DNA of 64,000 bases from Candidatus Bathyarchaeota archaeon (lineage in GTDB: Archaea; Thermoproteota; Bathyarchaeia; Bathyarchaeales; Bathycorpusculaceae): positions 354,180-418,179 of the forward strand of contig JAOZHT010000003.1 of the NCBI GenBank assembly GCA_026014735.1, given 5' to 3'. Each line of letters begins with the position of its first letter. Within the stretch, counting starts at the first letter, position 1. Both the position numbers and the translations under genes were made by a program. Below the pieces are notes generated by a model, which was not told where the DNA came from, did not search any database, and saw only the letters and a list, made by a program, of their open reading frames with translations. Shown here in pieces: positions 1-64,000 of this stretch.

Positions 1-63
1 ACAAACCCAGTTATGGCCGATTACAGCTGGTCAGCCACGTTGAACGTTGCTACCTCATCTTAA
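1..63 (+). CDS. 3' end of a truncated gene, product unknown
   Basis: An open frame enters from the left edge and stops with TAA at 61-63, giving about 20 residues that end in LNVATSS. The serine/threonine-rich end resembles the tails of secreted archaeal proteins, and the next gene is also a secreted protein. Only the C-terminus is visible, so no family can be assigned. A pyrimidine-rich stretch near 100-120 may act as a terminator. Confidence 0.45.
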   Translation, partial: TNPVMADYSWSATLNVATSS

Positions 64-167
64 ACCGTATTTTGAATAAACAATTTTAATTAAGTTCAAT
101 CCCCTCCCTTTTTTAGTCCTGACTACTCTTACCCTTTCTGGGTAAGCAAGTAAAGGCTCAACAGCTC

Positions 168-1328
168 GTGGTAAAAAAGATGCGATTCAAACGAAAACTC
201 GTCGCGCTAATCATAGCGGCCCTCGTTATCTTAGTGTGCTTCATATCAGTTATTTATTCTCAAACCCAAACCGTAAACTCCGTTGTTACCCCCCAAAACT
301 GGATGGATGGCTGGAACTACCGTAAAATCCACCAGATTCAGGGTTCAACGGGCGCTGGAACAGACTACCAAATCCAAGTAACCGCTCACTACACAAGCGG
401 TTCCGATTTAGGCTCAGATGTTTACTTAAACGGAAAATGCCAAACAAACTTCGGTGACGTCCGCTTCACAGGCGGCGACGGCTTAACCCCGCTTAGTTAC
501 TGGCTTGAAAGCAAAACCGACGGCGAGAACGCGGTTTTCTGGGTTAAGGTCAACGCTAACTTGGACAGTAACCAAACCATCTACATCTACTACGGCAACC
601 AAACCGTCAGTAGCGCAAGCAGCTTAGAGGCGACTTTTCCCTTCGGCGACGACTTCTCCGGCAGCAGCCTTGACAAGTCGAAGTGGCACTCCTTCGGCTA
701 TGGATCAATCACCGTGGCCGATGGCAAATGCACGTTGGAGTCTGCCGCAACCGACCGCGGCTGGATCTATCTTCTGGGAAACCAGCAGTTCGACGTTAAC
801 TATTCAATCCGCTTCAACTCTATGGTGATTGAGCAGGGAGATCACCGCTGGACCCATCATGGCTTCGCCACCATCTACAATGACTCCAAAGTCTGGGGCC
901 GAATCGACGAGTACCCCAACTACATCACCGCAAGCCAGGAAGCCACATACTATGCCTGGGCGCTTAAGACCCGTTCCTACCAGAACACTTCACGAACCGA
1001 CCTCTCCAATATGGCTCCGGCTGTAGGGCAATACTTCACATTTGAAATCCAACGTAACGCAAGCACCAACGCGATTTTAACCTGCAATGGGCAATTGGAA
1101 GGCACCGTATCCACTAACGTCTCCGCTGAACCCATGGGTGCGATGTTCTCCGCAGACAACACCGGCTCATACCTCTATTCGGTTACGGCTGTGGACTGGG
1201 TTGTCATCCGAAAATACGTAGCCACTGAACCCCAGCATGCCGCTTGGGGGACAGCCGAAACGGTGCTGCCTAACAGCTTTCTAAACTGGGGCGACGTTTC
1301 CCTAATGGCTACCCAACTCGATTTTTAA
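168..1328 (+). CDS. Secreted DUF2341 domain protein
   Basis: A predicted exported protein of 386 residues. Residues 8-30 form one hydrophobic segment after a basic start (KKMRFKRK), which reads as a signal anchor. Residues 45-150 match the DUF2341 pattern (GWNYRK near the start, then YWLES, FWVKV and IYIYYGN). The remainder (about 155-365) is beta-rich and resembles a LamG/concanavalin-like sugar-binding fold. The GTG start at 168 is followed by an ATG four codons later at 180, and either could be used. DUF2341 proteins are usually extracellular and often sit beside polysaccharide genes, as here, but their biochemical role is unknown. The gene is the first of a plus-strand surface-glycan operon, one base before the sugar isomerase gene. 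Confidence 0.8.
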   Translation: MVKKMRFKRKLVALIIAALVILVCFISVIYSQTQTVNSVVTPQNWMDGWNYRKIHQIQGSTGAGTDYQIQVTAHYTSGSDLGSDVYLNGKCQTNFGDVRFTGGDGLTPLSYWLESKTDGENAVFWVKVNANLDSNQTIYIYYGNQTVSSASSLEATFPFGDDFSGSSLDKSKWHSFGYGSITVADGKCTLESAATDRGWIYLLGNQQFDVNYSIRFNSMVIEQGDHRWTHHGFATIYNDSKVWGRIDEYPNYITASQEATYYAWALKTRSYQNTSRTDLSNMAPAVGQYFTFEIQRNASTNAILTCNGQLEGTVSTNVSAEPMGAMFSADNTGSYLYSVTAVDWVVIRKYVATEPQHAAWGTAETVLPNSFLNWGDVSLMATQLDF

Positions 1329-1329
1329 G

Positions 1330-1770
1330 GTGAAAAAAATGTTAGTTGAAACCCCAATTTTAGATGAATGCCGAATAATCAACTTCCCCAAAATCACAGA
1401 TTACAGGGGAAACCTCTCAATCATCGAAGGCAACAATCAAATTCCCTTCGACATAAAACGCGTCTATTACCTCTACGATGTCCCCAGCGGCGCCGTCCGC
1501 GGCGGACATGCCCACAGAGAACTGCAGCAAGTTATCATCTCCTTGAGCGGCAGCTTCGACGTGCTCCTCGACGATGGATGCAGCCGCCGCAGAGTCTTCC
1601 TCAACCGACCCCACTATGGCCTCTACATTCCCCCGGGGGTATGGCGGGAAATCGATAATTTCTCCGCGAACTCCGTGACGCTCTCTTTGGTCAGCCAAGC
1701 CTACAATGAATCAGATTATATTCGCGATTATGATCAATTCAAGCGGTGGGCAGCCAACGCATACAAGTAA
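1330..1770 (+). CDS. dTDP-sugar 3,4-ketoisomerase (FdtA/QdtA-type cupin)
   Basis: A 146-residue single-domain cupin of the WxcM/FdtA family. Known members shift the keto group of dTDP-4-keto-6-deoxyglucose from C4 to C3, the step before an aminotransferase makes a 3-amino-3,6-dideoxy sugar (Fuc3N or Qui3N). The family signature is clear: RGGHAHRELQQ around residues 57-67, with the two histidines that act in catalysis, then SGSFDVLLDDG. Length is normal for the family. GTG start at 1330; the 3' end overlaps the next gene by about 40 bases, so the two are translationally linked. Whether the product is the galacto or gluco epimer cannot be read from sequence. The partner aminotransferase (FdtB/QdtB) is not in this window and may lie to the left. 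Confidence 0.85.
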   Translation: MKKMLVETPILDECRIINFPKITDYRGNLSIIEGNNQIPFDIKRVYYLYDVPSGAVRGGHAHRELQQVIISLSGSFDVLLDDGCSRRRVFLNRPHYGLYIPPGVWREIDNFSANSVTLSLVSQAYNESDYIRDYDQFKRWAANAYK

Positions 1771-2446
1771 GCAGAAACTGGTAATCATAGGCGACGGCGA
1801 AACCGCTGAACTTGCATATGACTACTTCAGCGGCGACTCCAACTTTGAAGTTGTAGCTTTCAGCATCGAAGAAGCCTTCATGCACCAAAAAACCCTCCTG
1901 GGCCTGCCCGTGGTTGCCTTCGAAAAAATCGAACAGAAATTCAACCCAAACATCCACCACGCCTTTGTTGCGGTATCCTTCACCCAGCTGAATCGCCTCA
2001 GAAGCCGCCTCTGCAAGCAAGCCAAAGCAAAAGGCTACCGACTTGCCAGCTACATAAGCCCCAAAGCATCCGTCGCCGGCAATGTCGAAATCGGCGAAAA
2101 CTGCTTTATACAAGAACACGTCAGCATCCAGCGGGGCGCAAAAATCGGCGCCAACGTCACCATCTGGGTGGGCAGCTGCATTGGGCACCGATCAGTCATC
2201 GGCGAAAACTGCTTTTTAGCTTCACATGTCGCTGTCTCAGGCTTCTGCAGGGTAGGCGAAAACTGCTTTTTAGGCGTTAACTGCTGCCTTGCGGGCAACG
2301 TGAAAATCGGGGATGACTGCGTCCTTGGCGCGGGCGCGGTGGTCACCAAGAATTTGGAGGGCGGCAAGGTTTATGTGGGAAACCCCGCTAAGCCACTTGG
2401 GGGCAGCAGCGTTGAAGCATTTATTTGCGGAGAAAAAACACTATGA
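1730..2446 (+). CDS. Sugar O/N-acyltransferase, NeuD/PglD family
   Basis: The N-terminal part (about residues 15-105) is a small Rossmann-like domain (KLVIIGDGETAELAYDYF) as in PglD and NeuD. The rest is a left-handed parallel beta-helix with many hexapeptide turns (VEIGENCFIQE, AKIGANVTIW, VKIGDDCVLGAGAVV) ending in YVGNPAK. Such enzymes transfer acetyl or another acyl group from CoA or ACP to an amino or hydroxyl group of a nucleotide sugar. Next to an FdtA-like isomerase the likely substrate is a 3-amino-deoxy sugar; this is inference. ATG at 1730 is preferred; an in-frame ATG at 1706 would lengthen the overlap with the upstream gene. The stop overlaps the next start as ATGA at 2443-2446. 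Confidence 0.82.
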   Translation: MINSSGGQPTHTSKQKLVIIGDGETAELAYDYFSGDSNFEVVAFSIEEAFMHQKTLLGLPVVAFEKIEQKFNPNIHHAFVAVSFTQLNRLRSRLCKQAKAKGYRLASYISPKASVAGNVEIGENCFIQEHVSIQRGAKIGANVTIWVGSCIGHRSVIGENCFLASHVAVSGFCRVGENCFLGVNCCLAGNVKIGDDCVLGAGAVVTKNLEGGKVYVGNPAKPLGGSSVEAFICGEKTL

Positions 2447-3414
2447 CTAACCTTGACTTAGCAAACAATCAGGCGCCGCCCCTCAAGGTTTTGCCCTACG
2501 AACCCAAGTGCCGGGCGGCATGGGACGATTTTGTCGCTGCCTCCAAAAACGGCGTGTTCCTCTTCAACCGGGGCTACATGGATTATCATTCCTACCGCTT
2601 CACGGATCACTCATTGATGTTCTATCAGGAAGACGAGTTAGTTGCATTGTTGCCTGCGAACCTCGACGGGGAAGTGCTGCGCAGCCACGGCGGCTTAACC
2701 TTCGGTGGAGTCCTCTCTGTCAAATCCATGAAGACCCCGCTTATGCTCAAGGTTTTCCTCTGTTTGCTTTCGCATTGCCGTGAGGCAGACATAACTGGGG
2801 TAATCTACAAACCCGTACCCTACATCTACCACTCTGTCCCCGCCGACGAGGACCTCTATGCCCTCTTCAGCGTTAACGCGGTGCTCTCAGCCCGCAACGT
2901 TTCCTCAGCCATATATCTGCCGGCTCTAAAGGGGTTTGACGATAACCGCCAAGACAACATACGGAAAGCCAAAAGAGCCGAGATAGAGGTCCGCGAAACC
3001 AGCGACTACGATGCCTTCATGAAGATAGAAAGTGAATCTCTGATTGCCCGACATGGCGTGCTTCCAGTGCACAGCGCCGACGAGATGAAACTTCTAGCCC
3101 GCCGGTTTCCCGACTGCATCAAACTCTACGGTTCCTACAAGGATGATGTGATGCTTGCCGGCGTCATCATCTATGAGAGCCAATGCGTGGCGCATATGCA
3201 GTACGCCGCCAATTCCCCCGCGGGCCGAAGCCTCGGCGCACAGGACATCATCGAGGATTACCTGATTAACGAGCGGTACCGCAGTAAACGCTACTTTGAC
3301 TTCGGAATCTCCACCGAGAAGATGGGGCAGGTGCTGAATTTGGGGTTGATTAAGCGCAAAGAAAACTTTGGTGCAAGCGCCGTTATATATGATACTTACC
3401 AAATAACTGTGTAG
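2443..3414 (+). CDS. GNAT/FemAB-like acyltransferase
   Basis: A 323-residue protein of the FemAB-like branch of the GNAT superfamily found in surface polysaccharide clusters. Two GNAT-like halves can be seen; the C-terminal half carries the typical run VIYESQCVAHMQYAA followed by LGAQDIIEDYLI and YFDFGIS near the end. Family members transfer an amino acid or acyl group to a sugar or cell-wall precursor. The exact acceptor is unknown. The ATG at 2443 overlaps the TGA of the preceding acyltransferase (ATGA), which decides this start over an in-frame one at 2425. The stop at 3412-3414 abuts the GTG of the next gene, so this is a tight operon. Confidence 0.75.
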   Translation: MTNLDLANNQAPPLKVLPYEPKCRAAWDDFVAASKNGVFLFNRGYMDYHSYRFTDHSLMFYQEDELVALLPANLDGEVLRSHGGLTFGGVLSVKSMKTPLMLKVFLCLLSHCREADITGVIYKPVPYIYHSVPADEDLYALFSVNAVLSARNVSSAIYLPALKGFDDNRQDNIRKAKRAEIEVRETSDYDAFMKIESESLIARHGVLPVHSADEMKLLARRFPDCIKLYGSYKDDVMLAGVIIYESQCVAHMQYAANSPAGRSLGAQDIIEDYLINERYRSKRYFDFGISTEKMGQVLNLGLIKRKENFGASAVIYDTYQITV

Positions 3415-4368
3415 GTGAAAAGAGTGGTTTTAGTCAGCGCAATGATGGGTTCCTACAACTATGGGCGATATCTAGACGAAGCCATACAGAGCGTGCTAAA
3501 CCAGACCTTCAAAGACCTTGAACTCATAATCATCGACGACGGCTCAACAGACGGCTCCCAGAAAATCATAGAGAAATACCAATCCGCTGATCCAAGGGTT
3601 AAAGCGGTTTTTCACAGCAAAAACATGGGGATACCCCGAACCATAAACGACGCCTTTACGCTGGCAAGGGGCAAATACGTGGCTTTCATAGGCTCCGATG
3701 ACGTCTGGGCCCCCGCGAAGCTAGAGCGGCAGCTTGCCGTTATGGAGAAGCATCCGGACGCCATCGTGTGGTCGCAAGCCCAAATCATCGATGCCGACGG
3801 CGCCCTCACGGGGCAACTGGTCACTGACCTTCTAAGGACGCCTAAACAAAAAAGCGGCAACCTGTTTCAAGAGCTCCTACGGGAAGACGTGGTTTTCGGG
3901 CAGAGCCTACTGGTTAAAGCTGAGACAGCCAAAAAATTTCCCTTCGACGAAACGTTAAGGTTCGTTAACGATCATTTGTTCTTTGTGCAGTTAGCCAAGC
4001 AGCATCCCTTTATCTTCATCGATGAGCCGCTGGTGAAGTATCGGATTCATGGACAGAACGCCACCTCCAAATTCCATCGGCTCTGGTTTAAGGAGCGGAT
4101 TATGCTGCGCGAATGCCTGCTTAGCAAGTACTCCTCGCAGATAAGTCGCCGTTCAAAGGCAGATATCTACTACAAGATTGGGCACGCCTACAGTGGACTT
4201 CACGAGAAATCGTCGGCGCGTCGATTTTACCTAAAAGCCCTCGCCGCCAACCCCCTCCGCTCCGAAGGAGCGCTGTATTTGATTCTTGCCTTAACCAACG
4301 GTGAGGGCGCCGTGGGAAGCCGCCTTGAATCTTCATATAGGGATTTGGCTTCGCATTTCTCACAATAA
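3415..4368 (+). CDS. Glycosyltransferase family 2
   Basis: A 317-residue GT-A fold glycosyltransferase. The N-terminus has the family start (SAMMGSYNYGRYLDEAIQSVLNQT), the nucleotide-binding run IIIDDGSTDGSQ, and GSDDVWAPAKLERQL, in which SDD is the metal-binding DxD-like motif. There is no membrane segment, so it should act on the cytoplasmic face of the membrane. The C-terminal 60 residues are helical with a TPR-like look (YYKIGHAYSGLHEKSSARRFYLKAL). GTG start directly after the preceding stop. It probably adds one sugar during assembly of the lipid-linked glycan made by this operon; donor and acceptor are unknown. Confidence 0.88.
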   Translation: MKRVVLVSAMMGSYNYGRYLDEAIQSVLNQTFKDLELIIIDDGSTDGSQKIIEKYQSADPRVKAVFHSKNMGIPRTINDAFTLARGKYVAFIGSDDVWAPAKLERQLAVMEKHPDAIVWSQAQIIDADGALTGQLVTDLLRTPKQKSGNLFQELLREDVVFGQSLLVKAETAKKFPFDETLRFVNDHLFFVQLAKQHPFIFIDEPLVKYRIHGQNATSKFHRLWFKERIMLRECLLSKYSSQISRRSKADIYYKIGHAYSGLHEKSSARRFYLKALAANPLRSEGALYLILALTNGEGAVGSRLESSYRDLASHFSQ

Positions 4369-4382
4369 CCGTATGTTCCATA

Positions 4383-6023
4383 ATGGAGAGAGCTGGGATG
4401 ATTGAAAAGAGTGGAAGATTACCAATCGCAGAGAACCGACGCATATTCCAGCACACCCTAGAACATGCATCTTGTGCGTATAAGAAGGGCGATTTGGATT
4501 CCGCGATGGTTTGGGCTAAAATCGCCGCGCACTTCGCATCCATTCGGCATCCCGGAGTTTACTTTAGCCCCGACTTGGAGAGGCTGCTTCTGGAAATCGC
4601 GGAACGCATACGCAATGAGCCCCCTGATGTAAGCGGCGCTTTTTTTTTGAAGAATAAACCAAGTTACTCTGGCAAGATGCGTTTTCTTCATGTCTTAACC
4701 GAGGGCTACAGCAGCGGTGGGCACTCCAAGTATGTGGCAAGGTGGATTAGAAACACCTTTGACGGCTGCGTGCATAGCTTGGTTACCACCGCCCAAGTTA
4801 ATCCGCTTCCCGGCGAGCTCGAGGAGGCTGTTGCCCAGTCAGGCGGATACTACTGTTCACTTGGTGAGTTAACGCCGTGGTTACCGGAGCAGGCATTGCT
4901 TTTGCGGTTGTTTGCACAGAATTGGGCTGACGTAAGCGTGCTTTTCACTCATCCCTATGACCCCGTTCCCATGGTTGCTTTTGGAGTCGACGGGGGTCCC
5001 CCAGTGGTCCTGGTTAATCATGCTGACCACGTTTTTTGGCTGGGTGCCTCCGTGGCGGATATGTTAGTTGACTATCACTTGTCAGGCTCGGAATTGGCCA
5101 CTCGACGACGTGGAACCCAGCGGTCAAAGCTGCTTCCAATCCCCCTCAGCATGGACACGCCAAGCGAAGCAGCGCCCCCCCAGGACCCTCAGCTAAGATG
5201 CAAAGACACCCTTCTGTTAACTGTTGGCCGCAAAGAGAAGTATTATCCATTCGGCAGCCTCAGTTTTCTCTCCGTTATGGTTAATTTCCTTAAAAAGCAT
5301 CCCCGGGTAAGATTGGTTGCCGCGGGTCCAGAGCTGCAGGGCGATTGGAGCAGGGCAGCCGCTGAAGTTGAGGGCCGAATAGAAGCTTTGGGCGCCGTGG
5401 ACCATAAGATGCTGGAGCGCTACTTTGCCTACGCCGATGTGTACGTGCCGAGTTTTCCCTGCGGAAGCGGCACATCTATGCTTGAGGCGGCGCTGCATGG
5501 TTTGCCCATCGTTGGGTTGTACGATAAGGAGTTGCCCCACGTCAACATGCAGGATGATGTTGCGTTTCAAGGCACCGGCGTTTATGTCTCGTCAATTGCA
5601 GATTTTGAGGCTGCATTGGAGTCAACTATAAACAACGCTGAATCAAGAAGCAAACAGGCCATGGTAGTCAAGGGAAAAATCTTGTCTGAGCATTGTCCGC
5701 CGGGCTGGAACCGTTACCTCGAGGAGGTACTGCAATCATTGCCTAACCAGCATACCGCACGGGTGCCCCCGTCTTTGGTGGAAGATATTGACTATACTGA
5801 CCTCTACTTGGAACAGTCGGGTGCACAGTTGATGGCCTATGAGTTGCCCGAGCATACGTTGTGCCGATTGGTGCGCGCATACGCGAGTCACCTTTCAAGA
5901 GTTAGTGTCTTAGGTGTACACGCCGAAAACTTTATGACTGCTCTACCGAAAGTAGATAGTCTTAAAAGGAGCAAGCAGTTCTTGATGGACTCGAAAGACT
6001 TTGTCATATCTGCCTTCAGTTGA
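4383..6023 (+). CDS. Glycosyltransferase, GT4-like (group 1) with helical N-terminus
   Basis: A 546-residue protein. Residues 10-85 are helical and TPR-like (HASCAYKKGDLDSAMVWAKIAAHF). The GT-B core follows: the early loop YSSGGHSKYVARWI, a second-domain entry LTVGRKEKYYPFGS, and the donor-binding run SGTSMLEAALHGLPIVGL, the E-x7-E-like region typical of group 1 enzymes. About 100 C-terminal residues after the GT-B core match nothing I recognise. The gene starts 14 bases after the upstream stop. Family and operon point to transfer of a nucleotide-activated sugar during surface glycan assembly; the specificity is unknown. Confidence 0.78.
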   Translation: MERAGMIEKSGRLPIAENRRIFQHTLEHASCAYKKGDLDSAMVWAKIAAHFASIRHPGVYFSPDLERLLLEIAERIRNEPPDVSGAFFLKNKPSYSGKMRFLHVLTEGYSSGGHSKYVARWIRNTFDGCVHSLVTTAQVNPLPGELEEAVAQSGGYYCSLGELTPWLPEQALLLRLFAQNWADVSVLFTHPYDPVPMVAFGVDGGPPVVLVNHADHVFWLGASVADMLVDYHLSGSELATRRRGTQRSKLLPIPLSMDTPSEAAPPQDPQLRCKDTLLLTVGRKEKYYPFGSLSFLSVMVNFLKKHPRVRLVAAGPELQGDWSRAAAEVEGRIEALGAVDHKMLERYFAYADVYVPSFPCGSGTSMLEAALHGLPIVGLYDKELPHVNMQDDVAFQGTGVYVSSIADFEAALESTINNAESRSKQAMVVKGKILSEHCPPGWNRYLEEVLQSLPNQHTARVPPSLVEDIDYTDLYLEQSGAQLMAYELPEHTLCRLVRAYASHLSRVSVLGVHAENFMTALPKVDSLKRSKQFLMDSKDFVISAFS

Positions 6024-6058
6024 CACACAATGTTTTTGGAGCTAAAGGAGTTTAGAAT

Positions 6059-6961
6059 TTGAGCCTAGTAAGTCTAGTAAAAATCCCCAAAGATATCCAA
6101 GCGCCCCTAAAAGAGGCAATTTCTCAATCACTAAATCTGATAGATTACCGTTTTGACAAAAACATCAAACGGGTCGTAATCAAGCCCAACCTATGCTACT
6201 ATTGGGATTCTTCCACGGGGCAAACGACCACGCCTAAATTCGTCGGGGACCTCATCGATTTGATTCGCCAGCAGACCTCCCCCGACGTGGACATCGCCAT
6301 CGTTGAGTCCGATGCGTCGGCTATGCGTACCAAATATGCCTTCCGCATGTTAGGCTACGATAAACTCGCTCAGGAGAAGGGTGTGCGGCTGCTTAACCTC
6401 ACTGACGAGCCATGCGGTAACACCGATGTTTCCTGTAACGGCAAAGTCTACAATTTTATGGTTCCTAAAGTCATCAGTGAAGCCGACTTGAGAATCAACA
6501 TAGCCCACATAAAATACACCGTTAATCCCATCAAACTCACCTGTGCCCTCAAGAACATCTTCGGCTGTAACCCCTTCCCCAAAAAATCCAAGTACCATGC
6601 GGACCTAGGCAACGTCATCGTGGCTCTAAACAAAGCCATGAAATTCGACCTCTGCCTCATCGACAGCAACATAGCTGCTGGAGTGCAGCCCCGCAAACTC
6701 GGCTTAGTCATGGCAAGCCAAGATCCCGTGGCGATAGATGCCGCCGCCGCTAAAATCGCTTGGCTTGATCCCTCCAAGATTCCATATTTTGCTTTGGCTG
6801 AGCGGGAAGGATTGGGAAAAAGAGCATATGAGACGCGTGGGGAGCGTCTTGAGCATTTTAGGGCGCTTTATCCTAAGGTAACGTTTAAGATGAAGGTTAG
6901 GGCTAATTTGAAGCGGACTCTGATTGGGGTCGGTTTAGGTAAACGGCTGGGGCTGGTATAG
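6059..6961 (+). CDS. DUF362 domain protein
   Basis: A 300-residue DUF362 protein. The domain spans nearly the whole chain: VVIKPNLCYYWDSSTGQTTTPKFV near the front, DIAIVESDASAM in the middle, and LGLVMASQDPVAIDAAAAKIAW towards the end. The C-terminal ferredoxin module seen in some DUF362 proteins is absent. TTG start at 6059, supported by a GGAG Shine-Dalgarno about nine bases upstream. DUF362 has no settled biochemical role; members occur near redox and cell-envelope genes. Here it sits between a glycosyltransferase and an oxidoreductase in the glycan operon, which suggests a part in sugar processing, but this is only context. Confidence 0.75.
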   Translation: MSLVSLVKIPKDIQAPLKEAISQSLNLIDYRFDKNIKRVVIKPNLCYYWDSSTGQTTTPKFVGDLIDLIRQQTSPDVDIAIVESDASAMRTKYAFRMLGYDKLAQEKGVRLLNLTDEPCGNTDVSCNGKVYNFMVPKVISEADLRINIAHIKYTVNPIKLTCALKNIFGCNPFPKKSKYHADLGNVIVALNKAMKFDLCLIDSNIAAGVQPRKLGLVMASQDPVAIDAAAAKIAWLDPSKIPYFALAEREGLGKRAYETRGERLEHFRALYPKVTFKMKVRANLKRTLIGVGLGKRLGLV

Positions 6962-6972
6962 GAGGGTTTGAT

Positions 6973-7956
6973 GTGTCGGTTAAAAAGTTAGGAATTATCG
7001 GTATAGGCGGAATCGGGCAGCTTCACCTCAAACATGCCCTTGCGCTTGAACATGCCCAAGTCGTCGCGGTTGCGGATACATCTAAGCCTGCGCTTAAACG
7101 CGCCAAGGATATGGGTGTGAAGGTTACCTACAGCGACTACATGGAACTGCTTAAAAACCCCCAGCTTGACGCAGTAATCATTGCCTTACCCACCCATCTG
7201 CACCTGAAATGCGCCCGAGATGCAGCTGAAGCCAAGAAGCATGTTTTCCTTGAGAAACCCATCGCTGTCACCGTTGAGGACGCCAAGGAGGTAATCTCCT
7301 GCACTGAACGCAACGGCGTCAAATTGATGCTTGGGTATCCGATGCGGTTTAACCAGCATTTCCTCAAGCTTAAAGCTGACATGGAGGAAGGCTTAATCGG
7401 TGACGTTGAAAACGCGCATGCTACCTACATTTGTGCGGGGCCCTTTGTAACGCATGCTGATGGACATGGGCCAGTTCCGGTTCCTGAATGGTGGTTCAAT
7501 CCCTTGTCCACTGGCGGCGGAGTAATGGTGGATTTGGGCTGCCATATCATTAACCTCATGCGTATGCTTTTCGGGGAAATCGTCGATATCCAGGGGCAGT
7601 TCGGCTACCGCTACCGCATGGACTTTGAAGATTCTGCAATGTGCCTGGCGCGGTTCGAATCGGGGACGCTGGCAGTAATTAACGTCGGTTGGTACTCGCA
7701 GGAGTATACTCTTCGGCTCGACCTTTTAGGTAGTGTCCGCAACGTTTCAGTGGCGCATATGCCGCCTAAATCTGTCCCTGCCATGTACCAGATGCTTACG
7801 CGGGGCATATCGAGCTTTAACATGCCTCATTTCGATGAGTTGCAGTACTTTGTTAATTGTCTGCGAAGCGACACGGCGCCTTCTCCGACTGGTCTTGATG
7901 GCTTAAGAGATATAGAGGCAATAGTCAAAGCTTATAAGAACAGGATAAATCTATAA
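6973..7956 (+). CDS. Gfo/Idh/MocA family oxidoreductase
   Basis: A 327-residue NAD(P)-dependent sugar oxidoreductase. The Rossmann motif GIIGIGGIGQLHLKHA is at residues 7-22, and the family's EKP motif lies in VFLEKPIAV near residue 95, holding the lysine that takes part in catalysis. A later run GGGVMVDLGCHIINLMRML carries the conserved Asp and His of the substrate pocket. GTG start at 6973 with GGAGG just upstream at 6961-6965. In glycan operons such enzymes oxidise or reduce UDP- or dTDP-sugars, often giving 3-keto or uronic acid forms. The substrate here cannot be named. Confidence 0.87.
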   Translation: MSVKKLGIIGIGGIGQLHLKHALALEHAQVVAVADTSKPALKRAKDMGVKVTYSDYMELLKNPQLDAVIIALPTHLHLKCARDAAEAKKHVFLEKPIAVTVEDAKEVISCTERNGVKLMLGYPMRFNQHFLKLKADMEEGLIGDVENAHATYICAGPFVTHADGHGPVPVPEWWFNPLSTGGGVMVDLGCHIINLMRMLFGEIVDIQGQFGYRYRMDFEDSAMCLARFESGTLAVINVGWYSQEYTLRLDLLGSVRNVSVAHMPPKSVPAMYQMLTRGISSFNMPHFDELQYFVNCLRSDTAPSPTGLDGLRDIEAIVKAYKNRINL

Positions 7957-7977
7957 GTCAGCGTTTGATGGTGCACG

Positions 7978-9693
7978 ATGGACAAAGCTCTCGAGATGGG
8001 TAAATCTTCAGCTACAGGTAGCTTTCATCTGCTCCTGGGCGTCGTGGGCTCCACCGTCATCATGGCTTTAGGCACCATCATCCTTAACATGCTGCTGCCT
8101 GCTTCAGACGTGGGGCTCTATGGCATAGCATTGATTCCTGCCTCCATGATCAACTTCTTTAGAGATTGGGGCGTAAACTCCGCTTTAACTAAAGAGATCG
8201 CTAGGCTAAGGCTACAGAATAAGAACGCTGAAATCCATGACGTCATCGTTTCCGGCGTTGTCTTCGAGATCATAAGCGGCGCGTTGCTGTCGCTGGTTTG
8301 CTTCGCGATTGCTTCACCCCTCGCGGTGCTTGTCAGCCCACAGGATGCTTCCCCACAAATTATCTCTGACTTAACACTCTACATTTCCGTTATGTCCCTC
8401 TCCGTGTTTGCTGGTGCAATAGCGGCTGCAGCTGGGGGAATCTTCGTCGGCTATGAACGCATGAAACTAAACAGCCTCACCCAAGTGCTTCAGGCAATCG
8501 TGAAAACCGCGCTTGGTCCATTGCTGGTGGTTTTAGGCTTCGGAGTTTTAGGCGCCATAACCGCTGCTATGGTTTCGATTCTTGCAGGCGGAATCATCAG
8601 CATCTCCCTTGTTTACTATGCGCTGTATAGGCCCATACGCGGCAGCAAAGTCGGCAAAGTAGACATAAAAGCCACCCTGAAGCCGATGCTGCGCTTCGGT
8701 CTGCCACTCACTATCTCCACAATTGCGGTGGGCGTTTTGCCGCTGATTTTTTCCCTATTCATGACAACCTTTGCAAATCAGGGCGATTTCAACGCGGGAT
8801 TGGATGTTGGCACCACGATGGGGAATTATTTTGCAGCCGCTAACTTCGCGGTTCTTTTAACCTTCGTTTCTTTCCCCGTTGCCACCGCGTTATTTCCAGT
8901 TTTCTCCAGGGTAGACCCTCAAGCTGAGCCGGCTTTGCTTAGGAAAGTTTTTGCTTCCTCAGTTAAGTATACGGCGCTGCTTTTGGTTCCCGCGACTTTG
9001 ATGCTTATCACGTTGGGAACGCCCCTTGTTAACACTCTTTATCCGGAAGGCGGCTTAATCAACTCGTTGTTTGTAGCCGGCGCCTCCCCTAAGTTCCCTG
9101 AGGCCCCTGTATTCTTGGCTTTTTCGGCGGTGGTTAACCTCTTTATTTTAGTCGGTAACATCAGCCTTTCCACTTTCCAGGCGGGCATAGGTAAAACCTG
9201 GCAGATAATGAAGCAGAGCCTTGTGACTTTAGGCATCGGGTTGCCCCTCGCCTACTTTTTAGTTGCCTTCTTCTACAGCTTCGGCGGCTCAGACCCTCAG
9301 GCATCCGCTTTTTATGCGGTAATCGGCGGCTTACTCGGCTCGATAATCGCAAATGTACCTGCCATGGTTTGGGGGCTGGTTTGGAGCTGGAAAAACTATA
9401 ATGTAAAAGCCGACTTTGGGGTTTCCGCAAAAATATTTTTTTCCTCGCTGCTGGCTTCGCTGGCTGCTTATGCGGTGATTAGCTTTTTGGTTTTGCCCTG
9501 GTGGATGATATTGGTGGCTGGGTTTGTGGTGTTTTTATTTGTTTACCTTGCGGCGGCTCCGCTTTTGGGCGCCATTAACCGCTATGACATCGATAATTTC
9601 CAATCTATGTTCGGTGGTTTGGGTGCGGTGTCGAAGATTCTTTATTTGCCGCTGCTTTTTATGCGTAAACTCTGCCGCAGCCGACCTGAATAG
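7978..9693 (+). CDS. Wzx/MATE-like polysaccharide flippase
   Basis: A 571-residue polytopic membrane protein of the polysaccharide biosynthesis (RfbX/Wzx, MOP superfamily) type. About 14 hydrophobic helices are visible. The start (GSFHLLLGVVGSTVIMALGTIILNMLL, then VGLYGIALIPASMINFFRDWGVNSALTKEIA) is typical of the family. Such proteins flip lipid-linked oligosaccharides from the cytoplasmic to the outer face of the membrane. It is the last gene of the sugar operon, the natural place for an exporter, and starts 21 bases after the oxidoreductase. A T-rich stretch lies after the stop. Confidence 0.88.
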   Translation: MDKALEMGKSSATGSFHLLLGVVGSTVIMALGTIILNMLLPASDVGLYGIALIPASMINFFRDWGVNSALTKEIARLRLQNKNAEIHDVIVSGVVFEIISGALLSLVCFAIASPLAVLVSPQDASPQIISDLTLYISVMSLSVFAGAIAAAAGGIFVGYERMKLNSLTQVLQAIVKTALGPLLVVLGFGVLGAITAAMVSILAGGIISISLVYYALYRPIRGSKVGKVDIKATLKPMLRFGLPLTISTIAVGVLPLIFSLFMTTFANQGDFNAGLDVGTTMGNYFAAANFAVLLTFVSFPVATALFPVFSRVDPQAEPALLRKVFASSVKYTALLLVPATLMLITLGTPLVNTLYPEGGLINSLFVAGASPKFPEAPVFLAFSAVVNLFILVGNISLSTFQAGIGKTWQIMKQSLVTLGIGLPLAYFLVAFFYSFGGSDPQASAFYAVIGGLLGSIIANVPAMVWGLVWSWKNYNVKADFGVSAKIFFSSLLASLAAYAVISFLVLPWWMILVAGFVVFLFVYLAAAPLLGAINRYDIDNFQSMFGGLGAVSKILYLPLLFMRKLCRSRPE

Positions 9694-9837
9694 TGCAGTT
9701 TGTAGTGGTGAATTGTTACTTCAGAAACCTTAAAGGCGACGTTTTCCATATAGTGACCGATATTAACTGCATGTTTCTGCGGTTATCAGCTAAAGGAGAT
9801 TTCGGGTCTGAGTTCATTACGTAAAAAACAGGGTTCG

Positions 9838-10596
9838 ATGCTTACTGTAGCGGGTCTCTTCATAGGCGCCGGCGCATTTCTGCTTGCCGCCTCGATTTTT
9901 CTTGACCAGCAGGTCGCTGCCTTCATCGGGTTAGGTTTAACTTTTTGGGGTGCAGTGTTGGCGTTGGCGCGCAGCGGCCGCTACGTGGAGAGTAGCCTGC
10001 TTGATAGCACTGCGCGTTCGTCTTACTCGACGATCGATCGGATGGTGAAGGACCTTAAGTTCAGTGGGCAAGCCTACTATATCCCCGCTTACCCTAAAGA
10101 TGTCTTCATCCCCGAGTACCTGGCGAATCTTAAGGATCCCGTGGTTTTCATATCGGAAAGCTTCGACGGTAAACCTGCCATAGAGGAGTTGGCGGCGGGC
10201 AAATTTATCTCTGCTAAGAGCCCCGGTGTATTCATTGTTTCGCCGGGTTCCGGGTTAATTTCGCAGGTGGAAAAGCAACTGCAGCTTGACCTCAGCAAAA
10301 TCAACCTCGGCGAGCTCTGCGAGGTTTTGCCTAAGTACCTTACTGAGAACCTCAATTTGGCGCGGACAGCTGAGTTAACGTTGACTTCGGAGGGCGCCGG
10401 CTTTAAGGCTTCGGGCATAATTTTTGAGAGCCTATACAGTGTCGAGGGTAAACCCGCCAGCGCCAGCATGCTGGGGTGCCCGCTGGTGAGTGCGGTTGCC
10501 TCTGCGCTTGCCAAAACCTCCGGTAAAACCGTGGTGATTAAAGAGTTATCTATGGCGGCTAACAGCAGCGTCAACGTTGTCTATGGGCTTTTGTAG
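9838..10596 (+). CDS. Uncharacterised archaeal membrane-anchored protein
   Basis: A 252-residue protein with two adjacent N-terminal membrane helices (LTVAGLFIGAGAFLLAASIFL and VAAFIGLGLTFWGAVLAL), followed by a soluble domain of about 200 residues. I recognise no named family, though the layout is like other unnamed archaeal proteins. ATG at 9838 lacks a ribosome-binding site. The frame stays open upstream, and a CTG at 9808 lies at good spacing after AAAGGAG (9792-9798), which would add ten residues including RKKQ. A possible TATA element (CCTTAAAGG) lies near 9728-9736. The gene ends directly on the GTG of the next small gene, so the two form an operon. Confidence 0.65.
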   Translation: MLTVAGLFIGAGAFLLAASIFLDQQVAAFIGLGLTFWGAVLALARSGRYVESSLLDSTARSSYSTIDRMVKDLKFSGQAYYIPAYPKDVFIPEYLANLKDPVVFISESFDGKPAIEELAAGKFISAKSPGVFIVSPGSGLISQVEKQLQLDLSKINLGELCEVLPKYLTENLNLARTAELTLTSEGAGFKASGIIFESLYSVEGKPASASMLGCPLVSAVASALAKTSGKTVVIKELSMAANSSVNVVYGLL

Positions 10597-10815
10597 GTGA
10601 ACTGCATGAATTTTCCTTTAACTATCTCTGATTTGAGTTTGTGGCTGGCGGTGGTGGCGATTATTCTACTTATCACCTCCGAGTTGCTCTATGCTTCGCC
10701 TTCCTTCTCATCTAGGGTGTTGCTTGATAAGCGTATGCTGCGGTTTTGCGCGATTGGCTGCGGGTTAGGGTTTATGGTTACCGTGGTTATGCGGGTTATG
10801 GGCATGTCGGGCTGA
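10597..10815 (+). CDS. Small two-helix membrane protein, unknown
   Basis: A 72-residue protein with two hydrophobic helices (LSLWLAVVAIILLITSELLYA and FCAIGCGLGFMVTVVMRVMG). The GTG start immediately follows the TAG of the upstream gene (10594-10596), so the two are co-translated. It is probably a partner of the upstream membrane protein. No family recognised. Confidence 0.6.
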   Translation: MNCMNFPLTISDLSLWLAVVAIILLITSELLYASPSFSSRVLLDKRMLRFCAIGCGLGFMVTVVMRVMGMSG

Positions 10816-10978
10816 GCGGCGCACTTGTGCTGCTCTGTTTTTTGCGGGTGGTTTTCTGCCCGGTTTGCTGGTTTCTGGGGTTCAGTTAAATTTGGTTTGG
10901 AACCCTAAATCCTTAAAAGCGTTGAATCTGTGGTTTCCCAGTTAACTGGAGGAAACCGCTTCGTTTGCAGTTGGACAC

Positions 10979-11686
10979 ATGGCGCTTGCCTACCTTTTAG
11001 GCAAAGGCTCCTCGGAGGCGCTGCACACCAAAATCAACGTTCCCGTACTGCTGGTTTTATCCATCCTCCCCGACGTAGACATCGTCTTTGACTTATTCAC
11101 CGATCTGCAACTGCACCGGGGCCCCACCCACTCCATCATAGTTGCCTTCTTAATCTTTATCCCCCTCTTCATAATCTACCGCAAAAAAGCCATCCCCTAC
11201 TTTTTGGCCTTGATTTCCCACTCGCTCATCGGCGACTTCATCGTGGGCGGGCAACTGATGCTGCTCTGGCCCCTCTCCAATGCCCAATATGGCCTTCACG
11301 AGCTAGGCGGTCCCTACATCAACATCTTCAGCGGCGTAAACGTGGCGTTGGAGCTCAGCCTGTTCGCCGCGGCGACTCTGGTTCTCTATAAAACCAAAGA
11401 TTACAAAGTCTTCTTCGGCTCCGACCTCACTAATCTGGTGCTGATTATCCCCATCGCCACCGTGCTTTTACCCAGCACCATAGGCTTTCCCTTCTCGCAG
11501 TCACTGATCTTCTCAGCTCCGCTGCTGGCGCTTGCGCACATCTTCTATCTGGTGCTCTTCTCCATCGCCGTGCTTAAGACGCTTAGTCGCCTTTTGCGGG
11601 AGGGGCTGCATCCCCAGCATGGCCCGAGGGATTTGGCAAAAGCGCCTAATAGGAGTAATGCGTATTCAACGGTATGCAGCGCCTAG
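10979..11686 (+). CDS. DUF457/YdjM-like membrane-bound metal-dependent hydrolase
   Basis: A 235-residue membrane protein of the LexA-binding, inner-membrane hydrolase family (DUF457). Key features are the early run SILPDVDIVFDL with acidic metal ligands, the RGPTHSIIVAFLIFIPL block with the conserved His, and ALISHSLIGDFI with a second His/Asp pair; five to six hydrophobic helices follow. The family is a predicted metal hydrolase related to phospholipase C, but its substrate is not known. The in-frame sequence upstream of the ATG reads FAVGH, which is like the normal start of this family, yet no ATG, GTG or TTG lies there, so the true start may be earlier. GGAGGA at 10948-10953 is too far from the ATG to serve it. 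The 3' end overlaps the next gene by 13 bases. Confidence 0.75.
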   Translation: MALAYLLGKGSSEALHTKINVPVLLVLSILPDVDIVFDLFTDLQLHRGPTHSIIVAFLIFIPLFIIYRKKAIPYFLALISHSLIGDFIVGGQLMLLWPLSNAQYGLHELGGPYINIFSGVNVALELSLFAAATLVLYKTKDYKVFFGSDLTNLVLIIPIATVLLPSTIGFPFSQSLIFSAPLLALAHIFYLVLFSIAVLKTLSRLLREGLHPQHGPRDLAKAPNRSNAYSTVCSA

Positions 11687-12372
11687 GCGTCATCTTGCCC
11701 TCCTCTAACACGACGGTGGAGGCTGAATTCTCCAGTGTGCTCCATGGCTCAGACATCACCGTCCACTACGCCCGAATCCCCCTCAGGGAAGTCACCCTAA
11801 AAGAGCTTGAAACCCTCGAATCCAACCTGTCCGCAGCCGCCGCGCTGCTCAAAGACGCCGACGTGGACGCTGTGGTTTTCGCCTGCACCTCAGGCAGCCT
11901 CATAGGCGGCGTGGGCTATGACTCCGCGCTTGCCAAACAAATCTCCGAGGCCGCCGGCTGCCCCGCCCTCACCACCTCCGGCGCAGTTGTGCGCGCGCTA
12001 CGAAAACTTAGGGCACACAAAATCAGCCTCGCCACCCCCTACATAGGCGAAGTCACAGAGCGCGAAGTAAGCTTCCTCAAAGAAAACGGCTTCACCACCG
12101 CCAAAGTCTGCTCGCTGGAAATAAAAGACAACCTCACCATCGGACGCTTAACCGCCAAAGACGCCTCAATCCTGGCCGCCGACGTCGACACACCCGCCTC
12201 AGACGCAGTCTTCATCAGCTGCACCAACTTCTGCACCTTCAAAACCATAGCATCCCTTGACCGCCAGCTTGCTAAACCCGTCGTAAGCAGCAACTCCGCA
12301 ACGCTGTGGGCTGCGCTGCGAGTGATAAAAGCCGAAGAACACCTCAGCCTAGGCAGACTATACGACTTGTAA
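11674..12372 (+). CDS. Asp/Glu racemase / maleate isomerase family protein
   Basis: A 232-residue enzyme of the Asp/Glu/hydantoin racemase superfamily, closest in layout to maleate cis-trans isomerase and arylmalonate decarboxylase. The start LGVILPSSNTTVEAEF is characteristic. The two catalytic cysteines are visible in VFACTSGSLIGG (near residue 69) and FISCTNFCTF (near residue 185). Substrate cannot be read. The start overlaps the end of the DUF457 gene. A diverged second copy of the last 40 codons lies downstream at 13112-13234, beyond a toxin-antitoxin pair. Confidence 0.83.
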   Translation: MQRLGVILPSSNTTVEAEFSSVLHGSDITVHYARIPLREVTLKELETLESNLSAAAALLKDADVDAVVFACTSGSLIGGVGYDSALAKQISEAAGCPALTTSGAVVRALRKLRAHKISLATPYIGEVTEREVSFLKENGFTTAKVCSLEIKDNLTIGRLTAKDASILAADVDTPASDAVFISCTNFCTFKTIASLDRQLAKPVVSSNSATLWAALRVIKAEEHLSLGRLYDL

Positions 12373-12448
12373 CTGTTGCAGGCAAAAGTTTTTTCCTAAT
12401 TTTTACTGATTTTGTTTTTTTTCTTCAGGTTTGGTAATGTGGCAATAT

Positions 12449-12494
12449 CTTAAATAATCTTGTGTTATATGCTATTATTGGCAGATATGAGGTG
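12449..12494 (+). promoter_or_regulatory. TATA box and Shine-Dalgarno of the toxin-antitoxin operon
   Basis: CTTAAATAAT at about 12449-12458 is a good archaeal TATA element about 45 bases upstream of the antitoxin ATG. GAGGTGG at 12488-12494 is a strong Shine-Dalgarno with correct spacing to the ATG at 12500. Confidence 0.55.
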
Positions 12495-12499
12495 GTTGA

Positions 12500-12736
12500 A
12501 TGGTTAAAAATGTCATAGAATTAGATGAGCGGGAAAGCCGCGTAATCAACATTGTCAAAGCAAAATATGGACTCAAAGACAAAAGCCAAGCCTTAAGCGT
12601 AATTATCAAACGTTATGAAGAATGCGAGCTTGAACCCCAACTTAGACCCGAATTCGCAGCAGAAATCGAATTAACCGCCAAAAACGGCAAATTCGTTAAA
12701 GTCAAGGACTTCGCGCAAGAATACGGACTAAAGTGA
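12500..12736 (+). CDS. Antitoxin of a RelE-type module (DUF2683-like)
   Basis: A 78-residue protein. The N-terminal half (VIELDERESRVINIVKAKYGLKD, then SQALSVIIKRYEE) is a ribbon-helix-helix-like DNA-binding region, as in DUF2683 archaeal antitoxins. The C-terminal tail (KNGKFVKVKDFAQEYGLK) is the kind that wraps a RelE toxin. The stop overlaps the toxin start (GTGA at 12733-12736). It should neutralise the toxin and repress its own promoter. Confidence 0.8.
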   Translation: MVKNVIELDERESRVINIVKAKYGLKDKSQALSVIIKRYEECELEPQLRPEFAAEIELTAKNGKFVKVKDFAQEYGLK

Positions 12737-13002
12737 ATGGCTTGTACAGTCTTGAAGTCGAAGAAGAAGTCTCTAAAACCTTCCACAAACTCCTCAAAAA
12801 AGACAAGGCCCAACTAGAGGCTATAAATAAGAAAATCAGCCAAATCCTAACCGACCCCCACCAATTCAAACCCCTAAAACATCCCCTAGAAAACTTCCGC
12901 AGAGTACACATCGGACCATTTGTACTCATATACCGCGTTATAGAAAATCCCCCAACAGTACAAATAATAAAATATGCCCACCACGACAAAGCATACCTAT
13001 AA
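12733..13002 (+). CDS. RelE/ParE-family toxin
   Basis: An 89-residue protein with the RelE/ParE fold pattern: VEEEVSKTFHKLLKKDKAQLEAINKKISQI (two helices), then beta strands FRRVHIGPFVLIYRVIE and VQIIKYAHHDKAY, with the basic and His residues expected at the mRNA-cleaving face. RelE members cut mRNA on the ribosome and ParE members poison gyrase; the histidine-containing tail favours the RelE side. GTG start overlapping the antitoxin stop by four bases, the usual arrangement for co-translated toxin-antitoxin pairs. Confidence 0.82.
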   Translation: MNGLYSLEVEEEVSKTFHKLLKKDKAQLEAINKKISQILTDPHQFKPLKHPLENFRRVHIGPFVLIYRVIENPPTVQIIKYAHHDKAYL

Positions 13003-13111
13003 ACTAATCTTTTTGAAGTGCCTTTTAAATCAGATTGAGCAATTCACAAGCAACTTGACCTAAGGAGTTTTTGACAAACAAGATGGCTATCAAAGCGGTA
13101 TCCATGAACTT

Positions 13112-13234
13112 GCTTCTTATGACCGCCAACTTGCCAAACCCGCAGTAAGCAGCAACTCCGCAACGCTGTGGACAGCACTACGCACCCTTAAAGCAACCGA
13201 ACACATCAGCCTAGGCAGACTATACGACCTATAA
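13112..13234 (+). pseudogene. Remnant 3' end of a second Asp/Glu-racemase-family gene
   Basis: Reading in frame to the TAA at 13232-13234 gives ASYDRQLAKPAVSSNSATLW and then TALRTLKATEHISLGRLYDL. This is nearly the C-terminus of the intact gene at 11674-12372 (ASLDRQLAKPVVSSNSATLW, then AALRVIKAEEHLSLGRLYDL). By eye about four fifths of the bases match, with identical runs of more than 20 bases. Homology ends near 13112; upstream the frame reads unrelated residues with no convincing start. It is therefore a decayed partial copy, separated from the intact gene by the toxin-antitoxin pair. Confidence 0.8.
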
Positions 13235-13266
13235 AAAATAGGAACCAACCGCAACGAAACGTTAAC

Positions 13267-16089
13267 TCATCTTAAGCTCTCTTCAATCACTTTCCTTTCA
13301 GCATCCGAAATACTATACAACTCATACACCAATCGGTCGATTTGGGCATCAGTTTCCTGAATTTCCTGCTCCAATTGCGTTCGTTCATCGGTCAGTTTAT
13401 CTCCCAATGCCACCAATCTTTCATTTAACGCCAGCATCTTACTGACCAACTCAGTCATCAATTCCTCTTGTGCCTTGGTTGGCGTTTTAATTGCTACTTG
13501 AGAGACGTAAACTGGTTTTTGCTCAATGAAACCGCCTTGCCGTTCAGCGCAAATAGATTTCAAGAAAAAAGACATCAAGTTGGAATTTAAAATGCCCAAA
13601 ATATATCTCGAATTTGTGGGTAGAATACATGCAGGATTGTTAACATAATAGCCAGACCTTTCATCTATGGTGAAAGACGCCTTTGTAGTGAGGTTGCCCC
13701 ATAATATCTTTGGAGCTTCAAATTTCTTATAATACTCCGTAGGATCCTGCATTTCATACCATTTGTAATTACCTGGTTTTCGCCCAGTTTTTTGGTCTTT
13801 ACTTGTTTTAGGAATTAATTCAGCCTTGTATCTTTCTAAATGTTTGAGGAGCGAGGGATATTCTGAAATATTTACCCCCCGTCTGGCAAATATTATGAAT
13901 TTTTTCTTTGACCTAATTTGGTAACGTTTCAGCTCTGCCCCACTTATAATTGGTTTGATTAATTCATAATTTTTTAGGTCTTCTTTCACTAATTCGATAC
14001 TTTTCGCTTCGTCCACAATAAAGGCTTCATTTAAACCAGTTTTAATGCCATAATAGACCTTTTCGTTTACATATTCTCCAATTGGGGGACCACTAGCTCT
14101 GATCTTATCGAGAAGTTGGGCTCCAAAGTTATTTTGGATATGCCATTCTTTTTCCGATAAGCTGCTTTGGTCAATCAAGAAACAAGTATCTTTGACTACC
14201 TTATCGAGCGAATCAAATTTTAATGTTGATAGTCTACATATTCGAATTTTCGGATTAGGCTTGTTTATTTTTCTCATGATAATTATGCATGGATATATTG
14301 TTGCATCGGGAAAAACTGGTAAATCACCAAAATCTATCAATTCGTCTATCCAATATCTATCCAGAAATTCTCTAAGCTTTCTTCCGTACCCCGCTCTTAG
14401 CCATTTGCTAGATACTATCATTGCAAAATAGCCGTTTTCCTTAAGCAACTTTAGCTCTTTTTCAAAGAAGTAAACAAACAAGTCTGCCATTCCATGGTAT
14501 GTCTCATAATTTGCTTGAAGGTACGGTTTAATCTCACTTAATTCCTCTTGCCGCACATAGGGAGGGTTTCCGATTATTACATCGAAGCCGCCACTTGCAG
14601 TTATTTCCTCGAATTCTTGTCCCCATTTAAATGCTTTTGGCCCTGCAACATCTGGGTCGTCGATTAAAGAGTTGCCTGTCCTGATGTTTCGTTCTAAAAG
14701 CGGTAATCTATGCCCCTTCTCTGCAATTTTTAGGAGAAGGTTTAGCTGGGCTATTTCTACGGCTTGCCTATCTAAATCTACGCCGAAAATGTTATTTTGC
14801 AATATTCTGCTTTTTGTTTTAAAGGGTATTCCTGAAACGTCAAGTTGGGTTTGGCTGTATTCCTTGTCATTTTGCCTATGGTACTCGTTTAGTATGTCGA
14901 ATGCCTTGATGAGAAAGCTGCCTGAGCCGCAGGCGGGGTCTAAAATTTTAATTTTTTCAACTTCGGTTTTCTTGTTTTTTAGCAGTTTACCCAGCGTTTG
15001 CCTAACTATATATTCTGTGATGTAGGGTGGGGTGTAGTAGATTCCTTGCTCTTTTCTGTGGGCATGGTTTTCCGTTACCTTTGCGGTCTTTTCTGTTTTC
15101 CGAAGGATGTGACCTAAATATTGTTCATAGATGGTTCCGAGAACGTCTGCGTCAATAATTGAGAAGTCGTATGTCTCGTTATCTTTTGTAGTGTATAATC
15201 CCTCGATAACTTCGTGCAATACCTCGTTATCTAACTCTAAATCGTCACAGAGGTGTTTGGCAAAGATTTTGCTGTTATATTCCTCATCAAAGTGGAGAAA
15301 GGTTGCCCTGAGGCTTTTTATTAGGTTACCTTTGCCTTTGCTTTCCCATTCCCTGTAATTGGCAATGAGGGTTTTAGGCTCCAGTTCTCTGTCTTCGGCA
15401 TTGCGGATAAACATGAGCCTGTCGAGTATCCGCTGGACACATTCATCAAGTTCCGCTTCAGTAATCTTCTTGGATGAGTTAAGTTTTGTAATGTTTTTGC
15501 TTAGTAGACTTCTAAATCGTGTGAAGTCAGTCAGCAACTGTTTATCTATCGAGGTTTTCTTGGATTTCTTGCCCCATTTCTCTGCCTCTGAATCAAGAAG
15601 CTTATTCTCAAAACTCTCTTTTGATAACAGACACAACTCATCAAATTTGGAGACAAACTCGCTGCAATGTAACGTAGGCTTTAACTGACTCAGCCACGGA
15701 TGCTCGGTTTTAACTTCAGCGTTAAAAATCTTCAAACTCTCAAAATTTGTCAGAACTGCCCAAGTGCAGCCTTTGTGCCACGAATAGTTAATCGCCTGCT
15801 CAATAAATTTCCGGTTATCCAAATCCTCCCGGAAAGATTTTGCTTCTAAAAAGAATTTAGGAATGCCATTGATTCTAAAACCGTAGTCAACGCGCATTTT
15901 CGAGATTTTTTCTTCTGCTGAGACTTCGGTTGAATCGGAAGTTTCCCAGCCAAGAGCCTCAAACAGCGGAAGGATAAAGTCCTTCTTTGTCATTTCTTCA
16001 TTGTACTTTGCAATCCTTCCATTTCGTACAAACTCTTGATACTTATTCACTAAAGCGGTTACTTGCTTTAGCGCTAATTCGCGGTCCAT
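13267..16089 (-). CDS. Type IIG-like restriction-modification enzyme (Eco57I-type methylase)
   Basis: A single 940-residue protein likely to combine cutting and methylation. The N-terminal region (to about 130) has a PD-(D/E)xK-like nuclease pattern: D68 in VDYGF, then E82 and K84 in FFLEAKS. The middle is an N6-adenine methyltransferase: QGIYYTPPYITEYIV, SAM-binding motif I LDPACGSGSFL at about 383-393, and catalytic NPPY at 508-511. The C-terminal 350 residues look like a TaqI/Eco57I target-recognition region (IKPIISGAELKRYQIR, GNYKWYEMQDPTEYY), ending in a coiled coil. No separate S or R subunit lies nearby. It is AT-richer than its neighbours and on the opposite strand to the adjacent toxin-antitoxin pair, consistent with acquisition as a defence gene. 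Confidence 0.85.
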   Translation of the reverse strand: MDRELALKQVTALVNKYQEFVRNGRIAKYNEEMTKKDFILPLFEALGWETSDSTEVSAEEKISKMRVDYGFRINGIPKFFLEAKSFREDLDNRKFIEQAINYSWHKGCTWAVLTNFESLKIFNAEVKTEHPWLSQLKPTLHCSEFVSKFDELCLLSKESFENKLLDSEAEKWGKKSKKTSIDKQLLTDFTRFRSLLSKNITKLNSSKKITEAELDECVQRILDRLMFIRNAEDRELEPKTLIANYREWESKGKGNLIKSLRATFLHFDEEYNSKIFAKHLCDDLELDNEVLHEVIEGLYTTKDNETYDFSIIDADVLGTIYEQYLGHILRKTEKTAKVTENHAHRKEQGIYYTPPYITEYIVRQTLGKLLKNKKTEVEKIKILDPACGSGSFLIKAFDILNEYHRQNDKEYSQTQLDVSGIPFKTKSRILQNNIFGVDLDRQAVEIAQLNLLLKIAEKGHRLPLLERNIRTGNSLIDDPDVAGPKAFKWGQEFEEITASGGFDVIIGNPPYVRQEELSEIKPYLQANYETYHGMADLFVYFFEKELKLLKENGYFAMIVSSKWLRAGYGRKLREFLDRYWIDELIDFGDLPVFPDATIYPCIIIMRKINKPNPKIRICRLSTLKFDSLDKVVKDTCFLIDQSSLSEKEWHIQNNFGAQLLDKIRASGPPIGEYVNEKVYYGIKTGLNEAFIVDEAKSIELVKEDLKNYELIKPIISGAELKRYQIRSKKKFIIFARRGVNISEYPSLLKHLERYKAELIPKTSKDQKTGRKPGNYKWYEMQDPTEYYKKFEAPKILWGNLTTKASFTIDERSGYYVNNPACILPTNSRYILGILNSNLMSFFLKSICAERQGGFIEQKPVYVSQVAIKTPTKAQEELMTELVSKMLALNERLVALGDKLTDERTQLEQEIQETDAQIDRLVYELYSISDAERKVIEESLR

Positions 16090-16294
16090 ATCTTAGCCAT
16101 AGGGTGATGTTGGAAGATAAAAGTTTGCCAGAAAACCGTATATGCAATAGCGATAATGCCCCTATAGAGTACGCGTAATGCATGTCTGGGCTATTTTGTG
16201 TATCGGAATGTGTTGGGGTTTGTTGGTTATTTTGGTTCATAGGAAAGGCTAAAAACGGCGATTTGAGGAACACTCTCTTTGAGAAAAATTGATT

Positions 16295-16516
16295 TTAAAT
16301 TTTTTTCTCTCTTTCCTCCCTGATTAGGGTAACTGAGTCGGTTTTGGTTGTTCTTTGTTGGGCGTGTTTTTGGATGTCGTCGAGGGTTTTTATGATTTCT
16401 AGTTGTTTTATTCGTTCGGTGAGGAAGTTTTGGATTTCTTGGTTCCAGTCGTTGGGGGTGGCTTGGATTTTTTCTTTGAGTTCTTTGGGTATGCGGACGC
16501 TGAAAGTCTCGGACAA
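16295..16516 (-). CDS. Lone ribbon-helix-helix protein (VapB/CopG-like)
   Basis: A 73-residue protein beginning ETFSVRIPKELKEKI, a ribbon-helix-helix start as in VapB-type antitoxins, then a helical rest with a charged end. No toxin gene follows on this strand: the next gene is the restriction-modification gene about 200 bases away. It may be an orphan antitoxin, a remnant of a lost module, or a regulator of the restriction-modification gene. The last option is only context. Confidence 0.65.
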   Translation of the reverse strand: MSETFSVRIPKELKEKIQATPNDWNQEIQNFLTERIKQLEIIKTLDDIQKHAQQRTTKTDSVTLIREEREKKI

Positions 16517-16858
16517 TGTCTACACCCAGTAAACATTAGTGTGAGACAAGATAAAAATAATTCCGCGAAGGAATGGTAATCAAAAAAGCTCTGGTTTGAG
16601 CGTTTACTTTCAATGAAAATTCTTCGTATGGGTTGGTTTGGGCTGTTTTGTTTTGTATGGGAAGGTGTAGGTGGGTTTGATGTTTTTTGGGCCTTTCTGT
16701 GGGGTTGTGTGTGGTACAAGATGGCTTATTTGTGTGCGGTGTATTGGTTGGGTGACGGGTGGTCTTTGTGTTTGGGCCATGCTAGTGCCCGCTTGCATTG
16801 TGCTGTCTTTGTTTTCTTTGCTGTCTAATGTTTCGGTTGAATCTGCCGTTGGCTGCTT

Positions 16859-16879
16859 TATATAAGGGGAGGGAGGTAG
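16859..16879 (+). repeat. TATA/G-tract element, diverged copy
   Basis: TATATAAGGGGAGGGAGGTA resembles the element at 16912-16931 and lies about 50 bases before it. GCAGCAGACG (16887-16896) follows. Confidence 0.45.
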
Positions 16880-16911
16880 CGGTGGTGCAGCAGACGTCGC
16901 CTCTATGTGCC

Positions 16912-16931
16912 TATATATAGAGGGGGGGTAG
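16912..16931 (+). repeat. TATA/G-tract element upstream of radical SAM gene
   Basis: TATATATAGAGGGGGGGTAG. It differs by one base from the copies at 27132-27151 and 50922-50941. It lies 63 bases upstream of the ATG at 16995 and on the same strand, so it probably contains the TATA box of that gene. The flanks GCCTCTA and TAGAGGC (16900-16935) form an inverted repeat around it. Confidence 0.6.
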
Positions 16932-16994
16932 AGGCTGCCGAGCAACAGAGACCTCGATGATAGACTCTTAAGGTTCGCTGCCCCCTTCTCACCC

Positions 16995-17987
16995 ATGAAT
17001 GCCCTCACCGCCCAGCAGATCTGGAACCTCCCCGACCCCGAACTCACCGCGCTTCTGGACTCAGATATCCTGCGAACCCAAACCGGCACCGTGCGCTTCT
17101 ACGCACCCAGCTTCAGCCCCTACCAAACCCCCGATTTCTGCGCGTCCACAACCGCTTTCCCCACCATATCCGTCACGGGCAACACCTGCGCGCTGGGATG
17201 CCGGCACTGCGGCGGAAAAGTCCTAAAAACCATGCAATCCGCCACCACGCCAACCGAGCTCTGGAACCTCGGCGTTAACCTCAAAAGCCGCGGCGCAAGG
17301 GGTGTGCTGGTCAGCGGCGGTTGCCTCCCCGATGGCTCGGTGCCTCTGGCTGGGTTTGCGTCTGTTTTGGCGCGGTTTAAGCGTGAATTGGCTTTAACGG
17401 TTTTTGTGCACAGCGGCATCGTCGACTCGGAAACCGCCGTTGCCCTCGCCGCCGCTGGGGTGGATGCCGCATTAATCGACGTGTTGGGTTCAGAGCAAAC
17501 CATCCGAAACGTGCTGCGCCTCGAGGTTTCCCTTCGCTGCTACGCGGATTCGCTTAAAGCCCTCGACGCCGCCAAGCTGCCGGTTATCCCCCATGTCATC
17601 GTCGGATTAAACGGCGGCGCACTCGACGGCGAATATGCCGCGCTCCAAACCATCCAACAGACCCTCCGGCCCGCTGCAGTCGTCATCATCGCGTTTATGC
17701 CCATCCCCGGAACCGACATGGCCCAAACTCCCCCGCCCACGCCTCTATGCATAGCCAGAGTCGCCGCAGCCGCACGCGCCCTCTTCCCCCAAACCCCGCT
17801 TGCCCTGGGCTGTATGCGCCCCAAAGGCAAACACCGAGACCAAACCGACGTGCTCGCCCTCAAAGCAGGCGTGGACGCCATCGCCTACCCCAGCACCGGG
17901 GCAGTGCAGTACGCAAAAACCCTCGGCGCCAAAGCGGTTTATTCGCCGTTTTGCTGCGCCCAGATGTATCGGGATTTTAAGAAGTAA
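16995..17987 (+). CDS. Radical SAM enzyme, function unknown
   Basis: A 330-residue radical SAM protein. The iron-sulfur motif is CALGCRHC (CxxxCxxC) near residue 62. Further features are the SAM-contacting run VLVSGGCLPDGSVPL, a strand-helix repeat typical of a TIM barrel, and IIAFMPIPGTDM near residue 235. The C-terminal region has LGCMRPKGKHRDQTDVLALKAGVDAIAYPS. Archaeal relatives with this layout are mostly unnamed; some radical SAM proteins of similar size act as two-part archaeal lipoyl synthases (LipS1/LipS2), but I see nothing that proves this here. It stands alone, with its own probable promoter at 16912-16931. Confidence 0.8.
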   Translation: MNALTAQQIWNLPDPELTALLDSDILRTQTGTVRFYAPSFSPYQTPDFCASTTAFPTISVTGNTCALGCRHCGGKVLKTMQSATTPTELWNLGVNLKSRGARGVLVSGGCLPDGSVPLAGFASVLARFKRELALTVFVHSGIVDSETAVALAAAGVDAALIDVLGSEQTIRNVLRLEVSLRCYADSLKALDAAKLPVIPHVIVGLNGGALDGEYAALQTIQQTLRPAAVVIIAFMPIPGTDMAQTPPPTPLCIARVAAAARALFPQTPLALGCMRPKGKHRDQTDVLALKAGVDAIAYPSTGAVQYAKTLGAKAVYSPFCCAQMYRDFKK

Positions 17988-18041
17988 ACATCTGTACCAA
18001 AGATCTTAAAAAACAAACCCTCCAACATCAGTCTGGTTGAT

Positions 18042-18248
18042 ATGCATAAAAAATCCGTTGCCCCCACCGCTTGGCTTGTTTTCTCCGCACTTCTCTCGGT
18101 AGTTAACGCGCAGGTCGCCGCCGCAAGCCAAGATGCCAATTTAGTGGGGCAAGCAGCTGCGTGGGCTGGGTTTGCTTTTGTGTTTGCTCTAGTCGGCTAC
18201 GCCGGCTACAGGATAATTAAAAAATGGAGTACCCTGCAGCCTGATTAG
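18042..18248 (+). CDS. Small two-helix membrane protein, unknown
   Basis: A 68-residue protein with two hydrophobic helices (PTAWLVFSALLSVVNAQVAAA and AWAGFAFVFALVGYAGYRII) and a basic end. Starts at ATG 18042. Its TAG stop (18246-18248) overlaps by three bases the TAA stop of the opposite-strand DUF998 gene. Confidence 0.55.
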   Translation: MHKKSVAPTAWLVFSALLSVVNAQVAAASQDANLVGQAAAWAGFAFVFALVGYAGYRIIKKWSTLQPD

Positions 18249-18835
18249 CGCCTTTTCTCCTTCAGCATCAGGGCGGAAAGCACAATCGCCCACGCCGACA
18301 CCGCCGCTGCAGAGATGGTTTCGGGGATAGCAACTCGGGGAACAAACTCTAAAGTTAGCTGCAGAATCCAGGGAACCGCCGCAACCAAACCGATTATCAC
18401 GCTAAACCCAGCCGCGGCATGTTTGCCCTGCAGATAGCAGGCGCAGGTAAGGATAAAGAGCGCGATGGGGACAAGCGAAAAAAACGCCACTGAAACAATG
18501 TAGTGCGTGGGGGAGAAGTGCTCGTTGAAGACGCCGATTAAGACAAGCGCCACCGTGGCAGCGGCAAAAAACCCCGCGCCAACCTTCCCCAAGCGGCTAA
18601 CCCCCAAGTAATCATACAAGCCCAAAACTGCGAAGACAAAGCCTAAAACCCCGCTGGCCACCAATCCAAAATTAAACAGGATGCCCGTTACACCCGAAAC
18701 CACGCCAAGATCGCTTAATGCGTTATGGACCCAGCTGAACTGGGGATAAGTTGCAATCGCGCAAAGGATGCAGGCGAAGGCAACAATGGGCGTTGCAAAC
18801 CCCGCGGCGGCACCGATTTTTCTTGAACAAACCAT
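18245..18835 (-). CDS. DUF998 membrane protein
   Basis: About 196 residues with six hydrophobic helices. The DUF998 pattern is visible: SWVHNALSDLGVVSGVTGILFNFGL near the front, VGVFNEHFSPTHYIVSVAFF in the middle. ATG at 18835 is chosen; a TTG three codons upstream (18844) is possible. DUF998 proteins are widespread in archaea and bacteria, integral to the membrane, without a known function. Convergent overlap with the small gene ending at 18248. Confidence 0.78.
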   Translation of the reverse strand: MVCSRKIGAAAGFATPIVAFACILCAIATYPQFSWVHNALSDLGVVSGVTGILFNFGLVASGVLGFVFAVLGLYDYLGVSRLGKVGAGFFAAATVALVLIGVFNEHFSPTHYIVSVAFFSLVPIALFILTCACYLQGKHAAAGFSVIIGLVAAVPWILQLTLEFVPRVAIPETISAAAVSAWAIVLSALMLKEKRR

Positions 18836-18955
18836 AACAATCAATTAACCGTATGGCATGGAGGCTTAAGAATTTTCATTGGGCGGCACAAACCGATTTA
18901 AAATCCAAAATTGTTATCTGCCCGATTAGTCTTCCCTAACGTAGGGACGACCGAT

Positions 18956-19603
18956 TTGTTTTCAAAATATCTCTCATACACAGACCGCACCGGCGAAGCA
19001 GCCTTTGCCGTTTTAATGGTGATAATAATAAATGGATACGTTGCCCTCTCCGACTTAAACACAGGTTTCCTCTACATCGTAGCCGTTAACCTGGGCGCCT
19101 GCTTCACCTGGGGCACCATCGACGGCTTAATCTACGCTATCTCCAGCTCCATGGAACGCAACCGAGCACGAAGCAAACTGATAGAGTTCAAAGCCTGCGC
19201 ACATGGAGCAAACGCTATGCGGCAACTAAAAAACAGCTTCAACGATACCGTCCTAGCCGGTTTTGATGATGAGGGCAAAGAAGCCATCGCTAAAGAAATC
19301 ATGGCAAACGTGCCTAACGCCTCCATCCCCGAAAACAAGCTCCTGACGAGGGAAGAGACGATGGGTTGGCTCTCGATAATCGGCATCTATATGGTAGCGG
19401 GGTTTCTGCTAGCTTTACCCTTCCTTGTTTTGGAAGACAAGTTTATCGCATGGGTATTCTCCAATGTCTTAGGTGTCACATGGGTCACCTGGTATGGGAT
19501 ACAACTGGGGAAAGCAGCGGGTAAAAACCGCTGGCTTTTAGGCGCTGTAATGGCAATAGTCAGTGTTCTGTTCCTTTTCGGGTCGTATCTTGTGTGGACT
19601 TAA
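18956..19603 (+). CDS. Five-helix membrane protein, VIT/CCC1-like layout
   Basis: A membrane protein with two helices (AAFAVLMVIIINGYVAL, then FLYIVAVNLGACFTW plus DGLIYAI), a cytoplasmic insert of about 70 charged residues, and three more helices (LSIIGIYMVAGFLLALPFLVL, FIAWVFSNVLGVTWVTWYGI, LLGAVMAIVSVLFLFGSYLVW). This two-plus-three topology with an acidic insert is that of VIT/CCC1 iron or manganese transporters, but the family motifs are weak, so the call is tentative. A TATA-like TTTAAAATC lies near 18897-18905. TTG at 18956 after AGGGA is preferred; a TTG at 18911 would add 15 residues. Confidence 0.55.
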   Translation: MFSKYLSYTDRTGEAAFAVLMVIIINGYVALSDLNTGFLYIVAVNLGACFTWGTIDGLIYAISSSMERNRARSKLIEFKACAHGANAMRQLKNSFNDTVLAGFDDEGKEAIAKEIMANVPNASIPENKLLTREETMGWLSIIGIYMVAGFLLALPFLVLEDKFIAWVFSNVLGVTWVTWYGIQLGKAAGKNRWLLGAVMAIVSVLFLFGSYLVWT

Positions 19604-19608
19604 CTGTG

Positions 19609-20184
19609 TTAGGTCATCATCGGTGACCCGACGATTCCGGATGCGATGCTGTCGATGCCGATGAGGATGAAAGCGATTGAAACGAAGAATGCGTACGTGA
19701 ATACACCTATTATCGGGAAGAAGATGACGATTAACGCGAATACCGCGATGAGTATGCCGACGACGATGAGTATGCCCCGTAATCCGCCGCTTAAGTTGCC
19801 GGCTGCTCCGCCCACTGCGATGCGTCCTATGCCATAGATGAGTAGCGCGATACCGATGAGGATAACTAGAACTTCTGTTGCAAACAGCGGCACAAACAAT
19901 ATGAACACACCGAAAATAATCGCTAGTATGCCGATTGCTGCGTTGGCTTTGCGTGAACTGCTTGAGGTCCAGCTTGAAGAGGCCGCAGTTGCCACTCTAA
20001 GTATGCCAATGATTAGCAAAGCGATGCCGAAGAATACCACCAACGTGACCACGACAGCGGTGGGGAAAACCAGCGCCAAGACGCCTACTGCTAAAGCGAC
20101 CAATCCCAGAATAATTTCTAATGCTCTGTATGCACCTGATGTTTTAGACAAAACAAATTTTCTCCTAAAAAATGGTTTTTTCAA
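19609..20184 (-). CDS. HdeD-like DUF308 membrane protein
   Basis: A 191-residue protein with six evenly spaced hydrophobic helices in pairs, each pair ending in small loops, typical of the HdeD/DUF308 family. Characteristic runs are LGLVALAVGVLALVFPTAVV and IGILAIIFGVFILFVPLFA. In bacteria HdeD is linked to acid resistance; in archaea the role is unknown. TTG start at 20184 with AGGTT upstream; the start MKKPFFRRKF is basic, as expected for a cytoplasmic N-terminus. Confidence 0.82.
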   Translation of the reverse strand: MKKPFFRRKFVLSKTSGAYRALEIILGLVALAVGVLALVFPTAVVVTLVVFFGIALLIIGILRVATAASSSWTSSSSRKANAAIGILAIIFGVFILFVPLFATEVLVILIGIALLIYGIGRIAVGGAAGNLSGGLRGILIVVGILIAVFALIVIFFPIIGVFTYAFFVSIAFILIGIDSIASGIVGSPMMT

Positions 20185-20277
20185 TAACCTGTAAGCTAGT
20201 AGCTCAAGCGCCTATAAAAGCAAATGCTGCAAATACGACACAACCACTGCAAACTATCTCAAGCGGCAAGCAGCATG

Positions 20278-21237
20278 CTAGGTGAGCTCAACGGTTCCAG
20301 CTACCCGCAGCTTCGCGCCTTCCAGATACATCAAAACTGCCCTGTCGCCTGACCGGTAAACCAGCGGCTTATCCAGCGCCAAAGTCAGCGAAACATTTCG
20401 GAAATCGGTGCCTTCAGATGCTTCTTCTACCTTAGCCGTTAAAAACTGCGCCCAGTGGCCAACATGCATAACCATGCCTGCTTTAAGGGGGGTCTGCCAG
20501 TACTTCACCAGCGAAGCCGTAACCTGCAGCTTGTTGGAGGTTTTCACCGTGGGGTCGTTGGTTAAGACGGTGCCGCGGTCAAGATCCTGTACCTCCACGT
20601 TTTTGAGGGCGAACCCCACGCGGTCGCCGACGCTTGCCTGCTCGAACTCATCGTCGTGCTTTTGGATGGAGCGCACCACCGCGGTTTTGGATCCCGGCAG
20701 CACGTTTAAGTTTGCATATTTTTTGACTGAGCCACTTGTAACTATGCCTAGGACAACCACGCCCACTCCCTTCACGTTGAAGGCATGGTCCACGGGTGTG
20801 GTGCCGAATTGCTCTTCCCCCGCTGGCTGTATCTGGGCTGCTTCTGCTAGCAGTTTTTCCCGGATAAGGTTCGGGTTATCGTCTAAGAATTCGAAGCCCT
20901 CGATTGGGGTGCCTTTGATGAGGGGGAGGATTTTTTCTTTAGGGATGTAGTTGCGCAGCACAAAGATGCCGCTTTTTATGCCGCTGCATTGAAGCATCAC
21001 AAGCTGCTCGCCCAGCGACGCCGTCAACTCGTCGACTACCACAAGTGCTTTGGTTGCCAGTGCGCAGGCATAGAAGAGGGGCGCGAGGCGTTCGGGGTAG
21101 CGTGTGGGCTCGATGAGGGTGAGGGTGGCTTCGCCTTTTTTGGCGTCGTAGAGGGTGATGTCTGTGGAGGTGCCTTTTTTGCCGATTCCGCCGCTGTAGC
21201 CTAATGTGCCCAGTGCGGCAACAGTGATGTTTCCCAT
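20278..21237 (-). CDS. EF-Tu/SelB-like translation factor homologue with degenerate GTP site
   Basis: A 319-residue protein with the domain order of EF-Tu/SelB: a G-like domain (about 1-150) and beta-barrel domains II (FNVKGVGVVVLGIVTSGSVKKYANLNVLPG, around 155-235) and III. Domain II is well preserved (VRSIQKHDDEFEQASVGDRVGFALKNV). The G-domain is not: where the P-loop GHVDHGKT should be, it reads GTLGYSGGIGKKGT, and the DxxG and NKxD signatures are absent. Archaea are known to carry such inactive-looking SelB/EF-Tu relatives; their role is unresolved. It is unlikely to hydrolyse GTP by the normal mechanism. GAAAGGT lies nine bases upstream of the ATG. Confidence 0.8.
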   Translation of the reverse strand: MGNITVAALGTLGYSGGIGKKGTSTDITLYDAKKGEATLTLIEPTRYPERLAPLFYACALATKALVVVDELTASLGEQLVMLQCSGIKSGIFVLRNYIPKEKILPLIKGTPIEGFEFLDDNPNLIREKLLAEAAQIQPAGEEQFGTTPVDHAFNVKGVGVVVLGIVTSGSVKKYANLNVLPGSKTAVVRSIQKHDDEFEQASVGDRVGFALKNVEVQDLDRGTVLTNDPTVKTSNKLQVTASLVKYWQTPLKAGMVMHVGHWAQFLTAKVEEASEGTDFRNVSLTLALDKPLVYRSGDRAVLMYLEGAKLRVAGTVELT

Positions 21238-21595
21238 GCTGCATTACCTTTCGTTATTCGGCAATGTTGAGGGTGCCATAAAGATAAGCGTTATGAATAC
21301 TGGGAGAATTTTTTAGCGACGGGTGGATGTAAGAAGATAACAGGGAAAAAGCCTTGGCTCTGATGATGATTCCGCAGGTGAGCGTTGTCGAAAAAAGGCT
21401 ACGCACACGATAAAGTTATGGAAGAAAAATGCAGACGCTTCATGCATGGACGAAAGGTTCTTAAGCTATTGGGTATTCTTCTAAACGGCAAGATTCGGCG
21501 GACCGAACTGCCAATTCAGGTTACAGCCAGCCTCCGATGGGGGCAGGTTAGGCCAGCATAAAGGTTAAAATACTCCGATGAAGAGGTGAAAAGGT
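21238..21595. other. Intergenic region between SelB-like gene and L12 gene
   Basis: No gene supported. One 47-codon open frame (21418-21561, plus) is basic and has no ribosome-binding site, so it is not called. The right end has a TATA-like TTAAAATA at 21565-21572 and the Shine-Dalgarno GAGGTGA at 21584-21590 for L12. The region 21300-21560 could hold a long leader or an RNA gene, but I see no known RNA signature. Confidence 0.5.
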
Positions 21596-21913
21596 ATGGA
21601 AAACATTTACGCAGCAATGCTCCTTCACAAGGCAGGTAAAGAAATCAACGAGGCATCCGTGACTAAAGTTCTCGAAGCAGCAGGTCTTACTGTTGATGCA
21701 GTTCAAGTTAAAGCATTAGTTGCTTCTCTCAGTGAAGTTAACATTGATGAGGCAATCAAGGCAGCACCAACTATGATGGCAGCAGCTCCAGTTGCAGCTC
21801 CAGCAGCAGAAGCCAAGGCAGCAGCTCCAGTAGAAGACAAGAAGAAGAAAGCAGAAGAAGAAAAAGCCAAAGAAGAAGCAGCACTAGAAGGATTAGGCGC
21901 CCTATTCGGGTAA
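21596..21913 (+). CDS. rpl12: Ribosomal protein P1 / L12 (archaeal stalk protein)
   Basis: The 105-residue acidic stalk protein of the large ribosomal subunit. The N-terminal helical dimerisation and P0-binding part (MENIYAAMLLHKAGKEINEA) is followed by an Ala/Pro hinge (AAPVAAPAAEAKAAAPVED), a charged KKKKAEEEKAKEEA stretch, and the conserved end LEGLGALFG that recruits elongation factors. It is normally at the end of an L11-L1-L10-L12 operon, but here it stands alone with its own leader and a strong Shine-Dalgarno. A T-rich run (about 21925-21960) follows and probably terminates transcription. Confidence 0.97.
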   Translation: MENIYAAMLLHKAGKEINEASVTKVLEAAGLTVDAVQVKALVASLSEVNIDEAIKAAPTMMAAAPVAAPAAEAKAAAPVEDKKKKAEEEKAKEEAALEGLGALFG

Positions 21914-22137
21914 ACACGCCCACCTCTTATTTTTAACCATTTTTCCCAAACCTTTTCTTCACTTTAACAGCAATTAGCTCTGGCTCCGCTCTGCATTTTT
22001 GCTCATAAATAACAGGGCCAAGCTCGATGCTTGAAGAACCACGCAAAACAAGATTATCCTATAAACATTAGGCTTTACCCTCTATTCGCTATTAGACTGG
22101 CGTTTAATTGCTGATGCTTGCTCTAAGTGTTCTGCGC

Positions 22138-23277
22138 TTAAAGATTTGGCTGAGTTGCATCTGCCCCTGCAGGTTCCTTAGCTGCAGAAGCTTTAGCCTG
22201 GTTGCGTGTAGTAAGCATTTTCCATGCCACGATGGGTAGCCAACCCGTGATGATGCATACCGTCGCGGGGAATCCCTCGATGTTTAGGAGCGCGAATATG
22301 TCTGGTAGGAAAGCTTCCCAGATGCCGAATGAAACCGCAATTGCTGCAGCCGCGATTAATCCTGTTTTTTGGCCGTATTTTTTGGCGGTTTGAATTACAA
22401 GTATGCCTGCGAAGAAGAAGTCACCTAGCCCCAAACCGCGTAAACCAATATCGCCGGCGGAGGTTAAGATAACCGGGATGTTAGGCAGGTAAACCAGCAC
22501 TGGTAGCCCCAGCCCCGTGAAGGTGTGTGCTGCAGCCACCATGGGTCCGCTGAAAACCAGGATCACGTCAACTATGGGCAGCAGAGCTGCGAAGATCCAA
22601 ACGGTTTTCCAGTTAAAGAGCGCGGAAAGGTAGAGGATAATGAGTAGGGCAAAGGTGAAGGCGAAGACATCCATCAGAAGCGGGAACCAAACGTTCACTG
22701 TTCCATTGTAGAGGACGGCGAAGAATAGGAACAGCATCACAAACAATGCAGGCGGCTGCGCAGCTATGTACCAGCGGTGTCTAGTTACCGTTTTTAGTTT
22801 TTCGTAGATCACGACGCTAAAGCAGAGACCAGCTAGCACAAAGAAGGCGGCGGCTCGGATAATCGTGTAGGCATCGCTGAAGGGCGCCAGAAAACATGCT
22901 ATGCCCGCGATTACGCTTGCTGCTCCGAAGATTGCTGAAACGATTTGTGCACGTGCCCTGTTGGTTTTGGTGAAGACGTAGCTGAAGGTGAAGAGCAGGG
23001 TAGTGTAGGATGCCATAAAGAGGATAAGCAGGATGTTGGGGATTAAACCGCCTGGGTTAACCATGGATGTGTAGGCGATGACGGAGACCATAACCACGAT
23101 GAATGCTGCGAGGAAGAGGATGTCTCGGCTTTTGAATTGTTTCTGCTCAACCGTAGCCACTAATTTGTTTTCAACCCGGCGATTTAGAAACAGAGCCGCA
23201 ACTATAACAATGAAGAGGGCAACAGGCATGGCTATGTCAAGAGATGGCATGAACTCACAACTATCCAAGGGCGACAT
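22138..23277 (-). CDS. Presenilin-like intramembrane aspartyl protease
   Basis: A 379-residue protein with about nine hydrophobic helices. The two catalytic aspartates of the presenilin/signal-peptide-peptidase family can be seen: the first in LLPIVDVILVF, the second in the GxGD motif of GLGLGDFFFAGIL. A proline-containing WLPIVAW near the C-terminus is where the family's PAL motif lies, though the exact PAL is not kept. Such proteases cut transmembrane helices inside the membrane. The first helix is preceded by only a short N-terminus. Start ATG at 23277 with AAAGGA five bases upstream. Substrates cannot be inferred. Confidence 0.8.
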   Translation of the reverse strand: MSPLDSCEFMPSLDIAMPVALFIVIVAALFLNRRVENKLVATVEQKQFKSRDILFLAAFIVVMVSVIAYTSMVNPGGLIPNILLILFMASYTTLLFTFSYVFTKTNRARAQIVSAIFGAASVIAGIACFLAPFSDAYTIIRAAAFFVLAGLCFSVVIYEKLKTVTRHRWYIAAQPPALFVMLFLFFAVLYNGTVNVWFPLLMDVFAFTFALLIILYLSALFNWKTVWIFAALLPIVDVILVFSGPMVAAAHTFTGLGLPVLVYLPNIPVILTSAGDIGLRGLGLGDFFFAGILVIQTAKKYGQKTGLIAAAAIAVSFGIWEAFLPDIFALLNIEGFPATVCIITGWLPIVAWKMLTTRNQAKASAAKEPAGADATQPNL

Positions 23278-23315
23278 TTATTCCTTTAGCCAAAACCCCC
23301 TGCAACCGCCCTAAG

Positions 23316-24170
23316 TCAGTAACTAAAGTAGACGTTAAAGATTGCAAGCGTTGCCAGCAGCGCCTCTTCCGCGCGAACCGTTACCGTGCCCTGATCCGGA
23401 ACCGTGTTAACCACAAAATCCGCAAGCGCCCCCAGCGCTAAGCCCTCGTCAGCCACTATTTCATGCAGACCTCGCGATGGCGCTCCGAACCCAACTAAAA
23501 CGCGGCTGCTGCCCAGCCACCTCTGCCCGATTCCGGCTGATACATCAGCAAATGCGTCGCCGATTTTTGCGGTTGCCACTTTGAGGTCGAAGTTGCCTTC
23601 TTTTGAGAGTTGCCCAAAGCTGCGTTTCTCCACAGTAACCCGGTAACCCCAGTAAATCGGCACTTCCTCGCGGTTTGCAGGCTGCACCTCCACGACTTCG
23701 CCGAGGCTGACCACCTGCAGTGTTAAGCGTTCGCCGACGCGGAACTGTTTTTGCCGCAGAAGCGCGGGTTGCTGCACGCCAATATCTACTGTTAATCCCT
23801 CTTTGTTCTCTGAGAGCACGATGCCTTCGCGGTACTCGCCGATTTTCAGGTGCTTGGTTTTGCCGCTTAATGGGTGATGTGGGGTGCGTAGCGGCGGCAG
23901 GATGCCTGCGTATTGGAGGTCGGGGTCGAGTTTGAAGAGGGCTTTGCGTAGGTACTGGGGCGTTTCAAGGTAGCTGAGTATGAGGGCAATGAATTCTTGG
24001 TCTCTTTGCTGGTTGGTTTTGGGGTTGTCGGGATAAACGATGATTTCGTCGACTCGGAAGATGGCGGCTGCGCGTGCGATTAACCCGATTTTGCTGGTTT
24101 TCTCGCGTAGATGCGGCGTATCCGAGATGACGGATGCTGGAATAGCGATAGAGAGCTTCTTTTTAGCCAT
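23316..24170 (-). CDS. Putative RNA uridine N3-methyltransferase (SPOUT, DUF171 family)
   Basis: A 284-residue archaeal SPOUT-class RNA methyltransferase. Start: KKKLSIAIPASVISDTPHL then KTSKIGLIARAAAIFRVDEI, the usual opening of the family. An OB-fold-like insert lies in the middle (GEYREGIVLSENKEGLTVDIG). The C-terminal knot region is recognisable in RVLVGFGAPSRGLHEIVADEG and FVVNTVPDQGTVTVRAEEALLATLAIFN, where SAM binds. Archaeal and eukaryotic members methylate uridine at N3 in rRNA. ATG at 24170 is chosen because the conserved opening follows it; the longer upstream frame overlaps the divergent PGI/PMI gene region. Confidence 0.85.
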   Translation of the reverse strand: MAKKKLSIAIPASVISDTPHLREKTSKIGLIARAAAIFRVDEIIVYPDNPKTNQQRDQEFIALILSYLETPQYLRKALFKLDPDLQYAGILPPLRTPHHPLSGKTKHLKIGEYREGIVLSENKEGLTVDIGVQQPALLRQKQFRVGERLTLQVVSLGEVVEVQPANREEVPIYWGYRVTVEKRSFGQLSKEGNFDLKVATAKIGDAFADVSAGIGQRWLGSSRVLVGFGAPSRGLHEIVADEGLALGALADFVVNTVPDQGTVTVRAEEALLATLAIFNVYFSY

Positions 24171-24256
24171 GGCTTGTTTCCTGCTTGATGTTGTCTGCGT
24201 TGTGCTTAAAAGTATGTGTGGAGATATAAAACTGCGGGTCACTGGAGGATACATTC

Positions 24257-25360
24257 TTGACCACAAAAACCATTTTGGATGAAATCGAAGAAATCCGTGC
24301 GGTAGATAAAAGCGGCATGATAGATTTCTGCATCAACGCACCCAAACATTACCGTGAAGCCACAAAAATAGCACAGAAAATCAAAGCAAACTACCCTGTT
24401 CCAGATAACATAATCATCGCAGGCATGGGTGGCTCTGCAATCGGCGGGGATTTGCTCAAGGATTGGGCAAGAAACAAGCTTATTGTGCCCTTAGAGGTTA
24501 ATCGAGAGTACAATCTGCCTGAGTACGCTGACAAAAAAACGCTTGTGGTGGTCTCAAGCTATTCTGGCGATACTGAAGAATCATTAAGCGCCTTTCTGGA
24601 TGCGTTGAAGCGTGGCTGCATGATTTTCTGTGTCAGCAGCGGCGGAGAGTTGATTAAAGCTGCTAAAAAACATGAAGTGCCCTTTTTGCAGGTTCCCGGC
24701 GGGATGCCTCCGCGTGTGGCGTTGCCTTACATGCTGGTTCCTCTGCTGGTTTACATGGAGAAAGCTGGGTTAGTTAAGGGTGTAACCGAGGAATTGGAAG
24801 AGACCTTTACAGTTTTAGATCGGATAGTTGAGGAAAATGGTCCACAGCAGCCCCAAAACGATAACTTTGCCAAGAACACCGCGCATTTTCTGTGGGATTC
24901 AGCCCCAGTTGTTTATGGTTTTGGTTTCTATCGTAGCGTGGCGCAGAGGTTTAAGCAGCAATTTAACGAGAACAGCAAGTCTCCCGCGAAATGGGAATAT
25001 TTCCCCGAGCTGGATCATAACGAAATTGTTGGTTGGTCAGGTAAAGGTGAACAGTGCAAATGGTTCAGCATAATCTTCATACGGGACGAGGATGAACCCG
25101 GCGAAATTGAAAGCCGTATCGACATCACAAAAGCCATCATCGAAAGCGTAGGCATCGTCACCTTTGATTTGCATGTGCAAGGTAAAAGCTGCCTTGCCAA
25201 GATGCTCTCCACTGTTGTGGTGGGTGACTTTTTGAGTGTTTACTTTGCAGTGGAACGCAAAGCAGACCCAACACCTGTTAAAACCATTGATTTACTCAAA
25301 AACAAGCTGCAGGAGAATGGGGTCCGAGAGGAAGTAATAGCTCAACTGGAAAAAGAGTAG
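24257..25360 (+). CDS. pgi: Bifunctional phosphoglucose/phosphomannose isomerase
   Basis: A 367-residue SIS-domain enzyme of the archaeal bifunctional PGI/PMI family, which interconverts fructose-6-phosphate with glucose-6-phosphate and mannose-6-phosphate. Motifs: IIAGMGGSAIGGDLLKDW near residues 52-69, VVVSSYSGDTEES (phosphate-binding SIS loop), the glutamate-bearing region FNENSKSPAKWEYFPELDHNEIVGW, and the conserved C-terminal run DFLSVYFAVERKADPTPV. TTG start at 24257; a GGAGG lies just upstream (24244-24248). It can feed mannose and glucose units to both glycan regions of the window. Confidence 0.93.
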   Translation: MTTKTILDEIEEIRAVDKSGMIDFCINAPKHYREATKIAQKIKANYPVPDNIIIAGMGGSAIGGDLLKDWARNKLIVPLEVNREYNLPEYADKKTLVVVSSYSGDTEESLSAFLDALKRGCMIFCVSSGGELIKAAKKHEVPFLQVPGGMPPRVALPYMLVPLLVYMEKAGLVKGVTEELEETFTVLDRIVEENGPQQPQNDNFAKNTAHFLWDSAPVVYGFGFYRSVAQRFKQQFNENSKSPAKWEYFPELDHNEIVGWSGKGEQCKWFSIIFIRDEDEPGEIESRIDITKAIIESVGIVTFDLHVQGKSCLAKMLSTVVVGDFLSVYFAVERKADPTPVKTIDLLKNKLQENGVREEVIAQLEKE

Positions 25361-25365
25361 CTGGG

Positions 25366-25893
25366 CTACCATTTCTCTCTATGAACCATCTCTTCCAGCG
25401 GCTTTCTTGACACCATTGTGTTGCGTATGAACTTGTTTTTCATGCTTGCACCTGACATGTACCCAAGCGGCGTTAACGCAACGACCTTTACGTTCTCTGG
25501 AATTTCCAGTGCCTTCTTAACTTTGTCTTCGTCGAATCCGCCTATCCAGCATGTGCCTAAACCCAAGTTTGTCGCTGCTAAAACCAGCTGCTGCATCGAA
25601 ATTACTACGTCAACAAGGTAGTAGTCCATGCCGTTGCGTGAACCGCTATCTTTAGGGTTAGCGCATGCGACCACAACAGCCGGTGCTTTTTTTACGAAGC
25701 CCATAAACATGTTTGCTAAGTCTTCGATTCGTTTCTTGTCAGTGACAATGATGTATTTTGTGCCTTGCTTATTAGCCCAGGAAGGCGCCTGTCTTGCTGC
25801 CTCTAAAATCTGGGTTATCTTGTCTTCTTCAACTGGTTTGTCTTGGTAGTCTCGTACGCTTTTTCGGGTGGCGACTACGTCCATGAATTCCAT
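25366..25893 (-). CDS. Nitroreductase family flavoprotein
   Basis: A 175-residue FMN-binding protein of the nitroreductase family. The phosphate-binding start VATRKSVRDYQDKPV, then ILEAARQAPSWANKQ and LAATNLGLGTCWIGGF, are the standard FMN contacts. Such enzymes use NAD(P)H to reduce quinones, nitro compounds or other flavin-linked substrates. The natural substrate is not apparent. It is convergent with the PGI/PMI gene, separated by only five bases. Confidence 0.9.
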   Translation of the reverse strand: MEFMDVVATRKSVRDYQDKPVEEDKITQILEAARQAPSWANKQGTKYIIVTDKKRIEDLANMFMGFVKKAPAVVVACANPKDSGSRNGMDYYLVDVVISMQQLVLAATNLGLGTCWIGGFDEDKVKKALEIPENVKVVALTPLGYMSGASMKNKFIRNTMVSRKPLEEMVHREKW

Positions 25894-25975
25894 AATTGGA
25901 CCTTATGCAAGCAACCCTAAACTGCCTAATACAGATATCTAAAACAAAAAATAAAGAAGGCGTTTTAACGCTAAG

Positions 25976-27016
25976 TTAAGCGACGAATTTTTTGAATTCA
26001 GCCTCTGCAACTTCAAGCGTCAACATCTTGGGTGGACGCTTAAAACCATAGGCACAAACGGCTTCGAGTGCACCGGCTTGCTTGTTAGCTAACGCCACTT
26101 TAACTGCGCGGACAACGTCAAATAGGACTGAGCCTGCGTTGGGGGCGTCGACGGTTTGGAATTTAAGGTCTATTTTCATGGGTGTATCGCAGAAGTAGCT
26201 GCCGCTTATGAAGAAGTAGCTGTCGCGTTTGTTCTGCAGAAAATCCACGTAGTCCGTTGAGCCTGCGACGACTTCGGTTTTGTAGGGCAACGCGGAGGCG
26301 ACGGATTGGGTTTTGATGGTGCGTTTGGTGTCGCGGGTGCGTTCCATGGTGTCGACGGATTCGGTTCCTCCGCCGACGTCTAGCTGGTAGGTTTCGTTTA
26401 TGTGGACTCCGCTTTCGCTGAGGAGCCGCAGCAGGGTTTTGTGGAGTGCGGTTGAGCCGACTTGGTCGACGAGGTCATCGCCAACCAGCGGTAAACCGGC
26501 TGAGGCGTATTTTGCTGCCCATGTTGGGTTGCTGGCGATGAAGTTGGGGGTGGCGTTGATGAATGCGCATCCCGCTGTGAGTGCGGCTTGGGCGTAGGCT
26601 TCGGTGGCTTTGGCTGCGCCGCTGGGCAGCAGGTTTATGGCGGCTTGTGCGCCGGAGGCTTTCAGCGTTTTTGCCAGGTCCACGTCGGCTTCTTGGCTGA
26701 GGGTTATGAGGTTTTTGGCTGAGTCGCCGATGCCGTCAAGCAGGGGTCCCTTGGCTACTTTCACGTCCAGTTTGGGGACGTCGCAGACTTTGGGGGCGTT
26801 GTTGGGCGCCGCGAATATGGCTTCTGCGAGGTCTTTGCCGACTTTTCCGTTGTCCACGTCAAAAGCCGCTACAACCTCGATGTCCTTGGGCGCCAATCCC
26901 GCAAGCGTTGCGTTGCGTAGTCCCATGCTGTCGTGTTTACTGTAATATTGGATGCCTTGAACAAACGATGAAGCGCAGTTTCCCACGCCGATTAATGCAA
27001 CTTTAACCGATGGCAT
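25976..27016 (-). CDS. ino1: Inositol-1-phosphate synthase
   Basis: A 346-residue myo-inositol-1-phosphate synthase, which converts glucose-6-phosphate to L-myo-inositol-1-phosphate using NAD. The start VKVALIGVGNCASSFVQGI is the family's NAD-binding loop. Further blocks are INATPNFIASNPTW, GDDLVDQVGSTALHKTLLRLL and SYFCDTPMKIDLKFQTVDAPNAG, around the active site. In archaea the product is used for inositol phospholipids and sometimes osmolytes. AAGGTG is about ten bases upstream of the ATG. The TATA/G-tract element at 27132-27151, on the same strand 116 bases upstream, probably holds its promoter. Confidence 0.95.
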   Translation of the reverse strand: MPSVKVALIGVGNCASSFVQGIQYYSKHDSMGLRNATLAGLAPKDIEVVAAFDVDNGKVGKDLAEAIFAAPNNAPKVCDVPKLDVKVAKGPLLDGIGDSAKNLITLSQEADVDLAKTLKASGAQAAINLLPSGAAKATEAYAQAALTAGCAFINATPNFIASNPTWAAKYASAGLPLVGDDLVDQVGSTALHKTLLRLLSESGVHINETYQLDVGGGTESVDTMERTRDTKRTIKTQSVASALPYKTEVVAGSTDYVDFLQNKRDSYFFISGSYFCDTPMKIDLKFQTVDAPNAGSVLFDVVRAVKVALANKQAGALEAVCAYGFKRPPKMLTLEVAEAEFKKFVA

Positions 27017-27131
27017 ATCATATGCACCTTGCTTGGCATTTAGTGGCGCTGTGCCTTAATAAAAGCTACGCAGCCAAGCCAAGCAAACCAGGCTACCCCA
27101 AAAACATCCGGCTGCTCCTGTGTGCTGCCTC

Positions 27132-27151
27132 CTACCCCCCCTCTATTTATA
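27132..27151 (-). repeat. TATA/G-tract element upstream of ino1
   Basis: On the minus strand it reads TATAAATAGAGGGGGGGTAG, identical over 20 bases to the copy at 50922-50941 and one base different from 16912-16931. It points to ino1 and lies 116 bases from its start codon. GCAGCA follows a few bases downstream. Confidence 0.65.
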
Positions 27152-27225
27152 CCCTCAACATCCGCCTAGCCCACATTAGAATCTGCCTGCACATGCCTAT
27201 CTGGGCGCAACGGCGCTGCCTGTTC

Positions 27226-27397
27226 ATGGCGTTTTCGGCTTTTTCCCTATGCAACTGCCAACGACTGCAATGCTCAAACTGCGGAAGCCAGCGTAGTCCA
27301 GAGCCGATGCATGGACTGCCGAAAACGCAAAATCCGCAGCTACAAATGCCAGAAATGCGGCAGCCAAGTTCCCAACCCAGAATACGGCGACCCATAA
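27226..27397 (+). pseudogene. Frameshifted small zinc-ribbon gene
   Basis: From an ATG at 27226 one frame gives CNCQRLQCSNCGSQRS. The next frame (+1) gives RCMDCRKRKIRSYKCQKCGS, then QVPNPEYGDP and a TAA at 27395-27397. Put together this is a compact protein of about 57 residues with three CxxC pairs (CSNC, CMDC, CQKC), like many small archaeal zinc-ribbon proteins. The two halves are in different frames and the second half has no start of its own. An extra base between about 27283 and 27307 would explain it, as a real frameshift mutation or a sequence error. Confidence 0.45.
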
Positions 27398-27520
27398 AAA
27401 AGCATCTTTTTCTTTTTCAAAACTAACACGGCAACACTTAAGTGTAAAATTATATATCCACCAAAACGCTAGAGCCCTATCGGTAGATACCCTACGCACA
27501 AAATAAAAAATTTAACGTTC

Positions 27521-28762
27521 TTGCTAATCTTTCTTCTAATAGCCTGCATCTGCATAGAAACCCAAGACATTACAGCACAAACCCAAACAAACCCCGCAAA
27601 CGAAGACTGGCCAATGTACCAGCATGACCCAGCCCACACTGGAGCTACAAACAGTTCCGGCCCAAAATCGATGGTTAACGAAGTATGGAGAACTGACCCC
27701 CTGGGCGATGTAACATCCCCCTCTGTAGTAAACGGCGTTATATACTTAACAGGTTACGATTTGATCGCCCTCAATGCCTCTACAGGCGAAATAATTTGGC
27801 GACAAAGAGCACAATGGGATCCGCCACCGATTGTTGAAAATGGCATTGTCTACACTTCGCATGGAGCATTTAATGCTACAACGGGTGCGGAATTATGGAG
27901 TTTTCAGGGCGATAGGGCAGTGGCGGTAGCAAACGGAATCTATTATACGATGTTTCGGGAAAACGAAAACAGCAGTCACATGGTTATTGCTCTTAATGCT
28001 TCTTCGGCAGAGAAACTCTGGGATTACGGGGAGCTGTACGATACAATATCAGCGGGCATTACAATCAAAGAGGGGATTGTTTATTTTGGAACAGGTACTC
28101 ATTTTTATGCTCTTGATGCCTATACAGGCGAACCATTATGGGAGGTACAAATGGGAATTATTTATGCGTCTTCCCCCGCCGTTTCAGATGGCTGCGTTTA
28201 CTTTAGTAGTGTTAATGTAACCAAAAGAGACTATAACCTCTTCTATTGTCTTGATGCGCTCACTGGCAAAGAGATATGGCATGCAAGAGTGTATATGGGC
28301 TCATCACCTGCCATCGCACACGGATGTGTTTATGTTGGGGGAAATGATGGACAGTTTTTTGCTTTCAACGCGACAACTGGCGCAAAAATATGGAACTATA
28401 CGGTTCGAACCTCAAAGGGGTATGGCATTGAATTTTCTCCAGCCGTGGCAGATGATGTAGTTTATGTCGGCGCTGACGATGGATACCTCTACGCATTTAA
28501 CGCTTCCACAGGCATCAAATTATGGCGTTACAACTTAGGCGATGTCCTGCATTTCCAGGGATCCGCCGCAATAGCAGCGGGGCGTATTTATATAGGTTCA
28601 GAAGACAATTTTTTAGTAGCCCTTGAGGCCGAGCCCGCAACTGCGGCTTCAGAATCTATGGCTGAAGTCGAAATAGCATTGGTTATTTTGTTGGTGGTAT
28701 TATTTGTTGCAGTTGGAGTTTTACTCCTAAGGAGACATAACTTGAAAAAGGCCGTCGGCTAA
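27521..28762 (+). CDS. Secreted PQQ-type beta-propeller protein
   Basis: A protein of about 413 residues: a signal peptide, seven or so propeller blades, and a C-terminal membrane anchor (IALVILLVVLFVAVGVLLL, then RRHNLKK). Blade repeats share the pattern A-(L/F)-(N/D)-A-x-T-G-x-x-(L/I)-W: ALNASTGEIIWR, AFNATTGAELWS, ALDAYTGEPLWE, CLDALTGKEIWH, AFNATTGAKIWN, AFNASTGIKLWR. No quinone-binding residues can be claimed. Such proteins sit outside the cell and probably act in binding or as scaffolds. The TTG at 27521 gives a signal peptide without basic residues. In-frame sequence upstream reads IKNLTF with an ATA at 27503, which may be the real start. A TATA element lies near 27447-27456. The gene is AT-richer than most neighbours. 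Confidence 0.8.
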   Translation: MLIFLLIACICIETQDITAQTQTNPANEDWPMYQHDPAHTGATNSSGPKSMVNEVWRTDPLGDVTSPSVVNGVIYLTGYDLIALNASTGEIIWRQRAQWDPPPIVENGIVYTSHGAFNATTGAELWSFQGDRAVAVANGIYYTMFRENENSSHMVIALNASSAEKLWDYGELYDTISAGITIKEGIVYFGTGTHFYALDAYTGEPLWEVQMGIIYASSPAVSDGCVYFSSVNVTKRDYNLFYCLDALTGKEIWHARVYMGSSPAIAHGCVYVGGNDGQFFAFNATTGAKIWNYTVRTSKGYGIEFSPAVADDVVYVGADDGYLYAFNASTGIKLWRYNLGDVLHFQGSAAIAAGRIYIGSEDNFLVALEAEPATAASESMAEVEIALVILLVVLFVAVGVLLLRRHNLKKAVG

Positions 28763-28904
28763 CATCCGCCCTACAAGGGGTTTTCATTCGCAGAAACCTT
28801 ATGCCTCTCTCGTCTTTTCGTTTTTTGTGGAACGGTACTGCTGCTCGGCTATTGAGCAATTTGATTTTAATAGGTGTGCCGCCTGTATTTTCCCTGTGAA
28901 CCGG

Positions 28905-30674
28905 ATGGATTACGCAGTTATCGCTGACTCCTATGAGCGAATCGAAGCCACCACCAAGCGCCTCGAAATGACCGACCACCTCGTCGAGCTGCTACGCAAG
29001 ACGCCAAAAGAGGTGATTGCGCGGGTGGTTTACTTAACGCAGGGCAAGCTCTACCCTGACTTTATGGGCATCGAGATGGGCGTAGCTGAGAAACTCGCCA
29101 TAAAAGCCCTCATACGCGCCTCAGGCGGCAGCGGCAGCGTAATCCAAAAGGAACTACAGAAAAGCGGCGACATAGGCGAAACCGCGGAGCAGCAGCTGAG
29201 CAAACGCAAGCAATCCACGTTTTTCAAGCGTGCCCTCACCGTCGAGCACGTTTACGAGACGCTGGATAGGCTGGCTAAGACAGAGGGCAGCGGCGCCGTG
29301 GACACCAAGATGGCGCTTCTCTCGGGGCTCCTCACTGACGCCTCGCCTAAAGAGGCTAAGTGGCTTATCCGCACAGTCACGGGGAACCTGCGATTGGGCA
29401 TCGCGGACATGACGGTTCTGGATGCGTTGGCGATTGCTTATGGCGGCGGCAAAGAAAACCGGGTAGCCATCGAGCGCGCCTACAACATCTCCTCGGATCT
29501 GGGCAGAGTCGCATCCGTCGTCGCCGAGAAGGGTTTGGAGGGCATCGAGAAATTCCAAGTTATGGTTTTTGAGCCCATACGCCCCATGCTGGCGGAGCGG
29601 CTGGGCGCGCCCGAGGAGATACTCGAGAAATTCGGCGGCAAATGCGTAGCCGAGTACAAGTATGATGGCGAGCGGGTGCAGGCGCATAAGAGCGGCGAGA
29701 AAGTGGTGCTTTATTCAAGGCGCCTCGAAAACATCTCCAGCCAGTACCCCGACGCCGTCGAGCTAATCCGCAGACAAATCATTGCCAAAGAAGCTATCCT
29801 TGAAGCCGAATGCGTCGCCATGGACCTTGAAACCGGCGACATGCGGCCCTTCCAGGAACTCATGCATCGACGACGCAAATACGGCGTCGAAGAAGCCATC
29901 ACCCAGTACCCCATTTCGCTTTTTAGCTTCGACTTGCTCTTCGTTGACGGCGAAGACCTCACCCGGCAGCCCCTGCCCCAGCGGCGCAAGCGGCTACTGG
30001 CAGCCATCAAACCCAACGAGCGCCTAAAACCCGCCATACAAAAAACCGTCAAGAGCCCCCGGGAACTCGAGGATTTCTTTGAGGAAGCCATCGAGGAGGG
30101 CTGCGAGGGCGTCATGTGCAAATCCGTCGGCGACGACTCCGTCTATCAGGCGGGCAACCGCGGCTGGCTCTGGATCAAATTCAAACGAGACTACCGTAGC
30201 GAAATGACTGACACCGTAGATTTGGTGGTGGTCGGCGCGTTTCATGGCAGAGGCAAACGGGTCGGCGCATACGGCGCGCTGCTGCTGGCAACCTACAACC
30301 CAGAGGAGGACACCTTCGAAACGGTCACCAAATGCGGCACAGGCTTCACCGACAAGGACCTTGTTACGCTGCATGAAATGCTCCAAAAACATGTGGTGCC
30401 ACGCCGAAACAGCCGAGTCAAATCCACGCTGGAAGCCGACGTGTGGTTTGAGCCCGCGGTGGTTTTGGAGATTTTAGGCGCCGAAATCACCCTTAGCCCC
30501 ATCCACATGGCAGCGATGGATGCAGTCCGCAGGGGCAGCGGCATGGCAATCCGGTTCCCACGCTTCACCGGCAACTACCGCACCGACAAGAGCCCCCAGG
30601 ACGCCACCACCTCCAAGGAAATCGTGGAGATGTATAATCTGCAGCTGAAAAAAATCGGCGAAGCCCCGCCGTAG
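28905..30674 (+). CDS. lig: ATP-dependent DNA ligase
   Basis: A 589-residue archaeal replicative DNA ligase. The N-terminal DNA-binding domain opens with the standard MDYAVIADSYERIEATTKRL. The catalytic domain holds motif I AEYKYDGERVQAH with the AMP-accepting lysine at about residue 252. Later motifs are YSRRLENIS, LEAECVAMD, SLFSFDLLFVDG, EGCEGVMCKSV and GWLWIKFKRDY. The C-terminal OB domain ends MAIRFPRFTGNYRTDKSPQDATT. Start ATG 28905 is chosen because the conserved opening begins there; the frame is open for 26 codons further upstream. It seals nicks in replication and repair. Confidence 0.96.
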   Translation: MDYAVIADSYERIEATTKRLEMTDHLVELLRKTPKEVIARVVYLTQGKLYPDFMGIEMGVAEKLAIKALIRASGGSGSVIQKELQKSGDIGETAEQQLSKRKQSTFFKRALTVEHVYETLDRLAKTEGSGAVDTKMALLSGLLTDASPKEAKWLIRTVTGNLRLGIADMTVLDALAIAYGGGKENRVAIERAYNISSDLGRVASVVAEKGLEGIEKFQVMVFEPIRPMLAERLGAPEEILEKFGGKCVAEYKYDGERVQAHKSGEKVVLYSRRLENISSQYPDAVELIRRQIIAKEAILEAECVAMDLETGDMRPFQELMHRRRKYGVEEAITQYPISLFSFDLLFVDGEDLTRQPLPQRRKRLLAAIKPNERLKPAIQKTVKSPRELEDFFEEAIEEGCEGVMCKSVGDDSVYQAGNRGWLWIKFKRDYRSEMTDTVDLVVVGAFHGRGKRVGAYGALLLATYNPEEDTFETVTKCGTGFTDKDLVTLHEMLQKHVVPRRNSRVKSTLEADVWFEPAVVLEILGAEITLSPIHMAAMDAVRRGSGMAIRFPRFTGNYRTDKSPQDATTSKEIVEMYNLQLKKIGEAPP

Positions 30675-30678
30675 CTGC

Positions 30679-31458
30679 TTAGCCCTTGAAGTCCGCAACA
30701 ACAGCCTCTATGCCTGCGCCGCAGTCCACTGCAAAGTGCCCCCTTTGGTCACCTACATAGGCTGTGCGTGCAACGGGGATGAAATGGGGGAAGCTAAAGT
30801 AATAGATGGTTACGCGGTAGCTTTGCTGGTTAGGCAGCGATATGGTGTAGTTTCCAACTGTTCCGGGTCTTTGAGGTGTATCTGTTGCTCGTTGGACCTT
30901 TGAGTGGTAGGTTTGGTTGGTTTGGGTGTTTTCGAAGACTATCTCAGTTGGGATAATGTCTTCTTTTGCGTAGCCCGCGAGGGCTATTGGGGTTCCACTA
31001 ACTGTGCCCGACACCTGGATTTGGCTGCTTACCACATTTAGGGTGAATGTGGCCTGAACGGTTTTGGAGCCTGAAGCCGCTGAAACGTTGATTGCATATG
31101 CATCGGAGGCTGCATAGGCGGGGAGCAGGATTGTTAGGTTGCTGCTGAAGGGCTCGGTGGCGTTGGGGGTTCCTGTTTGGCTGCTGAACAGGTAGAGGGT
31201 GCCGTTTGGGCCGCCGCTTGCTTGGAGCGTCACTGGCTCCGAGGTGCCGTCGAGGTAGGTGACGTCCACTTTGATTGTCGTGTTCTGGGCCTGCATGATT
31301 GTGGCGTTGCTCGGGTAAACTTTTAGGTTAAACCTGTGGGCATCCGGCGCGGATTTGGGCACTTGATAAAACACCCATAGCGCTGCCACCGCAAACGCAA
31401 AAAGAAAAAGAATAACTGTGAGGGTTAGTTTAGCTCGCTTCGACGCCAATTTAATCAT
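30679..31458 (-). CDS. Membrane-anchored extracellular protein with Ig-like domain (paralogue 1)
   Basis: A 259-residue protein with an N-terminal basic stretch and one helix (LTLTVILFLFAFAVAALWVFY), then a beta-sandwich domain (SNATIMQAQNTTIKVDVTYL, then GTSEPVTLQASGGPNGTLYLF) and a second beta domain (IQVSGTVSGTPIALAGYAK) that looks like a carboxypeptidase-regulatory fold. It is a paralogue of the next gene upstream on this strand, with the shared block (T)L-x-A-x-GGPNGT; the two are one base apart (31459) and surely co-transcribed. Many Asn-x-Ser/Thr sites suggest glycosylation. Function unknown. Confidence 0.7.
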   Translation of the reverse strand: MIKLASKRAKLTLTVILFLFAFAVAALWVFYQVPKSAPDAHRFNLKVYPSNATIMQAQNTTIKVDVTYLDGTSEPVTLQASGGPNGTLYLFSSQTGTPNATEPFSSNLTILLPAYAASDAYAINVSAASGSKTVQATFTLNVVSSQIQVSGTVSGTPIALAGYAKEDIIPTEIVFENTQTNQTYHSKVQRATDTPQRPGTVGNYTISLPNQQSYRVTIYYFSFPHFIPVARTAYVGDQRGHFAVDCGAGIEAVVADFKG

Positions 31459-31459
31459 C

Positions 31460-32203
31460 TCATATGAAGCCTGCGTCTTTGTCGGTGAAGTCTTTGGTTA
31501 AAGTGGTTACTCCGGGGGCGCAGTCAACGGTGAGCCACATTGGTTCGAAGGCGCGATATGAACTGTGACCTGACGCAGGCGTATAGTTGCAGGAGCATAT
31601 TATCTGGTAGATCTCGTGGTTGGGAACGGTGATGTTGTAGGTGCCACTCTTTGAGCCGCTGGCAGCCTCCACTGGCGCCGTATAGACTTGGTGTGTGTTA
31701 ACGTTTACGAATGCTATTTTGGTTGGGTACACGCCGATCCACTGGTCCGCTGTGACCTTTCCTTTGACGTAGATTTCGTCGCCAAGCACAACTAAGCTGT
31801 AGGTTTTGATGTTTGCTTTGCCGTCTGCCGTGGCGGCGGTGACGTTTATTGTGTATGTTCCATTTATGGCGGCTGCTGGCACGTTGATGGTTAGGTTGCT
31901 GCTGGCGGCTTTGGTTTTGGATGGCTCTACTGTCTGCGGCGTGAAGGTGTAGGTTGTGCCGTTGGGGCCGCCATATGCAGATAACGTGATGGGGTGGATG
32001 GTGCCGTTGAGGTAGGCAGCTTCTAGGGTAACGGTTGTATTGCCTCCTAGCGTGACAGCGTCATTGTCTGGGCTTAGGGCTAAGCTGAAGATGAGGGGTT
32101 CTGAGGCCGATCGCAGCAGGAAATGAATACCTGTGGCTGACGCGGCAACAATCAGACCAGCTGCAACGACAGCCATGATTATTCTGTGCTTCTGTTTCAT
32201 CAT
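31460..32203 (-). CDS. Membrane-anchored extracellular protein with Ig-like domain (paralogue 2)
   Basis: A 248-residue protein, the first of a tandem pair. ATG-ATG at 32203 and 32200 opens MMKQKHRIIMAVVAAGLIVA, a basic N-terminus plus helix. The body has a beta-sandwich (VTLGGNTTVTLEAAYL, ITLSAYGGPNGTTYTF, NLTINVPAAAINGTYTINVT) and a C-terminal regulatory-like domain (IYVKGKVTADQWIGVYPTKI). Rich in potential N-glycosylation sites. The longer upstream frame lacks protein-like content, so 32203 is chosen. Confidence 0.7.
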   Translation of the reverse strand: MMKQKHRIIMAVVAAGLIVAASATGIHFLLRSASEPLIFSLALSPDNDAVTLGGNTTVTLEAAYLNGTIHPITLSAYGGPNGTTYTFTPQTVEPSKTKAASSNLTINVPAAAINGTYTINVTAATADGKANIKTYSLVVLGDEIYVKGKVTADQWIGVYPTKIAFVNVNTHQVYTAPVEAASGSKSGTYNITVPNHEIYQIICSCNYTPASGHSSYRAFEPMWLTVDCAPGVTTLTKDFTDKDAGFI

Positions 32204-32322
32204 ACTTCTCACAGGTGCCTCTATGGCGGGGCAGCTTTTAGTTCTACTCCGGGAACAAAGCGTTCCAACGCTGGAACACACCGACAAAAAGCCAAAGCTG
32301 ATAAGTATCTGCCGCTAAATAG

Positions 32323-32979
32323 TTGGCTACGGTGGAACAGATGGCTCAGGACCCAGAGAAGATGAAGGCGATGATTGCCTTTAAGAAGCGCCTTGAAGAT
32401 CAACTCGAAAAGCTCACTGCGGAAACACAGGAAATCCAGGCGACGCTTGACGCAGTTAACGGCATATTGCTTGAGAGGGGCTTTAGACGCGGCGACATAA
32501 AAGAGGTCCCTGTGGTGCCTGAGTCGATGCCTAAAGAGGTTGTTTTACCCAAACCCGCCCCCGAACCCGCCAAACCCGCAGCGCAGCCTACCCCGCCGCC
32601 CCAACCAGCGCCCGCTGCCCCCCAAGAAACCGTAATTCCCCTCAAAGCCATGAATGAGGAGCCGCTGGCAATCATGTATTTCGATAAGCAAATCATCCAT
32701 GTTATGCCTGATGAAAGCAAAAAATTCGACGTGAACACGCCGCCGTTTAGCAACTTTTTGGTTGAGAAGGTGTTCTCTAAGATGCAGGAGAAGGATAAGG
32801 AGCTTGTGCGGCTGGGGCAGCTCACGACCGATAGGATGTTTAGCTTCAACATAGTTCGGGAAGGCGACCAGATCCGTGAGATAATCATCAAAAACGTCGA
32901 TGAGGAACGGCTTAAGGAGCTCAAATCCAGCATCCGCTGGACGCTTGAGAAGATGTATGAAAAAATGAAGAGCGCATAA
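32323..32979 (+). CDS. Coiled-coil protein with proline-rich linker, unknown
   Basis: A 218-residue soluble protein in three parts. Residues 10-55 are a coiled coil (MIAFKKRLEDQLEKLTAETQEIQATL). Residues 70-110 are a Pro/Ala linker (PAPEPAKPAAQPTPPPQPA). Residues 115-218 form a compact alpha/beta domain (PLAIMYFDKQIIHVMPDESKKF, FNIVREGDQIREIIIKNVDEERL). Starts TTG 32323, GTG 32332 or ATG 32341 are all possible. No family recognised. It faces the thioredoxin gene tail to tail. Confidence 0.6.
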   Translation: MATVEQMAQDPEKMKAMIAFKKRLEDQLEKLTAETQEIQATLDAVNGILLERGFRRGDIKEVPVVPESMPKEVVLPKPAPEPAKPAAQPTPPPQPAPAAPQETVIPLKAMNEEPLAIMYFDKQIIHVMPDESKKFDVNTPPFSNFLVEKVFSKMQEKDKELVRLGQLTTDRMFSFNIVREGDQIREIIIKNVDEERLKELKSSIRWTLEKMYEKMKSA

Positions 32980-32984
32980 GGCGC

Positions 32985-33308
32985 TTATTGATGCTTAGCT
33001 AACGTGTCGGTTATGCGGTTTTTAGGGCATAGTCCAACTAGGCGTTCGGCTTCTTGGCCGTCCTTGAAGATAATCATTGTGGGGATGCTGAAGACTTGGA
33101 AGCGCTCGGCAGTCGCTGGGTTCTCGTCCACGTCAAGTTTGCCCACCAGAATCTTTCCATTATTCTCTTTAGCTACTTCCGCAATAGTCGGCGCTAACGC
33201 GCGGCAGGGGCCACACCAGTTTGCCCAGAAGTCCACCAGTACCAGCTTGTTGTTTTTGATGGTTTCCTCAAAATTTGCGTCCGTTACATGAAAAGGTTCA
33301 CTGCTCAT
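32985..33308 (-). CDS. trxA: Thioredoxin
   Basis: A 107-residue thioredoxin with the redox motif WCGPCR at residues 31-36, preceded by LVLVDFWAN, and the cis-proline region FSIPTMIIFKDGQEAERLVG. It reduces protein disulphides in the cytoplasm. Good start signals: GGAG at 33317-33320 and a TATA element at 33343-33351 on the same strand. Confidence 0.95.
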   Translation of the reverse strand: MSSEPFHVTDANFEETIKNNKLVLVDFWANWCGPCRALAPTIAEVAKENNGKILVGKLDVDENPATAERFQVFSIPTMIIFKDGQEAERLVGLCPKNRITDTLAKHQ

Positions 33309-33342
33309 GACAAGTTCTCCTAATAAAGAAAAACCATTGGTT

Positions 33343-33351
33343 GATATAAAC
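33343..33351 (-). promoter_or_regulatory. TATA box of thioredoxin gene
   Basis: Minus-strand GTTTATATC lies about 35-43 bases upstream of the ATG at 33308, and GGAG (33317-33320) serves as Shine-Dalgarno in between. Confidence 0.6.
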
Positions 33352-33411
33352 CGTTCGCGAGCAGCCCAGCGTCAAACGAAAAGCTACCCAAGCAACTTAC
33401 AAGGCAGCCAC

Positions 33412-33861
33412 TCAACGCCGATTTTTTTGCTCGTATGTCTCTTTCTCTTTTAGCCACTCCTGATGCTTAGCCAGCAACGCATGAACCTGCTGATTAATGA
33501 AGTCATCTACACTCAAAAACTCCGTGTCTAAATCGGAAAGCGCCTGCTGCATCCTCTCATACTCATCTTTAGGCACCTCGACGCAGACGTATTCTTCTTT
33601 TTGGTCCCGGAGCTGTTTGCGTATGGAGTCGCGGATGAATTCTTCGCGGCTGGTGTAGCCGAGTTTGCGGTTGGCTTCGACGAAGTTTTGGGTTTCGTTT
33701 AGGAGCTCGGGTGGTAGGCTGATGCTGGTGGAGAGGAGGTTTTCGATTGCGTCGGTGTAGGTTTGCATTTTCATGGTTTGGGCGGTGATTTCGCCTAGCA
33801 TGGCGGTTAGTTTTTGGTGGGCGTCGTCTGAGATGCGGAGGGTTTTCATGGAAATTGCCAT
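33412..33861 (-). CDS. Ribbon-helix-helix-like DNA-binding protein with coiled coils
   Basis: A 149-residue protein. The region LGYTSREEFIRDSIRKQLRDQ near the middle is a ribbon-helix-helix-type strand and helix pair (ISLPPELLNETQNFVE before it forms the strand), as in archaeal RHH regulators. The N-terminus (MKTLRISDDAHQKLTAMLGEITAQTMK) is helical, and the C-terminus is a long charged helix. The start is ATG 33861 or 33849; a longer upstream frame would cover the divergent promoter and is rejected. It is divergent from another RHH gene (33934), and a perfect palindrome lies between the two, which suggests that one or both products bind there. Confidence 0.7.
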   Translation of the reverse strand: MAISMKTLRISDDAHQKLTAMLGEITAQTMKMQTYTDAIENLLSTSISLPPELLNETQNFVEANRKLGYTSREEFIRDSIRKQLRDQKEEYVCVEVPKDEYERMQQALSDLDTEFLSVDDFINQQVHALLAKHQEWLKEKETYEQKNRR

Positions 33862-33896
33862 TTGTATGTGGTATAGCAAAGCTAATAAAGCTTTTC

Positions 33897-33913
33897 TGTA
33901 TACTAAGTATACA
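33897..33913. promoter_or_regulatory. Perfect 17-bp palindromic operator candidate
   Basis: TGTATACTAAGTATACA is a perfect inverted repeat (7 bp, 3-base spacer, 7 bp). It lies between two divergent ribbon-helix-helix genes, 36 bases from one start and 21 from the other, where a dimeric repressor could control both promoters. Confidence 0.7.
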
Positions 33914-33933
33914 AGGTATAAGGTGTCTACAAG

Positions 33934-34167
33934 ATGAAGCATAACGTAAGCATCACCATGGACCAAAAACTCTTCCGAGAACTCGAAAATATCCGCGGCA
34001 GAGAAAAACGAAGCACCTTCATCGAACACCTAATCCTCCAAGGCCTAAAAACCTACAAAACCCGCCCCCCACCCCAACAACCCACGCCGCCCCCTACACC
34101 AACCCCCCGCCGAACAGAATACCCGCAAACACAGAACTTTCAACAGCCCAATAAGGCGCCACTATAA
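33934..34167 (+). CDS. Small ribbon-helix-helix protein with proline-rich tail
   Basis: A 77-residue protein. Residues 3-45 are an RHH fold (NVSITMDQKLFRELENIRGRE, then RSTFIEHLILQGL), like CopG/NikR-N type regulators. The rest is a Pro/Thr/Gln tail (PPPQQPTPPPTPTPRR), probably unstructured. It starts 21 bases after the 17-bp palindrome and so probably regulates itself through it. No toxin partner is present. Confidence 0.75.
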   Translation: MKHNVSITMDQKLFRELENIRGREKRSTFIEHLILQGLKTYKTRPPPQQPTPPPTPTPRRTEYPQTQNFQQPNKAPL

Positions 34168-34250
34168 ACTATGCCCAACAATGCCTATGCTTACTTTTTA
34201 GCAACGCCTAAGCACTCTTGAGGTGGTGTGGAAAAAATAAAGGTGGTTGT

Positions 34251-34267
34251 AGACCTGTTTTAGGTCT
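34251..34267 (-). terminator. Hairpin terminator after mscL
   Basis: AGACCT and AGGTCT are separated by five bases, directly at the mscL stop. On the minus strand a T-rich tract (about 34229-34242) follows. The hairpin plus T-run suggests transcription ends here. Confidence 0.5.
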
Positions 34268-34629
34268 TACTCGATTTTCCATTTCTTAGCGACTTTAACC
34301 ACTAAGAACACAACGAACGCCACGATCAGGAACGTAATCAACGCTACGAGAAACACGCCCACTGTGAAGTCCTGATTGCCTAAAGACACCGTTAACGTCG
34401 AGAGGTTTTCCACGTTCGGGATCGCTAAGCCAATCAGTGGCATGATGAAGCTGCTGACCAGCGCCTGAACAAGCGTGCCCAGATACAAGCCTAAAACGAA
34501 CGCGACAGCTAAGCCTAAAATCCTGTACTTAGTGAGGAAATCTTTGAATTCATTCCATAGTCCCTTTGGCGGCGCAGCGGGCGGCGCTTTCTCTACTGCT
34601 TCACGGATTTTTCTTAATTCAGCTAACAT
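34267..34629 (-). CDS. mscL: Large-conductance mechanosensitive channel MscL
   Basis: A protein of about 120 residues with the MscL layout: an N-terminal amphipathic part, first helix ILGLAVAFVLGLYLGTLVQALVSSFIMPLIGL, an extracellular loop, and second helix VGVFLVALITFLIVAFVVFLVVKVAKK with a basic cytoplasmic end. MscL opens as a safety valve under osmotic shock. ATG at 34629 is preferred over an upstream one at 34659. Confidence 0.88.
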   Translation of the reverse strand: MLAELRKIREAVEKAPPAAPPKGLWNEFKDFLTKYRILGLAVAFVLGLYLGTLVQALVSSFIMPLIGLAIPNVENLSTLTVSLGNQDFTVGVFLVALITFLIVAFVVFLVVKVAKKWKIE

Positions 34630-34790
34630 TTCATCCTCTTTACTCAAACAGAACACCACTAACTTGTATTCTATCGGTCAGCTTAAAAAACTATTGCAGC
34701 CGCCCTCGCACCTAGCCCCTTTAAGCTCACAAAAAGCGGATGCAGCGGTCAAGGAGACAAACCTTAAAGTCCCCGCGTTCCCCATTCAAA

Positions 34791-35888
34791 ATGGGTAGCT
34801 CCATGAATAAGCAGGAACTATACCGGATTTTTAAGACAGCCTTCATCGATTGGCTAGATGATAACGCAACTCTAAGAGCGGCAGCCCTAACCTATTTTAT
34901 CATACTGCCCCTCCCCACGCTGCTGCTACTGGTCACCGCAATCTTTTCCCTGTTCCTCGGCGAAGCCCAAGCTGCCCATATTCTGATTCAGCAGATACAG
35001 GCGGTAGTGGGCCCCGCAGTGGCAGAGTTGTTTAATCAATTAATCCTAAACACTGGCTCACCGTTCACTTCGGTTTGGACTGCGTTTGTGGTGATTGCCT
35101 TCTCCATCGGCGGCGCCATCGGCGCGTTTGCGGTTCTGCGCGACACGATGGATTGCATCTGGGAGGTTCATTTGCCTAAGGGGCTGCCGTTTTGGATGCG
35201 GATACGCCAGAAAATTGTGCCCTTCGCGTTGGTTTCCTCGCTTGGACTCATCGTGATTGCTTGGACGGCGCTTGTCGGGGGAATATTAAACACCATAATT
35301 CTGTTTTCTGTCAACGAAGTTTTAACCTACATAGTTCTGGAAACGGCGCAGGTGCTGCTGTCTTTTGCTGTGGCAGTGTTGCTTTTCGCGATTATCTACC
35401 GGATGATTCCCGAAGCCAAAGTCCACTGGCGAGATGTAGCGTTAGCCGCAACCGTGACAGGCGTCGCCTTCACCGTCACCAACTATATTTTCGGCGCCTA
35501 CATCCAAACATTCGTCGTCACAACGGTTGCGGGGGCAGCAGGGGCACTGCTGATTATTCTTTTGTGGGTTTTTGTTCTAAACGAGATTGTGCTCTACGGC
35601 GCGGAGGTCTCCAAGGTCTACGCTACAACTGTGGGGACGCATTCAAGGCAGCATCTTCCTGAGGCGGTGCTGAAAATCATTGAGCCCTTGCAGAGAGTCG
35701 GCGAAAAAATAGATGAAGTGGTGAAGGAAGAGGTGGTTAAAATCGAGGCGCCGTCAAAGGAGCCGCAGATCGAAGCTGAAGTATCCGGTAAACGTCAACA
35801 GCCCCAACAGCCAGATGCGCCTCCCAAAGGAAGGGTTGAAAACGCCAAAATCAAGCCGCTCCGCAAGAAGCGTAAGGGGGAGAAATGA
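34791..35888 (+). CDS. YihY/BrkB family membrane protein
   Basis: About 366 residues. The YihY/BrkB family is recognisable by ATLRAAALTYFIILPLPTLLLL near the start, FVVIAFSIGGAIGAFAVLRDTMDCIWEV, and VALAATVTGVAFTVTNYIFGAYIQTF with LLIILLWVFVLNEIVLYGAEVSKVY. Six helices are visible. The charged 70-residue tail (EKIDEVVKEEVVKIEA...) is cytoplasmic. Family function is unclear (once called RNase BN; now regarded as a transporter or membrane factor). ATG 34791 or 34803. Confidence 0.87.
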   Translation: MGSSMNKQELYRIFKTAFIDWLDDNATLRAAALTYFIILPLPTLLLLVTAIFSLFLGEAQAAHILIQQIQAVVGPAVAELFNQLILNTGSPFTSVWTAFVVIAFSIGGAIGAFAVLRDTMDCIWEVHLPKGLPFWMRIRQKIVPFALVSSLGLIVIAWTALVGGILNTIILFSVNEVLTYIVLETAQVLLSFAVAVLLFAIIYRMIPEAKVHWRDVALAATVTGVAFTVTNYIFGAYIQTFVVTTVAGAAGALLIILLWVFVLNEIVLYGAEVSKVYATTVGTHSRQHLPEAVLKIIEPLQRVGEKIDEVVKEEVVKIEAPSKEPQIEAEVSGKRQQPQQPDAPPKGRVENAKIKPLRKKRKGEK

Positions 35889-35893
35889 AGTGG

Positions 35894-35968
35894 TGGGCCG
35901 AGGCGGATTTGAACTGCCGACCTTTCGATTATCAGTCGAACGCTCCAGCCGTGCTGAGCTACCGGCCC
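35894..35968 (-). tRNA. trnI: tRNA-Ile (GAU anticodon)
   Basis: On the minus strand the cloverleaf is clear. Acceptor GGGCCGG pairs with TCGGCCC (one G-U), the D stem is GCTC/GAGC, and the anticodon stem is TTCGA/TCGAA with loop CTGATAA, anticodon GAT. The T loop is TTCAAAT; the T stem GGCAG/CCGCC has one A-C mismatch. Discriminator A, then CCA encoded at 35891-35893. No intron. Confidence 0.92.
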
Positions 35969-36301
35969 CCAAGATTGTATGTGCCAACAGTAAGATATAA
36001 TGTGCCTTTATAAGAATAACGGATGCTGGATGCGGCGTAAACCATCAAGATTGCCTCCATAGTGTGGGGGCGATGTGGGTACTGGCGATTTGATGGCTTA
36101 TTATGTGTTATTTGGGGGGTGTGGCTGGTTTGTTTTCTTTTGGTTTGTTCCTTTTTTCTTTTTTTAGTCTGCGGTTGTCTTTTTTGAACGGTTTTTTGGG
36201 GTTTGCTGGTGATGAACGAGTGGGAGCCTTGGCTTGCTTTTCCCATAATCTTATAAACTGAATCTATATTACTGGATGCTTACAACTTAGGAGAAAAAAG
36301 A
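35969..36301. other. Intergenic region upstream of the large propeller gene
   Basis: No gene supported. The plus strand from about 36100 to 36230 is G+T-rich. A minus-strand open frame there has a Lys/Gln/Thr-rich low-complexity product and is not called. The right end holds a TATA box and Shine-Dalgarno for the gene at 36302. Confidence 0.55.
36251..36293 (+). promoter_or_regulatory. TATA box and Shine-Dalgarno of the large propeller gene
   Basis: TTATAAAC at 36251-36258 is a strong TATA box about 45 bases before the ATG; TAGGAG at 36288-36293 is a good ribosome-binding site. This matches a well-expressed gene. Confidence 0.7.
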
Positions 36302-38935
36302 ATGCAAAACAAAAAATACAGTGCACTATCTATATCTATTGCAGTTTTGCTAATAGTATCGATAGGAGCTTCAACAGTTGTAACACAAAACACATCAGCG
36401 CACACACCCGCATGGGAAATCCCAAGCTTTGCGCACATCTACGCAACCATTAATCCAATCGGTGTTAATCAGCAAGAATCAGTGTACCTGTTTGTTACCC
36501 CAACCTATCCCGGAACAAACATGGTAAACGACTTCCGATTCCGCAACTACAAACTCATCATCACCGCCCCAGACGGAACCGAAACCACCCAGACCTACGA
36601 CTACATCGCAGACACAACATCCAACCAAATCGCCACCTTCACCCCCACCCAAGTAGGCAACTACACACTGCAATTCATCTTCCCCGGACAGAAAGTAACT
36701 GAAAACATACCCTCACCAAACGATGTCTACATCGGCGACTACTACCTTCCCAGCAACGCAACAACAACCCTGATTGTTCAAGAAGACGAAATCTCATACC
36801 TGCCTATGTCTCCCCTTCCGACCGAGTTCTGGACTCGACCAATCTTCGGCCAGAACAGCATGTGGTGGTCAATTAGCTCGAACTGGCTTGGCAGCGGCAT
36901 GCCTGGATACGGCGCCTCTAACGGTCCAAACCAGCGGCAATTCGCACCAGATGCTATCGGCTCACAGACAGCACACATCATGTGGACTAAACCAGATGGT
37001 CAAACTGGCGGTGTCGTCGGCGGTTTACTTTCCGAAGTACCCGGAGACACATGGTTTGAAGGAACAGCTTACTCTCAACGATACGTCAACCCAATCATCG
37101 TCAACGGAAAGATCTACTACAGAGAGCCATTATCACTTGTAGGTACCGCTGGAGACTTTCTCTGCGTTGACCTAGTGACAGGTGAAGAAATCTGGAGACG
37201 CCCCGCAACTGATTTCGCAGGAACCTTTGCCTTTGCTTATGTACAGGACATGGATACACCTGACTACCACGGTACTCGGCCAGCATTCCTTTGCACAGCA
37301 AACTTTGCACAGGTCTACGATGCAACCACAGGTGCCTGGGCATTTAACGTGTCCTCTGTACCCTCTGGAACAAACGTTATCGGACCTAACGGTGAAATGC
37401 TGAAATACATCTTCTACAACTACGGCAACGACACTAACCCGAACTGGTATCTGTGCCAATGGAACTCTAGCAGATTCTGGAGCCAAGCAGTCATGGGCGC
37501 ACTTACCCTGCAGAACACTCAGACAACCTCCGCAGGAACATTCATCAATGCAAGCCGAGGCTCGATGTACGACTGGCTTGATTCATCAACCCAGAACGTA
37601 TCGATTTCATGGCGTAACTCGATGCCTGCCACCGGCACAAATGCACCCGCTATCTCCGGCGCCATCTATGGTGATATTCTGCTTTGCAGAAACGGCTCAT
37701 ACCCATCCTTAGGCGGAACCTCAACCTTCTACACCTACTTCGCAGTTAACCTCAACGCTTCTAAAGGCACAGTCGGCTCGGTTCTCTGGAGACAAAACAT
37801 CAACAACCCAGCAGGAAACATTACCTCAATTTCCTTCGCAGGCCTTGACGCATCCGGATACTTCTGTGAATCCTACAGACAAACACAGCAATTCAAGTTC
37901 TATAACCTACGCACAGGCGCAACCATCAAATTAGCTGAACCACAAGCTGCACTTGACTTCTATGGTAGCAACGGTCCAGGCTCAATCTCTAACGTTGTTG
38001 CTTATGGCAGATGCTACAGCAGTGCTTATTCTGGTATTCTCTACTGTTATGACATGGCTACCGGCGAGGTTCTTTGGACCTACGGCAACGGCAATACAGC
38101 AGGCAACACCACTAACAGCGGCTTCCAGGTTCCCGGACCTTACCCGACTTTCATCAATGCAATCGGCAACGGTGTGGTTTACCTGGTGACATCTGAGCAT
38201 ACCTTCCAGACACCTATCTATAAGGGCGCTTTAGTACGTGCAGTTAACGCAACTGATGGAACCGAAATCTTTACTTTGCCAGCAGCAACCGGCGAATTCA
38301 ACGGAGAAAGCTTTGCCATCGCAGACGGCTACACGAACTTCTTTAACAGCTACGACGCCCAAATCTATACTTTGGGTAGAGGCCCAAGCTATACAACCGT
38401 TATGGCTGGTCCGAAATCCTCAGCTCTTGGCGGCGACGTTGTTATCGAAGGCTCAGTCACTGACCTCTCAGCAGGCACAACGATGACCGAGCAGGCAGCA
38501 AGATTCCCAGATGGCGTACCTGTTTCCTCTGATGCATCTATGTCTGAATGGATGAGCTACATCTATCAGCAGCAGCCATTACCCAGCAACTTTGAGGGCG
38601 TTAAGGTCGGTATCAGCGTGGTGGATGCTAACGGCAACTACCGTGACATCGGCACAGCAACCACTGACTCTAAGGGCAACTATAACCTTGTCTGGACCCC
38701 AGACATACCCGGCACCTACCAGGTGATTGCGGCATTCGCAGGAACCAACGGCTACTGGCCATCATACCAGGAAACTGTTTTCACTGTCACTGAACCCGCA
38801 GCAACTATGGCGCCACCAGCAACTGCAGAGCCCTCTACGGCTGACTTGTACTTCGTTCCAGCGATGGCTGGATTGTTCGTATTTGTCGCCGTGATGTTTG
38901 TCATCACCATCCTTGTGCTCAGGAAACGACCATAA
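36302..38935 (+). CDS. Large secreted PQQ-type beta-propeller surface protein
   Basis: An 877-residue exported protein. The signal peptide is NKKYSALSISIAVLLIVSIGAS. An N-terminal Ig-like domain (about 35-165: IYATINPIGVNQQESVYLFV, TQVGNYTLQFIFPG) precedes a propeller of PQQ-like blades (CVDLVTGEEIWRRP, CYDMATGEVLWTYG, AVNATDGTEIFTLP). A second Ig-like domain near the end (VKVGISVVDANGNYRDIGTA, WTPDIPGTYQVIAAFAG) is followed by one membrane helix (FVPAMAGLFVFVAVMFVITILVL) and RKRP. It has many Asn-x-Ser/Thr sites. Strong promoter, good Shine-Dalgarno, a hairpin terminator and uniform codon choice suggest high expression, perhaps a major cell-envelope protein. Function is otherwise unknown. 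Confidence 0.82.
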   Translation: MQNKKYSALSISIAVLLIVSIGASTVVTQNTSAHTPAWEIPSFAHIYATINPIGVNQQESVYLFVTPTYPGTNMVNDFRFRNYKLIITAPDGTETTQTYDYIADTTSNQIATFTPTQVGNYTLQFIFPGQKVTENIPSPNDVYIGDYYLPSNATTTLIVQEDEISYLPMSPLPTEFWTRPIFGQNSMWWSISSNWLGSGMPGYGASNGPNQRQFAPDAIGSQTAHIMWTKPDGQTGGVVGGLLSEVPGDTWFEGTAYSQRYVNPIIVNGKIYYREPLSLVGTAGDFLCVDLVTGEEIWRRPATDFAGTFAFAYVQDMDTPDYHGTRPAFLCTANFAQVYDATTGAWAFNVSSVPSGTNVIGPNGEMLKYIFYNYGNDTNPNWYLCQWNSSRFWSQAVMGALTLQNTQTTSAGTFINASRGSMYDWLDSSTQNVSISWRNSMPATGTNAPAISGAIYGDILLCRNGSYPSLGGTSTFYTYFAVNLNASKGTVGSVLWRQNINNPAGNITSISFAGLDASGYFCESYRQTQQFKFYNLRTGATIKLAEPQAALDFYGSNGPGSISNVVAYGRCYSSAYSGILYCYDMATGEVLWTYGNGNTAGNTTNSGFQVPGPYPTFINAIGNGVVYLVTSEHTFQTPIYKGALVRAVNATDGTEIFTLPAATGEFNGESFAIADGYTNFFNSYDAQIYTLGRGPSYTTVMAGPKSSALGGDVVIEGSVTDLSAGTTMTEQAARFPDGVPVSSDASMSEWMSYIYQQQPLPSNFEGVKVGISVVDANGNYRDIGTATTDSKGNYNLVWTPDIPGTYQVIAAFAGTNGYWPSYQETVFTVTEPAATMAPPATAEPSTADLYFVPAMAGLFVFVAVMFVITILVLRKRP

Positions 38936-38941
38936 ACACGT

Positions 38942-38973
38942 AAGGGACAACCTCCCTTCCCCTAATTTTTTTT
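38942..38973 (+). terminator. Hairpin and T-run terminator
   Basis: AAGGGA and TCCCTT (38942-38947, 38953-38958) form a 6-bp stem with a five-base loop, followed by eight T at 38966-38973, just after the stop of the large propeller gene. Confidence 0.65.
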
Positions 38974-39267
38974 ATCTTTAAAGCAAAACACCGCTTGCAA
39001 GCCTGATTGAGGGCAAGGCAGCCTTGATTATAAGAGTCTATTAATATCCGTTAATGCATCCTTGATTTAGCAGCTTTTAGAAGGTGAACAGAGGCGACGC
39101 CACGATTATACACCGTTAAACCACAGATCCCATCCGGCTTCACAGCTAAACTCTACGAGTACATCTACCTCTTTTTCCTCCTCCCCCAGAAAGACCGCTT
39201 CGCTGGCATTTCAAGGGGCAACTTTTCTTTAGGCTACTCGGTTTTAGACAAATCCGGAAAGCCACGG

Positions 39268-40506
39268 TTGAAGATCAAGATTTTAGGCAGCGATTCACTG
39301 GAGGTTTCAGTTGAGCCCCTATCAGAAGGTGTTTCTGAAACAGAGTTTTCCCAAGCTAAAGAGGACGTAAGCATCGCGGTGGATCTCTTTGAGGAGCAGG
39401 TGCGGAAGAACAGCTTATTTTTTGCGTGGCGGGAAGGCGAATCAGTTGTGCCTGAGGCAATTTCGGGGAAAGAAAACAAGTCTCTGCGGCGCATATTCCT
39501 CGAGACGCAGATTCTGCTTATCTCAGTGTTTATGGCGGTAGGCATCTTTCTTTTTCTGGTAATCGGACCCTTCGTCGTCGTAGTTATCTTAGTCATCCAG
39601 TTCATCTTTGTTTTCTATTCAAACAAGATAATTGCACGCAGCGCAGACTGGCACATCACTGAAAAAAACCCCTACATCCACATCCTCCAGTATCCCCTCC
39701 CCGCTGGACAGGACAGCGCCCTAAAGACGATGTCTAAGGCAGACTTAAACCGCCTCAAGAAGGAAATCTACCGTCGAACCATAGCTGAAAAAGGGGAACT
39801 CGACTGCCAAAAGGCACACGGCATCTTCTCCGAATACGGGATCGAATGCAAAGAAGAGAACCTCATCGCACGCAAAGTAAACGTCTATGACATCGTGAAA
39901 CGAACCGCAGATAAATTCGGGTATCGGGTGCCCGAGACGGTAGTTTCTAACACGCTTCTCCCCAACGCTGCAGCCTCAGGGCCAAGCCCCAGCCGCGGCT
40001 TAGTTTTGATAACCACCGGGACTTTTCTGCAACTAAACGACGAGGAAATCCTCTCAGTGCTGGGCCACGAGTTTGGGCATCTGCGGGGGCGAGATCCACT
40101 GTGGCTATATGGCTTATCTGCTGTGCAGTACCTGTTCTGGTTCTTCGTGATTTTCGGGGTGCTCTCCACCTCATCTTTTTTCCTGCTATTCATCTACCTG
40201 TGGGCGCTGCTGACGCTGACCTATTTTGTCGCCAAGTTTTTTGAGGCGCGGGCAGACCTGGTTTCTGCTATGGTGATTGGTACACCAAGGGTTTTAGCCG
40301 CTGCCCTAGAGAAGATTGGGTTTCAGAGGCTGCTCTATGAGCGTATGCCGGCTTTTCGCTTTCAGGAATGGCTAAGTTTTGACCCGCATCCCCCCATCTA
40401 CTTCCGCATCGCGCGCCTGCGTTCCCTTCCGGAAGACATCGAGATCAGGCATCCTCTGGTCAGGTCCGCTAACGAAGTGATAAGGGGCTTTATCCGCAGC
40501 TTCTAA
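39268..40506 (+). CDS. M48-family membrane metalloprotease
   Basis: At least 412 residues. The zinc motif HEFGH lies in EEILSVLGHEFGHLRGRDPLW, with the third ligand region in FFEARADLVSAMVIG (the glutamate of EARAD). Two hydrophobic helix pairs flank it (ILLISVFMAVGIFLFLVIGPFVVVVILVIQFIFV, and LFWFFVIFGVLSTSSFFLLFIYLWALLTLTYFV), as in HtpX-like M48 proteases that degrade membrane proteins. TTG at 39268 is the first standard start, yet the frame is open back to 39088 and reads like protein (FTAKLYEYIYLFFLLPQKDR). The true N-terminus is therefore probably longer, but no ATG, GTG or TTG is there. Confidence 0.85.
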   Translation: MKIKILGSDSLEVSVEPLSEGVSETEFSQAKEDVSIAVDLFEEQVRKNSLFFAWREGESVVPEAISGKENKSLRRIFLETQILLISVFMAVGIFLFLVIGPFVVVVILVIQFIFVFYSNKIIARSADWHITEKNPYIHILQYPLPAGQDSALKTMSKADLNRLKKEIYRRTIAEKGELDCQKAHGIFSEYGIECKEENLIARKVNVYDIVKRTADKFGYRVPETVVSNTLLPNAAASGPSPSRGLVLITTGTFLQLNDEEILSVLGHEFGHLRGRDPLWLYGLSAVQYLFWFFVIFGVLSTSSFFLLFIYLWALLTLTYFVAKFFEARADLVSAMVIGTPRVLAAALEKIGFQRLLYERMPAFRFQEWLSFDPHPPIYFRIARLRSLPEDIEIRHPLVRSANEVIRGFIRSF

Positions 40507-40575
40507 GGCTGCTTAGGCCAGCAAAGCATGCATAGAAAAATCCATTAAAAATTGATGCTGAGGTAAGAGAAGTGG

Positions 40576-40650
40576 CGCCCAGGCCGGGATTTGGACCCGG
40601 GTCCTGCGGGCGACAGCCGCATATACTGGGCCGAACTATACTACCTGGGC
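40576..40650 (-). tRNA. trnD: tRNA-Asp (GUC anticodon)
   Basis: On the minus strand the acceptor GCCCAGG pairs perfectly with CCTGGGC. The anticodon stem TGCGG/CCGCA holds loop CTGTCGC with anticodon GTC. T stem CCGGG/CCCGG with loop TCCAAAT. The D stem is weak (two G-U pairs), as in other archaeal tRNA-Asp. Discriminator G, CCA encoded at 40573-40575. No intron. Confidence 0.92.
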
Positions 40651-40815
40651 AGCTATCTGTTACGATGGCTTGAGCGCCGCAACATAACACACTATTTAAC
40701 TAATTAATCTTTCCTGAAATTTACGCCAAAGAACTTCAAATAAGCCCTACAAAACCCCGCTGAATCTGCCAGCAGCAATTTTAATATCCTCAATGGCACT
40801 TATCTCTGGAAGAGT

Positions 40816-42753
40816 TTGGGGGACAGGGAAATAACTGCCAACACAGCCACTGATGCGTTGCTGCAAAAGTACTGGCTAGCCATAATCCTTCTGGTTCTGG
40901 CTGCCTGCGCCTTTGTGGGCGGGTACCTTGCGGTGGCGTCGGCGCTTATCTTCACCTTCCTTGTTCCCGGCTTAATCGGCTACCGCTTCTTTTGCCTTAA
41001 AACCCATGAGGTCTGGGCGTTTGTACCAGTATTCAGTATTCTGGTTTCGGTTAACTTAGTCTATTTTATGTCTTTAGCCTTCGGCTACTCCAGCGGAGTA
41101 ATCGTCGCATCCTTTTTTGTCTTAGCCGCGCTCTACGCGCTGGTAGTCTACAAGAAAGGCGAGCCCATAAAACCCCCCAGCATCCTTAAACTGGGAAAAA
41201 TCAAGAAGACCAGCCTGCTGCTTTTCGCCGTAATTTTCCTGATCTCACTTTCGGTGCTCTGCTACAGCATCTGGCGCGGCAACCAATGGGGCATAGTGGT
41301 CACGGGCTCAAACTGGCAGGACACCCCCTATCACTTCGACATAATCGAGAGCATAAACAACGGCAACTTCCCCCCGCAGACCCCCAACTACGTGGGCACG
41401 CCGCTGACGTATCATTACTTTGTGGATTTCCACACCGCCCTCATCGAGAAACTCTACGGCTACTTGCCCACCTTGATGCCGGTGCTTAACGCCCTCTTCA
41501 TCGTGGTGTTTGCAGGCGCCATATACGCGTTGGCGCGTCCCTACAGCAGAAAAGCAGCAGTTATTGCAACGGTTTTGGCGGTTTTCGGCTGGGGCTTTAG
41601 CTACTTTGGGCTTTTCTCCGCTTTAGCCAACGGTACTTTTGCCCCCACAACCAACTACATCTACCAGTTCAGTCAACAATTCGGTTTACCCTCCATCTAC
41701 GATAACCTGCTTCAGCAGCGACCCTTACTAATGGGGCTACCAGTGTTCGCGTTGGTTTTAGCGTTGCTCCGCGACACCGGCGACAAAAACCGTCTTCTCC
41801 TTGCAGGCATACTCACGGGGCTGGTTTTCCAGTTCCACAACGTGGCATTCTTCTGCTGCTACGTGGCCTTCGCCGCCGTGTTGATCTTTAACGTGCGTAA
41901 ACTCAACTGGGGCTTCCTGTATTTCCTAATACCCAGCGTCTTCGCGCTTCCCTTCATCTTCTCGGGTGGTCCGTCCCTCTCCATTAGCGTCAGCTCCTTG
42001 TTTGCCGTCGACTACGCCGTGAACCCCGCAATCTACTACTTCCTCAACCTGGGCATCCCCTTCATCTTAGCCATAATCTCCCTTGTTAAGCCCGGGCAGG
42101 GGTATCTTAAATTGACTTTTCTGGCGCTTTTCTTTATCCCAAACGTGCTGTTGATGACGCCCTGGGACTGGGACATGTACAAGTTCTTCATCTTCGCCTG
42201 GGTACCCATTGCGGTGCTAAGCGGAAGTATGCTTTCTAAATTTATGGTTTCTAAACCCCGCAAAATCATCGCTGCCACGCTGGTTTTGCTCTCCATTATC
42301 ACCACTGCCAGCGTCGTCATCTACAATGTGGGAACTGACTATACGGGTGTATCGTGGAGTGAGTATGATGCGGGATTATGGATAAAAGAAAATACCCCGC
42401 AGAACTCGGTGTTTCTCACCTACTACAGTATCCAGTCTCCTCCGTCGATGATTGCGGGGCGCCTCCGCGTTTCCTCCTATGTTTACTGGCCCTATGGGCA
42501 CGGCGAGCCACTAAGCGAAGTGAATGGGCGAGAGCAAGCCATAGATGGCGCCTACAACGGCACCGAAAGCCAACTTGCGGCGGTGGTAAGCCAATACAAC
42601 GTTAGCTACATCTATGTGGGAACGGATGAGTTGGATAAGAATAATTATCCGGACTGTGTGTCTCACTTTGACGGCGTGGGATGGCTGACGCAGGTTTATG
42701 CCCAAGACGGCATCTACGTTTACCAAGTGGACACTGCCCATGTGCCCCAGTAG
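40816..42753 (+). CDS. Polytopic membrane protein, GT-C glycosyltransferase-like
   Basis: A 645-residue membrane protein with about 13 helices. The first large loop reads NWQDTPYHFDIIESINNGNF and later GTPLTYHYFVDFH, acidic and aromatic residues between helices as in GT-C enzymes that use lipid-phosphate sugars. The last 130 residues form an extracellular domain (VSWSEYDAGLWIKENTPQNS) typical of membrane mannosyltransferase-like proteins. It probably moves a sugar from a dolichol carrier outside the cell; this is inference. TTG start at 40816. Confidence 0.65.
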   Translation: MGDREITANTATDALLQKYWLAIILLVLAACAFVGGYLAVASALIFTFLVPGLIGYRFFCLKTHEVWAFVPVFSILVSVNLVYFMSLAFGYSSGVIVASFFVLAALYALVVYKKGEPIKPPSILKLGKIKKTSLLLFAVIFLISLSVLCYSIWRGNQWGIVVTGSNWQDTPYHFDIIESINNGNFPPQTPNYVGTPLTYHYFVDFHTALIEKLYGYLPTLMPVLNALFIVVFAGAIYALARPYSRKAAVIATVLAVFGWGFSYFGLFSALANGTFAPTTNYIYQFSQQFGLPSIYDNLLQQRPLLMGLPVFALVLALLRDTGDKNRLLLAGILTGLVFQFHNVAFFCCYVAFAAVLIFNVRKLNWGFLYFLIPSVFALPFIFSGGPSLSISVSSLFAVDYAVNPAIYYFLNLGIPFILAIISLVKPGQGYLKLTFLALFFIPNVLLMTPWDWDMYKFFIFAWVPIAVLSGSMLSKFMVSKPRKIIAATLVLLSIITTASVVIYNVGTDYTGVSWSEYDAGLWIKENTPQNSVFLTYYSIQSPPSMIAGRLRVSSYVYWPYGHGEPLSEVNGREQAIDGAYNGTESQLAAVVSQYNVSYIYVGTDELDKNNYPDCVSHFDGVGWLTQVYAQDGIYVYQVDTAHVPQ

Positions 42754-42788
42754 AGACCTCTCGGCATCCAATGCGGACCAGATTCGGC

Positions 42789-42808
42789 TATATATAGAGG
42801 GGGGAGGT
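42789..42808 (+). repeat. TATA/G-tract element, downstream of a gene
   Basis: TATATATAGAGGGGGGAGGT, 36 bases after the stop of the GT-C-like gene. It matches the 16912-16931 copy for its first 16 bases. No plus-strand gene follows, so if it is a promoter the product is not a nearby protein. Confidence 0.5.
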
Positions 42809-42883
42809 CTATGTGCAAGCACAACAGAACCCCGCTTATCTTCCAATCAGCACCTACCCATCGTCGATGTAAAAATGCAGAGC

Positions 42884-43369
42884 CTAACTTTTAGGTGGCG
42901 CCTGGTGCTTTTTGCCTGACATGTAGGCAATGTCGATTCTACCCATCGTGGTTTTGGCGAGTTTCTCAGGCTTAACCTTGGATAGCTTCTCCTCGGGTGC
43001 ATTGGAGCTTTGATGCACAAGCACTTCCAGCGCATGCCGTTTCTCCGCTAAATCCTCGATAAGGTGCAGTTTGCCGCTGAAATGCACTGAGGTGTAGGCG
43101 TAGTCGCATTCGTCGGTGACGCCGTAGTCGAGCACTGCCTGACCCCAGACACGGTTGTTGGCTTTGGCGTAAACTAGCTTTTTGCCTTCGGGTGCACAGT
43201 GGAAGTAAAGGCAGTTTTGGGCGGGGTCGTAGCCGTGGCTGAGCGCGACAAGGTAGGGTTCGCCGTCCATGCAGAGGGCGACTGTGACGTATTTGGTGGC
43301 TTTAAGAACCGCCTGCATCTCTTCGATGTCGGTTATTTCTCGGTCTTTGCGCCGAACATGAAATGACAT
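42884..43369 (-). CDS. Pyridoxamine 5'-phosphate oxidase-family (NimA-like) flavoprotein
   Basis: A 161-residue protein of the PNPOx-like FMN-binding split barrel. The opening FHVRRKDREITDIEEMQAVLKATKYVTVALCMDGEPYLVALSHGYD is typical of the NimA-type branch. A later run is LYFHCAPEGKKLVYAKANNRV. Such proteins bind FMN or haem and reduce small substrates; the true substrate is unknown. Confidence 0.85.
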   Translation of the reverse strand: MSFHVRRKDREITDIEEMQAVLKATKYVTVALCMDGEPYLVALSHGYDPAQNCLYFHCAPEGKKLVYAKANNRVWGQAVLDYGVTDECDYAYTSVHFSGKLHLIEDLAEKRHALEVLVHQSSNAPEEKLSKVKPEKLAKTTMGRIDIAYMSGKKHQAPPKS

Positions 43370-43412
43370 ACCCAGAAATTGGCGACGAAACGATATTAAC
43401 CTTATCAGGCGC

Positions 43413-44648
43413 CTAATCCAGCGGGGTGGGCTTGGAGTTTTCCAGCCAGTTCCGCGACCGCATCACGGTTTTGCCCGCAAACTTGAGTTGCAACGCATCC
43501 TCATAGGGGCATATCTCCACGCAGCGCGCGCAGAGCATGCAGCGGGATTCGGTGACGTCGCCGCCCTTCTTCTCGTACATGGCGGTGGCCTGCGTGGGGC
43601 AGACGCGTTTGCAGACGCCACATTTGGTGCATTTCTCCTCTTTCTTCTCCAGTTTGGTGAGTGCGATTTGCTTAAACGGCGTGAAAGAGCTAAACAGCGC
43701 CGTTAATGCTCCCAGCGGGCAGATGCGGCACCAGAACCGCCGATACGCAAAGGCAAGGATGGTGACGGCGATTAGCACCGCTATGTTTATGGAGCTTATG
43801 TAGCCGCCGCTTATCCACAGTGGCCCATAGGTTATTTGGCTGACGTAATTGTATTTCATGGCGCCGATGCCGCATTCCACCAGGACGCAGAGGGGACGCG
43901 CGGGGCAAACCAGGCAGAAGGGCTCGTTTATGTTGCCGACTATGCCTGCTTCGGTTCCTTCGGGGCCTCCGGGGATGGTTCCGGGGATAAGTTCGGTGCC
44001 GAATATGGCGTAGGAGCCGAAAATTACGCTAAGGATGAGGAATACGGCGATTATGATGTAGCGTGCCTGCCCCAGTTTTGCGCTGTTTTTCTCCGAGAAG
44101 CTAAGGTGCCTCCGCTTGGTTGCTTTTCGTATCCGAGTCAAAATATCCTGGTACAAACCAAAGGGGCACAGCCACCCGCAGAAGGAGCGCCCTAAAACAA
44201 TCGCGGCAGCCGCCACCAAACCCAGCACCACAGCGATTTTCTCGATGCCAAGCGTCGAGTAGTAAACCTCGTAGCCTCGGGGGTAATCCCAGAAGGGGAA
44301 AATGTAGGCTTGCAGCTGCCAGATGGGGCAGGTGACGGTGCGTCCGTTGGGGTAGTAGCAAGCAAGAATAGGCAGCGGGAGCCCATCGGGCATTTGGTTG
44401 CCTAGAAAGTCGGCTCCGATGAGGCGGTCACGGGGGGTTACGCCGAGGGGCTCAAAGATGGGCACGTTAAATGGCCCCAGTATCAGTCCCATGAAGACGG
44501 CGACGAGAGCCGCGGTTTGGATGAAGAGGCGCAGCGTGCTGACTTTCCGGGTTTTATCTTTAGAGAATTTAAGGATCAAAATTATGCCTACAGCTACGAT
44601 CACCGCGAAGATGGGCAGCACAATGAGAGGCGAGTTCTCCGTAACCAT
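43413..44648 (-). CDS. NapH/CcoG-like membrane iron-sulfur protein
   Basis: A 411-residue membrane protein with six or so helices and cysteine clusters. In order: FCGWLCPFGLYQD, FCLVCPARPLCVLVEC, FWCRICPLGAL, then two ferredoxin motifs CTKCGVCKRVCP and CMLCARCVEICP that should each hold a 4Fe-4S cluster. This is the NapH/YccM layout for passing electrons from the membrane to an outer redox partner. The start is ATG 44648, one base after the stop of the gene upstream on this strand (44650), so the two are an operon. The partner enzyme is not evident. Confidence 0.85.
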   Translation of the reverse strand: MVTENSPLIVLPIFAVIVAVGIILILKFSKDKTRKVSTLRLFIQTAALVAVFMGLILGPFNVPIFEPLGVTPRDRLIGADFLGNQMPDGLPLPILACYYPNGRTVTCPIWQLQAYIFPFWDYPRGYEVYYSTLGIEKIAVVLGLVAAAAIVLGRSFCGWLCPFGLYQDILTRIRKATKRRHLSFSEKNSAKLGQARYIIIAVFLILSVIFGSYAIFGTELIPGTIPGGPEGTEAGIVGNINEPFCLVCPARPLCVLVECGIGAMKYNYVSQITYGPLWISGGYISSINIAVLIAVTILAFAYRRFWCRICPLGALTALFSSFTPFKQIALTKLEKKEEKCTKCGVCKRVCPTQATAMYEKKGGDVTESRCMLCARCVEICPYEDALQLKFAGKTVMRSRNWLENSKPTPLD

Positions 44649-44649
44649 T

Positions 44650-45333
44650 CTAACGCCTCCCCCGATACCTGACCGCCACCGCAGCGACAACGGTCGCCGC
44701 CACTACCCCCACTGAGGCCAAAGCAACGGAGTGCTGCATATAGAAGGGCTGATCCGCATTGTTGGCTGCTTGGAAATTATAATGAACCACCGTTACGTTG
44801 CCCACGATGCCGCTTAAAACGATGGAGTCGTCGGGGAGGAGGCGCCAGACATCGCCTGGGGCGAGGAAAATGCTGCCGGGCAAGATGACGCTCCATTCGC
44901 TGAAGTGGGTGGGCTGCGTGTTGTTGAGGCAGAAGTTAATGGTCTGCGAACCGTTGCCCTCAACTGAGTAGGTGAGCCGAGCGCTCTGAATGAATTGGTT
45001 GCCTGCTCGGTAGGCGAGGATAGTTACGTTAGAGTTTTCCGCTGAAACCTTAAGGTTCCCTGTTCTCTGCGAGTTGTTGGAGCCTAAATCCTTAAAGTGC
45101 CAGGTTTGCCCATTCAGCGTCGCCGAGGTGTAGTTTCCGTTGAAGCCAAACCGTATTAGGCTATGGCTGTTGGGGATTGAGAATTCATCCGATGGCGTGA
45201 AGGCAGTGGCGGTTTGGCACTGGACCGATGAAGCGTAAAGTGAAACTAAAAGTAAAACCAGCGATGCTATCAATCCCACTGTGATTTTGCCGAGTCGCCA
45301 TTCCCTACCCCATCTACTATAGATATGACTCAT
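44650..45333 (-). CDS. Secreted membrane-anchored protein in NapH-like operon
   Basis: A 227-residue protein with an N-terminal signal helix (VGLIASLVLLLVSLYASSV), an outer beta-rich domain (about 45-195) and a C-terminal helix (VALASVGVVAATVVAAVAV, then RYRGRR). No known domain. It precedes the iron-sulfur membrane protein with one base between them, so it is likely its outer partner. It has no cysteine-rich or haem motif, so an electron-accepting role cannot be shown. Confidence 0.62.
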   Translation of the reverse strand: MSHIYSRWGREWRLGKITVGLIASLVLLLVSLYASSVQCQTATAFTPSDEFSIPNSHSLIRFGFNGNYTSATLNGQTWHFKDLGSNNSQRTGNLKVSAENSNVTILAYRAGNQFIQSARLTYSVEGNGSQTINFCLNNTQPTHFSEWSVILPGSIFLAPGDVWRLLPDDSIVLSGIVGNVTVVHYNFQAANNADQPFYMQHSVALASVGVVAATVVAAVAVRYRGRR

Positions 45334-45403
45334 AAAGGGGCTATAAGGCTTTTCAGCCTCTGAATAGAAATGAGGCTTGCGCCTTACCCTGATAAAAAAA
45401 GGG

Positions 45404-46078
45404 TTAGATGTCGAATTCCTGATCTGATGCAGGCGCTTCTTGTGGCGGTTGTGGCTGTTCAGGCTGAGTAGCTGCGGGCTCGGCGGTTTGCGCTGGAGCC
45501 GGAGCGGAGCGTTTTCTGCGCAGTACGATAAGGATTATTACTACCATGACGATGGCGGTTGCTGCGATGACTGCGATGCCCAAGGTCCAATCTGCTGAGT
45601 TATCGCCGTTTTGATGGTTATCAGGGCCGCCACTTGTAGTTGATGAGGCGACTACCTGTATGGTTGCTTCCTGAGAGTTCCATGAGAAGGGGTTTCCGTC
45701 GCTGTCTTCCCCATCGATGCCGATGAAGTAGGTGTGGGAGCCTATACTTGTGCCATTAGGGATGTTGATGATGGATGGTGTAAACTGGTAGCTGCCGTGG
45801 CTGGGGATTGTGACTGGATTGCTTTGCAGGTTTTGTCCGGCAAATGTATCTGCTGCCATCCAGTCGAAATGTACGCCGAAGTAGTAGATTTGCAGTTGCT
45901 CATCGGTGTTGCTCTGCACTGTTATGGTAACTATGACGCTGTTGCCTGCAGGCATCGGGTCTTTTGACCATGACGTTAAAGTTGTAAGATCACTTTGGCT
46001 GACTGCAGCTGCTAAGCCGCTTGAAATACAGATAACCGCTACTAAGCTTATTGCAAGAGCGATGTAACGTGGTTTCAC
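45404..46078 (-). CDS. Secreted protein with C-terminal membrane anchor, unknown
   Basis: A 224-residue protein: signal helix (YIALAISLVAVICISSGLAAA), an Ig-like outer domain (MPAGNSVIVTITVQSNTDEQLQIYYFGVHFDW, HTYFIGIDGEDSDGN), a membrane helix (LGIAVIAATAIVMVVIILIVL) and a Pro/Gln/Ala cytoplasmic tail (PAPAQTAEPAATQPEQPQPP). Upstream ATATATAGTTAATTAAC (about 46111-46127 on this strand) is a possible promoter. Function unknown. Confidence 0.7.
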   Translation of the reverse strand: MKPRYIALAISLVAVICISSGLAAAVSQSDLTTLTSWSKDPMPAGNSVIVTITVQSNTDEQLQIYYFGVHFDWMAADTFAGQNLQSNPVTIPSHGSYQFTPSIINIPNGTSIGSHTYFIGIDGEDSDGNPFSWNSQEATIQVVASSTTSGGPDNHQNGDNSADWTLGIAVIAATAIVMVVIILIVLRRKRSAPAPAQTAEPAATQPEQPQPPQEAPASDQEFDI

Positions 46079-46266
46079 CCATTACCCTCCGAGTTGTTGA
46101 GACTCATAAGTTAATTAACTATATATGATTTTACCATAATTCCTACCTTTTCAGGCCGCGGACCCCTCTGCAGCATCTCTGCCTACCCAAAAATAAGTTT
46201 GGATACAAACAAAAAGTGGTGAACGTGAATACTTAGGCTATTCGCGTTTTTTGGTTGCTTAGCATT

Positions 46267-46446
46267 TTATGCTAGGCTCGCTTGATCGACAAGATGCGCT
46301 GTTCCGTCAGGACAATAAACTTTTCCGCCTAAACCTACTCTGCGGAACCGTTTAATGCATGGCTTCTGCAATCCGCATCCATCGCAATCGCGTGAAATCA
46401 GTTTTTGTTCACCCCTCTCTTTGCGGATTACAATAGCAATGCGCAT
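46267..46446 (-). CDS. Small cysteine-containing (probably zinc-binding) protein
   Basis: A 59-residue frame from ATG 46446 to TAA 46267-46269. Its product reads like a real protein: MRIAIVIRKERGEQKLISRD, then CDGCGLQKPCIKRF, RRVGLGGKVYCPDGTAHLVD. Four cysteines (CDGC, then one after five residues, then one fifteen further on) could bind one zinc or an iron-sulfur cluster. It fills a gap of about 450 bases that otherwise holds no gene. No ribosome-binding site; the AT-rich sequence upstream may allow leaderless translation. It stands alone on its strand; no function can be given. Confidence 0.6.
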   Translation of the reverse strand: MRIAIVIRKERGEQKLISRDCDGCGLQKPCIKRFRRVGLGGKVYCPDGTAHLVDQASLA

Positions 46447-46525
46447 TAGCTGATTTAAGGTAATTTACATTTTAGAGCTTGGCTCTGCGGTACCCTTAAG
46501 TGGGGGCAGTCATAAGGAAAGCAGT

Positions 46526-46828
46526 ATGGATACCTTAGCGTTTGCTAATTTACTCTTAGACGTAGCCGCCATAATCAATTTTCTGGCTCTCCTCTGGATG
46601 CTTCGCGCAGTCATCAAGAACCGAAATTACCTTCGGGGCTTCAGCGTGGTTGGTTCATTTCTAACTTTTATTTCGCTTGTAGGCTTCGAGTTAGCCTATC
46701 ATCTCCTCGGTAACATCGTTGGCTTTGCCTTCGGCTGGGGTACGGTGGCCTTCTGGTTTCTTGCTTTCGTTTACACCCTAAAACAATGGTTTAAGGACCG
46801 CAGAATCCAAGCAGCCGCTGCTTCTTAG
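46526..46828 (+). CDS. Small three-helix membrane protein, unknown
   Basis: A 100-residue protein with three helices (LLLDVAAIINFLALLWMLRAVI, FSVVGSFLTFISLVGFELAYHL, FGWGTVAFWFLAFVYTL). Its TAG stop overlaps the TAA stop of the opposite-strand histidine kinase gene. No family recognised. Confidence 0.55.
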   Translation: MDTLAFANLLLDVAAIINFLALLWMLRAVIKNRNYLRGFSVVGSFLTFISLVGFELAYHLLGNIVGFAFGWGTVAFWFLAFVYTLKQWFKDRRIQAAAAS

Positions 46829-48429
46829 TTAGCTGGAAACTGGATGGTGAATTTTGTCCCTTGCCCCTGGGTGCTCTCAAAGGTTATGGTTCCGCCATGT
46901 GCCTCGATCACTCGTTTGCAGACTGCTAAGCCAAAGCCTTGCCCCCGCGGCTTAGTTGTGAAGAGGGGCGTGAAAATCTGGCTTTTAACTTCCTCTGCTA
47001 TACCTACCCCGTTATCTTTAACTGCCACCGACACCCATCCAGCCGAGTTAACTTTGGCCGCTAAAACCATCTCGCCTCCTTTTGGCATAGCCTGAACGGC
47101 GTTGGTTACCAGGTTTATGAGTACACGTTTAAGCAGTTGGTAATCCACGCTAATCGGGGGCAGGTTGTCTTGGATTTGAACCTGCACCCAAATATTGTTA
47201 GTCAGGGCGATGGATGTTAAAACTTGATTAATTAGTTCTTGTAGATTTACGATTGTTTTTTCGATTTTAATGGGATGTACAAACGCCTGTAAATCGGAAA
47301 CGATTTTGTCCATATAGATTACTTGTTCTTCGATGACTTCTATGCTTTCCCTGAGGTTGCATTTGGCTCCATCACTTGATAATGCATCAACCTCTTTCTT
47401 GGCTAGATACAATTCGCCGATTATGGTTTGCAGGGGATTGCGCAGGTCATGACCCACCATACCCGCTGTCTGACCAATAGCAACCAACCGTTCAGCGTCC
47501 TTAAGCTGCTTAGTGCGCTCCTCAATTATCTGCTCCAGCAAACCCGCATGTTGCTCAAGGTCCTTTTGAAGCGCCTTTTGCTCGCTTATCTCCCTTACGA
47601 TGGACCAGGTGCCGATGGTTTTTCCTTTACCATTCGTAAGCCGCCAAGTCCTCACTGAAGCCGGAAAAATAGAGCCGTCCCTTCGCCTGTATTCCCGCTC
47701 ATAAACAATCGACCGTCCCGTCTGAAGAACCTTAGCGATTATTTTTTCTCTTCGCTCATGCCATTTTTCAGGAAGCAGCTGCTGAACCGTAATTGTCTTC
47801 AGTTCTTTTCTTGTGTACCCCAGCATCTTTGCGTAGGCCCTGTTGCAGCCTAGCATTTTTCCCTCTAGATCCCGCGCCATTATGCCATCTTGGGTTGTCT
47901 CGTAGAGTTTGCTGAACATTTTTTCAGCAGACATGTTTTTTTGTCCAATTTGCATTTGTTGGGTGACATCAATGAAGGCTGATACGCAGTAACCTTTCTT
48001 TGGGCTCAAAATATAAACAATGTTTAGCTTATGGCTGAAGGGAAAGGAAATTTCGAACCTCTCTGTAACCCCCGTAGCTGAAACGTTTGCATACACCGAA
48101 AGCCAGTCAACGGTGGAGGTTTTAAATTTGGGGAAGAATTTTGTTATTGATTTGTTAAGTATTTTTTTTCTGGGAGCCCCCACCATTTTAGCATAGCTGG
48201 GGTTAACTTCTAAGGCGACGACGTCGGTGGGGTTGTTCTCTGTGTTATACACAATTTTGAATAATGCTATTCCGATGGGCAGCTTATCCGTTATTAACCT
48301 TAAATGTTTACCGTTTACCTCAAATTCGTCCTCTAAGTCTTCTTCGCCTTTAAGTTGAGGCAAAACCACTCGTTTAACTATGGGCAGATCGTTTTTTACC
48401 TTCAGTTGGGCAGTATCGCTTGATATCAT
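46825..48429 (-). CDS. PAS-domain sensor histidine kinase
   Basis: A 534-residue kinase with at least two PAS regions (about 45-165 and 170-285; the second begins MFSKLYETTQDGIMARDLEGKMLGCNRAYAKML). A coiled coil follows (EQHAGLLEQIIEERTKQLKDAERL), then the phosphoacceptor H-box GMVGHDLRNPLQTIIGE near residue 325. The ATP-binding domain has N-box VLINLVTNAVQAMPKGG, G1 VKDNGVGIAEEV and G2 GQGFGLAVCKRVIEAHGG. No membrane helix, so it senses a cytoplasmic signal. No response regulator lies next to it, so its target is elsewhere. Confidence 0.9.
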   Translation of the reverse strand: MISSDTAQLKVKNDLPIVKRVVLPQLKGEEDLEDEFEVNGKHLRLITDKLPIGIALFKIVYNTENNPTDVVALEVNPSYAKMVGAPRKKILNKSITKFFPKFKTSTVDWLSVYANVSATGVTERFEISFPFSHKLNIVYILSPKKGYCVSAFIDVTQQMQIGQKNMSAEKMFSKLYETTQDGIMARDLEGKMLGCNRAYAKMLGYTRKELKTITVQQLLPEKWHERREKIIAKVLQTGRSIVYEREYRRRDGSIFPASVRTWRLTNGKGKTIGTWSIVREISEQKALQKDLEQHAGLLEQIIEERTKQLKDAERLVAIGQTAGMVGHDLRNPLQTIIGELYLAKKEVDALSSDGAKCNLRESIEVIEEQVIYMDKIVSDLQAFVHPIKIEKTIVNLQELINQVLTSIALTNNIWVQVQIQDNLPPISVDYQLLKRVLINLVTNAVQAMPKGGEMVLAAKVNSAGWVSVAVKDNGVGIAEEVKSQIFTPLFTTKPRGQGFGLAVCKRVIEAHGGTITFESTQGQGTKFTIQFPAN

Positions 48430-48533
48430 AAACCACCCAAGTCTTATTTCGTTTTAACAACATAAAAGATTTTCTATCAATATCGCTTTGAATACAAAAA
48501 ATCGCCGGGCAAATCCATTCTACTGCCGCAGCA

Positions 48534-49385
48534 TTAATCGTTGAGGTGTACTGAAATCGTATACTGGACCCTCCTGCAGCGAGGCGGCAGAGAGTAACTC
48601 AACCCCGCCCATGAAAACCGCTTTCTAGTACATTCCCATCCCCGGTAAAGCTTGCAACCCACGATATTTCCCAAACAGAACTCAAGCTCCCCTTTGCTGC
48701 TCTGCAAAGATGCCTTCTCAGCGGTCACTGGACTCCATGCCCCAATCCGGTTGCCCACACACATAGAACCTCTGCAATCGGCATATTTCTGGAAGATTCC
48801 TGATCCCTGCTCATTTAAAAAAAGAATCTCTCGGCACCCCTCCGCTTGAACCCGAGATAGATCCGCTTCAACTTCAACGGCGCTGCTACTACAGCGATAG
48901 GTTACATCAATTTCTCCTCGAGTGGCAACGGTTTGAAACTCCGTTTTTATGCCTAACTCGCGTATCTCCATTATTTTGTTGAACAACGGAGTAAGCTTTG
49001 GGTTATTGAGGTATAGCTGCTGAAACAGCTTTCTCACCGGCGAATAGAAGCCGTCATCGATGGGGGCTTTTCCGATTTTTTTGCGAGAAACCGTATCTAA
49101 AAAGAAGCTTTTCTTCAAAACCGCGACTGAACCAGAAAAATACGCAGCCACCTCAGCGTGGCCTGGAAAGAATGTTTTATCTGAATACTTCACGATTGGA
49201 ACCCCGAATCCCACGCCCTCCTCAACCAGTTCTCTGCCGTCCAAAAGCAGCACAAGACCCTTTTGTAGAGGCGCCGTCTCAAGAAACCTCGGGCGGCAAC
49301 CCCTGTAGAGACGCACCGATAGCCTCTCTGTGAGTGGCACTGTAACGGATTCGCCGAATTCTATGGGATTGTAAGATGCAGACAA
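48534..49385 (-). CDS. Uncharacterised protein
   Basis: A 283-residue soluble protein without a signal peptide or membrane helix. The N-terminal half (ESVTVPLTERLSVRLYRGCRPRFLETAPLQKGLVLLLDGRELVEEGVGFGVPIVKYSD) is beta-rich; the rest mixes strands and helices. I recognise no family. It is followed by a long gap with a diverged TATA/G-tract copy at 49418-49437. Confidence 0.6.
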   Translation of the reverse strand: MSASYNPIEFGESVTVPLTERLSVRLYRGCRPRFLETAPLQKGLVLLLDGRELVEEGVGFGVPIVKYSDKTFFPGHAEVAAYFSGSVAVLKKSFFLDTVSRKKIGKAPIDDGFYSPVRKLFQQLYLNNPKLTPLFNKIMEIRELGIKTEFQTVATRGEIDVTYRCSSSAVEVEADLSRVQAEGCREILFLNEQGSGIFQKYADCRGSMCVGNRIGAWSPVTAEKASLQSSKGELEFCLGNIVGCKLYRGWECTRKRFSWAGLSYSLPPRCRRVQYTISVHLND

Positions 49386-49417
49386 ATATGCCTTCTCCAG
49401 GCTTTCGGTTTGATTAC

Positions 49418-49437
49418 TAGAAATAGAGGGAGGGGAG
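49418..49437 (+). repeat. TATA/G-tract element, diverged copy
   Basis: TAGAAATAGAGGGAGGGGAG resembles the other copies but with a broken G-tract; CAGCAG follows about 12 bases downstream. No plus-strand gene follows nearby. Confidence 0.35.
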
Positions 49438-49557
49438 GTCCCCTACAGCAGCCGCTTGGCTAAACCCCTGGAAAAACAGGACATAGCCTAGCGGCTAATT
49501 AATTGATTGATGCTATCACTACCAAAAAATTAGAAGGGAAAATGGGGAAAAAGGTTG

Positions 49558-50712
49558 CTATTTGAGAAGCACTGTTTTCCTAAACAACTTTGCTTTGCCA
49601 AAGATGCCGATGAGTAAGCCGATGCCTAAAATCAGCGGAATCGCCATCAGCGGAAATTCGGGAACCCAGTTTGTGCCATTGAACGCCATGATTTCTCCGC
49701 CGTCGCCTACGACCCACGCTTGAATCGAGCCGACGTTAGAGCCATGAACCATCGAGACCGAATTAAGGTCGCCGCTTACAAGGTTAGAGTCACAGGACCA
49801 TTCGTTTCCGCTCCAGTACATCACCATTCCGTTGCTGCCACATGCCCATGCTGAAGTTGCGTTGCCAAGCGAAATCGAGTAGATAGTTGCGTTAAGTGTA
49901 CTCTCCGTTGTTCCTTCCATGCCGAAGAGGTAATTGTCCCAGACGCTCCAGGTTGTTCCGTTCAGATATAGGACTACGCCGTTGCCGCTGCCGTCGCCGC
50001 CTGCTGCCCAGCCGCTTGTGCTGGACGCCATCTGTATCGTGTAGAGGGCTATGTTAGTGGGGCTTGTCATGGTGTTCCAGGTGGTTCCAGTCCAATGCAG
50101 GATGGTTCCGCCGTCGCCGACTGCCCATGCATCAGCTGAGCCGTGGATCATGGATACGCTGCGTAGGTTGTTGGGGGAGACACCTTTGAATGCAAACCAG
50201 GTGTCACCGTTCCAGTTGAGGGCTAATCCGTTTGCGCCGACGATCCAGCCAACCTTGCCGTCTGAGCTTGCAGTGACTGAGTAGAGGGTGTTGTTGACTG
50301 TGTCGAAGTGGTCGGTGTATCCGCTATAGCTGATGCGGGTAAATGTCGTCCATTCGCCGTTATTGTATCGGACTATGACGCCGCTGTTAGAGTTTCCGCC
50401 CACTGCCCATCCGAAAGTTGAGTTAACGAAGAAGACACTGTAGAGATTCTGTGCGGTGGGGCTGCTAACTGTTGTCCAGCTGCTACCGTCCCAGCGAAGG
50501 ATGGTTCCGCCGTCGCCGACTGCCCACGCGTCGAGTTCGTTTAGGTTGTTGTTGGTGTCGGTTGTGTTGTTGATGACAAATACGCTGTTGAGGTTAACTG
50601 AGGTGGGGCTATCTACGCTGTTTATGTTTGTGGTTTGGGCGAGGGCGCCTGAAGTGGAGAAGCAAAGAAGCAAAATGCTTAGTGATAGCGCTAATTTGTA
50701 TGAAAACTTCAT
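49558..50712 (-). CDS. Secreted YCF48-like propeller protein with PEF-CTERM-like tail
   Basis: A 384-residue exported protein: signal peptide (YKLALSLSILLLCFSTSGALA), propeller blades with the repeat AWAVGDGGTIL and a W at the end (at least three copies, around residues 62-75, 195-208 and 335-345), and a C-terminal tripartite tail: VPEFPLMAIPLILGIGLLIG, then a basic end GKAKLFRKT. The PEF motif, helix and basic end fit a PEF-CTERM sorting signal cut by an archaeosortase, with later attachment to a lipid. No archaeosortase gene is in the window. The TATA/G-tract element at 50922-50941 is on the same strand 210 bases upstream of the start. Confidence 0.82.
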   Translation of the reverse strand: MKFSYKLALSLSILLLCFSTSGALAQTTNINSVDSPTSVNLNSVFVINNTTDTNNNLNELDAWAVGDGGTILRWDGSSWTTVSSPTAQNLYSVFFVNSTFGWAVGGNSNSGVIVRYNNGEWTTFTRISYSGYTDHFDTVNNTLYSVTASSDGKVGWIVGANGLALNWNGDTWFAFKGVSPNNLRSVSMIHGSADAWAVGDGGTILHWTGTTWNTMTSPTNIALYTIQMASSTSGWAAGGDGSGNGVVLYLNGTTWSVWDNYLFGMEGTTESTLNATIYSISLGNATSAWACGSNGMVMYWSGNEWSCDSNLVSGDLNSVSMVHGSNVGSIQAWVVGDGGEIMAFNGTNWVPEFPLMAIPLILGIGLLIGIFGKAKLFRKTVLLK

Positions 50713-51210
50713 TTGTTTTTTTCACCTGCCTAAAACTACAACCCTAAAAAACGAAGCCGCCGTAATATAGGTTTGTGACTGTATCACTATGCCTACTAAT
50801 AGGTGAATGCTGAGTCTACAGATGTGTGAACCTGAGTCTGCAGAGCCTTTTTGCCTCTTCATGTATCGATACGGCGGTTCCTGAGGCGCCTAGACTGCAA
50901 ATTGCTGCTGCATCCAACAGCCTACCCCCCCTCTATTTATAGTGACTCGCCAAACCGTCTGCTGCTCCACTCTGCTGTCTCTCCCTTATAGAGGAAATGG
51001 GCTTCTCTTGTGCGGTGTGGCAGATTGCATGTGTAGACATGTTTCAGCTCTTTTTTCTCCTATGAGCCAAGATTATCTGGCAGCGAAGCAGAAACGGTTT
51101 TGCACCAGCGGTTGACTTTGCCTTCGGGGCTGTCTCAACAGCAAATTTATACTTGCCGGGTTAGTTTTTTTGTCTGTTTTAAACCTCACACCCAAGCGGC
51201 AATATTCTCT
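50713..51210. other. Intergenic region with shared upstream box and TATA/G-tract
   Basis: No gene supported. On the minus strand GCAGCAGACG (50956-50965), 14 bases, then the TATA/G-tract element (50922-50941), giving a leader of about 190 bases for the YCF48-like gene. Near 50995 lies a further TATA-like TTATAGAGG. The frame of the GT39-like gene is open from 51100, but its first codons are not protein-like. Confidence 0.55.
50922..50941 (-). repeat. TATA/G-tract element upstream of YCF48-like gene
   Basis: Minus-strand TATAAATAGAGGGGGGGTAG, identical to the copy at 27132-27151. GCAGCAGACG occurs 14 bases upstream (50956-50965), almost the same distance as in the copy at 16912 (15 bases). 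Confidence 0.65.
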
Positions 51211-52887
51211 ATGACTAACTATACAAAGAGACGTGAAGGCTGCATGTATTCTAAATGGACAGGGACCTCAGAATTCAAGTTATCATCTAGGGTCTATTCG
51301 CCTTCTCTTCCAAAAAGGATCAAAGCCTTCTTTCTTAATCCACTCAGCCTTCTTCTCATTCTAACAATAGCACTTTGTGCATTCTTGCGCTTCTTTAACA
51401 TTGCTAACACACCATTATGGTATGTTGATGAAGGAACAAACTTAGACATAGCTTGGAATTTAGCACACGGGCGAATGCAGATGTTCGCGCTTTCCTACCC
51501 ATTTGTACCCCATCCACCCCTTTCTTACGTGTTTTCTGCCGTGGCATTAGAGATTTTTGGTTATAGCCTCCCTGTTGCAAGAATGGTAAACGCAGTCTAT
51601 GGAGTCATTACCGCTGTTCTGTTGTATTATACTGGGGTTGCTTTGTATAACAAAAAGGTAGGTTTGCTTGCAAGCTTTTTATTCTCCATCTTTCCGCTAG
51701 CTATTCAATTCAATCGTATGAATTTCAGTTATAACCTGCTACAAGTATTCGCGGTGTTTACGCTTCTTTCGTGTACATTTTATTTTAGAACAAAAAATAG
51801 CAAATGGTTTTATGGCGCAGCAGTTGGCGCAGGTGCCGCAAGTGTCACTAATCCAATTGGGATAGGTTTGATTCTTGGTTTACTTGTCTTTGTTTTTATC
51901 GATAGAAACATTAAATCAACGGTGAAATTAGTATCTGCTGCCTTAGGCGTTTTTGCTCTTTACCCAATAAGTATGTTGGCTCTCCAATCGGGCGCTTTTC
52001 TATCAGATGTAGAGCATTACTTCCTCTTTCATGCGGCGCCCGTTGTTGCGAGCGGTTCAGGTTTATCTTTTTTCTCACGTGCGACAGAAATAATATCCTA
52101 TTCCCCATGGTTTGCCCTTGGCTCAATTGGTTTACTAATGTACCCCTTATTTAGCAGACGAAAAAAGGAAGGCATTCTTGTTCTTGGATTATCCATATGC
52201 CTTTTTTTGTTTACAGCTGAATTCTATAGTTCAAATGCTCCTCGGTTCTTAGTTCAGTTATTACCCTTCGCTGCCTTAGGGGTTTCGTTTGTAATCTGGT
52301 TAGTGCCTGAAACCATAATCAAATTTGTTCAAATAAAGCTGAGTAAGTATTTAATATCTAAAAGAAGCACCAAATTAGCGGTTTTAGGGTTGTGGATCTG
52401 CGTTTTTTCGCTTGTATCGGTTCCTCTAGCTCAAATAGCAGTCTATGATGGCACTTCGGTTTTCACGGGTATTCATACCTCTTTGGATTATCAGAATACT
52501 CAATCTTCCGCTGACGCCTATAAAATGGCTGAATATGTCAATAGCAGGGTTGATCCAAATGATTTTGTCATCGCTTCCCCTCATGTTGCTTGGCTTATTC
52601 ATGCCAATATTTCAGGTCTCAACATAGCGCTATCGATGGACCAACGGGAGGAGCTTCGACCCAGCTTTACAGATGACCGGTATGTTTTTAATTGCTCTGT
52701 TCGAAATGCTAAGTATTTGGTTTTCGATAACTTCACTGGTTCCTTCTATATTGCACAACCTGTCTATCAAGAATTCCTGACTGATGTTTTGGCAAATTGG
52801 ACCTCAGTCTATCAACAGGGCGAATATATTGTTTTTTTGAATCCTGCATTTAATTCAACCACTCGAGAAGGCGCTGATTTGCCATGA
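51211..52887 (+). CDS. GT39-like membrane glycosyltransferase (ArnT/PMT type)
   Basis: A polytopic protein of about 558 residues with 11-13 helices. After the first helix (LSLLLILTIALCAFLRFFNI) comes PLWYVDEGTNLDIAWNLAHGR, with the acidic pair after the first membrane helix that is the catalytic mark of GT39/ArnT enzymes. Then VPHPPLSYVFSAVAL matches the family. These use lipid-phosphate sugars to glycosylate proteins or lipids outside the cell. ATG 51211 or 51244 may be the start. Sequence is AT-richer than flanking genes. Its TGA overlaps the start of the next gene (ATGA at 52884-52887). Confidence 0.8.
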   Translation: MTNYTKRREGCMYSKWTGTSEFKLSSRVYSPSLPKRIKAFFLNPLSLLLILTIALCAFLRFFNIANTPLWYVDEGTNLDIAWNLAHGRMQMFALSYPFVPHPPLSYVFSAVALEIFGYSLPVARMVNAVYGVITAVLLYYTGVALYNKKVGLLASFLFSIFPLAIQFNRMNFSYNLLQVFAVFTLLSCTFYFRTKNSKWFYGAAVGAGAASVTNPIGIGLILGLLVFVFIDRNIKSTVKLVSAALGVFALYPISMLALQSGAFLSDVEHYFLFHAAPVVASGSGLSFFSRATEIISYSPWFALGSIGLLMYPLFSRRKKEGILVLGLSICLFLFTAEFYSSNAPRFLVQLLPFAALGVSFVIWLVPETIIKFVQIKLSKYLISKRSTKLAVLGLWICVFSLVSVPLAQIAVYDGTSVFTGIHTSLDYQNTQSSADAYKMAEYVNSRVDPNDFVIASPHVAWLIHANISGLNIALSMDQREELRPSFTDDRYVFNCSVRNAKYLVFDNFTGSFYIAQPVYQEFLTDVLANWTSVYQQGEYIVFLNPAFNSTTREGADLP

Positions 52888-55319
52888 AGGTTCTTTTAAC
52901 TAACGTCTGCGACCTCTACAATAAAGGTGAAGTAGCTCTTGTTACAACAGTGGCCAAAAATTTTCCGCAATCCGAGTTAATGATAGCCCCTCTATTTTCC
53001 TTCATTGATTCTGCGCTATGCACAAAATTAAAAATTAGTGTGTGGGGCCGCCTCAAGCCCTTGCCTAAGCCGCTGTTATTAGTATGGGTTACCCTTGTTT
53101 TGTTAAGAGCTGGTGCATGGTCATTTTTAAATAAGGTCTGCAGGGTGAACATGGCTTACTTGTTAAACAGGGAATTACGCGCTTATTCCCGTGCTGACTT
53201 AATCGTTGATCTTGGCGGCGATACTTTCAGCGATGATTATGGTTTTCTCGCTTCCTGCATGCATTGCTATAGCCTATTTTTAGCCATTCTACTTGGAAAA
53301 CCATACTTTGTGTGCTCGCAAACCATCGGCCCTTTTAAAACTCCGTTGACTAGGTTTTTTGCTCGGTTCATTTTGGCAAGGGCCCAGATGATTACGGTTA
53401 GAGAAGGCTTAACTCAAAAATATTTGCTTAATAACCTCAAACTTGCCCTAAGCAATCGCCTAAAACTTGTCCCTGACCTTGCATTTCTTCTTGAACCTGA
53501 AAACCCAATTGAAATAAAAAAATTGCTTTTGCGAAAAGGAATACGACAAGGCGATGTGCCGATCATTATTGTAAATCCCAGCAATCTTATTTGGCGTTAT
53601 ATGTTTCCACAGTTAAGCCTTGAAGAGAGATATGCTCAATATACGCGGATCATGGCACGGATGGTTGATGATTTGCCCCCGGAGGCTGCGGTGGTACTTG
53701 TTCCTCACGTTACTGCTCGCAAAAGTGAAGCTGGAAAATACAAAAACGTCAATGATACGGCTGCTATTTTTTCTATCTACCAAGAAATCAAAAACAAATC
53801 AAGAGTTCACCTAATAACCGAGGACTTAGATCCTAGGGAAATTAAAGGCATCATTAAAGCAGCGGATCTATTAATTGGTTGCAGAATGCATGCGGTTATC
53901 GCTGCTTTGTCCTCTGGGACTCCCACTGTGGCTCTATCCTATAGTAACAAGACAATGGGGATTATAGGTGAGTTACTGGGGCTTAGGGATATAATTGTTA
54001 ATGTTCGAGATCAAAATGACTCCGCTCTAATCAACGATGAATTATCCTCCAAAATCACGTTCATTTGGAAACAGAGGGCCAGAATATCCCAGCAACTCCA
54101 AAGTGAAAGTCATCGCTGGCGTAAGCAAGCTACCGTAAATATTCAGCTGATAAAGAAACTCTACATCTTAAACACAATAGATGCTCTTAGGTCCAGAAGC
54201 ACATGCAACGGATGTGGCAACTGCGTTTTTGTGTGCCCTAATGGTGCGTTAACAGCAAAACCCGCTCAGGAAGGCTTCCGTATTAGATTGAATTTTAGCT
54301 CCTGCATTGGTTGTGGTTTATGTCTGCGTAGCTGCCCAAAAATATATAGCGCCCAAAATGTAAAACCTCAAAATGTTCTGCTTGGCAAATACGACCAATG
54401 TTGGGTCGGTCAAGCCAACGATGATTTAAGAAAAAACGTCACCTCAGGCGGTATAGTTACAGGGTTACTAGTGAATGCTCTAAAGGAGGCAGAAATTGAT
54501 GGGGCAATAGTTACAGAAAGTCAAGGAACTAAAACAGTGAGCGTTATTGCCTGCACCAAAAAAGAGGTTCTTTCATCTTCCGGAACAAAATATTGTCCAG
54601 TCGACTTCAGTGCTACTCTAAAGGAGATTAGCGGTAAACCTGGAAAGTTCGCGTTCGTAGGATTGCCCTGCCAAATTGCAGCTATTAGAAAACTCGAGGA
54701 ATCCAATGTTGAATTAAAACAGAAAATTGTTTTACACATAGGACTATTCTGTAGCCACAATGTTAGCGCAAATGCCACAAAGCTGCTTCTAGAGAGCATG
54801 GGCATTTCTTACCCGGATGTAACCGACCTATGTTATCGTGCAAGAAAGGGTGGTGTTACAGGAATGTCTGTTCGTACAAAAAGCGGCCGAGAAAGATTTA
54901 TTCCCTCAAAAAAATATTGGACCCGTTTCTTTAACTATTTCTTTATCCCTTGGGCTTGCCTGATGTGCCACGACCTGACATCTGAACAAGCTGACATTTC
55001 AGTTGGCGATGCATGGCTTCCAGAGTACAAAAAAGCAGGCGTCCATCACTGTATATTTATAACCCGTGATTCTCGGAGCTCAACCCTTGTTCAATCAGCC
55101 ATAAATAACAACGTACTAACCGCTAAAAGAGTTGATGCTGCAACGGTTGTCAAGTCGCAAAAAATGTATCTGCACATTAAGAAACGGCAAACTTGTAGTC
55201 CGGGGTTGCTTGCTTTAAGCCACTTGGCGCTTATGCATATAGGGTACGTTATTTCTATCCGGTTTAGAATGTATTCTGCAGTTAAAGTTTTCCTGCAAAT
55301 ACTCAGGGTGTCACATTAA
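52884..55319 (+). CDS. Fusion: polysaccharide pyruvyltransferase plus FrhB-like iron-sulfur domain
   Basis: An 811-residue two-domain protein. Residues 1-400 are a polysaccharide pyruvyl transferase (LIVDLGGDTFSDDYGF, CSQTIGPFKTPLTRFF, IKAADLLIGCRMHAVIAALSSGTP), which adds a pyruvate ketal to a sugar. Residues 440-485 hold two 4Fe-4S motifs, CNGCGNCVFVCP and CIGCGLCLRSCP. Residues 495-760 match the FrhB/FdhB C-terminal family (KNVTSGGIVTGLLV, FVGLPCQIAAIRKL, GLFCSHNVSANATKLLLESMG, ACLMCHDLTSEQADISVGDAW). In bacteria these two are neighbouring genes in polysaccharide clusters; here they are one chain with no stop or frameshift. The gene overlaps the GT39 gene and is AT-rich like it. What the redox part does in pyruvylation is unknown. 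Confidence 0.9.
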   Translation: MKVLLTNVCDLYNKGEVALVTTVAKNFPQSELMIAPLFSFIDSALCTKLKISVWGRLKPLPKPLLLVWVTLVLLRAGAWSFLNKVCRVNMAYLLNRELRAYSRADLIVDLGGDTFSDDYGFLASCMHCYSLFLAILLGKPYFVCSQTIGPFKTPLTRFFARFILARAQMITVREGLTQKYLLNNLKLALSNRLKLVPDLAFLLEPENPIEIKKLLLRKGIRQGDVPIIIVNPSNLIWRYMFPQLSLEERYAQYTRIMARMVDDLPPEAAVVLVPHVTARKSEAGKYKNVNDTAAIFSIYQEIKNKSRVHLITEDLDPREIKGIIKAADLLIGCRMHAVIAALSSGTPTVALSYSNKTMGIIGELLGLRDIIVNVRDQNDSALINDELSSKITFIWKQRARISQQLQSESHRWRKQATVNIQLIKKLYILNTIDALRSRSTCNGCGNCVFVCPNGALTAKPAQEGFRIRLNFSSCIGCGLCLRSCPKIYSAQNVKPQNVLLGKYDQCWVGQANDDLRKNVTSGGIVTGLLVNALKEAEIDGAIVTESQGTKTVSVIACTKKEVLSSSGTKYCPVDFSATLKEISGKPGKFAFVGLPCQIAAIRKLEESNVELKQKIVLHIGLFCSHNVSANATKLLLESMGISYPDVTDLCYRARKGGVTGMSVRTKSGRERFIPSKKYWTRFFNYFFIPWACLMCHDLTSEQADISVGDAWLPEYKKAGVHHCIFITRDSRSSTLVQSAINNNVLTAKRVDAATVVKSQKMYLHIKKRQTCSPGLLALSHLALMHIGYVISIRFRMYSAVKVFLQILRVSH

Positions 55320-55369
55320 AGCTCGCCTAAAAATATTTCGAAAATACTCTACAAGAGCTGTTTGTCAAA

Positions 55370-56113
55370 TCAGAGTTTTTGCGTGGAACCCTGACTAATG
55401 ATTATTTCTTGGTTGTTACCTCTAAAAGGTATTTCTGCACTTCCCACTGCTGCTAAAAGACCAATATACATAAAGAATAATCCGTTTAAAGTAAACAAAG
55501 TCCCCGCCAAGTATTCTGAGAAAGTTGTAGTGTTAAATACATAAATGGGGGATAGCGCTTCCCCGTCGAGGCCCAGCCTGTAACCCACGATAACTGGCGC
55601 TATATAGCTAAACAGGAGCCCAAACAAAACCGCTGTCAACGCAAAAACGCAGCCTATTACCCCTCGCAGTTTCCAGTTGCCCCTTGTGGGAAGACCAAAC
55701 CCTAAGCCTCCTAAAATTCCGCATACCGCAAGAAGACACAGGGGGCATTCACCGACGGCTGGCGCCGCTAAATTCATGATGGCGCCTGATGCGCAGACGC
55801 CTAAGAGGCCGCCGAGTATGCCGAAGTGTAATCGAGATATTTTCTGGGTATTTTGCGTTCCGCTTGAGAAATCGGCAACTGGCTGGTCCGGCGGATTTAG
55901 GTTTCCTTTTTCATATTTGCCTAATGCAATCAATCCGAGGCCCAGCAACCCCCCCGCAGTCAGCGCGGCGGCAAAAGTGTTTGTCATCCAGATGCTTCCA
56001 TCTAAAAACAGCGATGGCGTATTCGCTAATATGACAAAGAAAACAAGTGACACTAACCAAACCTTCACGAAGGCTTCCAGTGAGCTATGTAACCTTTTAA
56101 GCTGAGTTGACAT
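55370..56113 (-). CDS. Six-helix membrane protein, unknown
   Basis: A 247-residue protein with six or seven helices. A small motif GECPLCLLAVCGILGG in the middle contains three cysteines. The C-terminal helices (YLAGTLFTLNGLFFMYIGLLAAVGSA) are well defined. No family recognised. It is convergent with the pyruvyltransferase fusion gene. Confidence 0.58.
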   Translation of the reverse strand: MSTQLKRLHSSLEAFVKVWLVSLVFFVILANTPSLFLDGSIWMTNTFAAALTAGGLLGLGLIALGKYEKGNLNPPDQPVADFSSGTQNTQKISRLHFGILGGLLGVCASGAIMNLAAPAVGECPLCLLAVCGILGGLGFGLPTRGNWKLRGVIGCVFALTAVLFGLLFSYIAPVIVGYRLGLDGEALSPIYVFNTTTFSEYLAGTLFTLNGLFFMYIGLLAAVGSAEIPFRGNNQEIIISQGSTQKL

Positions 56114-56381
56114 GTCTGGTTCACTTGCTTGAAGTATAGAACCTGATTTGTAGTCAGCAGATTAAGAGGTTATGAATTGACAATCCAGATTAGCCTTCCA
56201 GTTGCCACCGCCATGCCGTTTACGCTGCCGATAGCTCTGTTTACTCAATGTTTTTCTGTGTGTATCTTGGGGTAACGCACAAGGGCAATAGTACATTTTG
56301 CCGGTATATGCCTCTCCAGATGGTTGCCGGATGCAATACACAAACCTCACCTACCCTGCGGAGGCAAACACGTCCTCATCG

Positions 56382-57248
56382 ATGAAGGTAGGTGTAGCTA
56401 TCCCCACATACAATGAAAAAGCAAATCTGGCGCCCCTCATCGAAAACTTATCCCGCGTCTTTGAAGCCGCCGGGGTTGCACTTCGAATCGTAATCGTCGA
56501 TGACAACAGCCCAGACGGTACCGGCGAATTAGCAGACAGCATAGCCCAGAAAAGGCGCAATGTCTCAGTTATTCATAGATCCGGAAAGCTTGGTTTAGGC
56601 AGCGCCTACAAAGCCGCTTTTAAGCTTCTCCTCAACGACCCCCAAGTGGCGGTGGTGATGGAGATGGATGCGGATTTTTCGCATCAACCCAAATATATTC
56701 CTAGTCTGCTATCCAAAATCGAGGAGGGCTACGACGTCGCAATCGGCTCCCGCTACGTCAGAGGCGGCGGCATCGACAAGGAATGGACGGCTATGCGGCG
56801 CCTCATAAGCAAATCAGCAAACGTTTTGGCGGTTATGTTTGCGGGTTTAAACGTTAAAGATGCCACCGGCGGCTTCCGCGCCTACGACTCCTACGCATTA
56901 AAAAGCATCGACCTCTCCAAAGTGCGGACCAACGGCTACGCCTTCCAGATAGATATGCTTTCGCAGTGCAGAAAAGTAGGATGCGAAATAGCTGAGGTCC
57001 CCATTGTATTCTATGAGCGGAAACATGGGAAATCCAAGCTTGCCCGCACCTCGATGCTGGAGTTCCTCAAGACGTTGGAGAGCGCTTTCTTCTGCCGCGT
57101 CTTCTCGTTGGCCGCGGTTGCAGTGCAGTCCTCGGTTATCACGGTTAGCAACGCGCTTTGGATCGGCATTAAGCCTCTGCAGGCAGCCATCAAGCATGCT
57201 AACGAGCAGAATCTTTTGGGTAAGCGGGAGAGGGCTTTCTCCAGGTGA
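56382..57248 (+). CDS. Dolichol-phosphate mannosyltransferase-type GT2 (DPM1-like)
   Basis: A 288-residue GT2 enzyme of the polyprenol-phosphate mannose or glucose synthase type. Motifs: VAIPTYNEKANLAPLIENL, IVIVDDNSPDGTGELAD, MEMDADFSHQPKYIPSLL (metal-binding DAD), VAIGSRYVRGG, and DATGGFRAYDSYALKSID. A single hydrophobic C-terminal stretch is weak, so it probably lies on the cytoplasmic face of the membrane. It transfers a sugar from a nucleotide to dolichol phosphate, supplying the GT39-like and GT-C-like proteins of the window. Start ATG 56382 follows GGAGG at 56360-56364. TGA at 57248 is followed by one base and then the next gene. Confidence 0.88.
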   Translation: MKVGVAIPTYNEKANLAPLIENLSRVFEAAGVALRIVIVDDNSPDGTGELADSIAQKRRNVSVIHRSGKLGLGSAYKAAFKLLLNDPQVAVVMEMDADFSHQPKYIPSLLSKIEEGYDVAIGSRYVRGGGIDKEWTAMRRLISKSANVLAVMFAGLNVKDATGGFRAYDSYALKSIDLSKVRTNGYAFQIDMLSQCRKVGCEIAEVPIVFYERKHGKSKLARTSMLEFLKTLESAFFCRVFSLAAVAVQSSVITVSNALWIGIKPLQAAIKHANEQNLLGKRERAFSR

Positions 57249-57249
57249 T

Positions 57250-58275
57250 ATGATGACGACTATACTTTCTAAGTCTAAGTCAAAATATCCCTATATTGAG
57301 CTTAAAGCGAAGTCTTTTGCGGTTCCAAAGGTCAGCTTGATGGTTGGAATCGCTGTTTCTAACGAGGAGCAGAACATCGGGGCGTTGCTGGAGAACCTGA
57401 CTGCTTCGGCGCCGCCTGAAGTTGAAACAATCTGCGTTGTCTCCTCGGGCTCCACTGACCAAACCAACAGCATCATCCGGAGCTTCGCTGAAGATGACGC
57501 TCGAATACAGTTAATTATTGAGCCTGAACGGACCGGTAAAGCATCCGCCCTTAACCTGCTTTTGGAGCAATCACAGAACTATGACTACATGGTCTACACG
57601 GGCGGCGACAACATACCCTGCCGCGAAGCCCTAAACCACCTGTTAGCCGCCATCAGATCCCAAGACGTCGACATCGTAGGTGCCCATCCTCGTCCAGTCG
57701 ACGACCCACATTGCTTTATGGGCTTCTGCACGCATCTGCTCTGGAACCTCCACCATGACGCTTCGCTTGGAAAACCCAAAATCAGCGGGGAACTCATGGT
57801 TTTTAAGTCCCGAATCATACGGGAGCTTCCCCCCGCAATAATTAACGATGACGCATACATTCAGGCGCTGGGCGAAATGAAGAAGTACAAAATCTCCTAT
57901 TGCCCCCAAGCCGAAGTTCTCCTCAAAGGCCCCTCCAATGTGCATGATTTTTTGGCGCAGCGCAGGCGTGTGTTTGTGGGCCATCAGCAACTGGAGTTTT
58001 TGATCGGCAAAAAAGTTTCCACTATGAAGGTGCCCTCCTGGAAAAGCATCCTTAAGGCTTGTCCCTACCGTGGTTTGAAGGGCAGAGTGTACGCGGCAGG
58101 CTTTGTTTTCTTTCAGGCTGTGGCTTTCCTGTTGGCTAAATGGGATTTTGCCCGCCATAACTTGCCGGTGAAGTGGACGATGGCTAAGTCTACTAAGAAC
58201 CTGTTTGATTCAAAAGAGACGTCGCTGCTTGCAGGTATTGCGCCTGTCGGATTAGATGGGTCTTTAGAGCAGTAA
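57250..58275 (+). CDS. Glycosyltransferase family 2
   Basis: A 341-residue GT2 enzyme. Motifs: VGIAVSNEEQNIGALLENL, TICVVSSGSTDQT, and VYTGGDNIPCREALNHLL, where GGDN stands where DxD is usual. Later IINDDAYIQALGEMKKYKI (acid-base region) and the QxxRW-like LAQRRRVFVGHQQLEFL. One hydrophobic stretch near the end (AAGFVFFQAVAFLLAKW). ATG-ATG start at 57250, one base after the preceding stop. It lies between DPM synthase and the pilus operon and may act on the same glycan. Confidence 0.83.
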   Translation: MMTTILSKSKSKYPYIELKAKSFAVPKVSLMVGIAVSNEEQNIGALLENLTASAPPEVETICVVSSGSTDQTNSIIRSFAEDDARIQLIIEPERTGKASALNLLLEQSQNYDYMVYTGGDNIPCREALNHLLAAIRSQDVDIVGAHPRPVDDPHCFMGFCTHLLWNLHHDASLGKPKISGELMVFKSRIIRELPPAIINDDAYIQALGEMKKYKISYCPQAEVLLKGPSNVHDFLAQRRRVFVGHQQLEFLIGKKVSTMKVPSWKSILKACPYRGLKGRVYAAGFVFFQAVAFLLAKWDFARHNLPVKWTMAKSTKNLFDSKETSLLAGIAPVGLDGSLEQ

Positions 58276-58622
58276 AACAGTAGCGGCGAAGGCGAAGGAT
58301 CTAACCACAAGCATCCAAGTTTACGGTGAACTTAAGCTCCCCTGCATGCCAGTGACTCACATATTGTTCTGCTTGTGGTTTGCTCCACAACCAACCTGCA
58401 GTCCGCGGCAGGCTCCAAAACAAAAAAGCAGCCGCCCACAAACCCCGGGGGTAGTAGTTGTTTATAGAAGGGTTTCTCCCACAACAACTAAGGAAAAACA
58501 AATCGATCAAAATTTGAACCTCCTCTGCCGTCCAAATGCCTGCTTGCTTTTGTTGTATCTTTTTTTTACGCACACATTCAGATATTCAAAATTCGCGTAC
58601 TTGGTTTTCAAGTGAAAATGAA
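58276..58622. other. Intergenic region with two inverted repeats before the pilin gene
   Basis: No gene supported. AACCACAAGC (58303-58312) and GCTTGTGGTT (58371-58380) are inverted copies 58 bases apart. TAGTTGTT (58455-58462) and AACAACTA (58483-58490) are a second inverted pair with a 20-base loop. Near 58540-58570 is a T-rich run. The pilin promoter must lie in the last 100 bases, but no strong TATA box can be pinned down. Confidence 0.55.
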
Positions 58623-59183
58623 ATGAAAAACATACTAAAGAATCGTTTGGCTCTAAGTACAGTCGTAACCACCTTGATTATCCTCGTTGTTTCAGTGCTA
58701 CTCGCAGGCGTAGTCAGCTACTTCGCAATCAACGTCACCAGCACTCGCGTTCAAGAAGAAGACCTTCACCTTACCAAACAACACGTTTGGTATGACGCAG
58801 CAACCGGAAAATCTGAAGCAGCCCTTATGATCATTAATACTGGCGGTCGAGACGTTGTTCTTGACAAATTGACGTGCCGCGGACAGGAAAAAGCCTGGAC
58901 TGGCATCTTCTATGCAACGACCCAACAATCAATATCTGACGACCTAAAGTGGGTTACCGATCTAGCAAAAGACAAAGTAGCGGTTGGATTAACCCTAAAG
59001 GATACAAAAACTGACTTGACACTCAAATCCGGCGAAACAATGGTTATCTACATGACTTCACCAGACAGCATCAGCATCAACGACATCGGCTTAACCGTTG
59101 CACTCACAGTGTTCACATCACAAGCGATGTACTACAAAGAGACAAACGTCCAAGCATACGTAGCAGATTCAGGCAGCAGCTAA
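58623..59183 (+). CDS. Archaeal type IV pilin (class III prepilin)
   Basis: A 186-residue pilin-like protein. The N-terminus KNILKNRLALSTVVTTLIIL, continuing VVSVLLAGVVSYFAI, is a class III prepilin signal: short basic part, then the helix that forms the filament core. The rest is a beta-rich domain. ATG at 58623; the first 29 codons of the longer frame are not coding-like. A T-rich tract at about 59215-59237 follows. It is probably the main filament subunit because it has its own promoter region and terminator; the prepilin peptidase is not in this window. Confidence 0.82.
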   Translation: MKNILKNRLALSTVVTTLIILVVSVLLAGVVSYFAINVTSTRVQEEDLHLTKQHVWYDAATGKSEAALMIINTGGRDVVLDKLTCRGQEKAWTGIFYATTQQSISDDLKWVTDLAKDKVAVGLTLKDTKTDLTLKSGETMVIYMTSPDSISINDIGLTVALTVFTSQAMYYKETNVQAYVADSGSS

Positions 59184-59379
59184 GACTAACCATAATCCCC
59201 CAAACCCCCCACAACTTTTCTTTATTTTATTTTTTTAACTCAAACCTGCTTAGAGTATTTTCCGCACGCCAATCTTTTTGGCCTTGATTTGTGTTGGCAT
59301 CTGTAAATTGTTTTACGCACAAACGGCTTAATCCCGTCTCCATGTTTCTGTATACCAATGCAACACGGAGAGGATACCT

Positions 59380-60216
59380 TTGAGGAAACAATTGTTCAAT
59401 CATGGTTTGCGTAGGCTGAGGCGCTCCAAGTTAGCTTTAGCTTTGCCTGCCACGTTCCTTATCCTCTTCGTATCGACCCTGGGCATCGTTGCCTTCACAT
59501 ACTACTTCTCAGTGGAACGCATCAACACACAGGGCCAAACACTCAAAGTTTCCACGGCAAAAACCAATCTCCTCGGCCTAAACGAAGCCATAGTGTCTAC
59601 GCTTTGGCAGCCCGGAGCCTCCTCCACCTACAGGATCACTGACTCTGGCGGAAAAACCTGCATCGAACCCAGCGATAACCCCCTAAGCGTTAGCCTCAGC
59701 GGCGGCGGCATCGATGAAACCGTCTTTAATGCCTCCGTCGGCAGAGTCATCTATGAATTGCCCTATCAGGCCTCCTCGGAAACCGGAATGTACCTTCGGG
59801 GCGATGAGCGCAGTGTAACTAACCAGAGTGGCGCCTCAATCAGCCAGGTCTGCATCGAGAACGGCGAGGAGCACCCTGAAATCCAGTTGCGTTACCGTCC
59901 CTCCGTAACCGCTGCATCCTCGGGCGTCGAAGGGGGACGAGCCGTCAACACGGTGCGCATCTACATCGTTAACCTCAACGGCTCCGACCCGATGGCATTT
60001 ATGGGAACGCTGCCGCTTCAAGCCACCTGCCAAGACACTCAGTTAACCACTAAAACCTACAGCGTCCCCGCTTCCACAGCAAGCTTAACCGTGTCTGCTT
60101 CACTGGACGGCAAAGTCGGCGTGGTGGCGGTGCCTATCTCCAGTACAGTGCAGGGCGCCCTCATCCGTGTGGAGCTTGTTGTCTGTAGTGTTTGTCTTGA
60201 GAGGTGGATTGTGTAG
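59380..60216 (+). CDS. Pilin-like secreted protein
   Basis: A 278-residue protein: basic N-terminus (RKQLFNHGLRRLRRSK), a helix (LALALPATFLILFVSTLGIVAFTYYF), then a long outer domain with many polar residues and few cysteines. It has the shape of a minor pilin. TTG start at 59380. Stop TAG overlaps the GTG start of the next pilin-like gene by one base (60216). Confidence 0.68.
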   Translation: MRKQLFNHGLRRLRRSKLALALPATFLILFVSTLGIVAFTYYFSVERINTQGQTLKVSTAKTNLLGLNEAIVSTLWQPGASSTYRITDSGGKTCIEPSDNPLSVSLSGGGIDETVFNASVGRVIYELPYQASSETGMYLRGDERSVTNQSGASISQVCIENGEEHPEIQLRYRPSVTAASSGVEGGRAVNTVRIYIVNLNGSDPMAFMGTLPLQATCQDTQLTTKTYSVPASTASLTVSASLDGKVGVVAVPISSTVQGALIRVELVVCSVCLERWIV

Positions 60217-60662
60217 TGCCAACGATTGTTCCTAATTACGTGTATTCGCTGTTTGCTGCCCTTGTGGTGGGCGCCATAGTGGTTTATGCCTGCGCAACGG
60301 CGGTTGGGGCAATGCAGAGCCGCGCCCAAACTCAGCAGCTGACAAACATCGAGCAGTACGTCGCCGCCGAGGCGCTTACCCTGCTATCCCACACTAACCA
60401 AAATAACCAAACCTCCAGCTGCTACCTTGACTTGCCCTGCTCCGTGGGCAATAAGCCATACTGGATAAGCCTGGAAACTGACGCTTCGGGTGCCTGGGTG
60501 CATTCTGGCTTTGGCTCATACGTGCAGTCGGTGAGCTATGGGGTTTATGTGCCCGCTGAGGCGGAGGCGTCCGGCAGCTTTGTCGGCGGCTCAGGGCGAC
60601 CGATGCTTCAATGCCGCTTCGAGAATCAAGTTGCAACTTTAACGTTAACGGTGAATGATTAG
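60216..60662 (+). CDS. Minor pilin-like protein
   Basis: A 148-residue protein: short N-terminus, one helix (SLFAALVVGAIVVYACATAVGAM), and an outer domain with two nearby cysteines (SSCYLDLPC). GTG at 60216 overlaps the stop of the preceding gene by one base. It is followed directly by the pilus ATPase gene. No clear peptidase cleavage motif is visible, so the pilin call rests on layout and context. Confidence 0.62.
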   Translation: MPTIVPNYVYSLFAALVVGAIVVYACATAVGAMQSRAQTQQLTNIEQYVAAEALTLLSHTNQNNQTSSCYLDLPCSVGNKPYWISLETDASGAWVHSGFGSYVQSVSYGVYVPAEAEASGSFVGGSGRPMLQCRFENQVATLTLTVND

Positions 60663-60663
60663 T

Positions 60664-62241
60664 ATGCCAAAGTTAGGTAAGAAGAAACAGGAAGAAGTCG
60701 TAGTTACTCAGCAGACCCCCGATGAGGAGCTTGTTGCCTACCTGGGAATTCAGGGCTACCAGGTGCCCGAAGGCTACACGCAGATTGAAAGCTACCCCCT
60801 TAATCCCCCCTACTCGTACGCCTGGGTTTTCCAAGATGACTCCGAAGGCAGCTACTTCTACGTCGTGGACGAGTTGCCTATGTCACGGGAGGAACGTGAA
60901 GCCTACAAGCGCCTAAAAAGCATCCTTGAATATGAACTTAAAGCCCCCAGCGTCGATGAGTCACTGGTTGAATCCTTCCATCGGCAGCTACCCGCGATTC
61001 TGGATGCACATAAGCAGGCTTTTGGCGGCATCAACCAGGTGGGGCTGCGCAAACTCAACTATTACCTCGAGAAAGACCTCATCGGCTACGGCAAAATCGA
61101 CGGGCTCATCTGCGACCCCTACATCGAAGACATCAGCTGCCTGGGCCTCAACAAACCCGTATACATTTACCACCGCAAATACAGCAACGCCCGCACCAAC
61201 ATAATCTTCACTGACGAGGAAGAACTCGATGACTTCATAACACGCATCGTCCACCGCCAGGGCAAACACGTCAGCATAGCCCATCCCATCGTGGACCTCA
61301 CTTTACCGGGCAAGCACCGACTAGCCGTTTCGTTTGGCAAGGAAACCACGCCGGCGGGCACCAGCTTCACCATCAGAAAATTCAAGGAAGACCCCCTCAC
61401 CATCGTCGACTTAATCATGAATGAAACCATCGATGAATCTATCGCTGCCTACCTCTGGATGCTTATGGAGAACAAGATGTCAGTGATGGTTGTGGGCCCC
61501 ACGGGTGCAGGAAAAACCACGGCGTTAAACGCCATTGCCTGCCTTGTCCGCCCAGACTACAAGATGATATCGGTCGAGGAAGTTCAGGAAGTTAATTTGC
61601 CCCAGGAGAACTGGGTATCAACCATTGCCCGCACGGGTTTTGGCGGAGACAGCGACGGCGAAGTCACCCTCTATGACCTCATCAAATCCGCTGTGCGGCA
61701 TCGCCCAACGATGATTTTGGTGGGCGAAATCAGGGGTGAAGAAGCATATGTGCTGTTTCAGGCTTTAGCCACAGGACACGGCGGCTTATGCACCATGCAC
61801 GCAGATGATGTGGAAACCGTGGTGAAGCGGTTGACGCAGCCGCCCATGAATATTCCCCAGACGATTCTTTCGCTGATGAACTGCGTCATCGTGGTTAAGC
61901 AGGTTAGCAGCGGATTCAACATCCATCAACGCAAAGGGTCCGTGCGCAAATTCGTTAAAGTCGCCGAGATCGAAAGCAACGGCGCCTCCCAGGAAGTCTT
62001 CAACTGGAATCCCTCATCGGATACCTTCCAATGCAGCGTGGACCAAAGTTACCTCTTCGCCAAGATTGCCCAATCCGTTGATGCACCCGTCAGCGTTGTA
62101 ATGCAGGAGTTTGAGCGTCGCAAACGGATTCTACTCAACATGGTGGAGCATAACATGCGTGACTTCCGAAGCGTGCATAAAGCCCTTAACAGTTCACTGA
62201 ACCTTGAGGCGCTTGAGGCTCAACAGGAAGAGGCTGAGTAA
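60664..62241 (+). CDS. Type IV pilus assembly ATPase (TadA/ArlI/VirB11 family)
   Basis: A 525-residue hexameric secretion ATPase. Walker A VGPTGAGKTTALNA at about residues 277-290, Walker B MILVGEIRGEEAY near 349, with the conserved Asp and His boxes between and after (ISVEEVQEVNLPQENW, ATGHGGLCTMHADDVETVVKRL). The N-terminal 250 residues are the usual winged region. It powers pilus assembly. ATG 60664 lies just after the upstream stop; an ATG at 60655 would overlap. It is not joined to archaellum genes, so adhesion or aggregation pili are more likely than swimming. Confidence 0.93.
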   Translation: MPKLGKKKQEEVVVTQQTPDEELVAYLGIQGYQVPEGYTQIESYPLNPPYSYAWVFQDDSEGSYFYVVDELPMSREEREAYKRLKSILEYELKAPSVDESLVESFHRQLPAILDAHKQAFGGINQVGLRKLNYYLEKDLIGYGKIDGLICDPYIEDISCLGLNKPVYIYHRKYSNARTNIIFTDEEELDDFITRIVHRQGKHVSIAHPIVDLTLPGKHRLAVSFGKETTPAGTSFTIRKFKEDPLTIVDLIMNETIDESIAAYLWMLMENKMSVMVVGPTGAGKTTALNAIACLVRPDYKMISVEEVQEVNLPQENWVSTIARTGFGGDSDGEVTLYDLIKSAVRHRPTMILVGEIRGEEAYVLFQALATGHGGLCTMHADDVETVVKRLTQPPMNIPQTILSLMNCVIVVKQVSSGFNIHQRKGSVRKFVKVAEIESNGASQEVFNWNPSSDTFQCSVDQSYLFAKIAQSVDAPVSVVMQEFERRKRILLNMVEHNMRDFRSVHKALNSSLNLEALEAQQEEAE

Positions 62242-62242
62242 A

Positions 62243-63775
62243 ATGAAGGCGGCACCTCGCAGTGGAGCATCAGGCAAAGTTTTCGGTTTACTCAACAGGG
62301 CAACCAGTGAGGAACGCGAAAAAACCGAGGCGGAGCTTCCCTTCGCCGTCATGATTTTTACGCTTATGGCTGCCAGCGGCATCTCGCCCTATGACAGCTG
62401 GAAGAAGATGCGTAAACTCAGCTTTCTGCCAATCTTCAAAAAAGAAGCCGATGAGGTTGTGCGGCAGGTTGAGGTTTTAGGCAAGGATCCCTTGACGGTT
62501 ATGTATCAGCGGGCGGAGGTTACGCAGTCTAAGCTTTACCGCAACTTTTTAGGCGGCTTTGTTTCGTCGGTGCGTAGCGGCGGCAAACTGGTTGATTACA
62601 TGAAAAGCCAGCTTAAATCCATCTTTGAGTTGCGCTACATTAACCTTAACCGCTCCATAGAGCGCATCGCCGCGTTGGTGGAGGCTTACTCGGTTATGCT
62701 TATTGTGGTCTTGTGCACCTACATCCTCTTTGTGGTTTTTTCGTCGTCGAGCGTTATGGATTTGCTGTCCAGCACCTCCATCACGATTTCGCCTGCCATG
62801 TCCTACATCATAGCCTTCATCATTATGCCTGTGATGTCGGGTTTTTTCATCATGATAGCGCATAACATGCAGCGCAGCGCGTTTCCCGATTTAAAAGACC
62901 TCTACAGGCGAGCCTTAATGTTCATCATCCCTGCCTTCGTGGTTATTGGGCTGTTTGCGTCTGTTAGTGCGCTGCAGGAGGCGATAAAGCCGCTGGGGCT
63001 CCCCGAAGTCGCCACAATCGCCCTTGTAGGTGCCACCACGCCGCTTGCCATCCAGTATTACCGTATAGCAAAAATAAACTATAACGCCGAGGAATCCATA
63101 CCCAGCTTCATACGGGACATAACTGAATCCCAAAAAACCGGGTTATCCCCCGAGAAAAGCATCGTGCAAGCCACCAAACGCAAAGACTACGGTTCCTTCA
63201 CAAAGTTTCTGGAGTTAATCCGCAGCCAAATCGAATGGGGCATCCCTCTGCGTAAAACCTTCGAAAACATACGTAAGGATATCCGCAGCTGGTTTGTCGT
63301 GGTTAACTTCGCCATGATGGTGGAGACGCTGGAGATCGGCGGAAACTCGATTCAGTCCCTTGAAATCCTCAGTGAGTACAGCGAAAAAGAGCGTGAACTG
63401 CAGGTTAACCGGCGGGCGCTGCTTAAACCCTATATTCTTTTGGCTTTCATGTGGAGCGCACTTATCGCCGTCACCACAACCATCGTGGCGTTGACAACCA
63501 CCATGATGACTGGCATCGTCAGCTCAGACCTTTCCTCTATTGCAACCATAGCCATGCAGGATCAGCTTAAGCTGTTCTCGGTGGGCATCATCATTCAATG
63601 CTGGATTTCAGGGTTCTTCATCGGCAAAATCAGCGAAGGCAACTTCGGCGCAGGCTTCAAAATCGCTGCTATGCTATCCGCCACCGCCTATCTGTCTTTG
63701 GTGCTCTCGCAGGTGCTGCTTGCAGGCGCCTTCACAATCGTGCCCATCAACCCGGGTGGAGGAGGGTTCGGGTAA
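62243..63775 (+). CDS. Type IV pilus membrane platform protein (TadC/ArlJ family)
   Basis: A 510-residue protein with two T2SSF (GspF-type) repeats: the first half (FAVMIFTLMAASGISPYDSW, KLYRNFLGGFVSSVRSGG) and the second (GLSPEKSIVQATKRKDYG, FAMMVETLEIGGNSIQSLEIL), each followed by helices. The ATPase docks here to drive pilin assembly. ATG 62243, one base after the TAA of the ATPase gene. The stop overlaps the start of the next gene (TAATG). Confidence 0.9.
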   Translation: MKAAPRSGASGKVFGLLNRATSEEREKTEAELPFAVMIFTLMAASGISPYDSWKKMRKLSFLPIFKKEADEVVRQVEVLGKDPLTVMYQRAEVTQSKLYRNFLGGFVSSVRSGGKLVDYMKSQLKSIFELRYINLNRSIERIAALVEAYSVMLIVVLCTYILFVVFSSSSVMDLLSSTSITISPAMSYIIAFIIMPVMSGFFIMIAHNMQRSAFPDLKDLYRRALMFIIPAFVVIGLFASVSALQEAIKPLGLPEVATIALVGATTPLAIQYYRIAKINYNAEESIPSFIRDITESQKTGLSPEKSIVQATKRKDYGSFTKFLELIRSQIEWGIPLRKTFENIRKDIRSWFVVVNFAMMVETLEIGGNSIQSLEILSEYSEKERELQVNRRALLKPYILLAFMWSALIAVTTTIVALTTTMMTGIVSSDLSSIATIAMQDQLKLFSVGIIIQCWISGFFIGKISEGNFGAGFKIAAMLSATAYLSLVLSQVLLAGAFTIVPINPGGGGFG

Positions 63776-64000
63776 TGCCTTCAAGCGCCTTTGACACCTT
63801 CTTTGCATGCACCATTATTGTGGCGGCGGCTTTGATCGCCATCGCTTTTTTGGGCTCCACGCTGCAGGCCACGATAACGGGCAGCCAAGACATCAATAAG
63901 GACAGCTACCTGCAGGCAATAGCGGACCGCATCGTAGCGGGCTCGGGCTCCCCAACTGATTGGGGCACGGGAAGCGCGGTACCTGACGATTTCGGTTTAG
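63775..64000 (+). CDS. Pilin-like protein, truncated by the window end
   Basis: ATG 63775 overlaps the TAA of the platform gene. The product begins MPSSAFDTFFACTIIVAAAL, continuing through a helix (LIAIAFLGSTLQA), then a polar outer part. It has the layout of a minor pilin. The right end is cut off, so length and function cannot be given. Confidence 0.65.
   Translation, partial: MPSSAFDTFFACTIIVAAALIAIAFLGSTLQATITGSQDINKDSYLQAIADRIVAGSGSPTDWGTGSAVPDDFGL

Follow-up and report, generated by a model that had tools for sequence, protein, structure and literature searches.

MurB reduces an enolpyruvyl group to a lactyl group with a flavin, the capsules of Klebsiella types K37 and K66 are lactylated, and to our knowledge the archaeal route to lactylated glycans is unexplored. 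In the synthesis of F420, an FMN domain reduces the enolpyruvyl group derived from phosphoenolpyruvate (PEP) to lactyl (PMC6450877). Among the FrhB-fold proteins, the F420-dependent sulfite reductase and the 7-hydroxymethyl chlorophyll a reductase (HCAR) reduce their substrates by means of a flavin and Fe-S clusters. For the ketal pyruvyltransferase CsaB, mutation of R148, H308 and K328 showed that these residues matter for PEP use (PMC10435577). According to the main text of a survey of Klebsiella capsule loci, the types K8, K22, K37 and K66 possess pyruvyltransferase genes, yet their capsules are non-pyruvylated; the same text counts one 'coenzyme F420 hydrogenase' and two nitroreductases in the capsule loci and does not give their location (PMC4616057). 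The K22 capsule, to judge from the title of a reference listed in PMC3857182, contains 4-O-[(S)-1-carboxyethyl]-glucuronic acid. The gene described here, found in a window of 64,000 nucleotides (the whole stretch of DNA that was analysed) from a Candidatus Bathyarchaeota archaeon, encodes a pyruvyltransferase and an FrhB-type redox protein in a single chain.

The fused gene and its junction

An unbroken, ATG-started frame of 811 codons (811 aa) occupied positions 52884–55319 of the plus strand and was likewise intact in the whole-genome copy (G000:C3:407063-409495). The first-pass annotation had read it as a single-chain fusion, which proved correct: the one frame contained PF04230, two 4Fe-4S motifs and both FrhB domains, and all Pfam matches in the protein, Fer4 included, exceeded the curated cut-offs. 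The pyruvyltransferase half (aa 1–427; 52884–54164, plus strand) matched PS_pyruv_trans (PF04230) over aa 90–355 at 5e-36 and 125 bits against a gathering score of 25.3. The junction (aa 428–440; 54165–54203, plus strand) was followed on the same strand by the two 4Fe-4S motifs C441/C444/C447/C451 and C474/C477/C480/C484 (54204–54335; Fer4 twice, aa 439–486), by FrhB_FdhB_N (aa 507–580; 54402–54623; 4e-18, 65.7 bits) and by FrhB_FdhB_C (aa 588–751; 54645–55136; 4e-29, 102 bits), the latter two both above their gathering scores.

The junction ran on from the C-terminal helix of the pyruvyltransferase half. In the AlphaFold2 model of the fusion, a confident one (mean pLDDT 88, pTM 0.76), a single helix, aa 398–437, extended from one half into the other; the relative placement of the halves in this model is uncertain because the confidence dipped around aa 431–440. 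No in-frame ATG, GTG or TTG was found between the end of the pyruvyltransferase homology (approximately aa 427) and C441, so that a complete redox protein from an internal start would require a rare codon. Synthesis of two complete proteins through an ordinary internal start, an objection foreseen from the beginning, is unlikely from this reading of the frame and was rejected for the lack of a usual start codon. An out-of-frame TAG ATG at 54178–54183 may be a relic of a two-gene junction, or chance. The GC content was 0.416 and 0.427 in the two halves versus 0.495 in the window, and this even composition, below that of the window, suggests a single piece acquired together.

Strong matches were present in 21 of the 257 genomes of the same class, with both halves in one open frame only in the genome of the window. 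Two genomes from the genus of the window, G085 and G096, encoded the pair in identical order and frame, interrupted by one stop at the junction (TGA ATG in G085; TAA with the ATG 18 nt later in G096), while in the remaining class relatives the genes were neighbouring in other arrangements or lay apart. With in-frame pairs one stop codon apart, fusion takes very little change. The stop in these closest relatives and the TAG ATG exactly at the junction could also mean that the true state is two adjacent genes, the single frame being an assembly or sequencing artefact or being translated as two proteins. Such an explanation is highly improbable: it needs two compensating indels, and the missing in-frame start codon, the similar composition of both halves, the modelled helix across the junction and the fusion of the same pair in other genomes (see below) all argue against it.

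Conserved residues of the two halves

By its sequence, the pyruvyltransferase half keeps the catalytic apparatus. Its PEP-site residues R173, R334, H336 and K356 are all present in the ketal-forming WcaK of E. coli. In alignments in which the unfused in-frame pairs were read through their single TGA, R173 and H336 were invariant in 46 of 46 pyruvyltransferases, while R334 was R/K and K356 was K/R in 45 of the 46 each. The spacing of R334/H336/K356 equals that of R306/H308/K328 in CsaB, the equivalence to CsaB being one of spacing, and the counterparts of CsaB R148, H308 and K328 were found in R173, H336 and K356, aligned with WcaK; the CsaB loop residue R207 had no clear conservation. A search of the PDB produced no sequence match for this half, and Foldseek matched it to GT-B enzymes, consistent with its GT-B-like fold.

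In the redox half 12 cluster cysteines were kept, eight of the ferredoxin type plus C596, C623, C692 and C695, which probably form a third 4Fe-4S site, and this number would be sufficient for three clusters. The latter four align with the F420-dependent sulfite reductase and other FrhB proteins, and the remaining invariant columns of the flavin module were also conserved. Foldseek matched the second half to F420-reducing modules (Frh, Fsr) and to HCAR; most of its closest relatives with solved structures exchange electrons with F420 and do not act on sugars.

Genomic setting

Directly upstream, on the same strand, a gene for a PMT_2/GT39-like membrane glycosyltransferase (51100–52887) ended in a stop codon overlapping the start of the fusion (ATGA), an operon-like arrangement. 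Downstream, also on the plus strand, were two family 2 glycosyltransferase genes: the product of the first (56298–57248) was nearest to AglJ and dolichyl-phosphate hexose transferases, under their cut-offs, and the listed start of the second (57004–58275) is probably too early. Past these followed genes for pilin, T2SSE and T2SSF, which belong to a type IV pilus-like system. The context of the locus is surface glycosylation. The genome also encodes CofD and a second pyruvyltransferase, which has the same PEP-site residues as the fusion and no redox partner nearby.

Distribution of the gene pair and independence of its fusions

A profile weighted toward the redox half, with a query that also took in the pyruvyltransferase half, was run against 84,980 species genomes and produced 80 related loci, both archaeal and bacterial. 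A pyruvyltransferase gene was located within 1 kb, in either order, in at least 58 of the 80, a lower bound as the detector overlooked the known pyruvyltransferase partners at loci L139 and L141; at 47 loci it was within 100 nt or fused (31 on the same strand and 12 tail to tail, all at 100 nt or less, and four fused), and at 11 it was further off. The expectation that the partners would be separate adjacent genes elsewhere was thereby borne out. At the other 22 redox homologues, no pyruvyltransferase was detected within 1 kb by the same detector that missed those two partners. Generic FrhB loci of the same phylum had a pyruvyltransferase within approximately 1.5 kb in one case out of 23, a comparison biased by the pyruvyltransferase half in the query and by the different flanks. 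Annotated records with the pair in polysaccharide clusters came from Klebsiella aerogenes, Dinoroseobacter, Bacteroides, Parabacteroides and Pseudobutyrivibrio, and the pair was also present on pSymB of Sinorhizobium meliloti; in many genomes it is annotated as F420 hydrogenase and pyruvyl transferase, names that are silent on a joint function. The window fusion is an extreme form of a widespread gene pair.

Any hint of uniqueness had to be dropped, since four further single-chain fusions of 895–910 aa, two per domain order, were found among the 80 loci. The domain order of the window recurred in a 901-aa protein from Freyarchaeota (L036) and an 895-aa protein from WOR-3 (L038), while the reverse order was present in two proteins of 910 aa each from Clostridiales and Deltaproteobacteria bins (L080 and L085), which formed one clade. 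A literature search found no description of the pair or of a fusion, although the absence of such papers is not proven by this. By parsimony, fusion arose four times on the redox tree and likewise on the pyruvyltransferase tree, and neither tree paired the window protein closely with another fusion; the backbone of the trees was weak, with the window protein and L038 on long branches, and on the redox tree the AU test did not reject L038 or L036 as a sister of the window protein. The reverse-order clade was nested with full support among relatives encoded by separate genes. These trees secure a minimum of two independent fusions, with firm independence confined to the reversed-order clade.

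Several of the unfused pairs are in frame with one stop between them and would be fused by a single mutation, so the fusion might be read as a chance read-through of neighbours, meaning no more than an ordinary operon partnership. That is quite improbable, considering that the redox half has no start of its own and keeps all its catalytic residues, and that fusion of this pair has happened more than once. Its recurrence in both orders represents strong comparative evidence that the two halves work as a unit.

Proposed function

Both halves very probably serve the same glycan modification. The first-pass idea that the redox part works together with the pyruvyl part can be upheld as far as a shared pathway is concerned, which is made very likely by the recurrence of the pair, in either order and in repeated fusions, among archaea as well as bacteria. 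Pyruvyl transfer from PEP uses no electrons, and the conserved redox partner therefore most likely has as its substrate either the acceptor sugar or the group transferred to it. The same consideration argues against a redox half that is merely an electron-transfer or redox-sensing module gating pyruvylation and has no substrate of its own. The preserved flavin module and all three cluster sites would fit such a role, as would the FrhB modules of methanogens, which are chiefly electron-transfer units, but no such partner is encoded near WcaK or near the other pyruvyltransferase of this genome, and gating of this kind is improbable.

Action on the acceptor would mean that the redox half alters the sugar or another part of the glycan, e.g., by deoxygenation or by reducing an unsaturated or keto sugar. 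The first half would then attach a normal pyruvate ketal, and the fusion would do no more than couple two separate decorations of one acceptor. Relatives of the HCAR type take oxygen off their substrate, the clusters with the pair hold glycosyltransferase, flippase and Wzy genes, and the PEP-site residues are identical to those of the ketal formers, with no sign in them that the first half halts at an enol ether. On the other hand, tight co-travel of the genes in every orientation, with fusion in either order, in phyla whose glycans differ greatly would be unexpected for two unrelated decorations, and we consider this explanation somewhat doubtful.

Action on the transferred group is favored because of the precedents of F420 synthesis and MurB, the substrate reduction by HCAR and the correlation in the Klebsiella capsules, the latter being indirect in its apparent favor for a lactyl route. 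Lactyl-ether chemistry is, on these analogies, our tentatively preferred reading. The protein would then be a bifunctional glycan-decorating enzyme which arose by fusion of two genes usually adjacent in surface-polysaccharide clusters, and we infer how it works, from the sequence of steps and the enolpyruvyl intermediate to the electron donor and the lactyl product, as follows. The N-terminal half would transfer the enolpyruvyl unit of PEP to a sugar hydroxyl, and the resulting enol ether would be handed to the C-terminal half without closure to the cyclic pyruvate ketal. Electrons from reduced F420 or ferredoxin would pass through the Fe-S clusters to the flavin, which would reduce the C=C bond to give a stable lactyl (1-carboxyethyl) ether, i.e., the MurA/MurB logic of muramic acid carried out by unrelated folds. 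F420 is plausible as the electron donor because CofD is encoded in the genome, but the pair is also found in bacteria that are not known to make F420.

In a wider sense, PF04230-FrhB pairs and fusions may represent a widespread route to lactyl-ether sugars in archaeal and bacterial surface glycans, unrelated to MurA/MurB, with both steps united here in one polypeptide that would channel the unstable enolpyruvyl intermediate. If true, the lactyl route would explain capsule types with a pyruvyltransferase gene and no pyruvate, and the pair would become a genetic marker for lactylated glycans. In the Klebsiella K-locus and E. coli O-antigen literature searched, no type assignment was found for the F420-hydrogenase-like gene or the nitroreductases, and none of the pair loci examined was linked to a solved glycan structure. 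The missing link to a structure speaks against the proposal, as do the 22 redox homologues with no partner detected within 1 kb, the ketal-type PEP-site residues and the F420 partnership of most solved relatives of the redox half. Among 5,426 complete E. coli genomes, searched so as to connect the Klebsiella aerogenes pair with O antigens known to contain lactyl sugars, none gave a match.

Comparison with known systems

Both halves fall into known Pfam families and, by their profile scores, outside all named equivalogs tested. The likeness to MurA/MurB and to FbiD/FbiA/FbiB of F420 synthesis is in the proposed two-step logic only, their folds being unrelated to the window protein, with no homology found (PMC6801904, PMC6450877). 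HCAR is likewise an FrhB-fold Fe-S flavoenzyme with an organic substrate and differs in the substrate itself and in having no fused transferase. FrhB, FpoF and the N-terminal module of the F420-dependent sulfite reductase, the best PDB matches in sequence and fold, have PF04422/PF04432 with a 2x4Fe-4S head and the 12 cluster cysteines in common with the redox half; in contrast to FrhB and FpoF, the window protein is far under the equivalog cut-offs (93 vs 331.5 bits for frhB and 71 vs 475 for FpoF) and is encoded among glycosyltransferase and pilus genes, with no hydrogenase or dehydrogenase subunits alongside. With the ketal pyruvyltransferases CsaB, WcaK and Pvg1p it has PF04230 above the cut-off in common, together with the PEP-binding Arg, Arg-x-His and Lys as in WcaK, while it differs from them in scoring under the CsaB (88 vs 213 bits) and WcaK (76 vs 399) equivalog cut-offs and in being a single chain with a redox module.

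Gene junctions

In the fused gene, an out-of-frame TAG ATG was located at window positions 54178-54183, exactly where the pyruvyltransferase and redox halves meet, which might be a relic of the ancestral junction between two adjacent genes or a product of chance. In five unfused pairs (L035, at 8850-8852, L039, L040, L043 and L061) the pyruvyltransferase and redox genes occupied a common frame with exactly one intervening stop codon, which was TGA in every case.

Genomic context in the archaeon

The glycan genes of the window were flanked by three proteins without a Pfam match (48534-49385, 49558-50712 and 55370-56113, minus strand). Adjoining the glycosyltransferases was an archaeal type IV pilus-like operon (58536-63775), in which pilin-like proteins are encoded alongside a T2SSE ATPase and the membrane protein T2SSF. 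Elsewhere in the same genome, a second pyruvyltransferase (L149 3287-4447; G000:C1:833349-834203) had no redox partner within the 8.5 kb examined. Judging from the presence of a CofD-like gene (L145 1375-2349; G000:C2:544614-545414), the archaeon probably synthesizes coenzyme F420.

Similar loci in distant hosts

The two reverse-order fusions (L080 4895-7624 and L085 4246-6975) were closely alike, with 85% and 78% identity of their halves, and came from bins labeled Clostridiales and Deltaproteobacteria, pointing either to a recently transferred gene or to erroneous binning. The redox/pyruvyltransferase pairs at L046 and L074 were also much alike, one host being an archaeon of the Methanoperedenaceae and the other a bin assigned to a WOR-3 bacterium, and here the likeness reflects either transfer across domains or misbinning. 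The 13 kb Klebsiella aerogenes plasmid p35_D (L139) carried a flippase-like gene, a redox/pyruvyltransferase pair and two glycosyltransferases, a gene set representing a piece of a polysaccharide cluster in mobile form.
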